DNA of 64,000 bases, from contig CAIVGN010000098.1 in NCBI GenBank assembly GCA_903905455.1, forward strand, positions 1 to 64,000. The letters run 5' to 3'. This document shows, one piece after another, positions 1 through 64,000 of this stretch. The notes under the pieces are model-generated. The model worked only from the letters and a program-made list of their open reading frames with translations. It was not told the DNA's origin and did not search any database. Source of the DNA: an uncultured Archangium sp. (GTDB lineage: Bacteria > Myxococcota > Myxococcia > Myxococcales > Myxococcaceae). A program made the translations under genes and the position numbers. Within the stretch, counting starts at the first letter, position 1. Every line of letters begins with the position of its first letter.

Positions 1-471
1 CACCACCCGCCGCAGGGTGACGGTGCCGGTGGCCAGGCGGCCGGGGAACTGCTCCTCGAAGGGGTCGCCTTCCTTGTAGCGGTAGAAGAGCTGCGCCACC
101 GGGGCCACGCGCCAGTCGACGACGCGGAGGTTCTGCCGGGTATCGATGTACGTGCCGTGGCCCAGCAGGTAGTCGCGCGACTCGCCCTCTTCGTGGAGCC
201 GCAGGTGCGCGAGGTACGGGGAGCGCGGGTCCGGCAGCACGGCCTGGGTGCGCGCCGAGAGTTGCTGGCGCACGGCCAGCTCGTGCAGCAGCGAGCCCGC
301 GTCGTCCTCGTCTTCGGCGGCGGCTTCCTCGCGCAGCGCTCTCAACTCGTCGACCGACACGGCGACCCGGGGCGCCTGCGTGGCGGCTCGGGCCGCGGTC
401 AGCGCGGCCTGCACCTTCGACAGGAACATCTCCTCTTCAGCGAGAGCGGAGGCTTCGCGTTCGGTGAGCAT
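1..471 (-). CDS. HelD-like UvrD-family ATP-dependent helicase, N-terminal part (runs off the left edge)
   Basis: Seen: an open frame of 157 codons from an ATG at 471 that reaches base 1 without a stop. The N-terminus is a charged helix, followed by a compact domain containing RSPYLAHLRL, GHGTYIDTR and VVDWRVAPVAQLFYRY. Known: this order is typical of the N-terminal region of HelD-like superfamily 1 helicases, which bind RNA polymerase or DNA and usually exceed 650 residues. The Walker A, DExx and helicase motifs would lie beyond the window, so enzyme activity cannot be confirmed here. It is divergent from purA with a 154-base gap. No clear ribosome binding site is visible; the ATG is chosen because it begins the recognisable helical segment. 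Confidence 0.75.
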   Translation of the reverse strand, partial: MLTEREASALAEEEMFLSKVQAALTAARAATQAPRVAVSVDELRALREEAAAEDEDDAGSLLHELAVRQQLSARTQAVLPDPRSPYLAHLRLHEEGESRDYLLGHGTYIDTRQNLRVVDWRVAPVAQLFYRYKEGDPFEEQFPGRLATGTVTLRRVV

Positions 472-478
472 CCGGCGA

Positions 479-491
479 GGAGTGCCACTCC
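479..491. promoter_or_regulatory. 13-base inverted repeat just upstream of the HelD-like gene
   Basis: GGAGTG and CACTCC form a perfect inverted repeat around one central base, 8 bases before the helicase ATG, in the gap between divergent helicase and purA. It could be an operator or a leader hairpin. No promoter boxes stand out around it. The rest of the 472-625 gap holds only a T7 run near 513-519 and a purine-rich stretch near 600-608. Confidence 0.3.
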
Positions 492-565
492 CCACCTCGA
501 TCCGTCAACCCGTTGGTTTTTTTCCCCGCTGCACTACGGTCGTTGTGCGTCCGTGTCGGTCCTGA

Positions 566-1936
<1,371 letters not shown>

Positions 1937-1939
1937 ACC

Positions 1940-2365
1940 TCACTTCGAGCGCATCTGCTCGGTGTGATCGATGTTCTGGATCGCCTTCTCGATCTCGGGC
2001 GATCGGCCGAAGACGAACTCCACCAGCGGCTTGCCGTTACCGGAGATCGTCTCGGCCTCGAGTCGCAGCACCGGGGTGACGTCGATCACCGTGTCCACCT
2101 CGCCTTCCCGCACCACCGCGCGGGACCAGGACTCGGACTTCGCCTTGGTGGTGAGCGTCAGCACCCGCTTGCCGTCGGCGCTCGTCTCGCGCATCGAGAC
2201 CTCGGGCGTGGCTCCCAGCTGGGCGGCGTAGAACGCCTTCACCTTCGGAAAGCGCATCGGCAGGCGGAAGGTCTTCTGCGTCGCGCCGACCGCCGGGGGC
2301 TTGCCGTCGATGGTGGGCAGCGGGAACGGCGCCGCGAGCGCGAGGCTGAGCAGCAGGCCGATCAT
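1940..2365 (-). CDS. Small exported protein of unknown function
   Basis: I do not recognise a named family. The 141-residue product starts MIGLLLSLALAAPFPLP, which looks like a short signal peptide, so export to the periplasm is inferred. The mature part is a mixed alpha/beta sequence with a basic segment (residues about 25-45) and a hydrophobic-charged C-terminus. The ATG overlaps the stop of the upstream coiled-coil membrane gene by four bases (ATGA at 2362-2365), so the two are almost certainly co-translated and may act together at the envelope. Confidence 0.75.
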   Translation of the reverse strand: MIGLLLSLALAAPFPLPTIDGKPPAVGATQKTFRLPMRFPKVKAFYAAQLGATPEVSMRETSADGKRVLTLTTKAKSESWSRAVVREGEVDTVIDVTPVLRLEAETISGNGKPLVEFVFGRSPEIEKAIQNIDHTEQMRSK

Positions 2366-2742
2366 CGCTTGCCGCCCTTGGCCGCCCGCAGCCGGGTGAG
2401 CTCGTCTTGCTGGCGACGGTTGGCGAGCTCGAGGGTCAGCAGCTGCTTCTGCAACTCGCCGGCGGTGGTGTCGGCCGAGGAGCAGGTGGCGCGCGCCTTG
2501 TCGAGGTTGTCGAGGGCGGCCTTGAGCTGGCCCTTCACGTCGTCGTTCGCCTTGAGCGCCGTCGCCGCGCGCAGCCGCTCGTCCTCCAACCGCGAGCGCC
2601 CCAGCACCAGCACGCCGATGGTCATGGCGATGGACACCGTGAGCAGCATCCACGGCAGCGGGGAGGGGCGGGCCGGGCGGCCGAACCCCACCGCGGGCAT
2701 CTCCAGTGACTCTCGGCGGACGTCGTCCCAGGGGCTGCTCAT
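2362..2742 (-). CDS. Small single-pass membrane protein with a coiled coil
   Basis: A 126-residue product with no recognised family. Residues 1-28 are cytoplasmic-like and proline-rich. One membrane segment (about residues 29-48, WMLLTVSIAMTIGVLVLG) is followed by a charged helix from about residue 50 to the end, rich in Glu, Arg, Lys and Leu with heptad character, predicted to be a periplasmic coiled coil. The start MSSPWDDV is chosen because upstream extensions are low-complexity Arg/Gly/Pro with no signal. It is translationally coupled to the exported-protein gene downstream and follows the SRAP gene by 14 bases, so the three probably form one operon. Confidence 0.75.
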   Translation of the reverse strand: MSSPWDDVRRESLEMPAVGFGRPARPSPLPWMLLTVSIAMTIGVLVLGRSRLEDERLRAATALKANDDVKGQLKAALDNLDKARATCSSADTTAGELQKQLLTLELANRRQQDELTRLRAAKGGKR

Positions 2743-2756
2743 GCGCGGCCCCGACC

Positions 2757-3434
2757 TTACAGCAAGCGCAGCTGCACCGTCGAAGGGGGTGCGAGGCAGC
2801 GCTCGTCGTCCACGGCCACCGAGTTCACGTGCTGCGAGACCTCGTCGAGGGCCAGCGGGCCGCCCTGCCACGGGTGCAGCAGCGCCTCGAGCGCCGGGAG
2901 ATCATTCGCGCCCAGCCACTGCGCGCGGCCCGCGGTGTCGAGGAGGACCGGCATGCGATCGTGCAGCGTCTCGACCTGCGCGTTGGCCGCGGTGGTGATG
3001 ATGGAGAAGGTGTCGATCTCCAGGCCCTCGGGGGAGCGCCAGCGGCTCCACAGGCCGGCCATGGCCATCAGCTGGTTCCCGGGGGCGTGCACGAAGTGGG
3101 GCAGGCGCCGCGTGCCCTCGTGGCGCCACTCGTAGAAGCCGTCCGCGGGGACCACGCAGCGGTGCTTCGCCAGCAGCGCGTGGAAGGCGGGCTTCTCCTT
3201 GAGGCTCTCGGCGCGGGTGTTGATCAGGTGGTGCGCGGCCTTCTCGTCCTTCGCCCAGTGTGGCAGCAGCCCCCACTGCGCCATCACCAGCTTGCGCGGC
3301 GCGGCGGCGAGGATGATCGGGGCCGCCTGCATCGGCGCGATGTTGTACCGGGCGTGCAGCGGCGGCACCTCGTCGAGGTGGAACTGCTGCTTGAGATCGA
3401 GGGCGCTCGCCTTGAGCACGTACCGGCCGCACAT
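2757..3434 (-). CDS. SRAP-family protein (YedK/HMCES-like abasic-site sensor)
   Basis: SRAP proteins recognise abasic sites in single-stranded DNA and form a protective thiazolidine cross-link through Cys2. All diagnostic residues are visible in this 225-residue protein: MCGRY with the catalytic Cys2 at the N-terminus, RYNIAP with Asn31, DGFYEW with Glu102, and HDRMPVLL with His158. The start is fixed because Cys2 must directly follow Met1. The length matches bacterial YedK proteins. It is the first gene of a three-gene minus-strand cluster and divergent from the membrane protein gene 28 bases away. Confidence 0.93.
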   Translation of the reverse strand: MCGRYVLKASALDLKQQFHLDEVPPLHARYNIAPMQAAPIILAAAPRKLVMAQWGLLPHWAKDEKAAHHLINTRAESLKEKPAFHALLAKHRCVVPADGFYEWRHEGTRRLPHFVHAPGNQLMAMAGLWSRWRSPEGLEIDTFSIITTAANAQVETLHDRMPVLLDTAGRAQWLGANDLPALEALLHPWQGGPLALDEVSQHVNSVAVDDERCLAPPSTVQLRLL

Positions 3435-3461
3435 GGCCTCACTGTAGTGTGCGAACCGCGC

Positions 3462-4784
3462 ATGCGCCTGACGCGGAGGCTGTTCTTCATCGGGTTCGGG
3501 CTGACGGCGCTGGTCGCCGTGGGCAGCTATTGGTGGCAGCTGCCCGGCCTCGCGGGGCCGAAGGGCATCGTCCCCTCGGAGCTCGGCCCGGGGATCTTGC
3601 ACCTGCTGTGCGCCGTGGCGTGCGGGGCCTCGGTGTTGCTGGTGCTGGGCCTCGCGCCCCGGGCGGCCTCGCTGGTGCTCTGGGCGAGCTGGCTTGCGCT
3701 GGCGCAGGCCGGCTCCCCCTTCCTCGCCTTCCAGTGGGACGTGCTGCTGGTGGAGACCGCCTTCTGCGCCGCGCTTTACGCACCGCCGGGGCTGCGACCG
3801 CGGCTGCGCACCGAGCCCGAGCCGCTGCCGGCGTTCCGCTTCGTGATGGCCCTGCTGGCCTGCAAGGTGACGCTCGAGTCGGGCATCGTGAAGCTCGCCA
3901 GCGGAGACCCGACCTGGCGCGATCTCACCGCGCTGACGTACCACTGGTGGTCGCAGCCGCTGCCCACCTGGACCAGCGTGTGGCTCCACGCCCTGCCGCT
4001 CCAGGCCCAGCAGGTGATGTGCGCGCTGATGTTCGTGCTGGAGCTCGCCGTGCCGCTGCTGATCTTCGGCCCGCGGTTGATGCGCCTGACGGGCGCGGTG
4101 GGCTTGATGGCCCTGCAGGCCGCGCTCTTCGCCGCGGGCAACTACAGCTTCTACAACGTGCTCACCTTCATGCTCGCCGTGCCGCTGCTCGACGACGGGC
4201 TGCTTCGCCGGGGGCCGGGGCCGGGGCGGGTGGTGCGCGCGCCTTCGACCTGGCTCGTGGCCGTGCTCTTCGGGGTGCTCAGCGTGGGCATGTTCCTGGG
4301 CCGTGGCTTCGACTCGCGCGTGCTGGCCTTCGTGCGGGGCTTTTCCACCATCAACCCGTACGGCGCCTTCGCGGTGATGACCCGCACCCGCGCGGAGATC
4401 GTGCTCGAGGGCAGCGTCGACGGCGTGACCTGGACCCCGTACGAGTTCCCCTTCAAGCCCGGCGCCCTCGACCGGCGGCCCGGCTTCATCGCCCCCTGGC
4501 AGCCGCGCCTCGACTGGCAGATGTGGTTCGCCGCCCTGGGCACCTGCGAGGACAACCCCTGGGTGCTCTCGCTGCAGCAGCGCCTGCTCGAAGACGCGGC
4601 GCCGGTGAAGGCGCTCTTCGAGACCGTGCCCGCGGCGACGCCGAGGGTGCTGCGCACGCGCGTCTTCGAGTACCGCTTCGCGCCCCTGCACGCGCCCGGC
4701 AGGTGGTGGACGCGCACCGAGACGGGCCCCTATTGCCCCGCGGTTTCGCTCGGGCCGAATGGGCAGTTGCAGCGCGCCTTCTGA
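3462..4784 (+). CDS. Lipase maturation factor-like polytopic membrane protein
   Basis: A 440-residue protein with about seven to eight hydrophobic segments in the first 290 residues, then a soluble C-terminal domain. The segment around YSFYNVLTFMLAVPLLDD, followed by NPYGAFAVMTRTR and WQPRLDWQMWFAALG, matches the lipase maturation factor (LMF1, DUF1222) architecture. Eukaryotic LMF1 helps fold secreted lipases in the ER; the bacterial role is not established. The ATG at 3462 begins a positively charged head (MRLTRRLFF) before membrane segment 1. An in-frame GTG about 12 bases earlier is possible. It ends 47 bases before the DprE1 homologue and may share its transcript. Confidence 0.85.
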   Translation: MRLTRRLFFIGFGLTALVAVGSYWWQLPGLAGPKGIVPSELGPGILHLLCAVACGASVLLVLGLAPRAASLVLWASWLALAQAGSPFLAFQWDVLLVETAFCAALYAPPGLRPRLRTEPEPLPAFRFVMALLACKVTLESGIVKLASGDPTWRDLTALTYHWWSQPLPTWTSVWLHALPLQAQQVMCALMFVLELAVPLLIFGPRLMRLTGAVGLMALQAALFAAGNYSFYNVLTFMLAVPLLDDGLLRRGPGPGRVVRAPSTWLVAVLFGVLSVGMFLGRGFDSRVLAFVRGFSTINPYGAFAVMTRTRAEIVLEGSVDGVTWTPYEFPFKPGALDRRPGFIAPWQPRLDWQMWFAALGTCEDNPWVLSLQQRLLEDAAPVKALFETVPAATPRVLRTRVFEYRFAPLHAPGRWWTRTETGPYCPAVSLGPNGQLQRAF

Positions 4785-4830
4785 CGCGTCGTTTGCAGTC
4801 GGGGTCGGCCTCGTCTACAGCCTTCGCGTG

Positions 4831-6141
4831 ATGCCACAGACCCGAATCGCCGGTTGGGGACGACAGTTCGTCGAGGGTGAAGAACTCAAGCCCGAGACGC
4901 TCGACGGGGCGCCTCCGGTGCTCTTCCGCGGCCTGGGCCGCAGCTACGGCGACTCGTCGCTGCCCGCCGCCTCGAGCCCGCTGGTGGTCAACACCACGCG
5001 CGCCAACCGCATCATCGCCTTCGACCCCGCCACCGGCGTGCTGCGCGCCGAGGCCGGCCTGGCCCTGGTGGACATCAACCGCACCTTCCTCCCGCGCGGC
5101 TGGTTCGTGCCCGTCACCCCCGGCACCTCGCTGGTCACCCTGGGCGGCATGGTGGCCGCGGACGTGCACGGCAAGAACCACCACGTCGAGGGCTGCTTCG
5201 GCGCCCACGTCACCCGCCTCAAGATGCGCGTCGCCGATGGCCGGGTGCTGGAGTGCGGGCCGGATCTCGAGCGCGAGCTGTTCCTCGCCACCGTGGCCGG
5301 CATGGGGCTCACCGGGCAGATCCTCGAGGTGGAGTTCGGCATGCGCCGGATCCCCACGCCGTGGATCTGGCAGGAGAGCGAGCGCGTCGCGAACATCGAG
5401 GAGTACGTCGAGAAGCTCAAGGAGTCGGCCAAGGACTGGCCGATGACCGTGGGGTGGATCGACTGCCTGTCGCGCGGCGCGAACCTGGGCCGCGGCTTCC
5501 TGATGAAGGGGCGCTGGGCGCAGGCCCACGAGGCGCCGGCGAAATTTCCCCGCGAGCTTCCGAAGATCCGCTTCCCCTTCACCGCGCCCGAGTTCCTGCT
5601 CTCGCAGGCCACGGTGAAGACCTTCAACTTCGGCCTCTACAACTCTCACTTCCAGAAGAAGAAGGTCGGGCTCACCGACCCCTTCCGCTTCTTCTACCCG
5701 CTCGACACGGTGCTCGACTGGAACCGCGCCTACGGGCGTCGCGGCCTCACCCAGTACCAGTGCGTGCTGCCTGACTCGGCCGGCACCGGTGCGGCGCGCA
5801 AGTTCCTCGAGGTGCTCTCGTCGCGCGGGGGGGCCAGCTTCCTGTGCGTGATCAAGGACTGCGGCCCGGAGAGCGCGGCGTACCTCTCGTTCCCGCGCAA
5901 GGGCATCTCCATCGCCCTCGACATCGCCATCCGCAGCGACACCCAGGAGCTGGTCGACGCGCTCAACGAGCACGTGCTCAACGCGGGCGGGCGCATCTAC
6001 CTCGCCAAGGACCAGTTCACCCGGCCCGAGCACTTCCGCGCCATGGAGAGCCGGCTTCCGGCCTTCCAGGCGGTGCGCGAGAAGTGGGACCCTGAGAAGA
6101 AGTTCAAGAGCGCCCAGTCGGTGCGCCTCTTCGGTGATTGA
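4831..6141 (+). CDS. dprE1: DprE1-like FAD-dependent decaprenylphosphoryl-ribose 2'-oxidase
   Basis: DprE1 oxidises polyprenyl-phosphoryl-ribose at C2', the first half of the epimerisation that makes the polyprenyl-phosphoryl-D-arabinose donor. The 436-residue product has the FAD_binding_4 fold, with FRGLGRSYGD at residues 32-41, PGTSLVTLGGM at 97-107 and HGKNHH at 113-118. The C-terminal substrate domain has TQYQ (Gln310) and GGRIYLAKD (Lys393). From memory of mycobacterial DprE1, these match its Gln336 and Lys418. The position of the mycobacterial Cys387 is Ala362 here. The start at 4831 removes an upstream extension that overlaps the previous gene. DprE2 follows after 9 bases. No prenyl- or arabinosyltransferase is in the window. 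Confidence 0.88.
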   Translation: MPQTRIAGWGRQFVEGEELKPETLDGAPPVLFRGLGRSYGDSSLPAASSPLVVNTTRANRIIAFDPATGVLRAEAGLALVDINRTFLPRGWFVPVTPGTSLVTLGGMVAADVHGKNHHVEGCFGAHVTRLKMRVADGRVLECGPDLERELFLATVAGMGLTGQILEVEFGMRRIPTPWIWQESERVANIEEYVEKLKESAKDWPMTVGWIDCLSRGANLGRGFLMKGRWAQAHEAPAKFPRELPKIRFPFTAPEFLLSQATVKTFNFGLYNSHFQKKKVGLTDPFRFFYPLDTVLDWNRAYGRRGLTQYQCVLPDSAGTGAARKFLEVLSSRGGASFLCVIKDCGPESAAYLSFPRKGISIALDIAIRSDTQELVDALNEHVLNAGGRIYLAKDQFTRPEHFRAMESRLPAFQAVREKWDPEKKFKSAQSVRLFGD

Positions 6142-6150
6142 GGAGACACG

Positions 6151-6894
6151 ATGCGTCGAGTGGCGATTTTGGGTGGTACCCGCGGCATGGGCCGGTCGAT
6201 CGCGCGTCGCTTCGTCGAGCGCGGTGACTGGGTCGTGCTGCTGGGGCGTGATGAAGACGAGCTGGGCCGAAGCAAGGCCGACCTCGAGGCCCGCGGCGCT
6301 CCCGGCGTGCGCGTGGCGACGACGCGCTGCGATCTCGAGCACCCCGAGTCGTTCCGCCCGGCCCTCGAGGCCGCGGAGCAACTGCTCGAGGGCATCGACA
6401 CCGTGGTGGTGACCGCCGGCCTCTTCGCGACGCAGGAGAAGCTCGAGCAGGACCCGGTGTTCGCCCAGAAGCTGCTCACCGTGGACTTCGCGAACACCGT
6501 GGTGTTCTGCGAGGAGGCCCGCAAGAAGCTGCTGCTGCGCGGCAAGGGCACGCTGTGCGTCTTCAGCTCGGTGGCCGGTGATCGCGGCCGCAAGCCGGTG
6601 GTGATCTACGGCGCGGCCAAGGCCGGCCTCTCGGCGTACCTCGAGGGCCTCGACCACAAGTACCGTAGCCAGGGCCTGGTGACCGTCTGCGTGAAGCCCG
6701 GCTTCGTGCACACCGGCATGACCAGCGGGCTGCCCACGCCCCCGTTCGCCGGCGAGCCCGACGACGTGGCCCAGGCGGTGATCGAGGCCATCGATGCCGG
6801 CACGCCGGTGGTCTACGCCCCGGCCATCTGGCGCGCGGTGATGACCGCCATCAAGGCCATGCCGCGCTTCGTGATGCGCCGCGCCGGGTTCTGA
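6151..6894 (+). CDS. dprE2: DprE2-like short-chain dehydrogenase (decaprenylphosphoryl-2-keto-arabinose reductase)
   Basis: This 247-residue short-chain dehydrogenase has the nucleotide-binding motif GGTRGMG at residues 8-14, the catalytic Ser at about 139-140, and YGAAK with Tyr153 and Lys157. The C-terminus VVYAPAIWRAVM followed by a basic amphipathic helix matches the membrane-associating tail of mycobacterial DprE2. It would reduce the 2'-keto intermediate made by the neighbouring DprE1 homologue to the arabinose form. A good ribosome binding site (GAGGAG) sits 7 bases before the ATG. The pair is surely one operon. The stop abuts the stop of the convergent small gene with no gap. Confidence 0.87.
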   Translation: MRRVAILGGTRGMGRSIARRFVERGDWVVLLGRDEDELGRSKADLEARGAPGVRVATTRCDLEHPESFRPALEAAEQLLEGIDTVVVTAGLFATQEKLEQDPVFAQKLLTVDFANTVVFCEEARKKLLLRGKGTLCVFSSVAGDRGRKPVVIYGAAKAGLSAYLEGLDHKYRSQGLVTVCVKPGFVHTGMTSGLPTPPFAGEPDDVAQAVIEAIDAGTPVVYAPAIWRAVMTAIKAMPRFVMRRAGF

Positions 6895-7122
6895 TCAGCC
6901 GCGGGTGATCCGCGCCAGCAGGGCGCGCACCGTCGCGCTGTGACCGCCCGGGTCGAGCGCCGCTTCCAGCTGCCGCAGCACCACCGTGGCCTCGAAGGCC
7001 TCGCGCCGACCGTCTTCGTCGAGGTCGTGCCAGGCCGGGTGCGCGCGGATGCTGCCGTCGGCGTGACGCTCGCGGTGGGCGCTGGTGACCTGCTCGAGGA
7101 GCAGCTCGTCTTCGGGCGTCAT
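6895..7122 (-). CDS. Small acidic protein downstream of a sigma factor
   Basis: A 75-residue protein, MTPEDELLLEQV..., rich in acidic and His residues and predicted helical, with no signal peptide or membrane segment. I do not recognise a family. Its ATG overlaps the stop of the sigma-factor gene (ATGA at 7119-7122), so the two are translationally coupled. A role as a small partner or regulator of the sigma factor is inference from position only. Its stop is immediately adjacent to the stop of dprE2. Confidence 0.65.
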   Translation of the reverse strand: MTPEDELLLEQVTSAHRERHADGSIRAHPAWHDLDEDGRREAFEATVVLRQLEAALDPGGHSATVRALLARITRG

Positions 7123-7688
7123 GAGAGCTCCACGTCGAGGTTGATGCCGGCCTTCTCGAGGCACGCCTTCAAGAACTTCCGCGCGCGGGTGAAGTTCTGC
7201 AGGAAGGTGTTGAGCGACATGTTGAGCCGCGCCGCGAGCACCGAGTCGTCGTCGGCGCCGTTGGAGAGCATGCGCTGGCCCAGCGCCACGCGTGGCTTCT
7301 CCGGGAGTTGATCCCGGCACTGGCCAATCTTCGCGCGCAGGTACGGGTCGGGCGTGATGGGGGCGACCTCGGATTCCGCCGCCAGGTGTTGCTCGAGGGC
7401 CTCTTGTTGATCGGCCCGGCCCTGCCGCCGCCACTCGCTGACCGCCACGTTGCGGGCGGTGCGCATCGCGAAGCGGAGCAGGGCGTTGGGCCTTCCGTCG
7501 TGGCTGAAGCGCGGGGCGACCTGCCAGATGCGCAGCAGCGTCTCCTGCACCACCGCCTCGGTGTCGACCGAGGTGGCGAACGCGCGCAACGAGCCGCGCA
7601 ACGGCACCTCGACCGACGAGGCCCACCGCGCGAACACCGCCGCGTCGCCCCGGGCCATCGCTGAGAGTGCCAGCAGTTCTTCCGTCAT
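7119..7688 (-). CDS. Sigma-70 family (ECF-like) RNA polymerase sigma factor
   Basis: A 189-residue protein with a sigma region 2-like segment (DTEAVVQETLLRIWQVAPRF, then MRTARNVAVSEWRRQ) and a region 4-like helix-turn-helix (residues about 125-180, ADDDSVLAARLNMSLNTFLQN). Region 2 directs -10 recognition and region 4 binds -35 DNA. The region 4 half is divergent compared with classical ECF factors. The start MTEELLAL is preferred; an upstream in-frame methionine would add a Pro/Gly-rich, unlikely extension. It is coupled to a 75-residue gene. No typical membrane anti-sigma factor is adjacent. Confidence 0.82.
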   Translation of the reverse strand: MTEELLALSAMARGDAAVFARWASSVEVPLRGSLRAFATSVDTEAVVQETLLRIWQVAPRFSHDGRPNALLRFAMRTARNVAVSEWRRQGRADQQEALEQHLAAESEVAPITPDPYLRAKIGQCRDQLPEKPRVALGQRMLSNGADDDSVLAARLNMSLNTFLQNFTRARKFLKACLEKAGINLDVELS

Positions 7689-7767
7689 GGGATCCAGGGT
7701 CGAAGGAGCGTGAGGCCCCGAACCGCGCGCAGCGTACGGCGGTTCGGAGCCCATTCCACGGTTCGAG

Positions 7768-10302
7768 TTAGAGGACGATCTCCAGCTCCTCGCCGCCGCT
7801 CGCCAGGCGCACCGTCGCCGGCTCGCCCTGCGCGTCACCGACCTCGAGCACCAGGGTGACGACCAGCCCGGGGGACATCGAGCCGTTCGCGGTGGTCATC
7901 GCCAGCACCACCGACACGGTGAGCACCGTGCCATCGCTCAGCTCGAGCTGCGCCTCGGCGCCCGGCTCCCACTGCAGCTGCGAGGTGACGTCGATCTCGA
8001 TGATCAGCCGCTTGCCCTGGCGCCGGACCTTGCCGTTGAGGCGACGGGTCGGCGCCTGGTAGACCTTCTCACTCGGGGCCCTGGCGCCGCCGGTGGGCAA
8101 CATCGGCTTGAGCAGGCGCCGGGCCAGGTCGACCAGCCCTTCCTTCTTCTTCTGCGGCTCGGGCGCGGGGGGCGCCGCGGGCCGGGACGGGGCTCCACGC
8201 GGGGGCGGCGGGGCATCGGCGCTGAACCCCTTGAGCTCGGAGCTGCTGACCTCCTCGCGCAGGGGCTCGCTCTCCCAGTCAGCGTCATCGAGGGCCGGCG
8301 GAGGCACGGCGGCGAAGGAGCCCGTCGCCGACTCCCGGCGCTCCCGCTCGGGGGCCGGCGAGACCATCTTCGCCATCGAGCGACGCATGGCCGGGGCCGG
8401 CGCCGACTGCGACACCGAGGGTGCCTGGCCTCCTGCGCCCATGGTGGCTCCGCTGGGGGCCCGCAAGCCCACGCCCTCGGCCGACAGCCCGTAGGCGAGC
8501 GCCTGGGGCATGGTCTCGGTGCGGCGAGGGGCGCGCGGGTCGACCGTCTGCTTGGTGCTCACCGCCACCCACGAGGTGAGCCGGGTGGAGATCTGGAAGT
8601 CGATGCCCAGGCGCTCGATGCGCGGGTCGGCGTCGGCCTTGCTCTCGCCGGTGGCCACCCCGAGCTCGAGGTCTTCCACCAGCTCGCGGCCGAAGAGCGT
8701 CGCCACCGCGGCGCTGCCCTGGCCGTGCCCAGTCGGGGGCACAGTGAGGCGGTCTTCGACCTCTCCGTCAGCCCCGCGGGAACGGATGATGACCTCGCCT
8801 CCCTCGGGCCGCAGCTTGAGCGACACCAGGGCCGGCGCACCGCCGTAGAGGTCGGGCACCCGCTTCGGGGCCACGCCGAGCACCGCGCTGCCGCTGATCT
8901 CAACGTCGGTCAGCAGCGGCGCGTTGGTGCGCGCCAGCAGGCGGGCGACGAAGGGCTCCGCGTCTTCCCCCAGGCCGATGACCAACTCCACCCCGCGACC
9001 GGCGCGCGCCGCCGGCAGGGTGAGGCTGCGGTTGACGCCGCTGCCCACGCCCACGGTGTGCACCCGCGAGCCCTTCGGGAGCTTGCGGGCGATGGCCTCC
9101 AGCACCTCCGACTCGAAGCCGATGAGCCCGTCGGTGATGAGGATCACCTGGCGCTGGCTCTCGTCGCGCAGCGTGGCGAGCGCCTCGAGAATGCCGGTGC
9201 GCATCTCGGTGCCGCCGCTGGCCCGAAGCCGCGAGAGCCACGACTGCGCGTCCCGGCGGTTCGCCTCGGTGGCCGGCACCGCCCCGCGCTTCCACCGGCG
9301 CGGCGAGTTCGAAAACTCGATGAGCTCGAGCTGGTCACCGTCGGTCAGCGAGTCGACCAGCGCCGAGGTCACCCGGCGGGCCTGGTCGAGCGGCGACCCC
9401 GACATGGAGCCCGAGGTGTCGAGCAGCACGATGAGATCGCGCGCCAGCGGCTTCATCTTCGCCTCGACCGACGGCGGCACCAGCGTCAGCAGCCCGTAGG
9501 CCGCCTCGGAGCTGGGGCCCCCGGCCGGCCGGCTCACGTCGAGCTCGGTGCCGACCTCGAGGCTGGCGACGCGCCATCGAACCACCACGTCGCGGTCGAG
9601 CGAGACGCCGCGCTCGTCGCCGAAGGTCACGTCGGTGCGCCCTTCACCGCGCCCGGAGTGCAGCGGGTGGCTGGGGCTCTCGGGCCGGGCCTGGGCCGGC
9701 AGCCGATCGCGAATGGCCAGCGACAGCGCCAGCTTCACCGGCAGCTCGCCGTCCGCCACGTCGACGGAGACGCGCGCCTGGTCGGCCACGCGGCCCGGCG
9801 CGCCGAGGTACCGGGGCGCGACCACCGTGGGGAAGCGCCACTCCCAGGCGCCGTCGGGCAGCCAGGTGAGCTTCTGGTCCACCTGCACCTCGCAGATCAC
9901 CTGCGTGCGCGGCGGCACGTTGCCGACCTCCTGGGTGAAGAGGCTCGAGCGCTCCTGGTCGAGGATCGCCGCGGTGCGCCCCTCGAGGATCGCGTCTTCG
10001 AAGCGCTGCCGCGCGCGGGCCTTCGCGTCGACCTGGCCCACCACGCGCTCGTCACCGATGCGAAAGGCGAAGCCGCTCACCGCCCCGTCGGCCGGCAAGG
10101 GCAGCGAGTAGGTCACGCGCAGCGGCTCGTCGTGCGGGTTGCGGAAGGTCTGCTCGAGCGTGATGCGGACCAGCCCCCCCTTCGCGTCGGCGGCGAGCGA
10201 GGCGCCGATCAACGGCAGCGCGCGCCCATCGACGGTGACGAGGCGACCACCAGCGGTCTCAGAGGGGCTCGGCGAGGAAGCAGGGCGAGGAGCGAACGAC
10301 AT
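7768..10302 (-). CDS. VIT and von Willebrand factor A domain protein
   Basis: An 844-residue protein with a VIT domain at about residues 20-150 and a VWA domain at about 285-455. The complete metal-ion-dependent adhesion site is visible as DTSGSMSGS at residues 295-303. After the VWA domain come beta-rich segments, a Pro/Ala-rich linker (about 640-740) and a C-terminal beta domain. Known: VIT/VWA proteins bind partners through the metal site, and the bacterial roles are mostly undefined. There is no clear signal peptide. I chose the ATG at 10302 because AAAGGA lies 8 bases before it, whereas the ATG at 10311 overlaps that ribosome binding site. A palindrome lies just upstream. Confidence 0.88.
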   Translation of the reverse strand: MSFAPRPASSPSPSETAGGRLVTVDGRALPLIGASLAADAKGGLVRITLEQTFRNPHDEPLRVTYSLPLPADGAVSGFAFRIGDERVVGQVDAKARARQRFEDAILEGRTAAILDQERSSLFTQEVGNVPPRTQVICEVQVDQKLTWLPDGAWEWRFPTVVAPRYLGAPGRVADQARVSVDVADGELPVKLALSLAIRDRLPAQARPESPSHPLHSGRGEGRTDVTFGDERGVSLDRDVVVRWRVASLEVGTELDVSRPAGGPSSEAAYGLLTLVPPSVEAKMKPLARDLIVLLDTSGSMSGSPLDQARRVTSALVDSLTDGDQLELIEFSNSPRRWKRGAVPATEANRRDAQSWLSRLRASGGTEMRTGILEALATLRDESQRQVILITDGLIGFESEVLEAIARKLPKGSRVHTVGVGSGVNRSLTLPAARAGRGVELVIGLGEDAEPFVARLLARTNAPLLTDVEISGSAVLGVAPKRVPDLYGGAPALVSLKLRPEGGEVIIRSRGADGEVEDRLTVPPTGHGQGSAAVATLFGRELVEDLELGVATGESKADADPRIERLGIDFQISTRLTSWVAVSTKQTVDPRAPRRTETMPQALAYGLSAEGVGLRAPSGATMGAGGQAPSVSQSAPAPAMRRSMAKMVSPAPERERRESATGSFAAVPPPALDDADWESEPLREEVSSSELKGFSADAPPPPRGAPSRPAAPPAPEPQKKKEGLVDLARRLLKPMLPTGGARAPSEKVYQAPTRRLNGKVRRQGKRLIIEIDVTSQLQWEPGAEAQLELSDGTVLTVSVVLAMTTANGSMSPGLVVTLVLEVGDAQGEPATVRLASGGEELEIVL

Positions 10303-10319
10303 GCGGTCCATCCTTTCGT

Positions 10320-10336
10320 GAGGGGTTCAACCCCTC
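10320..10336. promoter_or_regulatory. 17-base perfect palindrome upstream of the VIT/VWA gene
   Basis: GAGGGGTT and AACCCCTC form a perfect inverted repeat around a single C, 18 bases upstream of the preferred ATG at 10302. The loop is too short for an RNA hairpin without opening the ends, so an operator is more likely than a terminator. A related G-rich hairpin sits at 23263-23279. Confidence 0.4.
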
Positions 10337-10411
10337 AACGCGACCGTGTCGATTCTGGTGACAGCGCTCCTTGTCCTTTTCTGAAGTGCCTGATGTTGCT
10401 CGGGAAAGTGG

Positions 10412-11608
10412 CTACTTCCGGAGCAGGGAAATTCCCGGCGGCCCGAGGAGCACCAGGTCCCCGGTGGCGCGGCTGGCCAGGGCCACGGCCGTGCTGGGCA
10501 CTTCGACCACGTCCCACTTTCCACCTTCGAGCTGCCGGTAGAGGTGCGCGCTCGAGAGCGCGAACCGCTCGGCCATGCCCGGCACCTCGGCGATGGCGCG
10601 CACCGGCTCGGGGAGGAGGGTGGTGCGCCAGCCGGGGCTGGGCCCCTGCACCAGGATGCCGATGCTGGAGCCGGTGCCCATGCGCTCGCCGCCCAGCCAG
10701 ATGCCGTCGGCGCCCGTCTGCGCGAAGAAGAACCGGCCCTGGGCCGGGAGCGGCACGCTCAGCCACTGGCCGGCGCTGAAGTGCGCGAGCACGGCGTCGC
10801 CCGTCGCCCACAGCTCGCCGTCCTGCCGGGCGAGCGAGAGCACCGGGGTGCGCAGGTCGAGCACGGGCTCGAAGCCTCCGAGGCGTTGATCGAAGAGCAT
10901 GCCCGTCGCCGACCCGAGGTGCAGCGCGCCGTGCGCGTCGACGGCCACGGCGGTGAAGTCGGCGCCCTCGACGGTGGTGAGCATGAAGCGCTCGCCCGAC
11001 CACTCGAGCACCGTCCCGTCGTCACCGACCACCACCGGAGCGCCCGTGGCGCTGAAGGCCACCCCGCGCAGCGTCGAGACCACGCCCGAAGAGACGTTCA
11101 CCCAGGTGCGACCGACGAGGTGCAGCACCGTGCCGCGTTCGCCCACGGCCCAGGCGCTGCCATCGGGCGCCGCACCCAGCGCCAGCAACCGCGCGCTGGT
11201 CATGGTGGGCACGACTTCCCAGCTCACCGGCACCGGGGCCACGGGGTCGACGCCCACGACCAACGTCGTGGCGTGCAGATCGGACCACTCGACCGAGAGG
11301 CGGATCGGCCCGAGGCACGCCGCTTCTTCGGTGGGCGAACACGCATAGGTCGCGGTGACGAAGCCATCCGCGAGGACTTCCTGGTCACCGCCGATGAAAT
11401 GACCGACGGGAGCGGTGAGGTGAACCACACCCCCGCCCGGAGATTCACCCGCCTCCCACGCCCGGATCTTCACGACCACCCGCTCCACCCGACCATCGAA
11501 GCTCGCCCGATCAGGGGAGATGCTGAGGGCAGGTTCGACGACGGGGGCCCCACAAGCGCTGACGATCACTGCGAGCGCGCTGCTGGCGACAAGCCTTGCT
11601 GCATTCAT
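10412..11608 (-). CDS. Lipoprotein with beta-propeller-like repeats
   Basis: A 398-residue protein with a lipoprotein signal, residues 1-19, ending VSAC with the lipidated Cys19, so it is probably anchored to a membrane. After a beta-sandwich-like N-terminal part (about 25-120), the chain has repeated segments such as GSAWAVGERGTVLHL, GAPVVVGDDGTVLEW and GELWATGDAVLAHF. These resemble blades of a YCF48-like beta propeller. The function is unknown; a scaffold or sensor role is inference. The start is fixed by AGGAGG six bases before the ATG at 11608; a GTG directly ahead of it is less likely. Confidence 0.8.
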   Translation of the reverse strand: MNAARLVASSALAVIVSACGAPVVEPALSISPDRASFDGRVERVVVKIRAWEAGESPGGGVVHLTAPVGHFIGGDQEVLADGFVTATYACSPTEEAACLGPIRLSVEWSDLHATTLVVGVDPVAPVPVSWEVVPTMTSARLLALGAAPDGSAWAVGERGTVLHLVGRTWVNVSSGVVSTLRGVAFSATGAPVVVGDDGTVLEWSGERFMLTTVEGADFTAVAVDAHGALHLGSATGMLFDQRLGGFEPVLDLRTPVLSLARQDGELWATGDAVLAHFSAGQWLSVPLPAQGRFFFAQTGADGIWLGGERMGTGSSIGILVQGPSPGWRTTLLPEPVRAIAEVPGMAERFALSSAHLYRQLEGGKWDVVEVPSTAVALASRATGDLVLLGPPGISLLRK

Positions 11609-11671
11609 CACACACCTCCTGACGGCCGATTCTGCCGACCCGAAAGTGCATCGTCGGTGCCACCGCTGGAT

Positions 11672-12058
11672 TCAGCGCAGGCCGACCTCGATCGTGAAGT
11701 GGAACGGCGGCACCGTGTCGTGGCCGTAGCAGACCACCTGGTAGCTGGTTCCCACCTCGGTCTCGGGCGCCACCTCGAAGCGGTACGTCAGGTAGTCCTC
11801 GCCGCGTTTGAGCGCCGCCCGCAGCCCGGGGCTGTACGAGATGCGACCGACGCCCGCGCCACCGCGGCTGTCGGCCACCACGTCGAGCGTTCCGCCTGCG
11901 GCCAGCCGCACCGTCTGCTCGTGGAGCACCGCGGCCGGGTTCGCCGAGTGTCCATGCAAGCGCATGTACTCGAGGGCGCTGCCGGCTTCGGTGGTGGGGA
12001 GCCCGAACGCGGGCTTCTGAATGAAGAACTGCCGACGGAAGAGCGGGGCCTGCTTCAT
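11672..12058 (-). CDS. Small protein of unknown function
   Basis: A 128-residue protein beginning MKQAPLFRRQ, with no signal peptide, membrane segment or recognised motif. The sequence looks like a compact beta-rich fold (GTLDVVADSRGG, YLTYRFEVAPETEVG). The first 30 residues contain aromatic and basic residues. A purine-rich stretch lies before the ATG. It lies 63 bases upstream of the lipoprotein gene on the same strand and could share its transcript. Confidence 0.65.
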   Translation of the reverse strand: MKQAPLFRRQFFIQKPAFGLPTTEAGSALEYMRLHGHSANPAAVLHEQTVRLAAGGTLDVVADSRGGAGVGRISYSPGLRAALKRGEDYLTYRFEVAPETEVGTSYQVVCYGHDTVPPFHFTIEVGLR

Positions 12059-12129
12059 GGGGAAGTCCTCACGAGTTGAAGAAGCAGGGAAAAGGTTAAC
12101 GACGTGAATCGTAGCTGTCGCCGAGTCAT

Positions 12130-12152
12130 GGGCGACATGGGCTGCGTCGCCC
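12130..12152. other. Inverted repeat in the 12059-12224 gap
   Basis: GGGCGAC and GTCGCCC form a 7-base-pair stem with a 9-base loop. It lies downstream of the cNMP-binding/DUF1003 gene and upstream of the 128-residue gene, both on the minus strand. There is no U-run on either side, so it is at best a weak or factor-dependent terminator. Nothing else is apparent in this 166-base gap. Confidence 0.3.
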
Positions 12153-12224
12153 CACCGGCGAACCGCCCGAGAGGGCAGGGCGTGAGAGCTGATGTGGTCG
12201 TCGATGACTGCGTCGAACCGCGGG

Positions 12225-13085
12225 TCAGCTCTGACCAGTCGTCGGGCGTTGACCCACCTGCTTCTCGAGCGTGACCAGCCTGGCGAGCAGCCGGTCGCTC
12301 AGGGCGTCGACCTTCACGTGGAGCTGCGTGACCTCGAGGCCCGCGCGGATGTTGGCCTCGTATTCCACGTCGGAGCGGATGCGCTCCTTCTCGGACGAGC
12401 GGTTCTGGCTGATGAGCACCATGCACGAGAGGAAGATGGCCTCGAGCGAGACGATCATGGTCAGCAGCCCGAAGGGGAAGGGGTCGAAGGGTTCGCCGGG
12501 AAACAGGCGCACGTTGAGCCCGATCCACACCGCGAACCAGGCGGCGTGCACCAGCAAGAAGCTGAAGCGGCCCGAGAAGTCGGCGGCCGTGTCCGCGATG
12601 CGCTGGATCATCGTCAGCCGCTCTTCGACCACCTCGTTGGGGGAGCCCCGGGGCCGCACGCCCAGCAGCCGGTCGGCCTCGCGCAGCCGCCGCCCGATGA
12701 CCGCCAGCACGTCCATCGCGGCCGTGGGGTGACGCGCGAAGAGCTGCTCGAGGTCCCCGCGATCGACCCGCAGCGCCCGGGTGTGCACCAGGGCCTGGGC
12801 CGAGGCGCTGCGCGACTCGCCGTCGAGCAAGGAGAGCTCGCCAAAGAACTCCCCCGCCTTCACCGTCTCGAAGACGATGCGCGCGCCCATGGTGTCTTCG
12901 AGGAACACCTCGACCTCGCCCGCGGCCACGATGAAGATCGCGCCGCCGGGGTCGGTGCGGCGAAAGATCAACTGACCGGGCTGGAACTCGACCTCGTCGA
13001 GCTGCGACGCCAGCAACTGCCGCTCTTCATCGTTGAAGCGTTCGAACAGCGGGACTGCGGCGAGCAACTGGGTGTCAGCGGGCAT
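12225..13085 (-). CDS. Cyclic nucleotide-binding domain fused to DUF1003 membrane protein
   Basis: A 286-residue fusion. Residues about 8-125 form a cyclic nucleotide-binding (CRP-like) domain with FQPGQLIFRRTDPGGAIFIV and the phosphate-cassette-like GEFFGELSLLDGESRSASA. Residues about 150-286 match DUF1003, with two membrane segments (about 175-193 and 205-228), the signature LEAIFLSCMVLISQNR, and a C-terminal coiled coil. A ligand-responsive membrane protein is inferred; the ligand is unknown. There is no DNA-binding helix-turn-helix, so it is not a CRP transcription factor. It is divergent from the HPt gene. Confidence 0.88.
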   Translation of the reverse strand: MPADTQLLAAVPLFERFNDEERQLLASQLDEVEFQPGQLIFRRTDPGGAIFIVAAGEVEVFLEDTMGARIVFETVKAGEFFGELSLLDGESRSASAQALVHTRALRVDRGDLEQLFARHPTAAMDVLAVIGRRLREADRLLGVRPRGSPNEVVEERLTMIQRIADTAADFSGRFSFLLVHAAWFAVWIGLNVRLFPGEPFDPFPFGLLTMIVSLEAIFLSCMVLISQNRSSEKERIRSDVEYEANIRAGLEVTQLHVKVDALSDRLLARLVTLEKQVGQRPTTGQS

Positions 13086-13235
13086 CGGCCGTGGGTTTCA
13101 CCCTGCTGCGGCGCGTCAGGCAACACCTTCCGGGCTTGCCCCTTGCACATGAGGCCGCGGGATGTTCGCCTCCCTCATGAGAGGGTGGGTCATCGGTGTC
13201 GGGGCGGGTCACGCGCGCCTCAGGAGGGTGTTGTG

Positions 13236-13574
13236 ATGGAACCGCTGGACTGGAGTTCGCTTCGGGAAAACTGCGCGGGCGATGAGTCCCTCGTCAACGA
13301 GGTGCTGGACCTGTTCCACAAGGAGGCCGCAGGGCTCCTCCACGACGTGCGCGTGGCCGCGGCCTCGCGTGACGGGCAGGCGCTCAAGCGCGCCGCGCAC
13401 CGGCTCAAGGGGGCGTTGGTGAGCCTCGGCGCGCGCCCGTCGGTCGAGGTGGCGCGGGCCCTCGAGCTGGCAGGCAACGGCAACGAGCTGTCGGGCGTCG
13501 ACGCGCTCTTCGGCCAGCTCGAGGTCGAGATGGGCCGCCTCGTGGCGGTGATCGCCGTGCCGCGCGCTGCCTGA
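13236..13574 (+). CDS. Orphan HPt (histidine phosphotransfer) domain protein
   Basis: A 112-residue single-domain HPt protein: a helical bundle carrying AHRLKGAL, with the phosphoaccepting His55. Such proteins shuttle phosphoryl groups between receiver domains in multistep His-Asp relays. It stands alone, with no kinase or receiver gene next to it, so its partners are elsewhere. The ATG at 13236 is set by a strong AGGAGG at 13222-13227. Its stop directly abuts the stop of the convergent ABC transporter gene. Confidence 0.88.
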   Translation: MEPLDWSSLRENCAGDESLVNEVLDLFHKEAAGLLHDVRVAAASRDGQALKRAAHRLKGALVSLGARPSVEVARALELAGNGNELSGVDALFGQLEVEMGRLVAVIAVPRAA

Positions 13575-15368
13575 TCAGGCGGCGAACTGTCGCTCCACCA
13601 GCCGTCGGTAGAGCCCCTCTTCGCCCACCAGGCTGGAGTGGGTCCCCGACTGCACGATGGCGCCGCCTTCGAGCACCACCACCCGGGCGGCGTCCTTCAC
13701 CGTCGAGAGGCGGTGGGCGATGACCAGCGTGGTGCGGCCCTTCATCAAGCGCTCGAGGGCCTCGCGCACCAGGTATTCGCTCTCGGCGTCGAGCGCGCTG
13801 GTGGCCTCGTCGAGGATCAGCACGCGCGGATCCTTGAGAATCGCCCGGGCGATGGCCACGCGCTGCTTCTGCCCGCCGGAGAGCTGGATGCCGCGCTCGC
13901 CGACCAGCGTCTGGTAGCCCTCGGGGAAGGTGGAGATGAAGGCGTGGGCGTTGGCGAGCCGCGCCGCCGCCTCGACCTCGGCGTCGGTGGCCGCCGGCCG
14001 GCCGTAGCGGATGTTCTCCGCGATGCTCGTCGAGAAGAGCAGGGGCTCCTGGGCCACCACGCCGACCTGGCGTCGCAGCCACTGGGCGTCGAGTTCCCCG
14101 TAGGGCACTCCGTCGAGGGTCATGCGGCCCACCGCGGGGTCGTAGAGGCGGTAGAGCATGGAGGCGATGGTCGACTTGCCGGCGCCTGACGGGCCGACCA
14201 CCGCGACCACCTCGCCGGGATCGAGGGCGAGCGAGAAGTGCTTGAGCACCAGGGTGTCGGGCCGCGTGGGGTAGGCGAAGGACACGTCTTCGAAGGCGAC
14301 GCGGCCGGCGACCTTCTCGAGCTCCCGGCCTCCCGAGTCGGGGATCTGCGGGGGGCGGTGGAGCAGGTCGAAGACGCGCTCGGCGGCGCCGGCGGCCCGC
14401 TGGAGATCCGTCCACAGCTCGGCCAGCGCGGCGAGGCCGGCGGCCATCTGCATGGTGTTGAAGAGGAACGAGACCAGGCTGCCGGGCGAGAGCTCTTCCG
14501 CCGCGACCATGCGCGCGCCGTACCAGAAGACGGTGACGCCGGCGGCGAAGGTCGCGAAGAACGCCACGCCGAAGAAGGTGGCCGAGAGGTTGATGCGCTT
14601 GAAGGCGAGCTGCAGCGACGCCTCGATGGCATCCCGGTAGCGGACCACTTCCTTCTTCTCGGCCGCGAAGCTGCGCACGGTGCGAATGCCGCCCAGCGAC
14701 TCCACGGCCACCTCGCTGGCCTTGGCCAGGGCGTCCTGGGACTCCTTCGAGAGCCGGCGCACCCGCTTGCCGATGATCACCGCGGTCAGCGCCACCGGGG
14801 GCACCACGCCGAGCATCATGAAGGTCAGCTTCGACGAGGTGATGAGCAGCATCACCAGCGAGCCGCCGGCGATGGTCAGGTTGCGCAGCATCATGCTCAG
14901 GTTCGCGGTGACGGTCGTCTGCAGCACCGAGGCGTCGGACGAGAGGCGGCTCGAGAGATCGCCCGTCTTCTGGGTGTCGAAGAAGCCGATCTCCTGGCTC
15001 ATCAACGAGGCGTAGAGGTCGCCGCGCAGGCGGCTGACGATGCGCTCACCGGAGCGGCTGAAGAGCAGGAAGCGCAACGCCGAGGCCAGCGCGGTCACCG
15101 CGAAGATGCCCACCAGCATCACCGCCATCTGGTCCACGCGGTCCAGGTCGACCTTGCCTGCCTTCACCCCGAGGATCGACTCGTCGAAGAGCGCGCCGAT
15201 GGCGCGGGGAAAGGCGAGGTTGCCGGCCGCGCTGCCCAGGAGGAACACCGTGCCCAGGGCCAGCGGCCAGCGCTCGGGCCAGGCCAGGGAATAGAGCCGC
15301 TTGAGGGTCACACCCAGCGGGGGGCGCTTTTCGTCCTTCTTCTTCGTCTTCTCGGGCGTCGGGGACAC
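13575..15368 (-). CDS. ABC exporter half-transporter (MsbA/LmrA-like, fused membrane and ATPase domains)
   Basis: A 597-residue half-transporter. The N-terminal membrane domain (about residues 25-315) has six hydrophobic segments. The C-terminal ATPase has the Walker A GPSGAGKST, the ABC signature LSGGQKQR, the Walker B VLILDEATSALDAES and a switch histidine in VIAHRLSTV. It would act as a homodimer in the inner membrane, exporting lipids, drugs or peptides; the substrate cannot be told. The Lys-rich N-terminus (KTKKKDEKRPP) is cytoplasmic. It is divergent from the first PilT-like gene 112 bases away. Confidence 0.92.
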   Translation of the reverse strand: MSPTPEKTKKKDEKRPPLGVTLKRLYSLAWPERWPLALGTVFLLGSAAGNLAFPRAIGALFDESILGVKAGKVDLDRVDQMAVMLVGIFAVTALASALRFLLFSRSGERIVSRLRGDLYASLMSQEIGFFDTQKTGDLSSRLSSDASVLQTTVTANLSMMLRNLTIAGGSLVMLLITSSKLTFMMLGVVPPVALTAVIIGKRVRRLSKESQDALAKASEVAVESLGGIRTVRSFAAEKKEVVRYRDAIEASLQLAFKRINLSATFFGVAFFATFAAGVTVFWYGARMVAAEELSPGSLVSFLFNTMQMAAGLAALAELWTDLQRAAGAAERVFDLLHRPPQIPDSGGRELEKVAGRVAFEDVSFAYPTRPDTLVLKHFSLALDPGEVVAVVGPSGAGKSTIASMLYRLYDPAVGRMTLDGVPYGELDAQWLRRQVGVVAQEPLLFSTSIAENIRYGRPAATDAEVEAAARLANAHAFISTFPEGYQTLVGERGIQLSGGQKQRVAIARAILKDPRVLILDEATSALDAESEYLVREALERLMKGRTTLVIAHRLSTVKDAARVVVLEGGAIVQSGTHSSLVGEEGLYRRLVERQFAA

Positions 15369-15480
15369 GCGCTCACCCTAACCACAGGTACGTGCACGCA
15401 CACACCTCTTCACCCTTCTTCAAGGTTGGCGCTGAAATGTCCGCGCCGGGGAGAGGCGCGCGGGTAGCATCGCGGTCCGC

Positions 15481-16875
15481 ATGTTGTCTCAGGAAGACGC
15501 CCTCCTCGGTCGCATCGCTCTCCACTACAAGCTCGTCACGCAAGAGACGTTGACGGCGGGCAGCCAACGGCAAACGGTGCTGACGCCTCCGCGCACGCTC
15601 GGGGAGGTGCTCCTCGAGATGAAGGTGATCAGCGCGGAGCAGCTGACCTGGCTCAAGCAGGCCCAGGCCCAGTACCTCGCCAAGCAGGCGGGGGCGCCCG
15701 CGCCGGCCCCCGGGCAGGCGGCGGTGGCGGCCCCGTTGCCCTCGGCGCCGCGACCGCAGGGCCACGCGGTGAACCTGCCGGTCTCGGCCCCGGCGCCCGC
15801 GCAGATCCCCTCCGCGCCGCTGCGGCCCAACACCGTCACGCTGCACGACGTGCTGGCCAAGGCCGTGGAGTCGCGCGCCAGCGACGTGCACATCCACTCC
15901 GGCGCGCCCATGCAGATGCGCGTGGGCGGGGTGCTCAAGGAGCTCAAGCTCGGCCAGTTCACCGGCGAGGAGGTGGAGAAGCTCATCCGCCAGGGGCTGA
16001 CCGCCGACGAGCAGAAGATCCTCGACGAGCGCCTCGACTACGACGCGGCGCTGATCATCCCCGGGCTGGGGCGGTTCCGCGCCAGCTTCTACAAGCAGCA
16101 GCGCGGCTTCGACGCCGTGTTCCGCCCCATTCCGGCCAAGCCGCCGTCGCTCGCCGAGCTGGGGTTGCCCAGCTCGCTCTCGAAGCTCGCCGACTTTCAC
16201 CAGGGGCTGGTGCTGTTCACCGGGCCGGCCGGCTCGGGCAAGTCGTCGACGCTCGCGGCCATCGTCAACATGCTCAACGAGTCTCGACAGGACCACATCA
16301 TCACCGTCGAAGACCCCATCGAGTACGTCTTCGAGAAGAAGAAGTGCGTGGTGAACCAGCGGCAGGCGGGCAAGCACACCCAGTCCTTCGCCAACGCCTT
16401 GCGCGCCGCCCTGCGTGAAGACCCGGACATCATCGTCATCGGCGAACTGCGCGACCTCGAGACCATCCAGCTGGCGATCACCGCGGCCGAGACGGGTCAC
16501 CTGGTGCTGGGCACGCTGCACACCAACAACGCGATCCGCACCATCAACCGCGTGCTCGACGTGTTCCCGCCCAAGCAGCAGTCGCAGATCCGCGCCATGG
16601 TGTCCGAGTCGCTGCGGGCCATCGTCTCGCAGCGCCTCATCCCCACGGCCGACGGTCAGCGGCGGCTCCCGGCGCTCGAGGTGCTGTACTTGAAGCCCTC
16701 GGTCTCGAACCTCATTCGCGAAGAGAAGACCTTCCAGATTCGCTCGGTGATGCAGACCGGCAAGTCCGAGGGCATGACGCTGCTCGACGACTCCATCGCA
16801 GATCTCGTGAAGACGGGGCAGGTCACCAAGGAGACCGCGCGCCGCTTCGCTGAAGACCCCAAACGCTTCGCCTGA
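15481..16875 (+). CDS. PilT/PilU-like type IV pilus retraction ATPase with N-terminal extension
   Basis: A 464-residue ATPase. Residues 1-70 form an extra helical domain (RIALHYKLVTQETL and GEVLLEMKVISAEQLTWLKQ, two MshEN-like repeats), then an Ala/Pro-rich linker (71-110). The PilT core follows: SDVHIH at about 134-139, Walker A GPAGSGKSS at 248-256, Walker B DPDIIVIGELRD, and the His box GTLHTNNA. PilT motors depolymerise type IV pili from the inner membrane. The standard PilT length is about 345-380, so the N-terminal 110 residues are additional. The second PilT paralogue begins 10 bases after the stop; the two form one operon. Confidence 0.9.
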   Translation: MLSQEDALLGRIALHYKLVTQETLTAGSQRQTVLTPPRTLGEVLLEMKVISAEQLTWLKQAQAQYLAKQAGAPAPAPGQAAVAAPLPSAPRPQGHAVNLPVSAPAPAQIPSAPLRPNTVTLHDVLAKAVESRASDVHIHSGAPMQMRVGGVLKELKLGQFTGEEVEKLIRQGLTADEQKILDERLDYDAALIIPGLGRFRASFYKQQRGFDAVFRPIPAKPPSLAELGLPSSLSKLADFHQGLVLFTGPAGSGKSSTLAAIVNMLNESRQDHIITVEDPIEYVFEKKKCVVNQRQAGKHTQSFANALRAALREDPDIIVIGELRDLETIQLAITAAETGHLVLGTLHTNNAIRTINRVLDVFPPKQQSQIRAMVSESLRAIVSQRLIPTADGQRRLPALEVLYLKPSVSNLIREEKTFQIRSVMQTGKSEGMTLLDDSIADLVKTGQVTKETARRFAEDPKRFA

Positions 16876-16884
16876 GTCCACGCC

Positions 16885-17955
16885 ATGGCCCGCCTCGACG
16901 TCCTCTTCAAGCACCTCAAAGAACAAGGGGGCTCCGACCTCCACCTCGCGGCCGGAATGCCGCCGCACCTGCGCCAGCACGGCGTGGTGGCGCCCATCCC
17001 CGACTGGCCGGTCTTCACCGAGGCCAACCTGCGCGACCACCTCAAGGAGCTCGCCAGCGAGAAGCAGTGGTCGCACTACCTGTCGAACCTCGATCTGGAC
17101 TTCGCCTACGCCCTGCCCGGCGTGGCGCGGTTTCGCGCGAACTACTTCAACCAGGAGCGCGGCGCGGGCGCGGTGTTCCGCATCATCCCCGAGCGCATTC
17201 GCACCCTCGAGGAGCTCAAGGCCCCGGCGGCGCTCACCCAGCTGGCGTCGCTCGAACAGGGGCTGGTGCTGGTGACGGGCCCCACGGGCTCGGGCAAGTC
17301 GACCACCCTGGCGGCGATCATCGACCAGGTGAACACCTCCTCGGCGCGGCACATCATCACCATCGAAGACCCGGTGGAGTTCGTGCATCCCAACAAGAAG
17401 TCCACGCTCTCGCAGCGAGAGGTGGGGGTGGACACCAAGAGCTTCGCCAACGCGCTGCGCAGCGCGATCCGCCAGGACCCCGGGGTGATCCTCGTCGGCG
17501 AAATGCGCGACATGGAGACCATCTCGCTGGCGATCACCGCGGCCGAGATGGGGGTGCTGGTGTTCGGCACGCTGCACACCAACAGCGCGCCCAAGACCAT
17601 CGACCGCGTGATCGACGCGTTCCCCACCGATCAGCAGCAGCAGGTGCGCACCATGCTCTCGGAGTCGCTGGCGGCGGTCGTCTCCCAACTGCTGCTCAAG
17701 ACGCCTGACGGGCGCGGCCGGGTCGCGGTGCACGAGATCCTGCTCAAGACGCCGGGCCTGCCCAACGTCATCCGCGAGGGCAACACGCCGATGATCAGCT
17801 CCATCATCCAGTCCGGCAAGGGCCTGGGCATGCAGTCGATGGACGACGTGCTCTTCAAGTTCGCGACCGACAAGAAGATCTCGGTCGAAGACGCCTTCCA
17901 CAAGGCGACGAACAAGGCGCGCTTCGAGCCGATGCTCGAGGGCGGCGGGCACTGA
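16885..17955 (+). CDS. PilT/PilU-like type IV pilus retraction ATPase
   Basis: A 356-residue ATPase of standard PilT length: SDLHLAAG at about residues 17-24, Walker A GPTGSGKST at 132-140, Walker B DPGVILVGEMRD, His box GTLHTNSA, and LPNVIREGNT in the position of the AIRNLIRE motif. It is clearly paralogous to the upstream gene but lacks the N-terminal extension. Tandem PilT/PilU pairs cooperate in pilus retraction; which of the two is the primary retraction motor cannot be settled by sequence alone. No pilB, pilC or pilin gene is adjacent. Confidence 0.9.
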   Translation: MARLDVLFKHLKEQGGSDLHLAAGMPPHLRQHGVVAPIPDWPVFTEANLRDHLKELASEKQWSHYLSNLDLDFAYALPGVARFRANYFNQERGAGAVFRIIPERIRTLEELKAPAALTQLASLEQGLVLVTGPTGSGKSTTLAAIIDQVNTSSARHIITIEDPVEFVHPNKKSTLSQREVGVDTKSFANALRSAIRQDPGVILVGEMRDMETISLAITAAEMGVLVFGTLHTNSAPKTIDRVIDAFPTDQQQQVRTMLSESLAAVVSQLLLKTPDGRGRVAVHEILLKTPGLPNVIREGNTPMISSIIQSGKGLGMQSMDDVLFKFATDKKISVEDAFHKATNKARFEPMLEGGGH

Positions 17956-17995
17956 CGGTGGCGTGAGGGTCGTGGGCTCGTTAGCTGGGAGGCCC

Positions 17996-18523
17996 ATGCT
18001 GACGACGACCCTGCTGGCCCTCACCCTCGCTGGAGCCCCCATGAACGTGTACGACTTTTCGGTAAAGACCATCGACGGCAAGGAGGTCTCGCTCTCGGCG
18101 TACAAGGGCAAGGCGCTCCTGATCGTCAACACCGCCTCGCAGTGCGGCTACACCCCCCAGTACAAGGGCCTCGAGGCGCTCTACGGGCAGTACAAGGACA
18201 AGGGCTTCGAGATCCTCGCGTTCCCCTCGAACGACTTCGGCGGCCAGGAGCCCGGCTCGAACGAGGAGATCAAGAAGTTCTGCGAGCTGAAGTTCAAGAC
18301 CAGCTTCCCGTTGTTCGCCAAGATCGCCGTCAAGGGCGACGCGGCGCACCCGCTCTACAAGTACCTCACCGGCCTGAAGGAGAACGGCGGCGAGGTGGCG
18401 TGGAACTTCAACAAGTTCCTCGTGTCGCCCGAAGGCGTCGTCGTGGCGCACCTCGCCTCGGGGGTCGACCCCACGAGTGACGAGCTCAAGAAGAAGGTCG
18501 AAGCCGTGCTGCCAAAGAAGTGA
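17996..18523 (+). CDS. Glutathione peroxidase-family thiol peroxidase, probably exported
   Basis: A 175-residue peroxidase reducing hydroperoxides through a cysteine. Catalytic residues are visible: Cys50 in NTASQCGYTPQY, Gln84 in FGGQEPGSN, and Trp136-Asn137 in WNFNKFLV. Cys96 in FCELKFKTSFP occupies the resolving-cysteine position of thioredoxin-dependent family members, so thioredoxin rather than glutathione is the likely reductant. The start at 17996 has GGAGG 4-8 bases upstream and gives a short hydrophobic leader (MLTTTLLALTLAGA), so export is possible. Starting at the ATG at 18041 would give a cytoplasmic form. The last 38 bases overlap the end of the convergent gene. Confidence 0.92.
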   Translation: MLTTTLLALTLAGAPMNVYDFSVKTIDGKEVSLSAYKGKALLIVNTASQCGYTPQYKGLEALYGQYKDKGFEILAFPSNDFGGQEPGSNEEIKKFCELKFKTSFPLFAKIAVKGDAAHPLYKYLTGLKENGGEVAWNFNKFLVSPEGVVVAHLASGVDPTSDELKKKVEAVLPKK

Positions 18524-19577
18524 GCCCCGCGCGGAGCCTCGGCTCCACGCGCGCCCACAGCTGCACGCAGGCCCAGGTCGCGGCGATCAACGCGGCGACC
18601 AGCACCCAGAACAGCGGCCAGTCGGCCTTCTCGCGGAACAGCTTCGCGAAGAGGCCGAAGTGCCGGTGGTAGAGCAGCATCTCGTGAAAAAAGTAGGCCG
18701 ACAGGGAGGCGCCGCCGAAGCCGGCCAGCCACCTGGCGAACTTCGACTGCGCGCTCCGGGGCCAGCGGCGCTCGATGAGCCGGAAGAGGGCCACCAGCCC
18801 CAGCACGTACGTCCACCGCTGCGCGGCGTTGGCGGGGTTGGTCACCCAGAACTGGTGCGGCGGGTAGAGCGCCGCCACCTCGCGGTCGTTCCACCACAGC
18901 AGCCCGCCGATGCCGATGAGCAGCCCCAGCCAGGCCCACAGCTCGCGCTCCGACTGCATCGATCCAACGGTCGCCCCGAAGCTCGCCCCGAGGAACACGT
19001 AGCCCGCCCACGGCAAGAGGGGAAACGCGGCGCCGGTGGTGGCGTCGAGCACGCCGGGCTTGTTGTTGAGGAACACCTGCGCGAGGCCCGTGGCCTGTTC
19101 CCCGAAGGGCGCCACCGCGAAGAGCACCAGCGCCCCCCCCAGGGTCACCCAGCGCAGCAACCGCGGCCGCGTCGAGAGCCCCACCAGCAGGGGCATCACC
19201 AGCAGCAGCGAGAGCCCAATGCACTGGAGGATGTCGATGCGAAAGAGCCACTTCGGCTCGCGCCACAGGGGGAACCAGATGAAGTTGACGTAGCTGGCGA
19301 CCAGCAGCACCTCGCCGATGCGCTTGAGGGTCTTGAGCGCCTGTTCGCGGCGACGCCCGGCGAGGCCCGCCCGCACCTGCACCAGCGCCAGGGCGAAGCC
19401 CGCCGAGAAGATGAACGAGGGCGCCACCAGCCCATCGACGGCCACGATGCGGGTGAAGAGCGCCTGGGCGTGGATCTCCGGCAGCAGCAGCACCAGGGCG
19501 TGGGTCTGGATCATCACCAGCACCGCCACCCCGCGGAGCCAGTCGAAGGCGTAAATCCTCGCGCCGGTGGGAGCCAT
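18486..19577 (-). CDS. DUF1624 / heparan-alpha-glucosaminide N-acetyltransferase-like membrane protein
   Basis: A 363-residue polytopic membrane protein with about ten hydrophobic segments. The N-terminus YAFDWLRGVAVLVMIQTHAL, followed by VAPSFIFSAGFALALV and then FRIDILQCIGLSLLL, matches the DUF1624 acyltransferase family, related to lysosomal HGSNAT. These enzymes are thought to move acetyl groups across the membrane onto sugars; the bacterial substrate is unknown. The start follows from the hydrophobic profile. The C-terminus is basic and overlaps the peroxidase gene end by 38 bases. Confidence 0.85.
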   Translation of the reverse strand: MAPTGARIYAFDWLRGVAVLVMIQTHALVLLLPEIHAQALFTRIVAVDGLVAPSFIFSAGFALALVQVRAGLAGRRREQALKTLKRIGEVLLVASYVNFIWFPLWREPKWLFRIDILQCIGLSLLLVMPLLVGLSTRPRLLRWVTLGGALVLFAVAPFGEQATGLAQVFLNNKPGVLDATTGAAFPLLPWAGYVFLGASFGATVGSMQSERELWAWLGLLIGIGGLLWWNDREVAALYPPHQFWVTNPANAAQRWTYVLGLVALFRLIERRWPRSAQSKFARWLAGFGGASLSAYFFHEMLLYHRHFGLFAKLFREKADWPLFWVLVAALIAATWACVQLWARVEPRLRAGLTSLAARLRPSS

Positions 19578-19626
19578 GGTCGGTCAATGCTGCCGAAAAC
19601 TGCGTGATGCGCTAGTCAATTGGCCC

Positions 19627-19839
19627 ATGAGCGCCTCGAGCCACGACTCCCACCCGCAGCAGCTCCCGGTTCCCTACAAGCCCCGTCCGGAAGCGGACCT
19701 GGTGCACCACCAGAAGGAGTGGTCGAGCGGAACGCGCGGCGGCGGCTCCGTGCCCAGGGACTTCGGCTGGCGCACCAACCCCAAGCAGGCCCAGGAAGAG
19801 TACGGCTCGGGCACCGCGGTTCGCCCGGCGACCAAGTAA
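19627..19839 (+). CDS. Small unknown protein
   Basis: A 70-residue, hydrophilic, Pro/Gly-rich sequence starting MSASSHDSHPQQ, with no membrane segment, signal or recognised family. It sits between divergent DUF1624 and a convergent lipoprotein gene, ending one base before the latter's stop. An in-frame ATG at 19567 would lengthen it by 20 residues but would overlap the divergent gene's start. Coding is supported mainly by position and codon pattern, so it is less certain than its neighbours. Confidence 0.5.
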   Translation: MSASSHDSHPQQLPVPYKPRPEADLVHHQKEWSSGTRGGGSVPRDFGWRTNPKQAQEEYGSGTAVRPATK

Positions 19840-19840
19840 G

Positions 19841-20842
19841 TCACTCGACCTGGGTGAGCCACGGGCCGTCGGCGGTGTCGACGAGCGCGTAGCTCCCGGC
19901 GAAGAACAGGGCGCGCACCGCCGTGCCCGAAGGCAGGCCCCCGGCGTTGGCGGTGAACGTCGCGCCGTCGTCGTCGCTGCTGTGCAGGCCCCCGTTGCCC
20001 CCGGCCCACAGGCGCGTGCCCTGCGCGACGTAGGTGAGCACGCCCGAGGTGATGGGCGCGGTCCCGGGGCGGAAGGTGTTGCCGTAGTTGTCGCTGCGCT
20101 GCTGCCCGTCCGTCGCGGTCGACACCAGCACGATGGCCCCGTTGGCCGTGAGCGCGTCCACCTGGCCGCGCGGCGTGCTGGCGACCCAGGTGATGCCGAG
20201 GTCCGCTGACTCGAAGAGCCCGTTGAGCGCCGCCGTGGTGCCCGTGGCGAAGAGTTTCTGCTGCGCCGGGGCTGCGACGAGCCGCGTGGTGGGCTGGGTG
20301 AAGAGCGTCGTGCCCACGGCGCTGCGCCGCGTCCACGGGCCCTGGAGATCGGCCGCTGCGTAGAGCCCTCCGGTGGTGGCCAACAGCCAGGTGGCCGACT
20401 TCTTCACCAACTGCCACGCCGGCTTGGCAGGCGCCGCGGCCACGGCCGCCCAGGCACCGTCGAAGGCCTTCACGTACAGCCCGCCCGTCGTCGCGCCGGC
20501 CGCGGTCATCACCAGCGACTGGTCGACGCGCTGGAGCGAGGTCGGCTTGAGGTCGCCCGTCAGCGGGGTGGTCACCTCCACCCAGCGCGTCTCGGTCGCG
20601 GCGAGCGAGAGCACCCCCTGGTCGCTGGCCACGAAGAGCACGTTGTCGAGCACCGCGGCGCCCAGCACGTGTGCGCCCGCCGGCCAGCCATCGGCGCGCC
20701 GGGTGTACTGGGTGTACTTGAGGGGCTGGGGCCCGGCGTCGAACGGCCCCGCGTCGGGGAAGGGCGCGCCGGCGTCGACCTCGCCGGCCGTGCCTGAACA
20801 ACCAGAGACCGCGAGCACCAGCAGCAGCAGCGAACGATTCAT
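19841..20842 (-). CDS. Lipoprotein with beta-propeller-like repeats
   Basis: A 333-residue protein with a lipoprotein leader: MNRSLLLLVLAVSGCSG, lipobox VSGC and lipidated Cys15. An acidic Asp/Ala/Pro linker follows (about 20-38), then recurring motifs such as DNVLFVASDQGVLSL, GLYVKAFDGAW, GLFESADLGITW and GLHSSDDDGATF. These resemble sialidase/YCF48-type beta-propeller blades. The function is unknown. Its ATG overlaps the stop of the upstream esterase gene by four bases, so the two are co-translated. Confidence 0.8.
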   Translation of the reverse strand: MNRSLLLLVLAVSGCSGTAGEVDAGAPFPDAGPFDAGPQPLKYTQYTRRADGWPAGAHVLGAAVLDNVLFVASDQGVLSLAATETRWVEVTTPLTGDLKPTSLQRVDQSLVMTAAGATTGGLYVKAFDGAWAAVAAAPAKPAWQLVKKSATWLLATTGGLYAAADLQGPWTRRSAVGTTLFTQPTTRLVAAPAQQKLFATGTTAALNGLFESADLGITWVASTPRGQVDALTANGAIVLVSTATDGQQRSDNYGNTFRPGTAPITSGVLTYVAQGTRLWAGGNGGLHSSDDDGATFTANAGGLPSGTAVRALFFAGSYALVDTADGPWLTQVE

Positions 20843-21564
20843 CGGGTGACCTGCCTCGAGAGAAAGTCTCCCAGCTTCAGGAGAACGTCGGGCCCGATGG
20901 TATGCCCTCCGGTGAACGGAACGAACTCGTTGAGCAGGCCGGCCTCGACGAAGAGGTCGCGCAGCCACTCGGCCCCCGCAAAGGGGAGCACGGGGTCCTG
21001 CCGGCCGTGGGACTGGAAGACCGGCAGCCCGGCCCGCGCCTTGGCCTTGGCCCGCCACACGTCTTCGAGGAGCAGGGTGCCGGAGAGCACGCACAGCGCG
21101 CCCGGGGCTTCTTCGAGGCGCAGCGCCACGTCGGTGGTCAGCATCGCCCCTTGCGAGAACCCGCCGAGCACGATGCGCTGGAGGGGCAGGGTGGTGTGGG
21201 TGGCCACCTCCTGGACCAGCGCGAGCATCGCCTTGCGCGCCCCGGCCATGCCCTCGGGTTCGACCTTGCGGAAGTCGCGCAGGGCCTGCTCGTCACCGTG
21301 CTGGAGCCGCTGGATGGCCGCCATGTCCAGGAGCCACCAGGCGCGCGAATCGCCCCAGCCTCCGTTGCCCAGGCTCAGGGGGGCCGCGGGGAAGTAGAAA
21401 CGGACGTCAGCGAGGGCTGGGTTCCGTTTGACCAGCTCGGGCGCGAGGCCCACCAGGTCGTCCCCGGGGGCGCCGAAGCCGTGGCAGAGGATGACGGCGG
21501 CCTTCGGCGGCTGCTGGCTGGCCTGGAAGATGTCCACGTCGAGGCCGGCGATGACGGTGTGCAT
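20839..21564 (-). CDS. Alpha/beta-hydrolase, phospholipase/carboxylesterase family
   Basis: A 241-residue esterase with the full catalytic triad visible: Ser137 in GFSQGA, Asp190 in HGRQDPVLP, and His221 in GGHTIG. The oxyanion region is LCHGFGAPGDD (residues 26-36). The family (carboxylesterase/lysophospholipase, YpfH-like) hydrolyses short acyl esters. There is no signal peptide, so it is cytoplasmic. I prefer the start MHTVIAGLD at 21564; an in-frame methionine 15 bases earlier is possible. It is coupled to the downstream lipoprotein gene and divergent from the FHA gene. Confidence 0.9.
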   Translation of the reverse strand: MHTVIAGLDVDIFQASQQPPKAAVILCHGFGAPGDDLVGLAPELVKRNPALADVRFYFPAAPLSLGNGGWGDSRAWWLLDMAAIQRLQHGDEQALRDFRKVEPEGMAGARKAMLALVQEVATHTTLPLQRIVLGGFSQGAMLTTDVALRLEEAPGALCVLSGTLLLEDVWRAKAKARAGLPVFQSHGRQDPVLPFAGAEWLRDLFVEAGLLNEFVPFTGGHTIGPDVLLKLGDFLSRQVTR

Positions 21565-21638
21565 GCCGGACCCGTACACAGCGACCGTGCCTGCGACAAG
21601 GGCTTGACCCGAGGCCCCCTCTGTATTGCCCTTCGCCC

Positions 21639-23216
21639 GTGCCTTTTACGCTGAGTGTTTCCCAGGCCGGTGGCGAGTCGGAGGAGTTCTCCTTCGAGGG
21701 TGGCGAAGCCCGTCTCGGCCGAACCGCCGACAACGACGTCGTCATCAAGGACCCTTCCTCTTCGCGCAGCCACGCGCGCGTCTGGGAGGAGGACGGTCGC
21801 TACTTCGTCGAAGATCTGAAGAGCGCCAACGGCACCAAGCTCAACGCCAAGGTGGTCAAGGGGCCGCTCCAGCTCGAGGCAGGCGATCGCATCATGATCG
21901 GCGACGTGACGTTGCTCTTCTCGTCTCCGGAGGCCAACGCGACGATGATGGTGGCGCCCGGCTCGACCGTCGACGAGGCGGGCGAGGAGGACGAGGCCAA
22001 CGCCACGATCCTCAAGCCGCCGACGAGCAAGCCCAACGCCGCCGCGATCTCCCGCCGGCCGCCGCCGCGTCGGCCCACGCCGCCGCCCGCCGAAGAACCG
22101 GAGGCCGACGACCCGCCGCCCGACGAGGACGACGGCGCCGACTCCACCCGGGACTTCAAGGTGCCCCCGCCCAAGTCGCTCCAGCGCCGCCCCACGGGGG
22201 CCGTCGCACGTGCGTCCCGGGCGCAGCCCTCGGCCGATGAGCCGGCGGCGTTGTCGGCCTCGGACCGGGCCCGGCAGCGCCGCGAGCTGCAGCGCTCGTC
22301 GGTCGGCCGCGCGCAGTTGTTGTGGAGCGACCTCTCGAAGCCCGCGCGCATCGTGGTGGGCCTCATCGGGTCGATCGCCACCATCGCCGGCCTGGGGCTG
22401 GTGGTGATGGCGGTGATGCCCAAGAAGGTGGCCAAGCGCGCCGAGCCGGTGGCCCTGGTGGCCAACGGCGATCCCATTCCCGAGTCGTTCGGAGAAGGCG
22501 AAGACGTCGACTTCTCGCGGCCGGACATGAAGACCTTCACGGTGAGCTACGCCTCGCCGACCGCGATCGTCGGGGTGCTCCACTACCAGGCCCGCGACTG
22601 CGCGAAGGACGAGGTCACCATCGAGCTCAACGGCGGCCCCGTGGGCAGCGTGCCCCCGGACACCGTCGAGGTCGCCACCCGCCAACTGGAGGTCATCCTC
22701 CCCTCGTCGCAGCTGAAGATCGGCGACCCCAACGAGATCGTCTTCGACAACGTCAACAACCCGCCGGCCGAAGACCCGTGGCGCATCTGGAACGTGTGGG
22801 TCGAGGTGATCCCCATCCCCGTGATGAGCGCGGAAGACGCCAGCCGCCGGGCGAAGGAAGACATCGAGCGAGGCTCGCGGCTCTACGAGATGCGCGACGT
22901 CGGGGCGATGAACCTCTTCCGCGCGTGGAAGCAGTACCGCGACGCCTGGCTGCTGCTCGAGGCGACGCCCGACCGGCCCACCGACCTGCTGCAGATCTCC
23001 CGCACCCGCATGCGGGAGATCCGCCCCGAGCTCGATCGCAAGTGCTCGGCGATGCTCGTCGACTACCAGAAGGAAATGACCCAGAAATACCCGAACGTCG
23101 CCGCCGCCCGGAAGGTGCTCCAGAACATCCCTTCCCACTTCGAGAAGGAGCACCCGTGCTTCGGCATGAGCCGGTTCCTGCTCCGGGGCCTCGACGATTT
23201 CGGCGAAACCGAGTGA
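21639..23216 (+). CDS. FHA-domain single-pass membrane protein
   Basis: A 525-residue protein. Residues 5-95 form an FHA phosphothreonine-binding domain (ARLGRTADNDVVI, SSRSHARV, SANGTKLN). A disordered region rich in Pro, Asp and Glu spans about 95-225 and holds two EANAT repeats followed by hydrophobics (around 98 and 118), possible phosphothreonine ligands. One membrane segment lies at about 237-260. The C-terminal 265 residues are a beta-rich plus helical domain, predicted periplasmic. It would link Ser/Thr-kinase signalling to the envelope. It lies 85 bases upstream of the Tad-like module on the same strand and may work with it. Confidence 0.85.
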   Translation: MPFTLSVSQAGGESEEFSFEGGEARLGRTADNDVVIKDPSSSRSHARVWEEDGRYFVEDLKSANGTKLNAKVVKGPLQLEAGDRIMIGDVTLLFSSPEANATMMVAPGSTVDEAGEEDEANATILKPPTSKPNAAAISRRPPPRRPTPPPAEEPEADDPPPDEDDGADSTRDFKVPPPKSLQRRPTGAVARASRAQPSADEPAALSASDRARQRRELQRSSVGRAQLLWSDLSKPARIVVGLIGSIATIAGLGLVVMAVMPKKVAKRAEPVALVANGDPIPESFGEGEDVDFSRPDMKTFTVSYASPTAIVGVLHYQARDCAKDEVTIELNGGPVGSVPPDTVEVATRQLEVILPSSQLKIGDPNEIVFDNVNNPPAEDPWRIWNVWVEVIPIPVMSAEDASRRAKEDIERGSRLYEMRDVGAMNLFRAWKQYRDAWLLLEATPDRPTDLLQISRTRMREIRPELDRKCSAMLVDYQKEMTQKYPNVAAARKVLQNIPSHFEKEHPCFGMSRFLLRGLDDFGETE

Positions 23217-23262
23217 TTTCAGCCACTTGAATGTTTCTGCGGCGCGCGTCCACCTGACGGAT

Positions 23263-23279
23263 GGAGGGGTTGCCCCTCC
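23263..23279 (+). other. G-rich hairpin between the FHA gene and Tad-like module 1
   Basis: GGAGGGG and CCCCTCC form a 7-base-pair stem around TTG. It lies 47 bases after the FHA gene stop and 22 bases before the TadE-like ATG. No U-run follows. It may be a weak terminator, a processing site or a leader hairpin. It resembles the palindrome at 10320-10336. Confidence 0.4.
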
Positions 23280-23301
23280 CCGCCGACAATTCGAACATCC
23301 C

Positions 23302-24129
23302 ATGCGCACCTCTTCCCGACGAGAGTCCGGTCAAGCCGCGGTCGAGACGGCCATCGTCATGCCGCTCTTCGTGTTCATCGTGCTCGGCGTGGTGCAGCTG
23401 AGCCTGATGCACCAGGCCCGGTTGCTGACGAAGTACGCGGCGTACAAGGCCGTGCGCTCGGGTTCGCTCAACCGCGCGATTCCCGAGGTGATGAGCAACT
23501 CGGCCATCGCGGTGATGCTGCCGATGCTCACGCGCGAGAACCCGATCTCGGCGGGCAACGGCCGCATCCAGCCGCAGTACGGGCTGTACCGGGTCAATAC
23601 CCCCAGCCAGTACGCCAACTCGTTCCGCGAGGTCGCGCAGTCGCGCAACAACACCGACAACAGTCACCCCATCGTCGAGGTGACGGTGTGCCACCCGCTC
23701 TCGAGCGACGTGACCGCGCAGAAAGACTTCGACGACCCGAAGGTCAACCCGCTGGGCGGCAACAACGACTGGCGCCCCTTCCAGGCGACCAAGCTCTCGG
23801 TGCAGGTGACCACCTACTTCAAGCTGATCATCCCCTTCGCCAACGCGTTCCTGTGGTGGTCGTCGTACGGCAAGCTCACCGACGATCGCATCGCCACGAT
23901 GAAGACCCTGCGCATGAAGCACGACGGGCCGAAGTCGCCGAACACCACGCGCGCTACCTTCTCGTCGAACCCGCCGTACACCCTGGACCAGTTGCAGGAC
24001 GAGGCGATCGCCGGCAACTACATCATGCCGATCCGCGCCTCGTACTCGATGCGCATGAACTCCAACTTCGACGACAAGTCGAAGCTGCCTTCCAAGAACC
24101 TGTGCCACATCCCCTTCGAGAGGAAATGA
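23302..24129 (+). CDS. TadE-like pseudopilin (Tad-like module 1, first gene)
   Basis: A 275-residue protein with the TadE signature: a short basic head (MRTSSRRESGQAAVETA) then a hydrophobic helix (residues about 17-38, VMPLFVFIVLGVVQL), as in prepilin-like Tad minor pilins. The remaining 235 residues are periplasmic. Paralogous to the gene at 42526 (shared RRESGQAAVETA, shared FDDP and IPFAN segments). The ATG at 23302 begins the basic head; a longer in-frame start at 23227 reads through the hairpin and is less likely. The next gene follows after one base. Confidence 0.85.
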   Translation: MRTSSRRESGQAAVETAIVMPLFVFIVLGVVQLSLMHQARLLTKYAAYKAVRSGSLNRAIPEVMSNSAIAVMLPMLTRENPISAGNGRIQPQYGLYRVNTPSQYANSFREVAQSRNNTDNSHPIVEVTVCHPLSSDVTAQKDFDDPKVNPLGGNNDWRPFQATKLSVQVTTYFKLIIPFANAFLWWSSYGKLTDDRIATMKTLRMKHDGPKSPNTTRATFSSNPPYTLDQLQDEAIAGNYIMPIRASYSMRMNSNFDDKSKLPSKNLCHIPFERK

Positions 24130-24130
24130 C

Positions 24131-25684
24131 ATGACCACCTCCGCCCGTCGCCGTGCTCGTGGCCAGGTCCTCGTGATGGCCTGCCTGACCTTCCTCCTCC
24201 TCGCGCTGACGCTGATGGCGAGCTTCTCGGTGTCTCACGCGGTGCATGAGCGCATCCGCATCCAGGCGGCGTCCGACGCGCAGGCGTTCTCCATCGCCAC
24301 GCTCGAGGCCCGCGGGTTCAACACCATCGCGTACATGAACCGGGCGATCGCCGGGGGCATCGTGGCCGAGCTGGGGCTGCACGCGTGGCGCGCCATCGCC
24401 TCGCGCGACGTGGCCATGTACCAGGCCGGGTTCTTCTCGTTCCTGATGGTCGCGGCCTCGGAGTTCGCCCAGTGCCCGAAGTTCAAGATCCAGCACTGCA
24501 TTCACGGCATTCAGGCCCTGCGCATCGCCTTCAAATACAACCAGAAGCACCGGCAGGCGAAGAACGACCTCGAGAGCAAGGACCAGAAGTGGCACGACGC
24601 GGTGAAGGGCTTCAGCGACATGATCAAGAAGATCTATGACGACGAGAAGTCGATCCTCGACAAGGTCAAGGGCGAGATCAACGGCGGCGTCCTCCTGCAG
24701 CGCATCAAGTTCACCAGCGCCCCCAACGCCTCGATGAAGAACTTCCAGAAGTACAACCTCATCGGCCTGGCCTGCGCGGTCGAGGGCTCGAGCTTCGACG
24801 ACAAGTGCGAGGCCCTGGGCTGGAAGCGCACCGTGCCCGTGGCCTCGGCCAGCGATCGCACCCACATCATGGAATCGGCGGCGAAGGCCGCCCGCAACCC
24901 GATGGAGATCGGCCGCCGGGGTTCGCGCTCGCTTTCAGCCAGCGGCTACCGCTCCTCCGCCGCCAGTGACGACTCGGTGCTCGCAGCCATCCTGGGCATT
25001 CCTCCTTCGCTCATTGCGGCACCGATCGACGGCGACATCTCGTCGAACCCCCAGAACATGATGGATGTGCAGAGCGAGGGCAGCTTCAAGGAGATCTCGA
25101 TCCTGAATGAGAAGCTCGACGTCAGCGACAACAAGATCTCGGGCAGTGAGCCCATCGCCATCGTGGTCGTCACCTGGAAGGACGGCTACGGCGGCTGGAT
25201 CACCTCGGGCAGCGTCCCCAGTTCGGCCAACGACTACAAGGGCGTGCCCTGCGACGGCAGCGGTGGGTGCTTCATCAACTTCCGCATGGGCAAGGCCAGC
25301 AGTGGCGCCGACGACGACACTGACTACGGCCAGCCGTCGACGTACGGCGGCATGTCCCAGGACCTCCGCTTGATCAAGGGCGGGGGCAAGGGCGCCTGGG
25401 AGATCGAGGGCAAGGGGGAGGTGCAGATGGTCGGCACCACGAGCAAGTTCAAATTCGTTCCCGGCGCGTCGGCTTACGCGGTGTCGAAGGGCAAGACCTA
25501 CTTCCACCAGCTGGGGAACAACGGCTGGCAAGTGGCCCCCAACATGTTCGACCCCTTCTGGCGCGCGAAGCTGCAGCCGTTCCTCCGCAAGGAGTTGTCG
25601 GCTGCACTCGGTCAAGCCGGCGACGGGCCCGGCCAGCAGGTCATTGATGCGTCGAGCACGTCGGTGGAAGGGGTGACCAAGTGA
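24131..25684 (+). CDS. TadG-like long pseudopilin (Tad-like module 1, second gene)
   Basis: A 517-residue protein with a basic head, an N-terminal membrane helix (about residues 13-35, VLVMACLTFLLLALTLMASF), then SDAQAFSIATLEARGFNTIAYMNRAI. That arrangement matches the putative Flp-assembly Tad domain, in which a helix after the membrane segment carries conserved Ala and Asn residues. The remaining roughly 400 residues are polar, Gly/Ser-rich and probably periplasmic. Paralogous to the gene at 43275. It overlaps the next gene by four bases (GTGA type, ending TGA at 25684). Confidence 0.82.
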   Translation: MTTSARRRARGQVLVMACLTFLLLALTLMASFSVSHAVHERIRIQAASDAQAFSIATLEARGFNTIAYMNRAIAGGIVAELGLHAWRAIASRDVAMYQAGFFSFLMVAASEFAQCPKFKIQHCIHGIQALRIAFKYNQKHRQAKNDLESKDQKWHDAVKGFSDMIKKIYDDEKSILDKVKGEINGGVLLQRIKFTSAPNASMKNFQKYNLIGLACAVEGSSFDDKCEALGWKRTVPVASASDRTHIMESAAKAARNPMEIGRRGSRSLSASGYRSSAASDDSVLAAILGIPPSLIAAPIDGDISSNPQNMMDVQSEGSFKEISILNEKLDVSDNKISGSEPIAIVVVTWKDGYGGWITSGSVPSSANDYKGVPCDGSGGCFINFRMGKASSGADDDTDYGQPSTYGGMSQDLRLIKGGGKGAWEIEGKGEVQMVGTTSKFKFVPGASAYAVSKGKTYFHQLGNNGWQVAPNMFDPFWRAKLQPFLRKELSAALGQAGDGPGQQVIDASSTSVEGVTK

Positions 25685-26832
25685 AGACCCGTCGCAACGC
25701 CCGTGGCGCCGCTGCCGTCGAGATGGCCATCACCATGGTGGTGCTCATCCCCCTCATCTTCTTCGCGCTGTTCCTCGAAGACTTCGTCTACTACCGGCTC
25801 AATGGCCAGGAGCCACTCATCGCGGCGGCCTGGGACCACGTCACGCCCGACTACATGACGACGGCTCCCGACGTCGGCGGCATGAACCGACTCCAGTACT
25901 GCGATCACACCGCAGCCTACGACAGCTACCAGCAGCAGTTCGACTGCGATGGACCGAGTGGTGGTGCGACCGCGGGCGGCGGCTACAGCGTCACCGGTGC
26001 AGGTGGCAAGCTCGGCCACCACCACGCCACCGGCGCGCACCAGTGCTGGCTGGGCGGCGGTCAGCAAATCGAATGCTCCATCGACAAGAGCGGCGGCATG
26101 GAGATCGTGGCCGGCGACGCCATGACCGGCTTCTTCGCTTCGGATTGGAACCGCGGCGGCATCGCCAACTGCAGTGCCCAATTGAACGTCTTCAACTGGA
26201 TCATCCCCCAGGGCATCAGCCAGGGCGGTGGGTGGCTGTGGAGCAAGAAGAAGCTCACCAACCACACCCAGTACGGAAAGAAGGGCGGCGGCAGCCGCGC
26301 GGGCGAGAAGGGCTGGTCGGACGAATACTCCCTCGCCGATGCGCACACGGACGGCGAGGGGATCCAGGCCTCCGACTACCAGGAGACCCACGGCGAGGAC
26401 GACACGGGCAGTTGGCTGCTCTCGATGGAGAAGCACGCGATGCTCGTCGACCCCTGGGCGCTGACCCACATCGATCCGGTCAAGCCGCTGACCGATGCGC
26501 TGCTCGCCAACGCGAGTCCCCCCGGCTCGGTGGCGCCCGGCATCGACTTCCCGTTCAACCCGCTGCTGGCCCGCACCGGCTACTACTACACCAAGTACGG
26601 CAAGACCCCGGCCGCCGACGCCATGCAGTGGAACTCCGACATGAGCGACTTCCTGAGCTCCGGCTCCCGCAAGGATGGCACCGGCGACAACCTCAAGTCG
26701 GTGCCGGTGATGTGGGTGCCCGAGAAGACGCGGCCCGGGTACTCGGGTGGCTACGCGTCGGGCTACCAAGACTCCCGCGCGCAGGCGGCCAACCGTCCCA
26801 ACGAGTTCCCCAAGGTGTGGGGGCCGCAGTAG
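25681..26832 (+). CDS. TadE-like pseudopilin (Tad-like module 1, third gene)
   Basis: A 383-residue protein starting MKTRRNARGAAAVEMAI with a hydrophobic helix at about 14-36, the TadE pattern. The mature part is Gly/Tyr/Trp-rich with several Cys (CDHTAAY, FDCDGPSG, ANCSAQ), suggesting periplasmic disulfides. Paralogous in position and N-terminus to the gene at 44888, though the mature part differs strongly. It begins with GTG at 25681, overlapping the previous stop. Confidence 0.82.
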   Translation: MKTRRNARGAAAVEMAITMVVLIPLIFFALFLEDFVYYRLNGQEPLIAAAWDHVTPDYMTTAPDVGGMNRLQYCDHTAAYDSYQQQFDCDGPSGGATAGGGYSVTGAGGKLGHHHATGAHQCWLGGGQQIECSIDKSGGMEIVAGDAMTGFFASDWNRGGIANCSAQLNVFNWIIPQGISQGGGWLWSKKKLTNHTQYGKKGGGSRAGEKGWSDEYSLADAHTDGEGIQASDYQETHGEDDTGSWLLSMEKHAMLVDPWALTHIDPVKPLTDALLANASPPGSVAPGIDFPFNPLLARTGYYYTKYGKTPAADAMQWNSDMSDFLSSGSRKDGTGDNLKSVPVMWVPEKTRPGYSGGYASGYQDSRAQAANRPNEFPKVWGPQ

Positions 26833-26840
26833 GCACCGCC

Positions 26841-27701
26841 GTGGCCACTCCCTTGAAACGTGGTTGGTCGTTCGCGCGCATCTTGCTCGTGACCGCCGTC
26901 GTAGGGACGGTGGCCGGGACGCTGCTGGGCACCTTCGTGGCGCCGCCGGAAGAGCCGGAGGTCGTCGCGGAGCGGGAGGTGGCGCGCCTGATGCCCCGCC
27001 AGGCCCCGGCCGAGTCGGGCGACGAGATGGCTCCGGACCCCGCTTCGTTGTCAGGCATCCCCCCATACCCGGGCGTGTACCCCCGGCGACTCGCGCGGCA
27101 GGCCACGGCCCAGGGAGGCCCGATGTCGATCTCGTGGTTCACCACCGAGGCCCCCACGGGCGACGTGCTCGATTTCTACGAGCGTGCCTTCCGGGCCGAC
27201 GGCCGGCGCCCCTTCAAGCAGCGCCGGGGGCCCGACATGGGCTACGTGGCGTGGCTCGACGCGCACAACGACGGGGGCCTCGGGGCGGGCGTGCTGCACA
27301 TGGTCTCGGCGATGAAGCAGTTCAGCCAGACGGTGGTACTGATCTCGGCCTCCCGTCCCGACATGGCGATGAACTCGTCGCCCAAGCTCCCCGAGGGGCT
27401 GGAGCTGCCTCCCTCGAGCACCGAGCCCCAGGTGGTCGAGATGGGTGAGTCGGCGCTCGCCAACCGCATCGTCTATGCGCGGTCGATGAATGTCAGCCCT
27501 GCTGAAGTGGTCGAGTTCTTCGTGCGACAATTCAAGGAGCGCGGGTTCGAGGTCGCCGATCAGAACGAGACCCCGCTCCAGGCCGGGGTGACCGGCAAGA
27601 AGGGCGCGACCGCGGTGGTCGTCGTCGCCAGGGCAGAAGGCAATCACTCGTCGGTCGTGATCACCTACGATCGACAAATGCAGGAAGGTGTCTCTCCATG
27701 A
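26841..27701 (+). CDS. Single-pass exported protein of Tad-like module 1 (unknown family)
   Basis: A 286-residue protein from a GTG at 26841. It has a basic head, one membrane segment (about residues 10-31, ARILLVTAVVGTVAGTLLGTF) and a periplasmic region containing two alpha/beta repeats. Each repeat carries a signature like PTGDVLDFYERAFRADG or SPAEVVEFFVRQFKERG. The second resembles EAEVIDFYRAVLPSGGW in the gene at 45805, so the two are paralogues closing each module. The function is unknown. The stop overlaps the ATG of the Cys-rich gene. Confidence 0.78.
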   Translation: MATPLKRGWSFARILLVTAVVGTVAGTLLGTFVAPPEEPEVVAEREVARLMPRQAPAESGDEMAPDPASLSGIPPYPGVYPRRLARQATAQGGPMSISWFTTEAPTGDVLDFYERAFRADGRRPFKQRRGPDMGYVAWLDAHNDGGLGAGVLHMVSAMKQFSQTVVLISASRPDMAMNSSPKLPEGLELPPSSTEPQVVEMGESALANRIVYARSMNVSPAEVVEFFVRQFKERGFEVADQNETPLQAGVTGKKGATAVVVVARAEGNHSSVVITYDRQMQEGVSP

Positions 27702-27919
27702 AATGGCTCTTGTTGGCGTTGATGTTCGTCCCCGGTGCGGCTTTCGCGGGCGGGGCGTGTGAAGCGACCTGCGCGGACACGGTCAAGCAGTGCAAGGACA
27801 TGTGCAAGACGGCGTTGAAGAAGGACTCAGCGGACAAGATTTCGTTCTGCCAGGACAAGTGCAAGGAGTTCGAAAATGAGTGCAAGAAAGACTGCGAAGC
27901 CGACAAGAAGAGCCGCTGA
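27698..27919 (+). CDS. Small secreted tandem twin-CX3C protein
   Basis: A 73-residue protein. Residues 1-18 are a clear signal peptide (MKWLLLALMFVPGAAFAG). The mature part contains eight cysteines in a strict pattern, CX3C-X6-CX3C, then 14 residues, then CX3C-X6-CX3C. Known: twin CX3C or CX9C proteins fold as helical hairpins stapled by disulfides. Here two such units are in tandem, and the sequence is Lys/Asp/Glu-rich. I do not recognise a named bacterial family. Its ATG overlaps the stop of the upstream module gene, and its 3' end overlaps the Flp-like gene by 44 bases. Confidence 0.8.
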   Translation: MKWLLLALMFVPGAAFAGGACEATCADTVKQCKDMCKTALKKDSADKISFCQDKCKEFENECKKDCEADKKSR

Positions 27920-28088
27920 GCTCCTCCGCGGCCCGCGTGGGCAGGCGATGGTCGAATACAGCGTCGTCACCCACTTCCTGCTGCTCGGTGGCGGCCTCGG
28001 CCTCATGCCGGTGATGGGCAAGCTCTTCGAGGCCTTCACCAAGTTCTACGAGAGCGTGTTCTTCGTGCTCAGCTCCGGCGCGATCTGA
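27876..28088 (+). CDS. Flp-like / TadE-like mini-pilin
   Basis: A 70-residue protein with a basic head (residues 1-21), then GQAMVEYSVVTHFLLLGG, which has the Glu at the +5-like position and the Tyr typical of type IVb Flp pilins. A hydrophobic helix and a short C-terminal tail end it. Flp pilins are the main subunits of Tad pili; this one is closest to that type but could be a minor pilin. The start lies 44 bases inside the twin-CX3C gene, in another frame, an unusual overlap. It is the last gene of module 1. Confidence 0.75.
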   Translation: MSARKTAKPTRRAAELLRGPRGQAMVEYSVVTHFLLLGGGLGLMPVMGKLFEAFTKFYESVFFVLSSGAI

Positions 28089-28109
28089 CGCCCTCGAAGT
28101 CCTTGGGGG

Positions 28110-28138
28110 GCGCGCGGCTTCGTGGCTATACCGCGCGC
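28110..28138 (+). other. GC-rich hairpin abutting the next start codon
   Basis: GCGCGCGG and CCGCGCGC form an 8-base-pair stem with a 13-base loop. The stem ends two bases before the ATG at 28141, in place of a ribosome binding site. There is no U-run. It may attenuate or terminate transcription from module 1, or hide the start of the following gene. Confidence 0.45.
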
Positions 28139-28140
28139 TC

Positions 28141-28854
28141 ATGGAAACGCCTCCTGGAGCGCCGAAGCAGCGATCGCCGTGGGTCTACGTACTCATCGGC
28201 TGCGGTGGCCTCGCCGGGCTGATCTGCCTCGGCACGGCCATCGCGTTGTTTGGCCTGGGCAAGGCCGTCAAGGACATCGGCGACGGGGTCAACGACCCGA
28301 AGGAGCGCCAGGCCAACGCGCTCAAGCAGCTCGGCGGCATCCCCGAGGGGTACAGCGTGGTCGCCAGCCTCAGCATCTTCGGGCTGATGCAGACCACCGT
28401 CCTCACGGACCGCGAGGCGCTGGCGGACGGCGGCTTCGCGATGACCGCCGACGGTCACACGTTCACGTACTTCCGCATCGTCGCCAACGACAACAACAAG
28501 AAGGCGCGCGACTTCTTCAGCGGCAAGGACACCGACCCCAACACGCTCTCGCAGAGCGGCATCAACATCGACGCCAAGGACATCGTGAAGCGCGGGCAGC
28601 TCACGATCGACGGCCGCAAGCTCTCGTGGGTCGCTTCTCGCGGGAAGCTCGACACCGGGGGCAACGGCAGCGCCGAGGGGCTCAACAACGCCATCCTCTT
28701 CGAGTGCCCGGGCGACGCGCTGCAGGTGGGCATCTGGAGCCAGTCCGACCCGGCGCCCGAGAAGACCGCCGAGCAGCTGGAGCTCGCGGGCACGGTCGCG
28801 GACGAGGCCGAGATGGCGCGCTTCCTCAAGCCGATGAACCCCTGCGGCAAGTAA
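28141..28854 (+). CDS. Single-pass membrane protein of unknown function
   Basis: A 237-residue protein. A Pro-rich head (METPPGAPKQRSP) is followed by one hydrophobic segment (about residues 14-42, YVLIGCGGLAGLICLGTAIALFG), and then a soluble domain with GIPEGYSVVASLSIFGLMQT and SWVASRGKLD. I do not recognise a family; a periplasmic sensor-like beta domain is a guess. No ribosome binding site precedes the ATG; a strong hairpin sits there instead. The next gene starts 9 bases after its stop. Confidence 0.7.
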   Translation: METPPGAPKQRSPWVYVLIGCGGLAGLICLGTAIALFGLGKAVKDIGDGVNDPKERQANALKQLGGIPEGYSVVASLSIFGLMQTTVLTDREALADGGFAMTADGHTFTYFRIVANDNNKKARDFFSGKDTDPNTLSQSGINIDAKDIVKRGQLTIDGRKLSWVASRGKLDTGGNGSAEGLNNAILFECPGDALQVGIWSQSDPAPEKTAEQLELAGTVADEAEMARFLKPMNPCGK

Positions 28855-28863
28855 GGTTCCCTC

Positions 28864-30543
28864 ATGCTCCAGGTCCTGGTTGCTGCGCTCCTCGCCGTCG
28901 CTGACGGTGGGGTGGGTGAAGAGGTCGCGACCGAAGTTCCGGTGCCCGTGGAGGTCGACGCCGGGCTGCCGGGAGACGCGCCGCTGGTGCTGCCGCCGCC
29001 GGTGATGGTCGCAGCGGAGCCCGAGCGCCGTGACGGCAAGCCGGACTTCGTCAAGGGCGAGCTCTCGGTGTACCTGGGCAGCGATCGGCTCACGGTGAAG
29101 AACACGCGCATCGGCGTGTCGGCCGGCCTCGAGCGCTTCGAGGACGCCTACTACGCGCTGATCGAGCCCCTGGTCGACCTGCGCTTCCTCGACGGCAAGC
29201 TGGGCATCGGCGTGGGCGTGCCGCTGCGCCTCGAGTTGGTGAACTTCGCGACCAACCCCGCGACCGGCTCGCCGTACCTCATCGATCGCATCGGCCGCTT
29301 CCGCGTCGAGGACTACGACTCGGTTCACGACTTCGGGCGCATCCTCAAATACGTGACCTACGGGCGGAAGGAGGACCAGATCTACGTGAGCGCCGGCCAG
29401 CGCTACGCGTCGTCGGTCGGCCACGGCGCCATCACCCGCCGCTACTCGCCGAGCATCGACATCGACTACCCGCGGGCCTCGGCCCAGGTCGACATGTACA
29501 ACGACTACGCGGGCTTCGAGTTGATGACCAACGACCTGCTGGAATGGAACCAGCTCTCGGGCATCGCCTTCCTCAAGCCGCTGTCGTTCTTCAAGCCGAA
29601 GAACCTGCTGGCGAAGACCTTCTCGCTCGGCGTCTCTGGTGGCCTCGACTGGAAGGCCCCGTGGACCCTGTCCGACGTGCCCGGCGAGCGCGTGGTCGCC
29701 GCCACCAACCGGCTCGCGGTCACCTCGCTGCGCCCGGCTCGCCTGGTGGGCGTCGACGCCGAGGTCAAGGTGTTCAAGAACGACAGCGTCGACCTCAAGC
29801 CCTACGTCGACTACTCGATGCTCCTCGACGGCGACTCGGGCTTCACCGCGGGGTTCCTCGGGCGCTTCAACGTGGGCGACAAGACCGTGCACGCGTTCCG
29901 GGTGGTGGCCGAGGCGCGCTTCCTCGGGAACCGCTACGCGCCCAGCTACTTCGACACGTTCTACGAGATCGACCGCATGGCATACCTGAACACCGACTTC
30001 CGCGCGGCCGGGTCGCCGACGGCCCTCTACATTCCCAAGCACCAGTACGTGCTCGAGCGGGGCCTGGGGCAGCGCTTCGGGTACTACCTCGAGGCCAGCT
30101 GGGGCATCCGCGACGCCATCGCGCTCACCTTCGCCTTCGAGGGGACGAGCAACGCGCTGGCCAAGAACTTCGTGGCCCACCTCGAGGTGCCGGTGCTCAG
30201 CTTCTTCCAGCTCTTCGGCAGCTACTACCTGCGCGGCGTCGAGTCGTTCTCGGAGCTGACCACGGTGGACCCCAACCAGGGCGTCATCGGCCTGTTCGGC
30301 CTCAAGTCCGTCGCGTTCGCCGGCGCCCGGTTGCGGGTGCTGCCCTTCCTGTTCATCAACGCGCGCGTCTACAAGACCTTCCGGGTGAACAAGCCGCTCG
30401 AGCGCTACGACAACCAGTTCGGCTTCGCGGTGGATCTCGAGATTGGCTACGAGTTCCGCAAGACGCAGCCCGCGCCGCCCCCGAAGGACGACCTGCCCAC
30501 GCCGGCTCAGGGCGCCGCGTTGTCCGGCAGCGCCATGCGCTGA
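28864..30543 (+). CDS. Probable outer-membrane beta-barrel protein
   Basis: A 559-residue protein with an N-terminal hydrophobic leader (about 1-14) and an acidic, Pro-rich stretch (15-60). The rest is dominated by alternating hydrophobic and aromatic strands (for example AYYALIEPLVDLRF, FGYYLEASWGIRDAIALTFAF, FLFINARVYKTFRV), typical of porin-like barrels. The very C-terminus is a Pro-rich tail rather than the usual terminal aromatic. It probably lies in the outer membrane; transport or scaffold roles are unknown. Its last 37 bases overlap the convergent transporter gene. Confidence 0.75.
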   Translation: MLQVLVAALLAVADGGVGEEVATEVPVPVEVDAGLPGDAPLVLPPPVMVAAEPERRDGKPDFVKGELSVYLGSDRLTVKNTRIGVSAGLERFEDAYYALIEPLVDLRFLDGKLGIGVGVPLRLELVNFATNPATGSPYLIDRIGRFRVEDYDSVHDFGRILKYVTYGRKEDQIYVSAGQRYASSVGHGAITRRYSPSIDIDYPRASAQVDMYNDYAGFELMTNDLLEWNQLSGIAFLKPLSFFKPKNLLAKTFSLGVSGGLDWKAPWTLSDVPGERVVAATNRLAVTSLRPARLVGVDAEVKVFKNDSVDLKPYVDYSMLLDGDSGFTAGFLGRFNVGDKTVHAFRVVAEARFLGNRYAPSYFDTFYEIDRMAYLNTDFRAAGSPTALYIPKHQYVLERGLGQRFGYYLEASWGIRDAIALTFAFEGTSNALAKNFVAHLEVPVLSFFQLFGSYYLRGVESFSELTTVDPNQGVIGLFGLKSVAFAGARLRVLPFLFINARVYKTFRVNKPLERYDNQFGFAVDLEIGYEFRKTQPAPPPKDDLPTPAQGAALSGSAMR

Positions 30544-31379
30544 GGCTCGGCCGCGGCCCACGCGCCGGCGGCCACCACCAGCAACACCCCCAGCGCGCTC
30601 CACAGCCCGAAGGCTTCGTGCAGCACCAGCACGCCCAGCAGCGCGGCCGTCAGCGGCTCGAGGTAGGTGAAGACGCCGACCAGCTGCGCACCGATGAGGC
30701 GCAGGCTGACGTTGAAGAGGGCCGCGCCCAGCAGTCCGTTGACCAGGCCCGCGAAGAGGATGATCGCCAGGCCACCGTCGACCGCGACGGGCAGGGCGGC
30801 GCCGCGGAAGAGCACCAGCAACACCGCCGCCGAGAGCACCGAGTGCAGGGAGGTGACGGCGAGCGGGCCGAAGGTGCGGCCGGCGCGACGGCTCCCCAGC
30901 ACCACCAGGGCGTAGAAGATCGCGCTCCCGCCGCCGAGCAGCGCGGTGGTGAGCCACCCGCTGGCGTGGCTGCCGTGGCCCAGCACCAGCCCCAGGCCCG
31001 TCAGCACCAGGGGGCTCGCGAGCAGCGCCCGGCGAGAGCGTGGTTCGTCGAGCACCAGCGGGGCGAGCACCGCGACGAGCGTGGGCGCGAGGTAGTGCGA
31101 GAGCACCGCGACCACCACCGGGCCCCGCTCCAGCGCCGAGAAGTAGAGGACCACGTTGGCCGCGTCGGCGAGGCCCACGAGCAGCAGGGCCGCCACCGCG
31201 CCGCGATCGGCGAAGTCGCTGCGGCGGAAGACGAAGGGCGCCGGGAGCGACATCACCAGGAGGGTGATGAAGCCGATGGCCAGCCCGGAGATCGCCCCGC
31301 CGCGCGTGTAGAGCGGCCAGGTGCCCCAGAGGGTCGCGGCGAGCGCGATGATGCCGATGCCTGTTGCGCGTCTCGTCAC
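30507..31379 (-). CDS. EamA/DMT-family transporter
   Basis: A 290-residue membrane protein with ten predicted membrane segments in two repeated halves (the EamA domain twice). Motifs typical of drug/metabolite transporters, such as LEPLTAALLGVLVLHEA near the C-terminus, are present. Proteins of this family export amino acids, sugars or drugs; the substrate cannot be told from sequence. The start MTRRATG is basic, in line with the positive-inside rule. It is divergent from the YcaO gene with about 53 bases between them, and could serve that locus as an exporter (inference). Confidence 0.88.
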   Translation of the reverse strand: MTRRATGIGIIALAATLWGTWPLYTRGGAISGLAIGFITLLVMSLPAPFVFRRSDFADRGAVAALLLVGLADAANVVLYFSALERGPVVVAVLSHYLAPTLVAVLAPLVLDEPRSRRALLASPLVLTGLGLVLGHGSHASGWLTTALLGGGSAIFYALVVLGSRRAGRTFGPLAVTSLHSVLSAAVLLVLFRGAALPVAVDGGLAIILFAGLVNGLLGAALFNVSLRLIGAQLVGVFTYLEPLTAALLGVLVLHEAFGLWSALGVLLVVAAGAWAAAEPQRMALPDNAAP

Positions 31380-31432
31380 GGGGATCCAAACCTGTCGCGC
31401 GGCACCACGTACCTCAGTTAGAGCGCCGGTGC

Positions 31433-32422
31433 GTGGCGAACCCGGCGAGCCCTCCTTCGAAGCGACTCGCCTCGGCCTTCGGCGTCACCCGGCTCGCGCG
31501 GCTGACCGGGCTCGATCGCCTGGGCTTCGAGGTGGTGGGCGCCGTGCGGCCCTTCGGTCACGTGCTGCAGGTCTCGCAGGGCAAGGGGCGCACGTTGGCC
31601 GCCGCCCAGTGGAGCGCCCTGGGGGAGGCCATCGAATTGTCGGCCGCGGAGTCGCCGGACCTGGGCTCGTTGCGCTTCGGCCCCGCGCCCCAGGGCGCGC
31701 TGTGGGACGTCGACGGGCTCTCGGTGGCCTGGGCCCCCGGGCGCACCCTCGAGGGAAATCGCCCCTGCTGGGTGCCGGCCGAGACCGTCTACTGCCCGCC
31801 CGCGGGGACCTGCTGGTTGGGCCCCTCCATCGCCACCTGGCGCTCGAACGGCCTGGGTGCGCACCCCACCTCGAAGCGCGCGGCCGTGGAGCACGCGGTG
31901 TTGGAGTTGGTGGAGCGCGACGCGCTGGCCCGCACGCTGCCCCGGGGGTGGACGGCGCCGGCGGCGCGGGCGCGGCTGGTGGAACTGCCTCCCTTCGCGC
32001 GCGCGCTGCAGGACCAGGGCATCGCGGCCTTCGCGTTCGACCTCACGCCGCCGGGCGCGGCGCTGCCCCTGGCCGGGGCGCTGCTCTTCGACCTCGAGAG
32101 CGACGTGGTGCCGCTGACCGCGGGCTACGCGTGCCGCCGCTCGTGGGACGACGCCGTGGAGTCCGCGTTGCTGGAGGCGGCCCAGTCGCGGCTGACCGAG
32201 ATCCACGGGGCGCGTGAAGACGTGCTCACCGGGGAACGCGAGGCGGGCCTCACGCTGCTGCGCTCCCTGCAGGGCGCGACCCCCGCCCGGGCGCGGCCGC
32301 GTCGCGAGCGCCGGGCGCTGGGCGCGGTCATCGACGCGGAGATCGCGGTGGTGACGCTCCGCGAGGCCCCCTTCGTGGTGAAGGCCGTGAGCCCCACGAT
32401 GCGCGTCTCGGAGCTCCTGTGA
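31433..32422 (+). CDS. YcaO-family ATP-dependent peptide backbone-activating enzyme
   Basis: YcaO enzymes use ATP to activate peptide amides, giving azolines, thioamides or amidines. This 329-residue protein has the three ATP/Mg motifs in order: ALGEAIELSAAE (62-73), AVEHAVLELVERDA (141-154) and ALLEAAQSRLTEIHGARED (235-253). It lacks the C-terminal PxPxP tail of azoline-forming enzymes and ends RVSELL. TfuA follows with a GTGA overlap, the pairing known from peptide thioamidation. A GTG at 31433 is chosen; an ATG at 31364 in frame would overlap the divergent transporter gene. No E1-like or dehydrogenase gene is present. Confidence 0.88.
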   Translation: MANPASPPSKRLASAFGVTRLARLTGLDRLGFEVVGAVRPFGHVLQVSQGKGRTLAAAQWSALGEAIELSAAESPDLGSLRFGPAPQGALWDVDGLSVAWAPGRTLEGNRPCWVPAETVYCPPAGTCWLGPSIATWRSNGLGAHPTSKRAAVEHAVLELVERDALARTLPRGWTAPAARARLVELPPFARALQDQGIAAFAFDLTPPGAALPLAGALLFDLESDVVPLTAGYACRRSWDDAVESALLEAAQSRLTEIHGAREDVLTGEREAGLTLLRSLQGATPARARPRRERRALGAVIDAEIAVVTLREAPFVVKAVSPTMRVSELL

Positions 32423-33381
32423 TCATCGTCTTCCTCGGCCCCAGCCTTCCGCGCGCAGAGGCCTGTCGACTCCTGACTGCCGACTACCGGCCGCCGGCCC
32501 GGCAGGGAGACGTCTTCAAGGCCATCGAGGCGGCGCCCGAGGCGATCGTCTTGATCGACGGGGTCTTCGAGGCGGCGCCGTCGGTCTGGCACCACGAGCT
32601 CATCGCCGCGCAGACCGCCGGCATTCCCGTCTACGGCGCGTGCAGCATGGGCGCGCTGCGGGCCGCGGAGTTGCCCGGGGTGGTCACGCCGCTGGGGGAG
32701 ATCGCCGGGCGCTTCGTGCGGGGGACGTGGAACGACGACGCGGCCGTGGCGCTGCTGCACGCCGACGAGGCCAACGGCTTCCGGGCGCTCTCGGTGCCGT
32801 GGGTCAACGTCTGGGCGACGGCGCGCGCGGCGCAGCAGGCCGGGGTGTTGAGCGCGCGTCGGGCGCAGCGGCTGTGTGACGTCGCCGAGTCGCTCTTCTA
32901 CCAGTCGCGCACCTGGCGCCGCCTGCTGGACGCGCTGGCGTGGCCCGCGGGGGACCGGGCGCGGTTGGAGCTGTTCCTGCGTGACGGCACGGTGGACCTC
33001 AAGGCCGCCGATGCCCGGCTGTGTCTCGCGGCCGTGGCCAGGGCGAAGCCCGCGCGTCGCGCGCCGCGCGCCAGCCGGCTGTCCTCGTTCGTGCGCCGCA
33101 CCCGAATGCCCAGCGGGGACGACGTGGGGGCCGACCCCGGCGTGCGGACGTTGCTCTTCGCAGAGTTTGCGCGTCACGCGGGGCTGACGCCGGACCCGGA
33201 GCGGGTGGCGGCGTGGCGCGATCAGCTCACCGTCGCGGCCGCCGACGTGCGCGAGGGCTGGGCCGAGGCGCTGGCGCTCGAGGAGCTGGTCCTCTCGGCG
33301 CCCGAGCGCTTCGTGCCCGACGGCCCTTCCCGTCGCGAGGGTGCGGCGTTGAGTCGCGCACTGGCACCACGCCGGCGTTAG
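32419..33381 (+). CDS. TfuA-like protein (YcaO partner)
   Basis: A 320-residue protein starting with GTG at 32419, overlapping the YcaO stop. The TfuA domain covers about residues 1-130, with IVFLGPSLPRAEA, YRPPARQGDVFKAI, LIDGVF, PSVWHHEL and ACSMGALRAAEL. The C-terminal half is Arg-rich and helical. Known: TfuA is needed with YcaO for trifolitoxin production and for thioamide formation in methyl-CoM reductase, where it is thought to deliver sulfur. That makes thioamidation the likely chemistry here; the target is unknown. The next gene starts 9 bases later. Confidence 0.85.
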   Translation: MIIVFLGPSLPRAEACRLLTADYRPPARQGDVFKAIEAAPEAIVLIDGVFEAAPSVWHHELIAAQTAGIPVYGACSMGALRAAELPGVVTPLGEIAGRFVRGTWNDDAAVALLHADEANGFRALSVPWVNVWATARAAQQAGVLSARRAQRLCDVAESLFYQSRTWRRLLDALAWPAGDRARLELFLRDGTVDLKAADARLCLAAVARAKPARRAPRASRLSSFVRRTRMPSGDDVGADPGVRTLLFAEFARHAGLTPDPERVAAWRDQLTVAAADVREGWAEALALEELVLSAPERFVPDGPSRREGAALSRALAPRRR

Positions 33382-33390
33382 GCTCGTGCG

Positions 33391-34320
33391 GTGCGGATCG
33401 TCAGCTACAACGTCCGTTACTTCGGGCACGGCCTCAAGGGCCTCGCGAGCACCGCGGGGGCCAAGGAGCGCATCGCGCAGGCGCTGAGTTCGCTCGACCC
33501 GCTCCCCGAGTTGATCGCGCTGCAGGAGGTGGAGACGAAGTCGATCCGCTCCGGGGTGGCGCACCGTGGAGGCCACCCGGCCGAGACGCAGCTCGAGGCC
33601 TTCCTGCGGCACCTCACCCAGGACTTCCGGCGTCGTGGGCTCGTGATGCCCTACCGCGCCTGGTACTTCCCCGCGCACGTGTACCAGGTGGGCTCGGTGA
33701 AGCTCTACACCACGGGCCTGGCGATGCTGGTCAACAGCCAGAAGCTCGAGGTGATCGCCGACAACGGGCACAAGCCGCACGCCATCACCCACCACCGCAC
33801 CGAGACGCTCAAGCAGGTGAAGCAGACGCGCATCGCCGCGCACCTGCAGCTCGAGAACCTCGAGGGGCGCCGCTTTCACCTCTTCAACACCCACCTCTCG
33901 TTGCCCACCCCCTGGGCGAAGGAGTTCTGGAGCCAGCCGGGAAAGATGGGCTTCGGCACCAACCAGCTTGCCGAGGCGCGGGCCGTGGCGGAGTTCGCCG
34001 CCGCCACCTCGAAGTCAGACCCCTACCTCGTGGTGGGCGACTTCAACACCGGGCCGGCGACGCCCGTGTACCAGTACCTCACGCGCGAGGCGGGGCTGCG
34101 CGGGGCGCAGGAGTTGCTCAAGCAGATCGATCTCACGAAGCCCGGGGCCTTCGCCACTGCGGGCTTCATGCACCTGCGCATGCACCTCGATCACGTCTTC
34201 GCCGGCAACGGCCTGGGCTTCGTCGACCTCAACGACACGCACACCTTCGGAGACCCCGCGAGCCGCTTCACCGGCCTGTCGGATCACGTGCCGCTGATCG
34301 CCGGCTTCAACCTCGACTGA
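33391..34320 (+). CDS. Endonuclease/exonuclease/phosphatase-family protein
   Basis: A 309-residue protein with EEP fold motifs: IVSYNVRYFG at the N-terminus, the metal-binding Glu in LIALQEVE, FNTHLSL, the LVVGDFNT loop with catalytic Asp and Asn, and a C-terminal SDHVPL with the catalytic His. The family cuts phosphodiesters in DNA, lipids or nucleotides. There is no signal peptide. It begins with GTG at 33391, close behind TfuA, and could be part of that transcript. The last 37 bases overlap the convergent metallophosphoesterase gene. Confidence 0.88.
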   Translation: MRIVSYNVRYFGHGLKGLASTAGAKERIAQALSSLDPLPELIALQEVETKSIRSGVAHRGGHPAETQLEAFLRHLTQDFRRRGLVMPYRAWYFPAHVYQVGSVKLYTTGLAMLVNSQKLEVIADNGHKPHAITHHRTETLKQVKQTRIAAHLQLENLEGRRFHLFNTHLSLPTPWAKEFWSQPGKMGFGTNQLAEARAVAEFAAATSKSDPYLVVGDFNTGPATPVYQYLTREAGLRGAQELLKQIDLTKPGAFATAGFMHLRMHLDHVFAGNGLGFVDLNDTHTFGDPASRFTGLSDHVPLIAGFNLD

Positions 34321-35333
34321 AAGGGTCGGCGGAGATCGAGGTCGAACAGCTCGTAGCGTTCCGGCGAGGTGTGGTTCATGCCCGCGTCGAGGAAGAACAG
34401 CCGCGCGTCGGCCGGCGTGCCCACCGCGTAGCGCACCCCGTCGCCGTCGATGCGCAGCGCGCGCAGGGGCCCGTCTCTGGGGGGCTTTCCGTCGGCCCAG
34501 TCTTCGAAGAGCTCGCGGCACTTCTTGTCGCGGATGTGGCCGATGGCCTGGGGGAAGGCCTCGGGCAGCCCGCGAGGGTCGAAGCGGCGGCGGGGCGGGC
34601 CGTCGAAGCGGCGGTCGTCCTGTTTCGGCTTCTGCGGGCGGTGGAAGAGCACCCCGCGGGCTTCGCCGATGGCCGCCGAGCCCGGCTGGTGGAGCGGGGC
34701 GAGGTCGAGGGCGCCGGCGGTCCACTGCTCGATGCGGGCGTCGAAGAAGTCGTTGAGGCTCGCGGCGGCGGCGCTCGCGTCGAGGGGCACGGGCCCCAGC
34801 TGCGCGAAGTCCTCGGTGGTCACCCCGGCGTGCACCAGCAGCAGCCCGCCGTGCGCGTGGGCGAGGCGGAAGCGGCGGGTGCGCAGCAGCTCCGTCACCA
34901 GGCGTTGCTGCTCGGTGGAGAAGCACGAGAAGTCGCGCGCGAGGCACTCGGCGTCGGGCAGGTGAGGGTAGTCCGCGACGAAGGCCTGCTGGGCCTCGGG
35001 GTCGGTCTTTCCGCCCCGCCAGGCCGCGGCGGCGCGCGCGTGGGCCGTCTCGAAGGCGGCGTCGGTGGTGAAGGGGGCCAGCTCGCAGACCCGGCCCAGG
35101 TCGTGGTTGCCCGCGAGGATGATGACCTGGTCTTCGGGGTGCGCCGAGAGCCACGCCAGCAGCGCGATGGCGTCCTCGGTGGCCCGCCGTCGTTGCGACG
35201 CTTCACCCCAGTCGAAGTGGTCGCCCATGGACACCAGCTGCACGTCGGCGCGCAGCCGGCCCTCGGGGCCGAGCAGGCCGTGGTGCTCGAGCACCCCCAT
35301 CACCGTGGAGAACGGGGCCTGGGGGTCGCCCAT
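34284..35333 (-). CDS. Calcineurin-like metallophosphoesterase
   Basis: A 349-residue phosphoesterase with metal-binding motifs in order: GDPQ near the N-terminus, GDHFDWG, GNHD (in ILAGNHDLG) and VHAG. The GDxxD-like and GNHD signatures are those of the binuclear metal site. The substrate is unknown. The ATG at 35333 gives MGDPQAP. The family usually has a few residues before this Gly-Asp, and an in-frame CTG overlapping the upstream stop (CTGA at 35360-35363) could supply them. It lies directly behind the acyl-CoA ligase gene. Confidence 0.85.
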   Translation of the reverse strand: MGDPQAPFSTVMGVLEHHGLLGPEGRLRADVQLVSMGDHFDWGEASQRRRATEDAIALLAWLSAHPEDQVIILAGNHDLGRVCELAPFTTDAAFETAHARAAAAWRGGKTDPEAQQAFVADYPHLPDAECLARDFSCFSTEQQRLVTELLRTRRFRLAHAHGGLLLVHAGVTTEDFAQLGPVPLDASAAAASLNDFFDARIEQWTAGALDLAPLHQPGSAAIGEARGVLFHRPQKPKQDDRRFDGPPRRRFDPRGLPEAFPQAIGHIRDKKCRELFEDWADGKPPRDGPLRALRIDGDGVRYAVGTPADARLFFLDAGMNHTSPERYELFDLDLRRPFQSRLKPAISGT

Positions 35334-35359
35334 GGCGACGTGGCGGAGGAAGGGCAGGC

Positions 35360-37159
<1,800 letters not shown>

Positions 37160-37250
37160 GTGCGGCTCCCTGGTGGTGGGTGGTCAGCGGGGCGCATGTT
37201 ACGGGCGCGTTCCAGCCGCGCAACCACCGATTGCCGCCCCGAAAACACCA

Positions 37251-37283
37251 CGGGCCGGCACCTCGAAGAGAGGGACCGGCCCG
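37251..37283 (-). terminator. Rho-independent terminator downstream of the EF-G gene
   Basis: An 8-base-pair outer stem (CGGGCCGG with CCGGCCCG) and a 4-base-pair inner stem (CCTC with GAGG) flank a five-base loop. Read on the minus strand it is followed within a few bases by a short T-run (TGGTGTTTTCGG). It lies 30 bases after the EF-G stop and 91 bases before the acyl-CoA ligase ATG, so it separates the two genes. It is the clearest terminator in the window. Confidence 0.65.
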
Positions 37284-37312
37284 CGGGCAGCGCAGCGCTG
37301 AAGACGTACGTA

Positions 37313-39448
<2,136 letters not shown>

Positions 39449-39514
39449 AGCGGGGGGGGCGCGTACTGAAAGCCTGCTTGAAACACAAGCCCCGCGCGCC
39501 TACGACCTCACTTC

Positions 39515-40216
39515 ATGAGCGACGAGGTGCCCAGCGACGGTTCGGCGCTCCCGGTCTTCGAGCCCCACGAGCGGGTGTGCGGCAACTGCAAGCTGTGGCG
39601 GGCGCACTCGTTCGACCCGGTGCGGGGCGCGGTGGGGAACTGCCGCATCCAACCCAACCGCGGCCTGTTTCCGCCCGCGGCGCCCCTGTGCGACGCCTTC
39701 GTGGGCCGGGGAGAAGCCGTGGTCGCCGCCGTGGAGGCCTCGACGAAGCGGGCCCGCGCCCTCAAGCCCATCGGCCCCCTCGTGCGCCACGCCGACGGCC
39801 GCGCCGTGGTGGTCGACGCGCCCCGGCAGATTTCCCGCATCGATCCCAGCACCCCCATCGATTTTGAAGGAGACAGCATGACCCGCCAGGAACTGATGGA
39901 GCTCTTCCTCGAGGCCTCGGGCCTCACCGACGTGGCGCTGGCCGGCAAGTGGGAAGGCGGCACGGTGCGCCTGGTGCCCGCCGACCCCGCGGTGCAGGGC
40001 AAGGACCTGCCCATCGACGCCCTGTTTCACAAGGTGGTGATGGTGCGTGATCGCCTGCGCACGCTGGAGATGAAGCTCAACGCGCACCCCAAGCTGACCG
40101 ACACCGAGAAGGTGGAGATGCAGCAGTACGTGACGCGGTGCTACGGCTCGCTGACGACCTTCAACGTGCTCTTCAAGGACAAGGCCGATCAGTTCGTGGG
40201 AACGAAGGAAGAGTAG
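39515..40216 (+). CDS. Protein with an N-terminal CGNC zinc-ribbon-like motif, unknown function
   Basis: A 233-residue protein. The N-terminus has four Cys in a possible metal site: CGNCKLW (residues about 22-28), then NCRIQPNRGLFPP and PLCDAFVG. The rest, from about residue 120, is a helical domain (MTRQELMELFLEASGLTDVALAGKW) with a methionine at 121 preceded by GAAGGAGA, so an internal start giving a shorter product of 113 residues is possible. I do not recognise a family. It is divergent from EF-G. Its last 28 bases overlap the convergent sigma-factor gene. Confidence 0.72.
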   Translation: MSDEVPSDGSALPVFEPHERVCGNCKLWRAHSFDPVRGAVGNCRIQPNRGLFPPAAPLCDAFVGRGEAVVAAVEASTKRARALKPIGPLVRHADGRAVVVDAPRQISRIDPSTPIDFEGDSMTRQELMELFLEASGLTDVALAGKWEGGTVRLVPADPAVQGKDLPIDALFHKVVMVRDRLRTLEMKLNAHPKLTDTEKVEMQQYVTRCYGSLTTFNVLFKDKADQFVGTKEE

Positions 40217-40716
40217 TCGACGGGCTCGGCGGTGGTCTGGGCCATGCGCGCCATGAGCCGGGTGCGGCCGCGGTTGAGGGAGCTCTTCACCGTGCCCTCG
40301 GGCAGGCCGAGCATGCGGGCGATCTCCGGGTACGAGTAGCCGCGCAGGTCGCGCAGGGTCACCACCTGCCGGTGTTGCTCCGAGAGGTGCGTGAGGGCCT
40401 CGAGGAACAGCTCGTGGCGCTCGTGGTCCACGGCGATCTCCTCGGGGTCGTCGGCCTCGCCGATGGGGCTCTCGAGGCGGCCGCGGCGCTTGCGGGCGCG
40501 CAGCGAGTTGATCGACGAGTTGACGAGGATGCGGTGCAGCCAGGTGGTGTACGCGGCCTTGCCGTCGAAGCGCACGTTCTGGCTGAAGAGCCGGGTGAAG
40601 ACCTCCTGCACCACGTCTTCGGCCTCGTCGGCGTCGCGGAGGATGCGGCGGGCGATGGACAACGCCCGCGCTCGGTGTTGGCGGTACAGCTCGGTCATCG
40701 GGGGCAGCGCGGTCAT
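40189..40716 (-). CDS. ECF RNA polymerase sigma factor
   Basis: A 175-residue ECF sigma factor with region 2 (DADEAEDVVQEVFTRLF, then YTTWLHRILVNSSINSLRARKRR) and region 4 (LSEQHRQVVTLRDLRGYSYP, EIARMLGLPEGTVKSSLNRG). It directs RNA polymerase to a stress or envelope regulon. No anti-sigma gene is next to it. The upstream neighbour on the same strand is a sigma-54 activator 66 bases away. Its 3' end overlaps the convergent zinc-ribbon gene by 28 bases. Confidence 0.92.
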   Translation of the reverse strand: MTALPPMTELYRQHRARALSIARRILRDADEAEDVVQEVFTRLFSQNVRFDGKAAYTTWLHRILVNSSINSLRARKRRGRLESPIGEADDPEEIAVDHERHELFLEALTHLSEQHRQVVTLRDLRGYSYPEIARMLGLPEGTVKSSLNRGRTRLMARMAQTTAEPVDYSSFVPTN

Positions 40717-40782
40717 GGGCTTTCGAAACGCCCCACCGCATTCGGCGATCTATTGCCCCCGAAGAGGCCTCAATTCAGCGGG

Positions 40783-42426
<1,644 letters not shown>

Positions 42427-42525
42427 GTCGGCCCCCCTACCACGGCCGTCTCGCACCCACCAAGACCCACCCCGCGGCCTTCTGCCCGATGGAGTGACCG
42501 GTCCACCCGGGGGAAGCTGGGCCGG

Positions 42526-43278
42526 GTGAGCACGCGTCGTGAGTCGGGCCAGGCAGCGGTGGAGACGGCGCTGACCATGCCGCTGACGCTGTTCATGGTG
42601 CTGGGCACGCTGCAGCTGTTCATGCTGCTCCAGGGGCGGCTCTTCGCGGAGCACGCGGCCTGGGCGGCGGTGCGGGTGGGCTCGGTGCGCCACGGCGACT
42701 GCCAGGCGATGACCCACGCGGCGATCCTCGCGCTGCTACCGAGCTTCACCTCGTACCTCGGCGAGTCGACCGCGGGGGCGACACCGCAGCAGAAGCTGGG
42801 CCGCGCCTTCGTGCTGCGGACCAACGGCAAGCCCTACGAGAACCAGTACGACGCGAACGCCGACGCGCCTCACGACCGGCCGGTGCTGTGGCTCTTCCGG
42901 CCTTCGCCGCGGGCCTCGTCGGTGCGCAAGTGGTCGGAGGAGGACTTCGACGACCCGGAGAAGGGCGGCTACCTGCTCGAGGCGCGCGTCGTCTACTGGT
43001 ACCCCCTGCGGATCCCCTTCGCCAACTGGGTGATGGCCACCATGTACCGGGCCTGGTTCGGCTTCGGCGCGTACCAGAAGCAGAACCCGCTCATTCCCAC
43101 CCGCCAGGCCAACTGGACGACGAGCTCGCAGTCGCTCAACGGGTTCCGCGCCGAGTTCATGACCCGCTACGACGACCAGCAGTGGGTCTTCCCCGTGGTG
43201 GGCACGGCGGCGATGCACATGATGACGCCCCCGCGGCCGGCGGCCTTCAAGCGCCAGCACTGCGAGCCGGCGCCATGA
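42526..43278 (+). CDS. TadE-like pseudopilin (Tad-like module 2, first gene)
   Basis: A 250-residue protein with the TadE pattern: basic head (VSTRRESGQAAVETA) followed by a hydrophobic helix (about residues 16-38, LTMPLTLFMVLGTLQLFML). The mature part shares features with the protein at 23302, including the FDDP and IPFAN segments, so they are paralogues. GTG at 42526 is the start, with a purine-rich stretch about 10 bases upstream. No sigma-54 promoter of standard form is visible in the 99-base gap. It overlaps the next gene by four bases. Confidence 0.85.
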   Translation: MSTRRESGQAAVETALTMPLTLFMVLGTLQLFMLLQGRLFAEHAAWAAVRVGSVRHGDCQAMTHAAILALLPSFTSYLGESTAGATPQQKLGRAFVLRTNGKPYENQYDANADAPHDRPVLWLFRPSPRASSVRKWSEEDFDDPEKGGYLLEARVVYWYPLRIPFANWVMATMYRAWFGFGAYQKQNPLIPTRQANWTTSSQSLNGFRAEFMTRYDDQQWVFPVVGTAAMHMMTPPRPAAFKRQHCEPAP

Positions 43279-44888
43279 GCGCACCGCGCGGCCAGAACCT
43301 GGTGTTGCTCTCGCTGACCATGCTGTTCCTGGCGTTGATGGTCACCATGACCATCGGCCTGGGGCTGCGCATCCGGCAGCGCCACGAGCTGCAGAACCTC
43401 AGCGACGCCGCCGCCTACTCGAACGCGATCATGACCGCGCGCACCTTCAACAACATGGCGGTGATCAACCGGCTCGAGGTGTCCTACTGGGTGGCGATGG
43501 CGGCCGACGAGTCGCTCATCTCGTGGACCTCCTACGCCCGCGCCATGGCCGACGGTTCGCACAACGCCGCCCAGGACATCCTCAACAGCAACTGCCGGCT
43601 GACGGTGAACGAGAGGGCGCGGCTCACCGGGTTCCGGAACGACGTGCGCGACTACGTGCAGCGCGACATCGAAGGCTCGGCCGGGCCGCTGTGGCGGCAG
43701 CTGGACCAGGCGGCGGGCGCCGAGGCCGAGAGCATCCAGGGGAAGATCTCCGACCTGCGGGGTGAGCTGATGGCGGGCCGGTTGCCACCGCCCGTCAAGC
43801 CGCTCCAGGACCGGCTGTTCGAAGATCTCTCGAGCCAGGTGCTCACCAACGCCATCCTGAGCGCCGCGATGCAGGGCGACGTGTCGGTCCTCGACGGAGG
43901 CTTGAACTCGGCGTCGCGGGTCTCGCGGCGAGAGGTGGACTGCGACTTCCTGCCCGGCGGGTCGGAAGAGGAGCGCTCGGGGTTGTGCAGCCGGCACACC
44001 TGGAGCGAGGCCATGCTCTCGGCGGCCATGGGGTCGCGCGGAGACCCGTTCCTCACCAGCCGCACCGCGGTGCCCTCGCGGGTCGGGGGGCGGCTGGAGC
44101 GCTACGCGTCGGACCATGGCGTGGCCCTGGGGCTCGCGTCGGGCAAGCAGGGCAGCGCCTACTGGGCCCGCACGCGCCACGGCGGCATGAGCTCGGAATA
44201 CGCGTGGGGCGACGATCACGGGCTGGTGCAGGTCTCGGTCGGAAACTGCCGGGGCACCGCGGAGATCAAGGCCCACGTGTTCTCGACCGACCAGGTCGAC
44301 CGCTCCGACGAGCACCAGTGGGAGCCGCAGCTGCGAGCCGACGGTCCCGCCGAGGACAAGCAGCCTGACGTGCACCACACCATGGGCATCTGCGTCGAGT
44401 GCCCCTCGGTCTGGGTGCGCACCCCGGGCTTCAAGCCCCACGAGGCGGGCGGCGCGGAGGAAGACGCGTGGGGCCAGCCCAAGCTGATGGTGGCCCTCGA
44501 GCGTGACCTGCTGCGCGACCCCGGCAAGGGGCGCAAGCCGTTCCCCTGGGAGCTGCACTTCCAGTTCCCGTTCAGCGCCACGGGCGCGGCGAGCGAGTGG
44601 GACGGGCGCGGCCTCTCGCTGCACACCCGGGGGAGCAACCGCCTGAGCATTCGGCGCATGACCGCGCTCGCCACGGGCATGGCGTACTACCACCGCAGCG
44701 AGCACTGGGACGAACCGGCCAACCTGCTCAACCCCTTCTGGCGCGCGACGCTGGTGCCCATGGACGTGGACTCGCCCAACGTCAATCGCTCGGACGACGT
44801 GCGCACGGTGCTCAGCGCGCCGGGGCTCACCTGGCAACGCGAGGCCTACGATCAACTGGTGGGCGCCAACTACCAGGGGCTCCACTGA
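43275..44888 (+). CDS. TadG-like long pseudopilin (Tad-like module 2, second gene)
   Basis: A 537-residue protein with a short head (MSAPRGQNLVLL), a membrane helix (about 8-29), and LSDAAAYSNAIMTARTFNNMAVINRLEV. That segment corresponds to SDAQAFSIATLEARGFNTIAYMNRAI in the module 1 paralogue at 24131. The remainder is a large, polar, probably periplasmic region with several Cys, including CDFLPGGSEEERSGLC and GICVECPSVWV. It is coupled at both ends: ATGA overlap with the gene before and TGATG overlap with the gene after. Confidence 0.82.
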   Translation: MSAPRGQNLVLLSLTMLFLALMVTMTIGLGLRIRQRHELQNLSDAAAYSNAIMTARTFNNMAVINRLEVSYWVAMAADESLISWTSYARAMADGSHNAAQDILNSNCRLTVNERARLTGFRNDVRDYVQRDIEGSAGPLWRQLDQAAGAEAESIQGKISDLRGELMAGRLPPPVKPLQDRLFEDLSSQVLTNAILSAAMQGDVSVLDGGLNSASRVSRREVDCDFLPGGSEEERSGLCSRHTWSEAMLSAAMGSRGDPFLTSRTAVPSRVGGRLERYASDHGVALGLASGKQGSAYWARTRHGGMSSEYAWGDDHGLVQVSVGNCRGTAEIKAHVFSTDQVDRSDEHQWEPQLRADGPAEDKQPDVHHTMGICVECPSVWVRTPGFKPHEAGGAEEDAWGQPKLMVALERDLLRDPGKGRKPFPWELHFQFPFSATGAASEWDGRGLSLHTRGSNRLSIRRMTALATGMAYYHRSEHWDEPANLLNPFWRATLVPMDVDSPNVNRSDDVRTVLSAPGLTWQREAYDQLVGANYQGLH

Positions 44889-45805
44889 TGCGCGCGCGGG
44901 GGCAGGCCACGGTCGAGCTGGCGCTGGGTAGCGTGGTCTTCGTGGGGGTGTTGCTCATCGGCATTCACATGGCCGAGTACGCGCAGCTCTCGCTCAAGGT
45001 GCAGGACGCCGAGGCCTTCGCCGTGTGGGAAGCGACCAGCCACCGCGCCCAGGCGCACCTCGCGAGCGGCGAGACGAACAAGCTCCCCTTCGCGCGCACC
45101 ATCGACGCGGCCAACGGGGTCGGCGCCGAGGCCGAGGCCCGCTACGAAGACTTCGACGGCCTCTCGACGAGCCACAACGGCAACGTCATCGGCCGGGCGC
45201 TCACCCAGGGCAGCAAGCTGAGCGTCACCTGCGAAGAGGCCCCCGACCTCGGCTTCCGGGCGACGGCGAGCGCGCGCAGCGTGCTGTGGGACGTGGGCGG
45301 CGTGCGCTGCCACGCGGGCGCGCAGGTCAAGGCGATCAACGTGCCGCGGGAGTTCCTGCAGAAGGACACCGGCGGTTTCTTCCGCGAACGCATGGTGCGC
45401 TCCGAGCCGATGCCCGTGTGCGGCATGGGCCTGCCCGTCGACGGCAAGTGCCCGGGCGCGCTCTCGGTGCTCACCAACGACTGGGCCCTGGTCAACGACG
45501 AGACGGTGACCTGCAAGAACGACTGCCCCGCTTCGCCCTACCGCCAGATGATCGAGAAGCTCTACGCGCAGACCGGCCGCGGCGGGCCGCGGGGTCGGGT
45601 CTTCGCCACGCAGTTCGCCGGCGCGCCCCCGGTCTCGGCGATGGACTACTTCTTCAGCTACGCGGGCATCGACGCCCAGCCCACCTCGTTGGTGGACTCG
45701 GTTCCCGGTGAGGGGGCGCAGCGCGACTTCGTCACCGGCGGCGCGGGCCTGGGCATGGTGAAGGCGACGTCGCGACCCAAGGGCTTCCTGGGGCGGCTGC
45801 GGTGA
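44888..45805 (+). CDS. TadE-like pseudopilin (Tad-like module 2, third gene)
   Basis: A 305-residue protein starting MRARGQATVELALG with a hydrophobic helix (about 12-30, SVVFVGVLLIGIHMAEYAQL), a TadE-type N-terminus. It corresponds in order to the gene at 25681. The mature part has seven Cys (such as VTCEEAPD, VCGMGLPVDGKCPG, TCKNDCPAS), so disulfides are probable. TGATG overlaps couple it to both neighbours. Confidence 0.82.
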   Translation: MRARGQATVELALGSVVFVGVLLIGIHMAEYAQLSLKVQDAEAFAVWEATSHRAQAHLASGETNKLPFARTIDAANGVGAEAEARYEDFDGLSTSHNGNVIGRALTQGSKLSVTCEEAPDLGFRATASARSVLWDVGGVRCHAGAQVKAINVPREFLQKDTGGFFRERMVRSEPMPVCGMGLPVDGKCPGALSVLTNDWALVNDETVTCKNDCPASPYRQMIEKLYAQTGRGGPRGRVFATQFAGAPPVSAMDYFFSYAGIDAQPTSLVDSVPGEGAQRDFVTGGAGLGMVKATSRPKGFLGRLR

Positions 45806-46461
45806 TGGGCGCGCTGGCGGCGCTGGTGCTGGCGGCGGCCCCCTTCTCGTGGGACGTGCCGGGCCAGCTCGACCTGGTGCCGGTGGGCAAGCGGCTCGAG
45901 CGTGACGGGCTGCCCATGGTGGTCTTCGTGGCGAGATCGTCCTGGCCCATCGATCGCCTGCTGACGCACTACGCGGGCCGCTTCGCCGACGCGGGCTTCT
46001 TCCTGCCCCCGAAGCGAGCCCAGGTGCCGGCGATGAAGCTGCCGCGCCTCGCCGCCCTCGATGACGAGCACCTGGTCAGCTTCCTGGTCTACGGGTGGAC
46101 GGAGCCCGACGGCACCACGACGCTGGTGCTGGGCGCGGCTGATCTCGCGCATCGCCAGAAGGCCGAGGCCGGGGTGGTGCCGGTGTTTCCCGGGGCGAAG
46201 GCGGTGACGCGCTTCAACCTCGAGGCGGCCCAGGCGCTGTCGTTCACCGCGAACGCCACCGAGGCCGAGGTCATCGACTTCTACCGCGCGGTGTTGCCCT
46301 CCGGCGGCTGGGCCGAGCGAGAGCCCGGCACCTTCGTGCGCGCGGGGCGGGCGGTGCGCGTGCTCTCGAAGAAGCAGGGCGGGGCGCTGTCGATCGTGGT
46401 GCTCGAGCAGGGCGACGCAGCGCCGCTCAGCGGAACTGAGGTCGCCCCAGGTAGCCGGTGA
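45805..46461 (+). CDS. Exported protein closing Tad-like module 2 (unknown family)
   Basis: A 218-residue protein starting MGALAALVLAAAPFSWDVPG, which looks like a short signal peptide rather than the membrane anchor of its paralogue at 26841. It has two alpha/beta repeats with the helix signatures PIDRLLTHYAGRFADAG and ATEAEVIDFYRAVLPSGGW, as in the paralogue. The function is unknown. It is coupled to the gene before by TGATG. The last 35 bases overlap the end of gspN on the other strand. Confidence 0.75.
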   Translation: MGALAALVLAAAPFSWDVPGQLDLVPVGKRLERDGLPMVVFVARSSWPIDRLLTHYAGRFADAGFFLPPKRAQVPAMKLPRLAALDDEHLVSFLVYGWTEPDGTTTLVLGAADLAHRQKAEAGVVPVFPGAKAVTRFNLEAAQALSFTANATEAEVIDFYRAVLPSGGWAEREPGTFVRAGRAVRVLSKKQGGALSIVVLEQGDAAPLSGTEVAPGSR

Positions 46462-47353
46462 ACTTGCCCATGCGCCAGGTGGGGTCCTTGGGATCGGCGC
46501 CGATCATCGACAGCGCGCTGCCCAGCAGGCCCAGGCGCTTCTGAAACTCGGGGTCGGGCTTCACGCGCACTTCCATGTTGGGCTCGGCGTACTCGAGGCG
46601 CTTGGCGAGCTTCACGGTGCCGGTGACGTTCATCTCGAGGTCGGTGCTCTTCGACTTGAGCTCCTCGATGGTGGCCGTGCCCTTGTCGACCTTGAGCTTG
46701 CCCAGGAAGTCACCGATCAGGATCTTCGGGAGATCGACCGGCGTGGGGTCGGGGCCGAACTGGGGAATGGTGATGTTCGCGGTGCCGCCGTTGACGGCGA
46801 GCGCGCGGGTCTCGAGGCTGATGGTACCGGTGGTCTGCGCGAGGTCGGGCTCGGCCGGCAGGTTCGGCCCGGCGGCCACCCGGGGAATGCTCAGGTCGAC
46901 GTGGGCCTCCAGCTGGCCCGAGAAGTCGATGCCCGAGAAGCCCTTCATGTTGCCCTTGGCCAGGTCGAGATCTTCGGCGTCGATCTTCACGCGGGTGACG
47001 GACAGGCCCGACACGCGCGTCGACACGCTGCCGCCCAGCAGGTTCACCTTCACCGCGAGGCCCGGGGGGAAGAACGACGGCCCGATGCTCAGGGAGTCGA
47101 TCTTCAGCGCCTCGGGAGGCGGCTCGGTGGTGGTCTTCTTGCTGACCTGCACGTCGGTGGCGCGCACGGCGAAGAGGCCGGGGCCCATGCTGCCGATGCG
47201 CAGGAAGTAGCCCGCGGCGTCGGCTTCGATCCGCACCCGGTCCTTGAGCGCGTCATAGGGGAAGGTGAGGAAGAACGTCGCCACGAGGGCGAAGAGCGAA
47301 AAGCTCGCGTAGCCGACGATGCGCTTCCAGAGGCTGGTCTTCTTCTCGGCCAT
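46427..47353 (-). CDS. gspN: Type II secretion system protein GspN
   Basis: A 308-residue bitopic protein: a basic head, one membrane segment (about residues 13-31, YASFSLFALVATFFLTF), and a beta-rich periplasmic domain with repeated strands (for example SGIDFSGQLEAHVDLSIP, GTISLETRALAVNGGTANI). This matches GspN of the AsmA/GspN superfamily, which is optional in the T2SS and of unclear role. It is the last gene of the gsp operon, 8 bases after gspM. The C-terminal end overlaps the convergent module 2 gene by 35 bases. Confidence 0.85.
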   Translation of the reverse strand: MAEKKTSLWKRIVGYASFSLFALVATFFLTFPYDALKDRVRIEADAAGYFLRIGSMGPGLFAVRATDVQVSKKTTTEPPPEALKIDSLSIGPSFFPPGLAVKVNLLGGSVSTRVSGLSVTRVKIDAEDLDLAKGNMKGFSGIDFSGQLEAHVDLSIPRVAAGPNLPAEPDLAQTTGTISLETRALAVNGGTANITIPQFGPDPTPVDLPKILIGDFLGKLKVDKGTATIEELKSKSTDLEMNVTGTVKLAKRLEYAEPNMEVRVKPDPEFQKRLGLLGSALSMIGADPKDPTWRMGKFTGYLGRPQFR

Positions 47354-47361
47354 GGGGCTTT

Positions 47362-47916
47362 TCACTTCAGCTTGTAGGTGGCGACGGTGAGCCACGCGGT
47401 GACGGTCTCCTGCGCGGGCCGGGGCTCGAGGCGCAGGTACTTCACTCTGACGATGCCCGGGCCTGCTTCGACGGCCTGCAGGAAGTCGATGAGGCGGTTC
47501 AACTTCACGTCGGTCAAGGTCACCTCGACGGCGCTCTCGACGATCTTCGAGCCCTCGAGGGGCACGTCGGCCTTGGGGTTGATCGACGGCAGCTCGATGC
47601 CCGCGGGCTTGGCCTTGTCCTCGAGGTAGCTGACGAGGCGGATGTTCGAGGCGCGCAGCTGGGTCTCGAGGGCGTCCTGCTTCGCCTTGGCGTCGCGGTA
47701 GCCGGCGGCCAGGGTCTGCACTTCTTCGAGCTTGATGAGCTTGTCGGCGGTGCGGCGGCGAATGGCGTCGGCCTTGTTGCCGAAGCTGAAGACCACCATG
47801 AACACGATGAACACGGCGACCGCGAGGCCGGCGCCGATCACCATGCGCTTCTCGCGCGACGACAGCGCGGCGAAGGAGGTCTGGGCGTTCTGCTGGAGAT
47901 CGGTGAGCGCGCTCAT
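47362..47916 (-). CDS. gspM: Type II secretion system protein GspM
   Basis: A 184-residue inner-membrane protein. Residues 1-25 are cytoplasmic (LSSREKRMVIGAG), then a membrane helix (about 26-46), a coiled coil (about 48-95) and a small ferredoxin-like C-terminal domain (VEVTLTDVKLNRLIDFLQAVE). GspM dimerises with GspL and links the cytoplasmic ATPase platform to the periplasm. Its ATG overlaps the stop of gspL by four bases, so they are co-translated, as expected for interacting partners. Confidence 0.88.
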   Translation of the reverse strand: MSALTDLQQNAQTSFAALSSREKRMVIGAGLAVAVFIVFMVVFSFGNKADAIRRRTADKLIKLEEVQTLAAGYRDAKAKQDALETQLRASNIRLVSYLEDKAKPAGIELPSINPKADVPLEGSKIVESAVEVTLTDVKLNRLIDFLQAVEAGPGIVRVKYLRLEPRPAQETVTAWLTVATYKLK

Positions 47917-49490
47917 CCCTTGGGCTCCGTGTCAGTGGGGCATTCGACCTGGATGTCGAGGCGGCTGGAGACCTTCGAGCCGTCCTTGCTCTTCTCGACG
48001 CGGCCTTCGTTCACTTCCTTGAAGCACTTGAAGGTCTTGAGCGCGGCGATGAGGTCTTCGAGGTTCTTGGAGTTCTCGGTCTCGCAGCGCAGCGAGATGC
48101 GCTCCAGGTCGATCACCACCTGGTCGAAGGTGACGTTCATCTCCGGCGGCACGTGGGACGTCAGCTCGGCGAGCAGGTTGGCCGCGGAGCGCGGGGGAAT
48201 GCCGGCGGCCGGGCTCTCCTGCCCCTTGAGCAGCGAGAGGGCGATGGTGAAGTCCTTCTCGGGCTTGCCCAGGATGCGCTGGGTGATGTCGCCGAGCACC
48301 GCGTCGATCTGCTTCTCGCGTCGCTCGAGCACCGAGTTGCGCACGATGCCGCTGGCGATGAGCAGCACGAAGAGCACCACCGCGAAGGCGGCGATCTGCC
48401 CGAACTTGTCGGAGGCGAAGTCGAAGTCGCTCTTGAAGGCGAACTCGCCGCGCCGGAGGTTGAAGCGGGGGGCCTTGGCGCCGCTGACCGAGCCGCGGAG
48501 CGCCAGGGCCCAGGCCTGCGCCGCCTCGGGGTGGTTGAGGCCGATGATCTCGCGCGTCTCGACGGGCAGCTCGAGCACCTTGGTGGGCAGGTTGAGATCG
48601 CGGCCCAGTTGCTCGGCCAGCCCGCGCAGCTTGGCGGTGCCGCCGCAGATCAGCAGCAGGCCGACCTGGCGGCGCGAGCGGGCGTTGTACGACTTGAGGG
48701 TCGAGCGGAGATCGCGGAGCACCGGCTGCAGGGCCCGCATGAAGGCGCCGGCGGCGCGCTCGGCCTCGGCGCCGACGACCTCGGTGCCCACCGCGCCGTG
48801 CTCTTCCTTCCACGCCTGGGCGTCGGCGAGGCCGATCTTGAACTCGTTGCTCAGCGCCTTGGTCAACGACCAGCCGCCGCCGGCGAACGTGCGCGCCGCC
48901 TCGACGGGGCCCCCGGGGCGACCGATGGCCATGGAGCAGCGCTCGTGGCCCAGGTCGAGGATGGCGACCGCCTGCTCGGGCTCGACGAGGGTGGGGGAAA
49001 CGGTGGCCAGGAGGTTTTGGTAGACGAGCCCGGCGTGGGTGACGACGCGCGGGTCGAGCTTCATCTCGTGGAGCGCGGCGAGCACCGGGGCGAGCTCGTT
49101 CTTCTTGGCCACGCCCACCAGCAGCTGCGCGCCCTTCTCGTCGGCCAGGCTGACCTGGTGATCGAAGACCGCGTCGCCGAGATCGTACGGCAGCTGGCTC
49201 TCGACCTCGAAGGCGAGGGTCGACTCGATCTTCTTGGGATCGGAGAAGGGCAGCGAGATGGGGTGGGTGGTGAGCGTGGTGCCGGGCAGGGAGATCACCA
49301 CCTGGTCGGCGGCCAGCGAGCCCTGTTCGAGCAGCCTGGGCAGCGCGGCCTTGAGGCGATCGATGCGCTCCCCGTCTTGCGGCACGGGGGCGGTGAAGTA
49401 GCTCTTCACGGTCGCCCCGCGGTAGGTCGTCTCCACGACGACCGCCTTGAGGGTGTGGCTCCCGAGATCGAGGCCGAGGACGCGGGCCAT
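47913..49490 (-). CDS. gspL: Type II secretion system protein GspL (PilM-like plus PilN-like domains)
   Basis: A 525-residue protein. Residues about 1-340 have a PilM/actin-like fold (VLGLDLGSHTLKAVVVE at the N-terminus, AILDLGHERCSMAIG, LLICGGTAKLRGL), which recruits the GspE ATPase. One membrane helix lies at about 383-402. A coiled coil and a PilN-like ferredoxin domain form the C-terminus. Unlike enterobacterial GspL (about 400 residues), the cytoplasmic part retains clear nucleotide-binding loops, so it is closer to a PilM-PilN fusion. It follows gspK after 3 bases. Confidence 0.88.
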   Translation of the reverse strand: MARVLGLDLGSHTLKAVVVETTYRGATVKSYFTAPVPQDGERIDRLKAALPRLLEQGSLAADQVVISLPGTTLTTHPISLPFSDPKKIESTLAFEVESQLPYDLGDAVFDHQVSLADEKGAQLLVGVAKKNELAPVLAALHEMKLDPRVVTHAGLVYQNLLATVSPTLVEPEQAVAILDLGHERCSMAIGRPGGPVEAARTFAGGGWSLTKALSNEFKIGLADAQAWKEEHGAVGTEVVGAEAERAAGAFMRALQPVLRDLRSTLKSYNARSRRQVGLLLICGGTAKLRGLAEQLGRDLNLPTKVLELPVETREIIGLNHPEAAQAWALALRGSVSGAKAPRFNLRRGEFAFKSDFDFASDKFGQIAAFAVVLFVLLIASGIVRNSVLERREKQIDAVLGDITQRILGKPEKDFTIALSLLKGQESPAAGIPPRSAANLLAELTSHVPPEMNVTFDQVVIDLERISLRCETENSKNLEDLIAALKTFKCFKEVNEGRVEKSKDGSKVSSRLDIQVECPTDTEPKG

Positions 49491-49493
49491 GAG

Positions 49494-50948
49494 TTATTCC
49501 TCTCTCCAGTAGACGAGGCGACCGAGCCCATCGTCGAGGCGCACCACCGCGGTGATGGTGCGCGAGACATCACCCGCGGTGCCAGTGACGCGCACGCGGT
49601 AGGTGAGGCTCTTGTCTCCGATGAAGCGGTTGCCCTGCACGTTGTTTTGAATCTGCGCGTTCACGGGGATGCCCGCGGCCGCGACGATGTTGATGAAGTC
49701 GGCGGCGCTCATGCCGAACAGCGCGAAGATGCGCGCCGCGCGGATCTTCTTGATGAGCGTGTCCATGAAGATGGGGTCGGCCAGGCGCGGGTCCGGGCGC
49801 AGCGGGTCGGCCACGGTGCGGATCGCCACCCCGAGGATCATCGGGTCTTCGCTGTTGATGTTCAGCCGCGCGTTGACGTCGGGGTAGACGGTGAGCTTGT
49901 CCTTGAAGGCCGCCATGAAGCGGTCGTTGACCCCGTGCACCATGTAGAGCTCGTCGAGGCTGTCGAAGCGGGCGTTCTTCGCGCGGTACGGCGGGTCGTA
50001 CTTCACGTAGCCGCCGTTCTCGTCGCTGAAGCCCTTCTGGAACGGGTCGCCGGAGCCCGAGAAGTTGAGGGTGCTGCCGGTCTCGTCTTCGTCGATCCAG
50101 TCGCGGAGGTTGGTGATCACCTCGGTGGGGGTGACCTTCACCCGGTTCGAGTCTTCCTTCTCGAAGAGGAACTCGTAGCGCTTGTCGCCCAGCAGGGTGA
50201 CCAGGCGCAGCAGCAGCGCGTTTGCGGTCTGCTGGGGGGCGTCGAGGGCGCTGAGGTTGATCAGCCCCTCTTCGTCGGTGATCACGCTGTCGAAACAGCC
50301 GGTGAAGCTGCCGAAGCGGCGCTGGGCCTGGGCCTGGCCGAGTTCGGGCATCTCGTCGTCGAAGTCGAACTTCTTGCTCTTCGAGGCGGTGGCCTTGATC
50401 GGCGCGCCCTTCTCGTCGAACTCCGGGACCATCTGCTGGAGCATGTGGCAGTCGACCTTCGCCATGCGCCACAGCTGGATGGACATGCCGCCACCACCGG
50501 CAGCCGCGGCCCCACCGGGCGCCCCGGGGAGCCCACCAGCGCCACCCAGCGCGCCGAGCAACCCCGCTGCGCCGCCCGCGCCACCGCCGAGCAAGCCCGC
50601 GAGGCCCGCAGCGCCGCCCGCGCCACCCAGCAGGCTCGCCAGCCCGCCCGCGCCACCCGCCCCACCGGCGCCGCCCATCAACTGCTGCAGCATGCCGCCG
50701 AGGTTGGGGATCTGGATGGAGTCGATCTGCTTCTGGAAGCGCAGCACCAGCCGCGACATCGAGATGCCGGACTTGGCGAGGTAGTGCGCGCGCAGTTCGT
50801 CACGCTGGTTCGTGGCCAGGCGCAGCTCGATGACCGAGTTGTAGCGGACCTCGTTGGCCACCAGGGCCAGCACCGCGATGCCCACCAGCACCAGCAGCAT
50901 GGCCACGCCGCGCTCGCTGTGGCTCTTGCGTCCGCGCTGGGCTCTCAC
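49494..50948 (-). CDS. gspK: Type II secretion minor pseudopilin GspK with a Gly/Ala-rich insert
   Basis: A 484-residue minor pseudopilin. The prepilin head is SERGVAMLLVLVGIAVLALV, cleaved after Gly; it lacks the +5 Glu, as GspK normally does. GspK caps the pseudopilus tip with GspI and GspJ. The later part has the helical SAM-like domains (LINLSALDAPQQTANALL, then NARLNINSEDP). An unusual Gly/Ala/Leu-rich stretch of about 65-70 residues (bases 50490-50693) is inserted near residue 90. The GTG at 50948 overlaps the gspJ stop (GTGA), which decides the start. Confidence 0.87.
   Translation of the reverse strand: MRAQRGRKSHSERGVAMLLVLVGIAVLALVANEVRYNSVIELRLATNQRDELRAHYLAKSGISMSRLVLRFQKQIDSIQIPNLGGMLQQLMGGAGGAGGAGGLASLLGGAGGAAGLAGLLGGGAGGAAGLLGALGGAGGLPGAPGGAAAAGGGGMSIQLWRMAKVDCHMLQQMVPEFDEKGAPIKATASKSKKFDFDDEMPELGQAQAQRRFGSFTGCFDSVITDEEGLINLSALDAPQQTANALLLRLVTLLGDKRYEFLFEKEDSNRVKVTPTEVITNLRDWIDEDETGSTLNFSGSGDPFQKGFSDENGGYVKYDPPYRAKNARFDSLDELYMVHGVNDRFMAAFKDKLTVYPDVNARLNINSEDPMILGVAIRTVADPLRPDPRLADPIFMDTLIKKIRAARIFALFGMSAADFINIVAAAGIPVNAQIQNNVQGNRFIGDKSLTYRVRVTGTAGDVSRTITAVVRLDDGLGRLVYWREE
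50490..50693 (-). repeat. Gly/Ala-rich low-complexity repeat inside gspK
   Basis: About 65-70 residues built of Gly-Gly-Ala, Ala-Gly-Leu and Leu-Leu-Gly units, encoded by imperfect GCCACCGCCG-type repeats on the plus strand. Such tracts are prone to slippage and are not part of the usual GspK fold. Similar Gly-rich inserts occur in gspI and gspD of the same operon. Confidence 0.75.
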
Positions 50949-51619
50949 TGGTACCTCGGCAGCTCGGTGTTGAGCATGATGCGGGCCTGCGTCGCGTAGC
51001 GGACTTCCTTGCCGTTCTCGTCGATGGCGGTGAGCGTGATCTTCACCCGCGTGGGGAGGATCGCCTTGCGCTCGGTGCGGCGCGTGTCCCACTCGTCTTC
51101 CCACTGCTTGCGCTCGCTGTTCCAGTACTGGAACTCGATCTTCTTCGCGCCTTCGAACAGGGAGTCCTCGGAGCCACCGCGCTCCATGCGCTCTTCGAGG
51201 AGCACCTTCTCGCGGCGCATGAGATCGGTGCGGCCCTTGGCCTTGGGGTCGTTCGACGACTTCACCTGGTACTCGACGACCATCTGGTCCGACTCCTTGG
51301 CGTCGGAGTACAGGCGTTGGTGCGAGAAGGTGGTGAAGAGCAGCTTGTCGCGGTTGCCCACGAAGTTGGTGGGGCGGTCGTAGGCGTCGCGGTAGCGCTT
51401 CGAGTCGTAGCGATCGCTGACGTAGGCCCCGCCGATCTCGCGCACCATGCGGTTCATCGCGGTGCGCAGCATGCGGTAGTGCTCGGCCTGGCCCTCGATC
51501 ACGTCCTTGTTGACGATGGTGGTGTTGAAGCTCACGCCGATCACCACGCCGATGAAGGCGGTGATGGAGATGGCGATCACCACCTCCATGAGCGTGAAGC
51601 CGCCGCGGCGCGCGTTCAC
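50945..51619 (-). CDS. gspJ: Type II secretion minor pseudopilin GspJ
   Basis: A 224-residue minor pseudopilin with the prepilin motif RRGGFTLMEVVIA: cleavage after Gly, Phe at +1, Glu at +5. The N-terminal helix is followed by a beta-sheet domain with FEGAKKIEFQYWNSERKQW and a strand-rich C-terminus. GspJ is part of the GspI-J-K tip complex. The start is a GTG overlapping the gspI stop (GTGA at 51616-51619), giving a seven-residue leader, as is usual. Confidence 0.88.
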   Translation of the reverse strand: MNARRGGFTLMEVVIAISITAFIGVVIGVSFNTTIVNKDVIEGQAEHYRMLRTAMNRMVREIGGAYVSDRYDSKRYRDAYDRPTNFVGNRDKLLFTTFSHQRLYSDAKESDQMVVEYQVKSSNDPKAKGRTDLMRREKVLLEERMERGGSEDSLFEGAKKIEFQYWNSERKQWEDEWDTRRTERKAILPTRVKITLTAIDENGKEVRYATQARIMLNTELPRYQ

Positions 51620-52512
51620 TTGAACCCCGGGAGCAGGCCGGTGCCCAGCGAGGGCGTCAGCGGGCGGGCGCCACCGAAGGGCAGACCCATGGTCGGGCTC
51701 GAGAGCGCGTTCTGGGTGCCCTGCTGCAGCGGGGTGCCGTCGTCGTCGACGAAGCCCTGGCCGTTGGGGTTGGGCTTGGGCGAACGCGCCGGGGTGCCAT
51801 CGGGGCGCACCAGGCCGCCATTGCTGGCGTTGGGCTGACCTGCCGCCGCCGCCGCGCCGCCGTTTCGATCGCTGCCCGGGCCCATCGAGACCACGTGGGT
51901 CACGAGGTCGATGCTCTCGGTGATCTTCCCCTCTTTCCAGGTGACGGTGAGGTGTACCTCGCGCACCGACTTCTGGAGCTGGTCGACCATCTGGGTGAAC
52001 TGCTGCTGGGCCATGCCGGCCATGGGGCCCAGCGCGGCGAGGAACCCACCGCCCGCGGGTTGGGGGCCACCGGCCGCCGCCGGGTTCGCGCCCGACTTGC
52101 CGCCGGCGCCGCCGAACATGCCGCCCAGCAGGCCACCGCTGCCGTCCGCGCCGCCGCCCAGGGGAAGGTTGAAGAGCGCCCCGAAGAGCTGCTCGGGCGA
52201 GAGGCCGTTGGTCTTGGGAACGATGATCTTCGCGCGCCACTTGTACGAGGGCCAACCCTCGGCGCTGAAGTCACCGGCGTCTTCTTCGTCGTCGGAAGGG
52301 AGCGCCTCGTCGTAGAGCTTCTGCTCGAGGTCGGTCATCTTCGAGCGGGCCAGCAGCGTCGCGACGGTGAGCTTCTTCGCGTACACGTGCGAGTAGACGG
52401 CGCTGGCGTTGATGTCCAACACGGCCACCAGCGAGACGCCGAGGATGGCGAGCGCGATGACCACTTCGAGCAGGGTGAAGGCACGCGCATGGCGCAGGCG
52501 GGCGCGCTTCAT
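51616..52512 (-). CDS. gspI: Type II secretion minor pseudopilin GspI, enlarged by Gly/Pro-rich regions
   Basis: The N-terminus ARAFTLLEVVIALAILGV has the pseudopilin motif, but residue -1 is Ala instead of Gly. The protein is 298 residues; GspI is normally about 120-130. The extra length is a Gly/Ala/Pro-rich insert near residues 115-165 (LGGGADGSGGLLGG and on) and a disordered C-terminal tail from about 220. Between them are strands including VREVHLTVTWKEGK, as in normal GspI. It overlaps gspH by four bases (ATGA). It should form the pseudopilus tip with GspJ and GspK. Confidence 0.85.
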   Translation of the reverse strand: MKRARLRHARAFTLLEVVIALAILGVSLVAVLDINASAVYSHVYAKKLTVATLLARSKMTDLEQKLYDEALPSDDEEDAGDFSAEGWPSYKWRAKIIVPKTNGLSPEQLFGALFNLPLGGGADGSGGLLGGMFGGAGGKSGANPAAAGGPQPAGGGFLAALGPMAGMAQQQFTQMVDQLQKSVREVHLTVTWKEGKITESIDLVTHVVSMGPGSDRNGGAAAAAGQPNASNGGLVRPDGTPARSPKPNPNGQGFVDDDGTPLQQGTQNALSSPTMGLPFGGARPLTPSLGTGLLPGFK

Positions 52513-53198
52513 GACCTGGGCACCACGAGGTCTTCGTTGTGGATCTTCGTCTTGCCGGTGAGCGGCGAGATGGTGAGGGTCCACGCGTTGTCGCCCTGGC
52601 GCACCCAGACCTGCGCGCGCTCGGTGTAGCCCTGGGGGAAGAAGTAGAGGTACGCCTCGCCCGACTTGGCCGGCTCGCGCTGCTTGGCGGTCCACACCTC
52701 GATCTTCACGCCGGCGGGCAGGGTGCGCTCGACCACGTCTTCGCTCGAGAAGTCGGAGAACTTGGCGTCCTTCTCCACGCGCTCCTTCTCTTCGTCCTGC
52801 AGTTGCTGGAGCGTGGGCGCGTCGTCGCTGTCCATGCGGCGGAAGCGGTCGTCTTCCTTCACCTTGTCCTTGCCGGGGCGGCGCGCGTTCTTGAGCTCCT
52901 CGTCGCGCTTGGCCGAGGTGGTGGCGCCGGCCCGGGCGCACTCGGCCCGCCAGGTGACGGGCTTGTCTTCTTCGCGCGCCTGGGGGAGCGAGAACACGAG
53001 GCGGCAGGTGCGGCCCGAGAGCGCCGCGGTGTCGTAGAGCGCGCGAATGGTGCCGGCGAGCTCGGTGGAGGCTTCCTTCGCCTTGGCGCCGGTCAGCGCC
53101 CCGACGCCGAGGACCACGGCGGCGAAGAGCAACACCACGATGCCCAGGGTGACGGTGAGCTCGATGAGGGTCAGGCCTCGGCGGGAAGAGCGCCTCAT
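52509..53198 (-). CDS. gspH: Type II secretion minor pseudopilin GspH
   Basis: A 229-residue pseudopilin with a prepilin motif RRGLTLIELTVTLGIVVLLF (Gly at -1, Glu at +5). A charged segment, residues about 75-165 (rich in Lys, Asp, Glu), replaces what is usually a short loop. A beta-sheet C-terminus follows (YLYFFPQGYTERAQVWV). GspH sits at the base of the tip complex. The start is the ATG at 53198, which overlaps the stop of the 38-residue miniprotein; an upstream in-frame extension would absorb that miniprotein and is unlikely. Confidence 0.86.
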   Translation of the reverse strand: MRRSSRRGLTLIELTVTLGIVVLLFAAVVLGVGALTGAKAKEASTELAGTIRALYDTAALSGRTCRLVFSLPQAREEDKPVTWRAECARAGATTSAKRDEELKNARRPGKDKVKEDDRFRRMDSDDAPTLQQLQDEEKERVEKDAKFSDFSSEDVVERTLPAGVKIEVWTAKQREPAKSGEAYLYFFPQGYTERAQVWVRQGDNAWTLTISPLTGKTKIHNEDLVVPRS

Positions 53199-53311
53199 CC
53201 GAAGACCCTCCGCAGCACGTCGACGACGAGCCACACGCCCGCGCTGGCGCCGAGCGCCACCACGATCGTCACCGGGGAGAGCCCGGCCTGCTTGTCGTCG
53301 GTCTTCTTCAT
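53195..53311 (-). CDS. 38-residue single-pass membrane miniprotein in the gsp operon (between gspG and gspH)
   Basis: A complete small frame read by hand from an ATG at 53311 to TGA at 53195-53197. It encodes MKKTDDKQAGLSP then a hydrophobic helix of about 20 residues (13-32) and a basic tail (LRRVFG), so the C-terminus should be cytoplasmic or the protein a signal-anchor. Its stop overlaps the gspH ATG (ATGA), a strong sign that it is translated with the operon. I do not recognise a family. It could be a minor assembly factor of the secretion system (inference). Confidence 0.65.
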   Translation of the reverse strand: MKKTDDKQAGLSPVTIVVALGASAGVWLVVDVLRRVFG

Positions 53312-53327
53312 GGGCGCGGGGGCGGGG

Positions 53328-53747
53328 TTACTTCTTGCCCGAGTCTTTCGACGAGATGTCGGCGTCGGAGTCGGCGCCGCCGGGCGTGCCGTCCTTGCCG
53401 TAGGACATGATCACCGGCTTGCCGCCCTCGTTCAGGTAGATGTACTCGTGGTCCCACGGGTCCACGGGCATCTTCTCGAGGATCTGCGCGTCGACGACCG
53501 CCTTCAGGCCACCGCCGGTGTCGGGGTAGTTGCCCTTCTTGGCGTAGTAGGTCTTCAGCGCGTTGCCGATGTTGGCGATGTCCAGGCGCGCGCGGTCGAC
53601 CTTGGCCTGGTCGAGCTGCGGGATGACGGCGATGCCGACCGCGGCCATCAGCAGCGAGAGAATGGTGATGACGACGATGATCTCGATGAGGGTCATGCCG
53701 CGGGCACTGCGACGGCGGCGGGCGAGCTGGCGGGTGAGGGTCGACAT
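53328..53747 (-). CDS. gspG: Type II secretion major pseudopilin GspG
   Basis: A 139-residue major pseudopilin. The prepilin motif is ARGMTLIEIIVVITILSLL: Gly at -1, Met at +1, Glu at +5. The C-terminal part has the GspG-specific features YYAKKGNYPDTGGGL, VDPWDHEYIY and SYGKDGTPGG, the calcium-binding loop region. It polymerises into the pseudopilus that acts as the secretion piston. The length is normal. Two membrane miniproteins flank it in the operon. Confidence 0.96.
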   Translation of the reverse strand: MSTLTRQLARRRRSARGMTLIEIIVVITILSLLMAAVGIAVIPQLDQAKVDRARLDIANIGNALKTYYAKKGNYPDTGGGLKAVVDAQILEKMPVDPWDHEYIYLNEGGKPVIMSYGKDGTPGGADSDADISSKDSGKK

Positions 53748-53760
53748 GAGGGCTTTCCTT

Positions 53761-53874
53761 TCAGACGTAGAGAACGAGGGCCGCGCCGACGAGCGAGGCG
53801 GCGATGGCGAGCAGGGTGGCGGTGAGAACGCGCTGAATGAGCAGGTCTTTCTTCTGAACGTCCGAGGCGTGCAT
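53761..53874 (-). CDS. 37-residue single-pass membrane miniprotein in the gsp operon (between gspF and gspG)
   Basis: A complete small frame read by hand: ATG at 53874 to TGA at 53761-53763. The product begins MHASDVQKKDLLIQRVL (cytoplasmic, basic) and continues as a hydrophobic helix to the C-terminus (about residues 15-37). An AGGACTTCC stretch lies just before the ATG, and it sits 8 bases after gspF and 13 bases before gspG. I do not recognise a family. Together with the 38-residue gene after gspG, it suggests small inner-membrane accessories of this T2SS. Confidence 0.6.
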   Translation of the reverse strand: MHASDVQKKDLLIQRVLTATLLAIAASLVGAALVLYV

Positions 53875-53882
53875 GGAAGTCC

Positions 53883-55145
53883 TCACCGAACCATCGAGTT
53901 CATCTGCAGAATTGGCATCAGGATCGAGAACGCGACGAAGGCGATCACGGCGCCCATCAAGACGATCATCATCGGCTCGAGCAGCGCGGTGAGCGCGCCG
54001 ATGCGCACGTTGACGCTCGACTCGTAGCTGTCCGCGACGTTGAGCAGCATGTCTTCGAGCTGGCCCGAGCGCTCGCCGATGCCGACCATGTGGTAGACGA
54101 GCGGGGGAAATTCGCCCGACTTCTTGAGCGGCGCGGCGATGCTCTCGCCCTCGCGAATGGCATCACGCGCAGTGTCGATCACCGCCGACATGGTGCTGTT
54201 GGTGATCACGTTCTTCACGATGTCGAGCGCGTTGAGCAGTGGCACGCCCGACTTGAGCAGCGTGGCCAGGGTGCGCGAGAAGCGCGCCACCGAGAGCTGG
54301 CGCACCAGCGGCCCGAACACGGGGATCTTGAGCACGATGCGGTCCCACACCGGCTTGCCCGACTCCGACCCGGTCCACCGGTACAGGAGGATCGCGCCGC
54401 CGATGAACCCCGGCACCACGATGAACCAGTAGTTCTGCAGGAAGTTCGAGGCCCAGATGAGCAGCTTCGTGGTCCACGGCAGGTTGACCTTCATGTCGTC
54501 GAAGATCTTGGTGACCTTGGGCACCACGACGGTCATCAGCATGATCAGCACGCCGCCGCCGATGACGAACATGATCGCCGGGTAGATCATCGTGCCGACG
54601 ATCTTCTGCTTGAGCCGCGCCTGGCCCTCGGTGAACTCGGCGAGCCGCAGCAGCACCGCGTCCAGCGCGCCCGAGCTCTCACCGGCGCGGATCATGTTCA
54701 CGAACAGCGGGCCGAAGACCTTCACGTGGTGCTGGAGCGCGTCGCCCAGCGAGCTGCCCTCGTTCACCCGCTGCTTCACGTCGGAGAGGATGCGCTTGAG
54801 CTTCTCCTTCTCCACCTGGTCCACCATGGCGCTGAGCGCCTCGACCAGGGAGACGCCGGCCTTGAGCAGGGTGGCCAGCTGGCGCGTCATCACCGCGATG
54901 TCGTCGGTGTCCACCGAGCCGCCGCCGAGCTTGCGCAGGTTGATCTCGGTGTTGCCCAGCGAGGTGGCGCCCGCCTTGCCCTTGACGTTGCTCTTGAGGC
55001 TGCCCTCGGCCTGGCCCACCACGTCGGTGAGGAAGATGCCTTCCTTGCGCAGCACCGCGCGCAGGGTCTTCGGGCTGTCGGCCTCCTTGAGGCCGTCCAC
55101 GTTCTTCCCGGCGGCGTTGAGCGCCTTGTATTCGAAGACAGGCAT
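53883..55145 (-). CDS. gspF: Type II secretion inner-membrane platform protein GspF
   Basis: A 420-residue polytopic protein. An N-terminal region (1-75, MPVFEYKALNAAGK) leads into two T2SSF domains, about 85-205 and 290-410, with three membrane segments (near 180-200, 230-255 and 390-412). Motifs include TRQLATLLKAGVSLVEAL, ARFSRTLATLLKSGVPLLNAL and GERSGQLEDML. GspF anchors the secretion motor and contacts GspE and GspL. It follows gspE after 6 bases. Confidence 0.96.
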   Translation of the reverse strand: MPVFEYKALNAAGKNVDGLKEADSPKTLRAVLRKEGIFLTDVVGQAEGSLKSNVKGKAGATSLGNTEINLRKLGGGSVDTDDIAVMTRQLATLLKAGVSLVEALSAMVDQVEKEKLKRILSDVKQRVNEGSSLGDALQHHVKVFGPLFVNMIRAGESSGALDAVLLRLAEFTEGQARLKQKIVGTMIYPAIMFVIGGGVLIMLMTVVVPKVTKIFDDMKVNLPWTTKLLIWASNFLQNYWFIVVPGFIGGAILLYRWTGSESGKPVWDRIVLKIPVFGPLVRQLSVARFSRTLATLLKSGVPLLNALDIVKNVITNSTMSAVIDTARDAIREGESIAAPLKKSGEFPPLVYHMVGIGERSGQLEDMLLNVADSYESSVNVRIGALTALLEPMMIVLMGAVIAFVAFSILMPILQMNSMVR

Positions 55146-55151
55146 GGCGGC

Positions 55152-56936
55152 TTAGAGGTCCTCCTGGGTGACGGAGAGGACTTCGGCGATGGTGGTCTCG
55201 CCCTGGGCGACCTTGAGCGCGCCGTCGTCGAGCAGGCAGAGCATGCCCTTCTCCATGGCCCGCTTCTTCACCGAGCCCGAGTCGACGTTCTTGAGGATCA
55301 GCTGGCGGATGTCGTCGTCGAGCACGAGCAGCTCGTAGATGCCGCTGCGGCCGCGGTAGCCGACGCGGTTGCACGCGGAGCAGCCCTTGGCGCGGTACAC
55401 GGTGTCGCCGCCGAGCGCCTTGAAGCGATCGCGGCTCATGCCCAGCTTGGCGATCTCTTCGTCGCTGGGCTGGTACGGCTCGCGGCACTCCTTGCACACG
55501 CGGCGCACGAGGCGCTGCGCCATCACCGCCATCAGCGACGACGACACGAGGAAGGGCTCGATGCCCATCTCGACGAGGCGGGTGACGGCGCCGGCCGAGT
55601 CGTTGGTGTGCACCGTGGAGAACACGAGGTGACCGGTGAGCGAGGCCTCGATGGCGATCTGCGCCGTCTCCTTGTCGCGGATCTCACCGACCATGATGAT
55701 GTCGGGGTCCTGCCGGAGGAAGGCGCGCAGGCCGCTGGCGAAGTTGAGGCCGATCTTCGGGTTGAGCGGCATCTGGTTGATGCCCTTCAACTGGTACTCG
55801 ACCGGGTCTTCGACGGTGAGGATCTTCACCTCGGGCGTGTTGATGCGGGTCAGCGCGCCGTAGAGGGTGGTGGTCTTGCCCGAGCCGGTGGGGCCGGTGA
55901 CCAGGATGATGCCGTGCGAGCGGCGGATCAGCTCGTCCAGGTCCTTGAGGATGGTCGGGTTCATCCCGATCTCCGCCAGGTCGAGGAGCGTCGCGCTCTT
56001 GTCGAGCAGACGCATGACGATGCTCTCACCGTGGATGGTGGGGATGGTCGAGACGCGAATGTCGATGTCGCGGCCGGCGAGCTTGATCTTGATGCGCCCG
56101 TCTTGCGGCAGCCGCTTCTCGGCGATGTTCAGCTGCGCCATGATCTTCACGCGGCTCAGGATCGAGTTCTGGTACCGCTTGGGCGGCTTGATGATGTTCT
56201 GCAGCACGCCGTCGATGCGGAAGCGCACCGCCAGCTCGCGCTCCATCGGCTCGATGTGAATGTCGGAGGCCCGCTCTTTCGCCGCGCGGAACAGCAGCGA
56301 GTTCACCAGGCGGATGATCGGCGCTTCGTCGCCCGAGTCGAGGAGGTCCTGGTCGGACTCCAGCACCTGCTCGGCGGCGTCGAGGTCCTGCGCCTCCATC
56401 TCGCCGACGACCTGCTCGGCCTCGTTGAGCGAGCGGTCGTAGACCGAGTTGATGGCGTCGATGATCGTCGTGGCGCGGGCGATCTTCGCCAGCACCTCGC
56501 CGCCCAGCAGCTCGCGCGCGTGATCGACGACCGCGGTGTCGAGCGGGTCGGCCACCGCGATGGCCACGAACTCGCCCTCGCGCTTGAGGGGGATGAACTT
56601 CGCCTGCTTGGCGAAGTTGATGGGCACCTTCTTGACCAGCTCGGCGTCGACGTCGTCGAAGGAGATGAGCTCGAGGTACTCGAGGTCGAGCTGGGCTCCC
56701 AGCGCGCGGGTCACCTGTTCGTCGGTGACCGCCTTGAGGCCGATGAGCAGCTCGCCCAGGCGGCCGCCCTTCTCACCCTGGGCCAGCAGCGCCTCTTCGA
56801 GCTTCTCGCGCGGCAGGCCGAACGACTCGATGAGGATCTCGCCGAGCGGCCGGCCGAAGAGGTACGCGGGGCCGTGCGCCACTACGCGCGTGCTCTCGGT
56901 CACCGTGGCCTCGAGAATGTCGGCACCGCCGCTCAT
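55152..56936 (-). CDS. gspE: Type II secretion ATPase GspE
   Basis: A 594-residue motor ATPase. The N-terminal MshEN-like domain (about 25-150) binds GspL. The core has SDIHIEP at 224-230, Walker A GPTGSGKTTT at 348-357, Walker B DPDIIMVGE at 410-418 and the His box STVHTNDSA. A zinc module is formed by CKEC (481-484) and CSAC (519-522), a hallmark of GspE. It powers pseudopilus growth from the cytoplasmic face. Its ATG overlaps the gspD stop by one base. Confidence 0.97.
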   Translation of the reverse strand: MSGGADILEATVTESTRVVAHGPAYLFGRPLGEILIESFGLPREKLEEALLAQGEKGGRLGELLIGLKAVTDEQVTRALGAQLDLEYLELISFDDVDAELVKKVPINFAKQAKFIPLKREGEFVAIAVADPLDTAVVDHARELLGGEVLAKIARATTIIDAINSVYDRSLNEAEQVVGEMEAQDLDAAEQVLESDQDLLDSGDEAPIIRLVNSLLFRAAKERASDIHIEPMERELAVRFRIDGVLQNIIKPPKRYQNSILSRVKIMAQLNIAEKRLPQDGRIKIKLAGRDIDIRVSTIPTIHGESIVMRLLDKSATLLDLAEIGMNPTILKDLDELIRRSHGIILVTGPTGSGKTTTLYGALTRINTPEVKILTVEDPVEYQLKGINQMPLNPKIGLNFASGLRAFLRQDPDIIMVGEIRDKETAQIAIEASLTGHLVFSTVHTNDSAGAVTRLVEMGIEPFLVSSSLMAVMAQRLVRRVCKECREPYQPSDEEIAKLGMSRDRFKALGGDTVYRAKGCSACNRVGYRGRSGIYELLVLDDDIRQLILKNVDSGSVKKRAMEKGMLCLLDDGALKVAQGETTIAEVLSVTQEDL

Positions 56937-59359
56937 CAGTTGATCTCCGCCTCGGGCTGCACCTTCAGCGTCTCGGGGTTCGGTTCCTTGACCGGCACCG
57001 GCGGGGGCGCCGCGTCGGGCGTGGCCGCGGCAGGGGCCGGGGCGATGAGCCGCTCGGCGCCGGTGCCCGGGCCGCCGTTCTCGAGGCGGTTCATTTCCTT
57101 GGTGATGATCTGCGACATGCGCGCCATCGGGCCGGCCTTGCGCTGGAAGTCGATGGCCACGTCGTAGCTCGTCGAGGCGCCGTAGAACTGCTCCACGAAC
57201 TCCTGGCGCTCGCGCATCTTGCGCTCGAAGATCCGGCGGAAGTCGCTCGACTCTCGGATGATGTACGGGGTGAGGAAGAGCAGCAGGTTGGTCTTCACCT
57301 TGCGGCGCGACTGCTGGCGGAAGAGGTTCCCCAGCAGCGGGATGTCCCCGAGGATCGGGGTCTTGGACACCGACTCCACCATGCGGTCCTGCATGATGCC
57401 GCCGATGACCACCGTCTCCTGGTCCTTGGCGATGACCGTGGTCTTCGCGCTGCGCTTGCTGGTGGTGGGGCCGAGCACCGCGTCCTGCGAGGCGATCTCT
57501 TCGATCTGCTCGCTGATCACCAGGCGCACGTAGTCGCTGTCGTTGATCTGCGGCTTGACCGAGAGCTTGAGGTCGACGTTCTGGCGCTGGATGGAGCCGA
57601 AGGGGGTGCCGCCGCCGCCGAGGCCACCCAGGCCGCTGAGCCCGCTCAGGCCCGAAGCGCCCGACAGGCCTCCGAGCCCGCTGAGCCCCGAGAGGCCGCT
57701 CAGGCCGCCGGTGGAGAAGCCGGACTGGAAGGGGACGTTCTGGCCGACGGTGATCTCCGCTTCCTCGTTGTCCGTGGTGAGGATGTGCGGCGTCGAGAGC
57801 ACGTTGACGTCGCTCGACTTCTGCATGGCGTTGATCACGATGCCGAAGGCGGGGATCTGGATGCCGCCGATGGTGAGGTTGGGCACCGTGGGGCCCTGCA
57901 GGCCGGCGAGGAAGCCGCCCATGCCCACCAGGTTGGCGATGGAGAGCGAGGGCGGGAGCCCCGAGCCGCTGCCGTACTTGGTGCCGAAGAACACCGGCAT
58001 GGTGCCGCCGTTGCCGTCGGGCAGGGGCAGGCCGGCGTGGAGGTTGATGCCGAGGTCCGAGTTGCGATCGAGGTTGACCTCCATGATCACCGCCTCGACG
58101 AACACCTGGCGGCGGCGGATGTCGAGCTTCTCGACCACGCGCACCAGGCTGCGGAAGTCAGACTGGCTGGCGATGATCACCAGCGAGTTGGTCGCCTTGT
58201 CGGCGCTGACCTTCACCTCGCCGGCGAAGAGCTCGGCGGCGCCGCTCTTGCCACCACCGGCGCCCGGCGGGGGCGGCGCGCCCGACTTGGAGCGGTTCGC
58301 CGTGCCCTGGGCCAGGGTCTGCAGCGTGGAGGCCACGTCCTCGGCGTTCGCGTTCTCGAGGTAATAGACGTTGATGCGCCCCTCGCCGGAGATGGGGATG
58401 TCGATCTCGCGGACCAGCGCGTTGATGCGCTCGAAGCCCGCCGGGCTGGCGATGACGATCAGCTTGTTGGTGCGCTCGTCGGGGATGATCTGCGAGAGCG
58501 TCGCGGCACCGCTCGCGCCCTCGCTGGCCTGGCCCACGCCACCGGAGCCGGGGGAGAGGGAGCTGGGGCCCGGCGGAGGCGGCGCGGCGATGATGCCCGG
58601 GCGCTGACCGGGCTTGTTGCCCTTGGCCTCGAAGAGCTTCTGGATCTTGTCCGCCATCTCCTGCGCGGTCGCGTACTGCACCTGCACCACGCGGATCTCG
58701 TCGGACGCCGACCGCGCGTCGAGCTGGTTCACCACCTTCTCCAGGCGGTGCATGTTCGAGCCGAGGTCGTTGATGATGATGGTGTCGGGCTGGAAGGGAA
58801 TGGTGTCGCCCGACGGGGTGACCAGCTGCTGGAGCACGCCGCGCAGCTGCTCGATCTCCACGTTCTTCACCTTGAAGACGCGCGTCACCATCTGCTCGTT
58901 GAGGGTGTACGGCTCGGTGGGGTCGGTGATCGTGGGGATGGGGAACTGCTTGGCCCGCTGCTTGTCCACGATCTTCATGAACTTGCCGTGCTCGTAGACG
59001 GCGAGGCTGTTCGAATCGAGGGCGGCCAGGAACGCGGCGTAGAACTGGTCGGAGTTGACCTCCACCTTGCCGTTCTCAGGCCCGATGATGGAGATCTTCC
59101 CGCGGATGTTCTCGGGGAGGATGAAGGTGCGGCAGGTGACGTCGGCCACCGTCTGCACCAGCTTCTCGATCTCGACCTTGTCGAAATAGATGTTGTAGCG
59201 GCCCTTGCGGCGCTGCTCTTCGCAGCTGGCCTTGACGCGGGGCGCGATGGCCGCGCCGCCCGCGGGGGCAGGAGGAGGCGGCGCCGGCTGGGCAGCCGCG
59301 ACGAGCGAGGTGAGGGCCAGCAGCGCGATGATCGTTCGGTTCATGAGCGGGTGCTTCAC
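56936..59359 (-). CDS. gspD: Type II secretion secretin GspD with a Gly/Ser/Leu repeat insert
   Basis: An 807-residue outer-membrane secretin. It has a signal peptide (about 1-22, ending AAAQ), N0-N3 domains (about 45-460), then the secretin domain with ILTTDNEEAEITVGQNVPF and LLGNLFRQQSRRKVKTNLLLFLTPYI. The C-terminal S-domain-like tail (after about 700) is long. An insert of repeated LSGLSGLSG units lies in the secretin gate region. GTG at 59359 is chosen because it overlaps the gspC stop (GTGA); ATG at 59344 would still leave a signal peptide. It forms the outer-membrane channel. Confidence 0.95.
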   Translation of the reverse strand: MKHPLMNRTIIALLALTSLVAAAQPAPPPPAPAGGAAIAPRVKASCEEQRRKGRYNIYFDKVEIEKLVQTVADVTCRTFILPENIRGKISIIGPENGKVEVNSDQFYAAFLAALDSNSLAVYEHGKFMKIVDKQRAKQFPIPTITDPTEPYTLNEQMVTRVFKVKNVEIEQLRGVLQQLVTPSGDTIPFQPDTIIINDLGSNMHRLEKVVNQLDARSASDEIRVVQVQYATAQEMADKIQKLFEAKGNKPGQRPGIIAAPPPPGPSSLSPGSGGVGQASEGASGAATLSQIIPDERTNKLIVIASPAGFERINALVREIDIPISGEGRINVYYLENANAEDVASTLQTLAQGTANRSKSGAPPPPGAGGGKSGAAELFAGEVKVSADKATNSLVIIASQSDFRSLVRVVEKLDIRRRQVFVEAVIMEVNLDRNSDLGINLHAGLPLPDGNGGTMPVFFGTKYGSGSGLPPSLSIANLVGMGGFLAGLQGPTVPNLTIGGIQIPAFGIVINAMQKSSDVNVLSTPHILTTDNEEAEITVGQNVPFQSGFSTGGLSGLSGLSGLGGLSGASGLSGLSGLGGLGGGGTPFGSIQRQNVDLKLSVKPQINDSDYVRLVISEQIEEIASQDAVLGPTTSKRSAKTTVIAKDQETVVIGGIMQDRMVESVSKTPILGDIPLLGNLFRQQSRRKVKTNLLLFLTPYIIRESSDFRRIFERKMRERQEFVEQFYGASTSYDVAIDFQRKAGPMARMSQIITKEMNRLENGGPGTGAERLIAPAPAAATPDAAPPPVPVKEPNPETLKVQPEAEIN
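57613..57714 (-). repeat. Gly/Leu/Ser repeat inside gspD
   Basis: About 34 residues of LSGL, GGLSG and SGLGG units in the secretin domain, right after VPFQSGFSTGG. The DNA shows imperfect 9-base repeats of the type AGGCCGCTG. It lies at the position of the gate loop, so it may affect pore size or gating. Confidence 0.75.
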
Positions 59360-60303
59360 TTGACGTTGTAGGTCTTGCGGACGGAGGCACCATTGCGCTC
59401 GACCTCGATGTCGATGCGCGATGACTCCTTGAGCTTGCTGTAAACCTCGAGGGCCTTCTCCGGGCTGTTGAGATCGAAGCCGTTGATGCGCTTGATCACG
59501 TCGCCGTTCTGAATGCCGATCTTCGAGTAGATGCTGTCGGGGCGGATGGAGAAGAGCTTGAAGCCCTGGGCCACGCCGTCCTTGAACGCGGGCACGATGC
59601 GCGCCTGCATGGCGACGTCGTTGAGGTTGGCCAGCGTCTTGTCGATCTCCGAGCGCGGGATCTCGTAGTCGTTGTCGGACAGCTGCTTGACGCCCGTGCC
59701 CAGCGCGACGGCCGCAGGAGGCGCGTCGTTGACCGGTTTTGCAGAGATGACCGGCGGGGGCGGCGCGCCCTGGCCGTCACCCGGCGTGCCGTCGATGTAT
59801 TCCTTGCGGTTGTTGTTGATGACGATGACCCGCAGGCGCTCGATCTCCACGACCTCCGCGCCCTGCACCCGATCGCCGATCATGTACGTGTTCGACTTGA
59901 GGGTGACGATGTCCTGGATGCTGGCCACCGACCACTGGGGCATGCCTTCGCTGACCAAGGTGCCCAGCAGCTTGACGCGCAGCGAGCTCTTCACCGCCGC
60001 GGCGTTGAGGTCGATGACCGGCACCGTGGGCTCGGTCACCTTGGGCTCGGGCTTCGGCACCGGCAGGCCGAGCGCCTTGGCGACGCGATCGAGGTTGAGG
60101 GCAGCCATCGCCGTCGGGCGTTGGACCACCGCGGGCCCGCTTGACTTCCCCGTGGGCAATGGCAGCAGCGCCGTCTCGAGGAAGGCGTTCGCCGTCCGCG
60201 TGACGAGCCACGCCACTCCCAAGATGAAGAGCAGGTGGACGATCCAGAAATGTCGCTTGAAGAGCAGCTCCACGGGTTGCGCGTTGAGCAAGCCCGGTGC
60301 CAC
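59356..60303 (-). CDS. gspC: Type II secretion protein GspC with HR and PDZ domains
   Basis: A 315-residue bitopic protein: a cytoplasmic head, one membrane helix (about 18-40, HFWIVHLLFILGVAWLV), the homology region (about 107-170, VKLLGTLVSEGMPQWSVASIQD), and a C-terminal PDZ domain (about 230-310, SIYSKIGIQNGDVIKRING). GspC binds the GspD N0 domain and recruits substrates. It begins with a GTG at 60303. It is the first gene of the operon, so the gsp promoter should lie in the 149 bases upstream. Confidence 0.93.
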   Translation of the reverse strand: MAPGLLNAQPVELLFKRHFWIVHLLFILGVAWLVTRTANAFLETALLPLPTGKSSGPAVVQRPTAMAALNLDRVAKALGLPVPKPEPKVTEPTVPVIDLNAAAVKSSLRVKLLGTLVSEGMPQWSVASIQDIVTLKSNTYMIGDRVQGAEVVEIERLRVIVINNNRKEYIDGTPGDGQGAPPPPVISAKPVNDAPPAAVALGTGVKQLSDNDYEIPRSEIDKTLANLNDVAMQARIVPAFKDGVAQGFKLFSIRPDSIYSKIGIQNGDVIKRINGFDLNSPEKALEVYSKLKESSRIDIEVERNGASVRKTYNVK

Positions 60304-60353
60304 GGATTCCCCAGCGTTCCCGATGGGTTGCGGGGTTTTATTGACGCTGTCAG

Positions 60354-60366
60354 TGACAAATTGTCA
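60354..60366. promoter_or_regulatory. Palindrome upstream of gspC, possible operator of the gsp operon
   Basis: TGACAA and TTGTCA form a perfect inverted repeat around one A, 51 bases before the gspC GTG. An outer CGCTG and CAGCG pair extends the symmetry imperfectly (60345-60369). The 60304-60452 gap must hold the operon promoter. I cannot define -10 and -35 boxes or a sigma-54 site (no TGGCAC with a spaced TTGC). Confidence 0.4.
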
Positions 60367-60452
60367 GCGCCGGGCCGGGGCTGGTGCCACATGCGCCACA
60401 AGGGCCGATCCGGGGCTCGGCTGGCGGGGCCCGTTTCGGAGGCCCTCCGCCT

Positions 60453-60833
60453 TCAGAGTTCGTCGTTCAACTCGAACCGGGCGTTGGTGACCTCGAGGGT
60501 CTCCTTCGCCGTCGCCAGCAGGTGTTCGAGGGTGGCGTCGTTCACCAGCTCGCCCCCACGCAGGCGCCTGGCCAGCTCGCGGTTGAGCGCCTCGAGGGCG
60601 GCGTCGTCCTTCGGGGGCACCGCGGCGCCCAGCAACTTCGCCAGGCGCCCTCCTTCTGAGCCGAGTCGGGCGTCGTGGGTCCGCAGCTCGCCGGCCACCA
60701 CGGTCGCGAGGTTGGCGGCGATCAGCACGCGAAACTGGAGCGCCTTGTCGGCCTCGAGCTTCGGGGCGATGTCGGCCATGAGGAAGCTGGCCACGGCGTC
60801 GAGCAGGGTGGGGTGATCCGGTCGGTTCTGCAT
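60453..60833 (-). CDS. DUF6285 family protein
   Basis: A 126-residue helical protein, MQNRPDHPTLLDAVASFLMADIAPKLEAD..., matching DUF6285 (my recognition from memory). Members typically lie next to an aminoglycoside-phosphotransferase-like gene of the ACAD10 type in acyl-CoA metabolism loci, as here: the phosphotransferase gene ends one base before its ATG region. The function is unknown; a structural partner of that kinase is likely. There is no membrane segment. Confidence 0.78.
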   Translation of the reverse strand: MQNRPDHPTLLDAVASFLMADIAPKLEADKALQFRVLIAANLATVVAGELRTHDARLGSEGGRLAKLLGAAVPPKDDAALEALNRELARRLRGGELVNDATLEHLLATAKETLEVTNARFELNDEL

Positions 60834-60834
60834 C

Positions 60835-61821
60835 TCACAGCCTCCCGCGGCGAATGAGCCGCAGCGCTTCGAATTCCATCTCGACGTTGCGGCGGGCGAT
60901 GGCGATGAGCTCCAGGTCGCGCTCCGCGCCCGAGAGGTAGCGCTCGCCCTGGAACACGCTGCCCACGGCCCAGCGCAGGTTCCCGCAGATCTCCCACCAC
61001 AGCACCTGCGCCGGGTCCACCTGCCGCCCGCTCGCGGCCTCGTAGGCGGCGTAGAACGGCGCGCGCGCGCCGATGCCGCCGATGGGCCGGTCGAGGCGGT
61101 TGAAGCGCCAGTCGCGCACCGAGATCCACGAGAGGTCTTCGTAGGGCGAGCCCCAGTGCGAGAACTCCCAGTCGAGCACCGCCGAGAGCCCCTCGGGCGT
61201 GACCATGAAGTTGCCGGTGCGGAAGTCGCCGTGCACCAACACGGTCTCTTCCCGGGCGGGGAGGCGATCGCCCAGCCAGCGCAGCGCGTATTCCACCGAG
61301 GGGTACACGCCGGGCGAGCGGTCGAGCATGCCGCGCAGGTCGTCGAGGGCGGCGCGGGCGGGCCCGTGGGGCGGCACGGGGAAGGGCAGGGTGACTTGCG
61401 GCGTCACGGTGTGCAGCCGGGCGAGGGTTTGCGCGAGCTGCTCGGGGAGCTTCGCGCGCGCGGCCTCGAGCTCGGGGTTGCGCACCACGCGCCGGCCGAT
61501 GGCTTCGCCCACCACCCACTCGAGGAAGTACGCGTCAGACCCGTCACGCAACAGCCCGGGTTCGAGCCAGCGCGGCGCAGGGGTCTTCACCCCGGCCGCC
61601 ACGGCCGCGGAGATCACCGCGAACTCCGCGCTGCGGCGGATGCTGCTGGGCAGGGAGGTCGGCGCGTCGCTGCGCAGCGCGAGCCGCAGCGGCTGCCCGT
61701 CGAGGGTGAGCTCGACGCGGAAGTTCTCCTGGCAGGCGCCGCCGTGGAGCGGCTTCACTTCGTGGAGCGAGGCGCCGTGCTTCGCCAGCACCGCGCCAAT
61801 GCGTTCGACCCGTGGATCCAT
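60835..61821 (-). CDS. Phosphotransferase family protein (ACAD10-like, APH fold)
   Basis: A 328-residue kinase-like protein. It has an N-terminal lobe (residues about 20-110), the catalytic loop VLVHGDFRTGNFMV with its Asp, then VLDWEFSHWGSP, the metal-binding DWE motif. This fold includes aminoglycoside and choline phosphotransferases. Bacterial members beside acyl-CoA genes are thought to phosphorylate hydroxyacyl-CoAs, by analogy with ACAD10/11. The crotonase 1.5 kb away fits that theme but is on the other strand. DUF6285 follows directly. Confidence 0.87.
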   Translation of the reverse strand: MDPRVERIGAVLAKHGASLHEVKPLHGGACQENFRVELTLDGQPLRLALRSDAPTSLPSSIRRSAEFAVISAAVAAGVKTPAPRWLEPGLLRDGSDAYFLEWVVGEAIGRRVVRNPELEAARAKLPEQLAQTLARLHTVTPQVTLPFPVPPHGPARAALDDLRGMLDRSPGVYPSVEYALRWLGDRLPAREETVLVHGDFRTGNFMVTPEGLSAVLDWEFSHWGSPYEDLSWISVRDWRFNRLDRPIGGIGARAPFYAAYEAASGRQVDPAQVLWWEICGNLRWAVGSVFQGERYLSGAERDLELIAIARRNVEMEFEALRLIRRGRL

Positions 61822-61842
61822 GCGGGCCGAACCCTATTCCAC

Positions 61843-63237
61843 TCACTTCTTCGGCGGCGTCTTCCCTTTGGCCACGAGGTCCAGCTCCGGGATGTCGGTC
61901 ACCAGCAGCTCGGCGAAGTCCCGGGTGAGCTTCGTCTTGCCGCTCATCACCGCGCTGGTGCCCGCGAGGCCCGACGACACCACGTTGCCGAAGCCTCCGC
62001 CCATGCACATGCCGCCGCGCTTCCACATCACGTAGCGGCCCTGGAAGCGGTTGGTCTTCGCCGCCTCGGGCTTCGCCACCCCGGGAATGCCGCCGTGAAT
62101 GGGCTCGACCTGGTTGAAGACGAGATCGTCGGTGAGGCTGTCCTTCGTGTAGCGCAGGTGGAGCCGGGTGACCGTCGCCTCGCGCGCGAACTTCGCCACC
62201 TGCGCGTCGCTCTTGATGCCCGGCAGCACGTCGGCGCCCAGGAAGCGCGCGAGCGGGTCGTCCATGGGGTGCGGCGGCGGGCAGGGGTCGCAAGTCACGC
62301 CGTAGATGCCCGACTCCACCATGACCTCCGGGGGAGGCAGCGCGCCCTGCCACGCGAACTCGGTGATCGCCGCGGTGGGGTTCTTCTTGAACGTGCGGTC
62401 CACCAGGTCTGCGTAGAAGGCCCCGAACACCGGCTGCACCGCGGTCTTCACGTCGAGGTTGGTGGGGATGGTGACGTTGGCCCGGTTGGCCACCTCGTAG
62501 CGACCCCTGGCGATGATGTGCACGATGAGGTCTTGCGAGCCGGAGCTGTTCACCAGGCCCAGGCGCACCGGCAGCTCGAACTTCTCGGAGTCGTAATGGA
62601 AGCGCAGCGGGGAGAGCACCGCCTGGCCGGCCACGAACTTCACCTTCCTGGTGTTCACCTTGGCGACGAAGAACTTCCAGTTGTTCTGGACGTACGGCCG
62701 CAGCAAGGGCGCCGCGTTCTCGGGCACCTTGTACTTGTTCTCCTTGAGCCAGATGTCGAGCCCCAGGGCGTCCTTCGCGCTCAAGATCACGATGTCGTAT
62801 TCGCCCACCGAGAACGTGGCCTCGACCTTCACCCCGAGATCCCGGGCCATGCCGGCGCCTTCCATCCTGGGCGCGAGGGAGCCGATGCCCGCTGCGCTGG
62901 GCCGCCCCAGGCAGTCGTCACCCTCGGTGTACATCTCGACGAGCCGCGGCGAGGCCAGGGCGTCGATGCGCTCGAAGGCCCCCCTGGGCAGCGTCTTGAC
63001 GTTCTCCTTCTGGAGGATCACCGGCACCGGGATGATCAGCGCGAAGTCCTCCGGCGGGCCCCGGTAGTTGTTCTGCATGCCGAGCACCGTGCGGGTGCCG
63101 TCGCGCATCAGGGTCACCATCGTCGCGTCGTTGAAGAGCTGGCCTCCGGCGCTCGAGACGTAGAAGCCGCAGAACGCGCTGGCGGGGGCGGCGAACAAGA
63201 GGGTGAAGATCGTGAGTGAAGCGAGGAACCTTCGCAT
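61843..63237 (-). CDS. DUF2330 exported protein
   Basis: A 464-residue protein with a signal peptide (about 1-21, MRRFLASLTIFTLLFAAPAS) and the DUF2330 pattern: CGFYVSSAGGQLFNDAT, LGMQNNYRGPPEDFALIIPVP and LPRGAFERIDALASPRLVEM near the N-terminus. A short Cys cluster (CDPCPPP) occurs at about 330. It would be periplasmic or cell-surface. The role is unknown. AAGGAG stands 7 bases before the ATG. It runs toward the phosphotransferase gene, 21 bases apart. Confidence 0.88.
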   Translation of the reverse strand: MRRFLASLTIFTLLFAAPASAFCGFYVSSAGGQLFNDATMVTLMRDGTRTVLGMQNNYRGPPEDFALIIPVPVILQKENVKTLPRGAFERIDALASPRLVEMYTEGDDCLGRPSAAGIGSLAPRMEGAGMARDLGVKVEATFSVGEYDIVILSAKDALGLDIWLKENKYKVPENAAPLLRPYVQNNWKFFVAKVNTRKVKFVAGQAVLSPLRFHYDSEKFELPVRLGLVNSSGSQDLIVHIIARGRYEVANRANVTIPTNLDVKTAVQPVFGAFYADLVDRTFKKNPTAAITEFAWQGALPPPEVMVESGIYGVTCDPCPPPHPMDDPLARFLGADVLPGIKSDAQVAKFAREATVTRLHLRYTKDSLTDDLVFNQVEPIHGGIPGVAKPEAAKTNRFQGRYVMWKRGGMCMGGGFGNVVSSGLAGTSAVMSGKTKLTRDFAELLVTDIPELDLVAKGKTPPKK

Positions 63238-63319
63238 GCGTGTCTCCTTCGAGAGTCAGTGGCGGGTGCGACACCGGCAGCGCGAGCCCCGTTCCGCGCC
63301 GCGGAGTAGACAGCACCCC

Positions 63320-64000
63320 ATGAGCGTTCGCATCGAGAAGCGCGGGCCGGTGTTCACCGTGGTGCTCCACCGCCCCGAGGCGCGCAACGCCGTCGACGGC
63401 CCCACCGCCACCGCGCTGCTCGACGCCTTCACCCGCTTCGAGCAGGACGACGAGGCGAAGGTGGCGGTGCTCTTCGGCGAGGGGGGCACCTTCTGCGCGG
63501 GGGCCGATCTCAAGTCCATCGGCACCGAGCGCCAGAACCGCGTCGAGGCGACCGGGGCCGGACCCATGGGGCCCAGTCGAATGTTGCCGACCAAGCCGGT
63601 GATCGCGGCCATCGCGGGGCACGCGGTCGCCGGGGGCCTCGAGCTGGCGGCGTGGTGCGATCTGCGCGTGGCCGAGGAAGACGCGGTGCTGGGGGTGTTC
63701 TGCCGCCGCTGGGGCGTGCCATTGATCGACGGGGGCACGGTGCGGCTGCCGAGGTTGATCGGGCTGTCGCGGGCGCTCGACTTGATCCTCACCGGGCGCG
63801 GCGTCCCCGCGGCCGAGGCGCTGGCCATGGGCCTGGTGAACCGGGTCGTCCCGAAGGCCACTGCGCGCCAGGCCGCCGAGCGGCTGGCCGAGGAGATCGC
63901 GGCGTTCCCCCAGGGCTGCATGCGGGCCGACCGCGCCAGCGCCCTCTCGCAGTTCGATCACCCGCTGCCCGAAGCGATCCTCCGGGAGTTCGAGGGGGGC
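63320..64000 (+). CDS. Crotonase-family (enoyl-CoA hydratase/isomerase-like) protein, right end cut off
   Basis: A 227-codon open frame from an ATG at 63320 that leaves the window. It is a crotonase fold: oxyanion-hole segment GTFCAGADLKS (residues about 55-65), AIAGHAVAGGLELAAWCD, and PLIDGGTVRLPRLIGLSRAL. The two Glu residues of classical hydratases (rat Glu144 and Glu164) are not at their usual places: the first falls in CRRWGV and the second reads LDLIL. This subfamily may therefore not be a classical hydratase. Its context with a phosphotransferase suggests acyl-CoA metabolism. Confidence 0.88.
   Translation, partial: MSVRIEKRGPVFTVVLHRPEARNAVDGPTATALLDAFTRFEQDDEAKVAVLFGEGGTFCAGADLKSIGTERQNRVEATGAGPMGPSRMLPTKPVIAAIAGHAVAGGLELAAWCDLRVAEEDAVLGVFCRRWGVPLIDGGTVRLPRLIGLSRALDLILTGRGVPAAEALAMGLVNRVVPKATARQAAERLAEEIAAFPQGCMRADRASALSQFDHPLPEAILREFEGG

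Follow-up and report, generated by a model that had tools for sequence, protein, structure and literature searches.

Results

Gene organization of the locus

The window (the whole stretch of DNA analysed, 64,000 nucleotides, from an 8.6-Mb Myxococcales genome designated G000) contains adjacent genes for a YcaO-domain enzyme and a TfuA protein, a pairing that is far beyond chance. The pair and its immediate neighbours are arranged as follows.

30507 to 31379, minus strand: EamA/DMT transporter gene, divergent from the pair (Pfam EamA, 99 bits)
31433 to 32422, plus strand: YcaO-domain enzyme, 329 residues, GTG start (Pfam PF02624, fold match, invariant motifs)
32419 to 32422, plus strand: GTGA stop/start overlap of the YcaO and TfuA genes (sequence; kept in orthologues)
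32419 to 33381, plus strand: TfuA, 320 residues, with a core (about residues 1-207) and a helical C-terminal extension (about 210-320) (Pfam, match to 6xp8)
33391 to 34320, plus strand: gene of the endonuclease/exonuclease/phosphatase (EEP) family, 9 nt after TfuA (PF03372, 51 bits)

The YcaO protein, the only one encoded in G000, is placed in the PF02624 superfamily by its profile score (111 bits, E 8e-32, against a cut-off of 25.7), its motifs and its fold. As the first-pass annotation of this DNA had read it, all three ATP-binding motifs are complete (SALGEAIE, TSKRAAVEHAVLELVERDA and EAAQSRLTEIHGARED) and the C-terminus, which ends in VSELL, is without a PxPxP tail. That annotation had named the loss of active-site residues in close homologues as an observation that would tell against its reading; instead the key motif residues are invariant in 16 diverse aligned orthologues and nearly so across 53. 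By analogy with characterized relatives, the enzyme is predicted to carry out ATP-dependent activation of backbone amides. When a profile of the orthologous YcaOs (group A, described below) is compared with the PDB, the M. jannaschii YcaO is matched first (106 bits) and the M. kandleri YcaO second (51 bits), followed by TruD, E. coli YcaO (4q84, a distant match at 31 bits) and LynD. The predicted structure of the window YcaO (pLDDT 86) points to the same enzymes, with the thioamidating YcaOs of M. jannaschii and M. kandleri as the best folds (TM 0.65-0.75), so that the nearest solved structures are those of the McrA-thioamidating enzymes (6pe3, 6peu and 6ci7).

The TfuA protein is assigned to its family by profile (PF07812, 104 bits against a cut-off of 30; NCBIfam NF033432, 157.3 bits) and by the fold of its core. 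Residues 3-213 match Methanosarcina acetivorans TfuA (6xp8) with 186 bits, and the structural model (pLDDT 92) aligns with 6xp8 in foldseek at E 5e-14, with a TMt of 0.87 and a core rmsd of 1.8 Å. Residues 210-320 have no solved-structure match outside the core and no Pfam model. Helical C-terminal extensions of this kind in bacterial TfuAs are distantly similar to those of RiPP-type TfuAs, and the idea that the extension is special to the clade was rejected on this ground. Because the nearest structures to the two proteins are McrA-modifying YcaOs and M. acetivorans TfuA, thioamidation is the best call for the chemistry, and the two genes very probably encode a working thioamidation pair.

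The GTGA overlap at 32419-32422, which had been described earlier as coupling the two genes, recurs in kind across the orthologous loci, where the YcaO gene ends in ATGA, GTGA or TTGA in 50 of 52 cases. Judged from the sequence, translation of TfuA is predicted to be coupled to that of YcaO.

Absence of a local precursor

The genes around the pair are closely packed, with successive intergenic gaps of 53, -4, 9 and -4 nt; the first gap larger than these comes at 37160. Since the gaps measure at most 53 nt, a precursor gene would not fit beside the pair, and none is present near it, in agreement with the first-pass annotation. Further out, 116 small ORFs between 24 and 42 kb were compared with ten loci of the window's subclade. 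The only two conserved non-overlapping small ORFs in that interval lie at 40-41 kb, so that the comparison with relatives, proposed earlier as a check, reveals no short conserved frames near the pair; both ORFs were set aside, since some 7 kb or more, including other genes, separates them from it. The earlier proposal that the pair thioamidates something encoded elsewhere, or else a short precursor close by, is therefore borne out in its first part, while the second is effectively excluded by the gaps and the ORF search. The substrate is very probably encoded away from the locus.

A secreted-looking, Cys-rich small protein of 73 residues is encoded 3.5 kb upstream of the pair (27698-27919, plus strand). 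It was rejected as a precursor, as it is present in one related locus (L035), weakly matched in two others (L037 and L039) and missing from the closest relatives in the same genus (L032 and L033). The surrounding interval (24131-28088, plus strand) is a run of coupled genes with sub-threshold similarity to TadE/TadG; it also encodes a small pilin-like protein and may be an accessory locus of a Tad/Flp pilus.

A RiPP-type YcaO-TfuA locus in one of the relatives (L088, genome G019) shows what a linked precursor would look like. At L088:15185-15352 lies a precursor-like ORF of 55 residues whose leader-like part ends in VSGGA, and on its sequence the locus is a candidate thioamidated RiPP cluster. 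This ORF serves as a positive control, by eye, for the detection of precursors at a YcaO-TfuA locus.

Neighbours change between lineages while the pair is kept

The divergent DMT transporter and the downstream EEP-like gene are both found where they had been noted before, and the EEP gene is probably co-transcribed with the pair. The transporter adjoins the pair in the window and in seven loci of its subclade, the EEP gene in 12 loci of that subclade, and neither lies beside the pair elsewhere, the Myxococcus, Corallococcus and Anaeromyxobacter loci included. The suggestion that the transporter acts as an exporter is not upheld by this one-subclade distribution, and the EEP gene was rejected as a functional partner for the same reason. 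The other flanking genes were mostly named by reading their sequences. In Archangium and relatives they are a Myxococcus-paralogue-like gene, a DNA-methyltransferase-like gene, a dicarboxylate symporter and an OPT transporter. Corallococcus-like loci have kinases in this place, family f7 has an M3-like peptidase, and genomes of the Anaeromyxobacter type have various genes. Flanks swap between lineages and the pair stays. No protease, tailoring or export gene is conserved beside it across the lineages compared, and the E1-like or dehydrogenase partner that the first-pass annotation had considered damaging to its reading is found neither at the locus (E1-like/ocin-ThiF or dehydrogenase) nor among the constant neighbours in relatives. 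Elongation factor G is encoded a few kb from the pair (37313-39448, minus strand), a position common to seven loci of the subclade.

Distribution, descent and clean loss

A TfuA is present in 66 of the 99 relatives searched. The loci fetched from these genomes contain two kinds of YcaO-TfuA pair. In group A, which includes the window, both proteins are about 40-70% identical to those of the window, the gene order is unchanged and the overlap recurs in nearly every locus; group B pairs are about 30-36% identical, and large genomes carry one to several of them. Profile matches of at least 250 bits, counted from the search listing, are found in 105 of 195 genomes of the phylum, one per genome, and all of these genomes belong to the order Myxococcales, the best score outside the order being 199 bits. 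Named records of group A include Myxococcus xanthus, Corallococcus, Pyxidicoccus, Archangium, Hyalangium, Citreicoccus and Anaeromyxobacter. A Myxococcus-type locus also appears in a record titled Comamonas sp. KCTC 72670 (BNCN01000014.1, L114), a title that looks wrong. The pair is thus order-wide, being retained by most myxobacteria of the order, and not peculiar to G000.

In the tree, group A is monophyletic, with an SH-aLRT support of 100, and sits on a long stem. Families mostly cohere within it, and there is a basal split within family f1. This topology fits mostly vertical descent accompanied by losses, and the tree, a quick one, may leave room for a few transfers. Close pairs give pairwise dN/dS values of 0.13-0.38 for YcaO and TfuA alike, which is purifying selection of moderate strength. 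The window therefore holds an intact, orthologous, single-copy pair of the order Myxococcales.

Group A is missing from four genomes of genus g23 that are complete or nearly so. When three of these, complete genomes of the Myxococcus group (G050, G152 and G154), are compared with one that has the pair (G027), both flanks align up to base 7998 of the compared stretch and resume at 10477-10521, leaving ~190-240 nt where G027 has ~2.5 kb. The missing ~2.5-kb stretch is YcaO plus TfuA. That the two genes disappear together and take no neighbour with them speaks for a single functional unit to which no dedicated substrate is linked, and loss in several complete genomes indicates that the pair is dispensable.

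Comparison with characterized systems

The closest counterpart is found in methanogens, where a YcaO-TfuA pair thioamidates McrA and the genes occur in the order ycaO-tfuA with a stop/start overlap (PMC5589413). The methanogen/ANME systems, which modify a Gly of McrA (TIGR03266/NF033432; 6pe3, 6ci7, 6xp8), have the same two proteins, order and overlap as the window; they are likewise standalone, usually with the substrate encoded elsewhere, and vertically inherited, and they supply the best sequence and fold matches to the window pair. However, the window proteins score below both McrA equivalog cut-offs (82.8 against 365 bits for TIGR03266 and 157.3 against 235.2 bits for NF033432), and about 110 residues at the C-terminal end of the window TfuA form an extension that 6xp8 does not have. 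MCR alpha (PF02249) was not found in G000, while control searches were positive in two methanogens. Scores below the equivalog cut-offs together with the absence of MCR indicate that the substrate differs from McrA.

E. coli YcaO (EcYcaO), from the Pseudomonadota, thioamidates Met82 of uL16 and is likewise a standalone bacterial YcaO unlinked to its protein substrate (PMC13063428). In contrast to the window enzyme it needs no TfuA; it also differs by an additional TPR domain and strong acidity, and the two sequences match only distantly.

Discussion

The evidence is best accounted for by a standalone, mostly vertically kept pair of the Myxococcales that turns backbone amides of a trans-encoded substrate into thioamides. 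This substrate is most likely a protein of the cell, as in the cases of McrA and uL16, and we assign the reading a probability of roughly 0.6. Counted against it are the moderate dN/dS, which is faster than expected for an enzyme acting on a static ribosomal target, and the dispensability of the pair. Within this reading, a cellular protein is the somewhat better-favoured target than a distant precursor peptide.

The pair could instead thioamidate a short precursor encoded elsewhere in the genome, with the product exported as a signal or toxin. The majority of studied bacterial YcaO-TfuA pairs are RiPP enzymes, and thioamidated RiPP clusters (thioviridamide TvaH/TvaI, thiovarsolin and trifolitoxin) likewise have adjacent YcaO and TfuA genes (PMC8120280). 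In a 2021 survey of TfuA loci, Corallococcus is listed with the gene cluster families that dominate in proteobacteria, and its loci are treated as thioamidated RiPP clusters, in which glycosyltransferases and ABC transporters are neighbours (PMC8120280). The C-terminal extension of the window TfuA is distantly common to TfuAs of RiPP-like loci, and an accessory trait would suit both the moderate dN/dS and the patchy loss. Yet precursor, protease, tailoring enzyme and constant transporter are absent beside the pair in every lineage, whereas the RiPP-type locus of a relative does display its Gly-Gly precursor-like ORF, and the pair differs from typical RiPP clusters in being single copy and found across the order. 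A RiPP with a split locus is on balance unlikely. The surveyed Corallococcus loci may belong to group A or to group B, and for group A the RiPP label looks wrong.

If the target is a cellular protein, uL16 is an obvious candidate, modified at the equivalent of E. coli Met82 as by EcYcaO: it is the sole bacterial protein known as a target of YcaO thioamidation (PMC13063428), and G000 has no second YcaO that could serve it. The enzymes do not correspond, however. EcYcaO-type enzymes are very acidic (pI 4.4), whereas the group A median is pI 6.8 and the window YcaO, at 7.7, is neither highly acidic nor close to EcYcaO, which matches only distantly at 31 bits; nor is TfuA found near the suspected uL16-modifying YcaOs (PMC13063428). 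In G000 the Met82 position of uL16 (L200, G000:C106:43500-44050) is Gln, as it also is in G009 and G059, while most relatives have Met. One of these two other Gln-bearing genomes has the pair and one is without it, and uL16 shows no systematic difference between genomes with and without the pair. The side chain at this site may not matter, so the Gln is not decisive, but taken together these observations make uL16 a very improbable substrate. Formation of azolines or amidines, with TfuA incidental, deserves mention since several reactions are known for YcaO folds and the window model also matches LynD and TruD. It is hardly to be expected here, for the pair has no E1/ocin-ThiF or dehydrogenase partner and no PxPxP tail of the kind that marks azol(in)e-forming cyclodehydratases, its coupling to TfuA is conserved and the top matches are thioamidating YcaOs. 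A role in anti-phage defence was also considered, and no PADLOC model matched.

The preferred reading, thioamidation of a cellular protein, suggests a mechanism in which both the thioamide chemistry and the sulfur route are inferred, the chemistry from relatives of the pair. YcaO would bind ATP and Mg and then phosphorylate the oxygen of a backbone amide in the target, after which sulfide would take the place of the phosphorylated oxygen to give the thioamide. TfuA is described as the hydrolase in sulfide delivery, with thiocarboxylated ThiS-like carriers as the source (PMC13063428), and here it would free sulfide from a thiocarboxylated ThiS/MoaD-like carrier that E1 enzymes of the ThiF/MoeB type, belonging to primary metabolism, had charged; G000 has three matches to the ThiS/MoaD family and four to the ThiF family. 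The substrate would be encoded in trans, and would more likely be a protein of the cell than a RiPP precursor linked to the pair.

A literature search returned no description of biochemistry or function for the myxobacterial pair. The chemistry is already of a known kind; what is new is an order-wide clade read as a standalone system with an unlinked substrate. Genome-mining tools that label all YcaO-TfuA pairs as RiPP clusters probably misjudge group A. Protein backbone thioamides went unnoticed for decades, and to our knowledge only two protein substrates of YcaO enzymes, McrA and uL16, are known. We see an even chance that the Myxococcales possess a dedicated TfuA-assisted system of protein thioamidation with a cellular protein target of its own. 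If so, that target would join McrA and uL16 as a third protein substrate of YcaO enzymes, and the system would be the first of its kind in bacteria to use TfuA. An order-wide standalone pair, present also in the genetically tractable Myxococcus xanthus, points to such a further protein substrate.

Follow-up and report, generated by a model that had tools for sequence, protein, structure and literature searches.

In the T2SS operon of an uncultured Archangium sp. (Myxococcaceae), gspG is flanked by two short open reading frames, and this locus raises the question of whether such frames encode new small inner-membrane parts of the secretion system. A sequence-only reading of the window, i.e., the whole stretch of 64,000 nucleotides that was analyzed, had described frames of 37 and 38 codons on the gsp strand, either side of gspG, and had proposed such a role for them.

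Architecture of the locus

Both frames, hereafter m1 and m2, were recovered as ORFs, and the features of the operon on which the analysis draws are as follows:

53761..53874, minus strand: m1, gene of a predicted 37-aa single-pass protein in the gspF-gspG slot, ATG ORF (MHASDVQKKDLLIQRVLTATLLAIAASLVGAALVLYV)
53195..53311, minus strand: m2, gene of a predicted 38-aa single-pass protein in the gspG-gspH slot, ATG ORF (MKKTDDKQAGLSPVTIVVALGASAGVWLVVDVLRRVFG)
53883..55145, minus strand: gspF, inner-membrane platform protein (PF00482, E 1e-65)
53328..53747, minus strand: gspG, major pseudopilin (TIGR01710 above its cut-off; PF08334)
52509..53198, minus strand: gspH-like minor pseudopilin, by position and the N-terminal prepilin motif RGLTLIE in the translation (no match in a Pfam scan)
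60303-59356, minus strand: gspC of the T2SS operon
49490-47913, minus strand: PilM-like gspL of the T2SS operon

The order on the minus strand is gspC, gspD, gspE, gspF, m1, gspG, m2, gspH and gspI, followed by further pseudopilins and then by the PilM-like gspL and likely gspM/N. m1 has an alternative in-frame GTG start at 53886, sharing GTGA with the gspF stop, from which the product would be 41 aa long. The stop of m2 and the start of gspH overlap in ATGA, exactly as had been described, and the last m2 codons contain a GGAGGG ribosome site for gspH. Start/stop overlaps with gspF and gspH recur in many relatives.

One membrane helix is predicted in each product by hydropathy and alignments, in agreement with the sequence-only reading. 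The 19-residue Kyte-Doolittle mean reaches 2.33 in m1 and 2.12 in m2, and no other of the window's 137 ORFs of 30-60 aa, counted over both strands, reaches 1.9. The AF2 model of m1 is likewise a single helix (residues 4-36, pLDDT 86). Both products are thus small bitopic proteins by size, with one helix, fewer than about 60 aa and little else; some m1-slot proteins of relatives are as long as 86-87 aa. The basic head that had been ascribed to each frame proved weak, as K/R residues are mixed with D in both heads and the net charge is about +1. The frames had also been considered too short for routine gene callers, which is too strong a statement, given that the usual minimum is 90 nt and the frames span 114-117 nt.

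Coding evidence

Close relatives carry both frames uninterrupted in the corresponding positions, with identities of 49-70% for m1 and 66-84% for m2, and frame, position and membrane helix are kept without stops. The frames thus withstood the refuting condition named in the sequence-only reading, namely stop codons or a lack of conservation in relatives. Because the strong G+C codon bias affects plain pN/pS of m1 and m2, a substitution-placement test was employed, in which the observed nucleotide substitutions of related pairs were re-placed randomly on bases of the same kind. Over 14 pairs of m1, 188 amino-acid changes were counted where 264.6 (sd 7.1) were expected (z -10.8), and over eight pairs of m2, 103 where 150.2 (sd 5.4) were expected (z -8.8), both z values being somewhat optimistic since a few pairs have one sequence in common. 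Depending on the pair, 5-57% of the simulated copies gained stops, and their mean hydropathy dropped in all pairs but one. There is thus strong evidence that m1 and m2 are genuine protein-coding genes under purifying selection; they are probably translated in vivo and inserted into the membrane.

Distribution of m1

The gaps on either side of gspG were inspected in GspG-anchored loci drawn from 96 Myxococcaceae genomes, from 195 genomes across the phylum and from GTDB contigs. The m1 profile gave one strong match, in the gspF-gspG slot, in 92 of the 96 Myxococcaceae genomes, all remaining matches being weak (E above 1e-4). As for the other genomes, the m1 ORF is there in G082 but has no listed profile match, m1 is lost from G012, and G047 and G048 have neither a detected gspG nor a credible m1. 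Identity is only 24-46% across much of the family. Beyond it, single-helix ORFs of ~43-87 aa occupy the same slot in families f6, f7, f8, f9 and f10; profile support is good to marginal in f6, f7 and f8, while those of f9 and f10 are grouped with m1 by position and helix only. No m1 was found in the gspF-gspG gaps of family f3 (Anaeromyxobacter type), family f2 and other classes, though a T2SS is present there; in these, gspF runs directly up to or into gspG, or the two are separated by another gene, lspA for example. On the GspF+GspG tree, m1 is confined to neighbouring lineages that form a compact group, and one later loss is clear (L011). The two miniproteins differ in kind: m1 is old and nearly universal in Myxococcaceae, and m2 is patchy.

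Scanned against Pfam and NCBIfam, m1 and m2 gave no meaningful match, the m1 profile yielded chance matches only against PDB sequences, no credible paralogues of the miniproteins were found elsewhere in the window's genome, and profile-profile comparison revealed no relation between m1 and m2.

The same slot holds other genes elsewhere. A gene resembling lspA (lipoprotein signal peptidase, NPHGAFGLF motif) is present in family f11 (loci L102, L103, L109, L149, L154, L156, L157, L173 and L206). In one genus of family f2 (L113/L195) the slot carries a membrane protein of 215 aa whose C-terminal stretch (DPWGHDYF..GSLGADGRLGGDDD) is GspG-like, apparently an independent GspG-like protein.

Replacement and loss of m2

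The m2 profile matched 18 Myxococcaceae genomes, every match lying at the gspG-gspH slot, and on the GspF+GspG tree m2 falls in two adjacent clades. In most of Myxococcaceae its place is taken by a membrane-anchored GspG-like protein without a prepilin site, which in the rest of one m2 clade (Myxococcus, Corallococcus, Archangium, Hyalangium, Pyxidicoccus) is 143-167 aa long:

L047:5443-5925: GspG-like protein without prepilin motif in the gspG-gspH slot, with equivalents in L048-L079 and L092

This protein contains the GspG domain (PF08334, E 2.6e-13), and its AF2 model (pLDDT 79) matched EpsG (4lw9, E 4e-6) in Foldseek. The prepilin motif was present in none of the 47 copies examined. We read it as a GspG duplicate because it is collinear by eye with GspG; it looks to be no longer processable and should not polymerise. 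Profile-profile comparison of m2 with this protein gave no support for descent in either direction. At locus L080, a 94-codon frame after gspG has a GspG-like domain without a strong membrane helix and is possibly a decaying duplicate.

A close relative in the window's own genus (L011/L039) has a clean deletion of m1 and, in the m2 slot, a 37-codon frame devoid of a helix. Despite the loss of both miniproteins, gspF, gspG, gspH and gspI are still conserved in it, so neither miniprotein is essential everywhere and both are accessory. That both are lost together is only a hint that m1 and m2 act together, being a single case from one MAG. A T2SS core component would be present wherever the system is, and m1 and m2 are not, given their absence from the Anaeromyxobacter-type family, f2, other classes and L011/L039.

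Two of the records (L069, L081) are titled Comamonas sp. KCTC 72670. L069 falls inside Myxococcus on the GspF+GspG tree and L081 comes from the same record set, so this record looks mislabelled.

Locus tags and regulation in Myxococcus xanthus

The M. xanthus tags of GspD and GspK are MXAN2514 and MXAN2505, respectively (PMC3222651), and the gene order from D to K in strain AM003 (L079) requires exactly ten tags. These fit only if m1 is tagged, which would make its orthologue MXAN_2511, the sequence being that of AM003 and not of DK1622. The possibility that m1 is wholly unannotated was thus dropped: the description of the frames as unannotated was partly right but, by this locus-tag arithmetic, probably fails for m1 outside the present genome, and the apparent tag also counters the gene-caller claim.

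According to a study of Nla28, MXAN2511 is the first gene of a T2SS operon of 10 genes that has three half-sites and a sigma54 element (PMC9765219). All four motifs are found in L079 with the spacing given in that study; they lie at 4541-4670, within the 3' end of gspF. Since the next ORF on the motif strand is m1 (ATG codons at 4739/4742), a starvation-induced transcript that covers the second half of the operon plausibly has m1 as its first cistron. An insertion in MXAN2510 is reported to cause defective sporulation and swarming and, if the tags are right, would hit gspG and not a miniprotein. The window itself keeps a GG-N10-GC match at about 53955-53940.

Alternative explanations

The frames could be mainly translational couplers or leaders that bring ribosomes to gspG and gspH, the peptide itself being unimportant. 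This would suit the repeated stop/start overlaps among relatives, the position of the gspH ribosome site in the last codons of m2, and the helix-less frame of L011, which is still coupled to gspH. Yet a coupler requires no particular amino acids, whereas the helix and residues of both peptides are kept against the neutral expectation, and m1 frequently lies 60-130 nt from gspG, too far for simple coupling; we therefore regard coupling as an unlikely main function. It is also rather unlikely, if a little easier to entertain, that m1 and m2 are real membrane proteins merely riding in the operon and acting elsewhere, for example as small membrane proteins of the stress type. Many small membrane proteins have other roles and the link to the T2SS rests on synteny, but m1 holds the gspF-gspG slot family-wide and has no strong match elsewhere in those genomes.

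A further possibility is that m2 is a mini-pseudopilin that has degenerated (leader, G|L..P.., one helix), or else the remnant of a GspG-like paralogue that shrank. The gene is located between two pseudopilin genes, a GspG-like paralogue occupies the same slot in sister genera, and a near-invariant G and an invariant L head the helix. In addition, K/R counts favour N-in topology in 12 of the 18 m2 sequences. Against this, m2 has GLSP..I in place of the prepilin peptidase motif G|(F/L)TLIE, with an invariant Pro at +3 and no Glu5. No prepilin-motif match was obtained at E up to 10 with Pfam N_methyl (window m2) or NCBIfam TIGR02532 (16 members), and m2 has no profile similarity to the GspG-like paralogue. 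A pseudopilin ancestry of m2 thus appears very unlikely.

Proposed role

Our preferred reading, to which we assign a probability of about 0.6, is that m1 and m2 are genuine single-pass inner-membrane microproteins and that m1 is an accessory subunit of the T2SS inner-membrane platform. Operon position by itself is no proof of a T2SS role; it is synteny that suggests one here, with stable linkage to the genes of a single large complex and strong matches solely at gspF-gspG for m1 (92/96) and solely at gspG-gspH for m2 (18). The reading also draws on purifying selection, the two frames being the window's only strongly hydrophobic short ORFs, the overlaps with gspF and gspH, the AF2 helix of m1, its neighbouring lineages on the tree, the missing m1 in both genomes where gspG went undetected, and the place of the M. 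xanthus orthologue directly downstream of the Nla28/sigma54 motifs. Against it stand the low conservation of m1 outside the window's genus, the loss in L011/L039 and the T2SSs that lack m1. The original proposal of new small inner-membrane parts is partly supported: it agrees with the strict synteny, and both are accessory, having been lost in a close relative.

According to the proposed mechanism, m1 and m2 would be translated within the gsp operon as single-pass inner-membrane microproteins, m1 serving as a small accessory subunit of the platform. K/R residues are in excess on the N-side of the m1 helix in 65 of 76 distinct sequences, so N-in is its most likely topology. At the edge of the membrane most members carry a D/E-R-W-(I/L)-Q-R-like motif, with an Ala/Leu/Gly helix after it; in the window's genus the chain stops as soon as the helix does. 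The short head with this motif would thus be cytoplasmic. As nothing in m1 hints at catalysis or substrate binding, packing on a larger membrane partner is the natural reading. The helix would most likely pack against GspF, the first candidate because it is encoded just before m1, or against the GspC/L/M cluster, and may tune the assembly or stability of its partner, as CydX, AcrZ and KdpF do for their own complexes. PulF of Klebsiella is a trimer with a peripheral TMS2 (PMC10790770), and by analogy such an arrangement would leave space for a small subunit. The second, unrelated bitopic protein, m2, may have a lineage-restricted job near the pseudopilins. Its topology is less clear than that of m1: by K/R count, 12 of the 18 sequences are N-in, four are ties and two are C-in, and an Arg/Lys pair follows the helix.

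A bolder extension, which we find possible but doubtful, is that most Myxococcia T2SSs, except those of the Anaeromyxobacter type and of a second family, have m1 as a dedicated one-helix subunit of the GspF platform. The gspG-gspH slot would then evolve by exchange of membrane anchors, with the 38-aa helix of m2 in one lineage and a non-polymerisable GspG-like membrane protein in the other, and each would act on the assembly of the pseudopilus.

Comparison with known systems

To our knowledge, all known T2SS inner-membrane parts have sizeable domains, and a literature search found no report of small T2SS proteins. If true, T2SS components would gain a new class, a conserved microprotein subunit that might regulate the GspF platform. 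Proteins of this size are easily omitted from the parts lists of secretion systems, and M. xanthus is tractable. The bacteria concerned are predators that use their T2SS to deliver MYXO-CTERM proteins to the cell surface (PMC11980579).

Within the same operon, GspC, GspL, GspM and GspN are also single-pass inner-membrane products, and the window has gspC, gspL and likely gspM/N beside m1 and m2; these proteins have cytoplasmic or periplasmic domains, whereas hardly any part of m1 or m2 lies outside the membrane. The GspG-like protein of Myxococcus, Corallococcus and Archangium shares with m2 the operon slot and one N-terminal membrane helix, but has 143-167 aa, a GspG fold and no detectable homology to it. 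CydX (37 aa, small subunit of cytochrome bd oxidase), AcrZ and KdpF are closer in kind: they are single-helix bitopic proteins whose genes lie within or next to the operon for a large membrane complex, with low sequence conservation, fixed synteny and frequent lack of annotation (PMC4325964; AcrZ, PMC7267776). No sequence relation to them was found in the Pfam/NCBIfam scans or with the m1 profile against PDB, and their partners and phenotypes are demonstrated, while m1 and m2 are known from sequence. We thus believe that m1 and m2 are probably accessory, lineage-specific proteins and represent a new small-subunit variant of a well-known machine.
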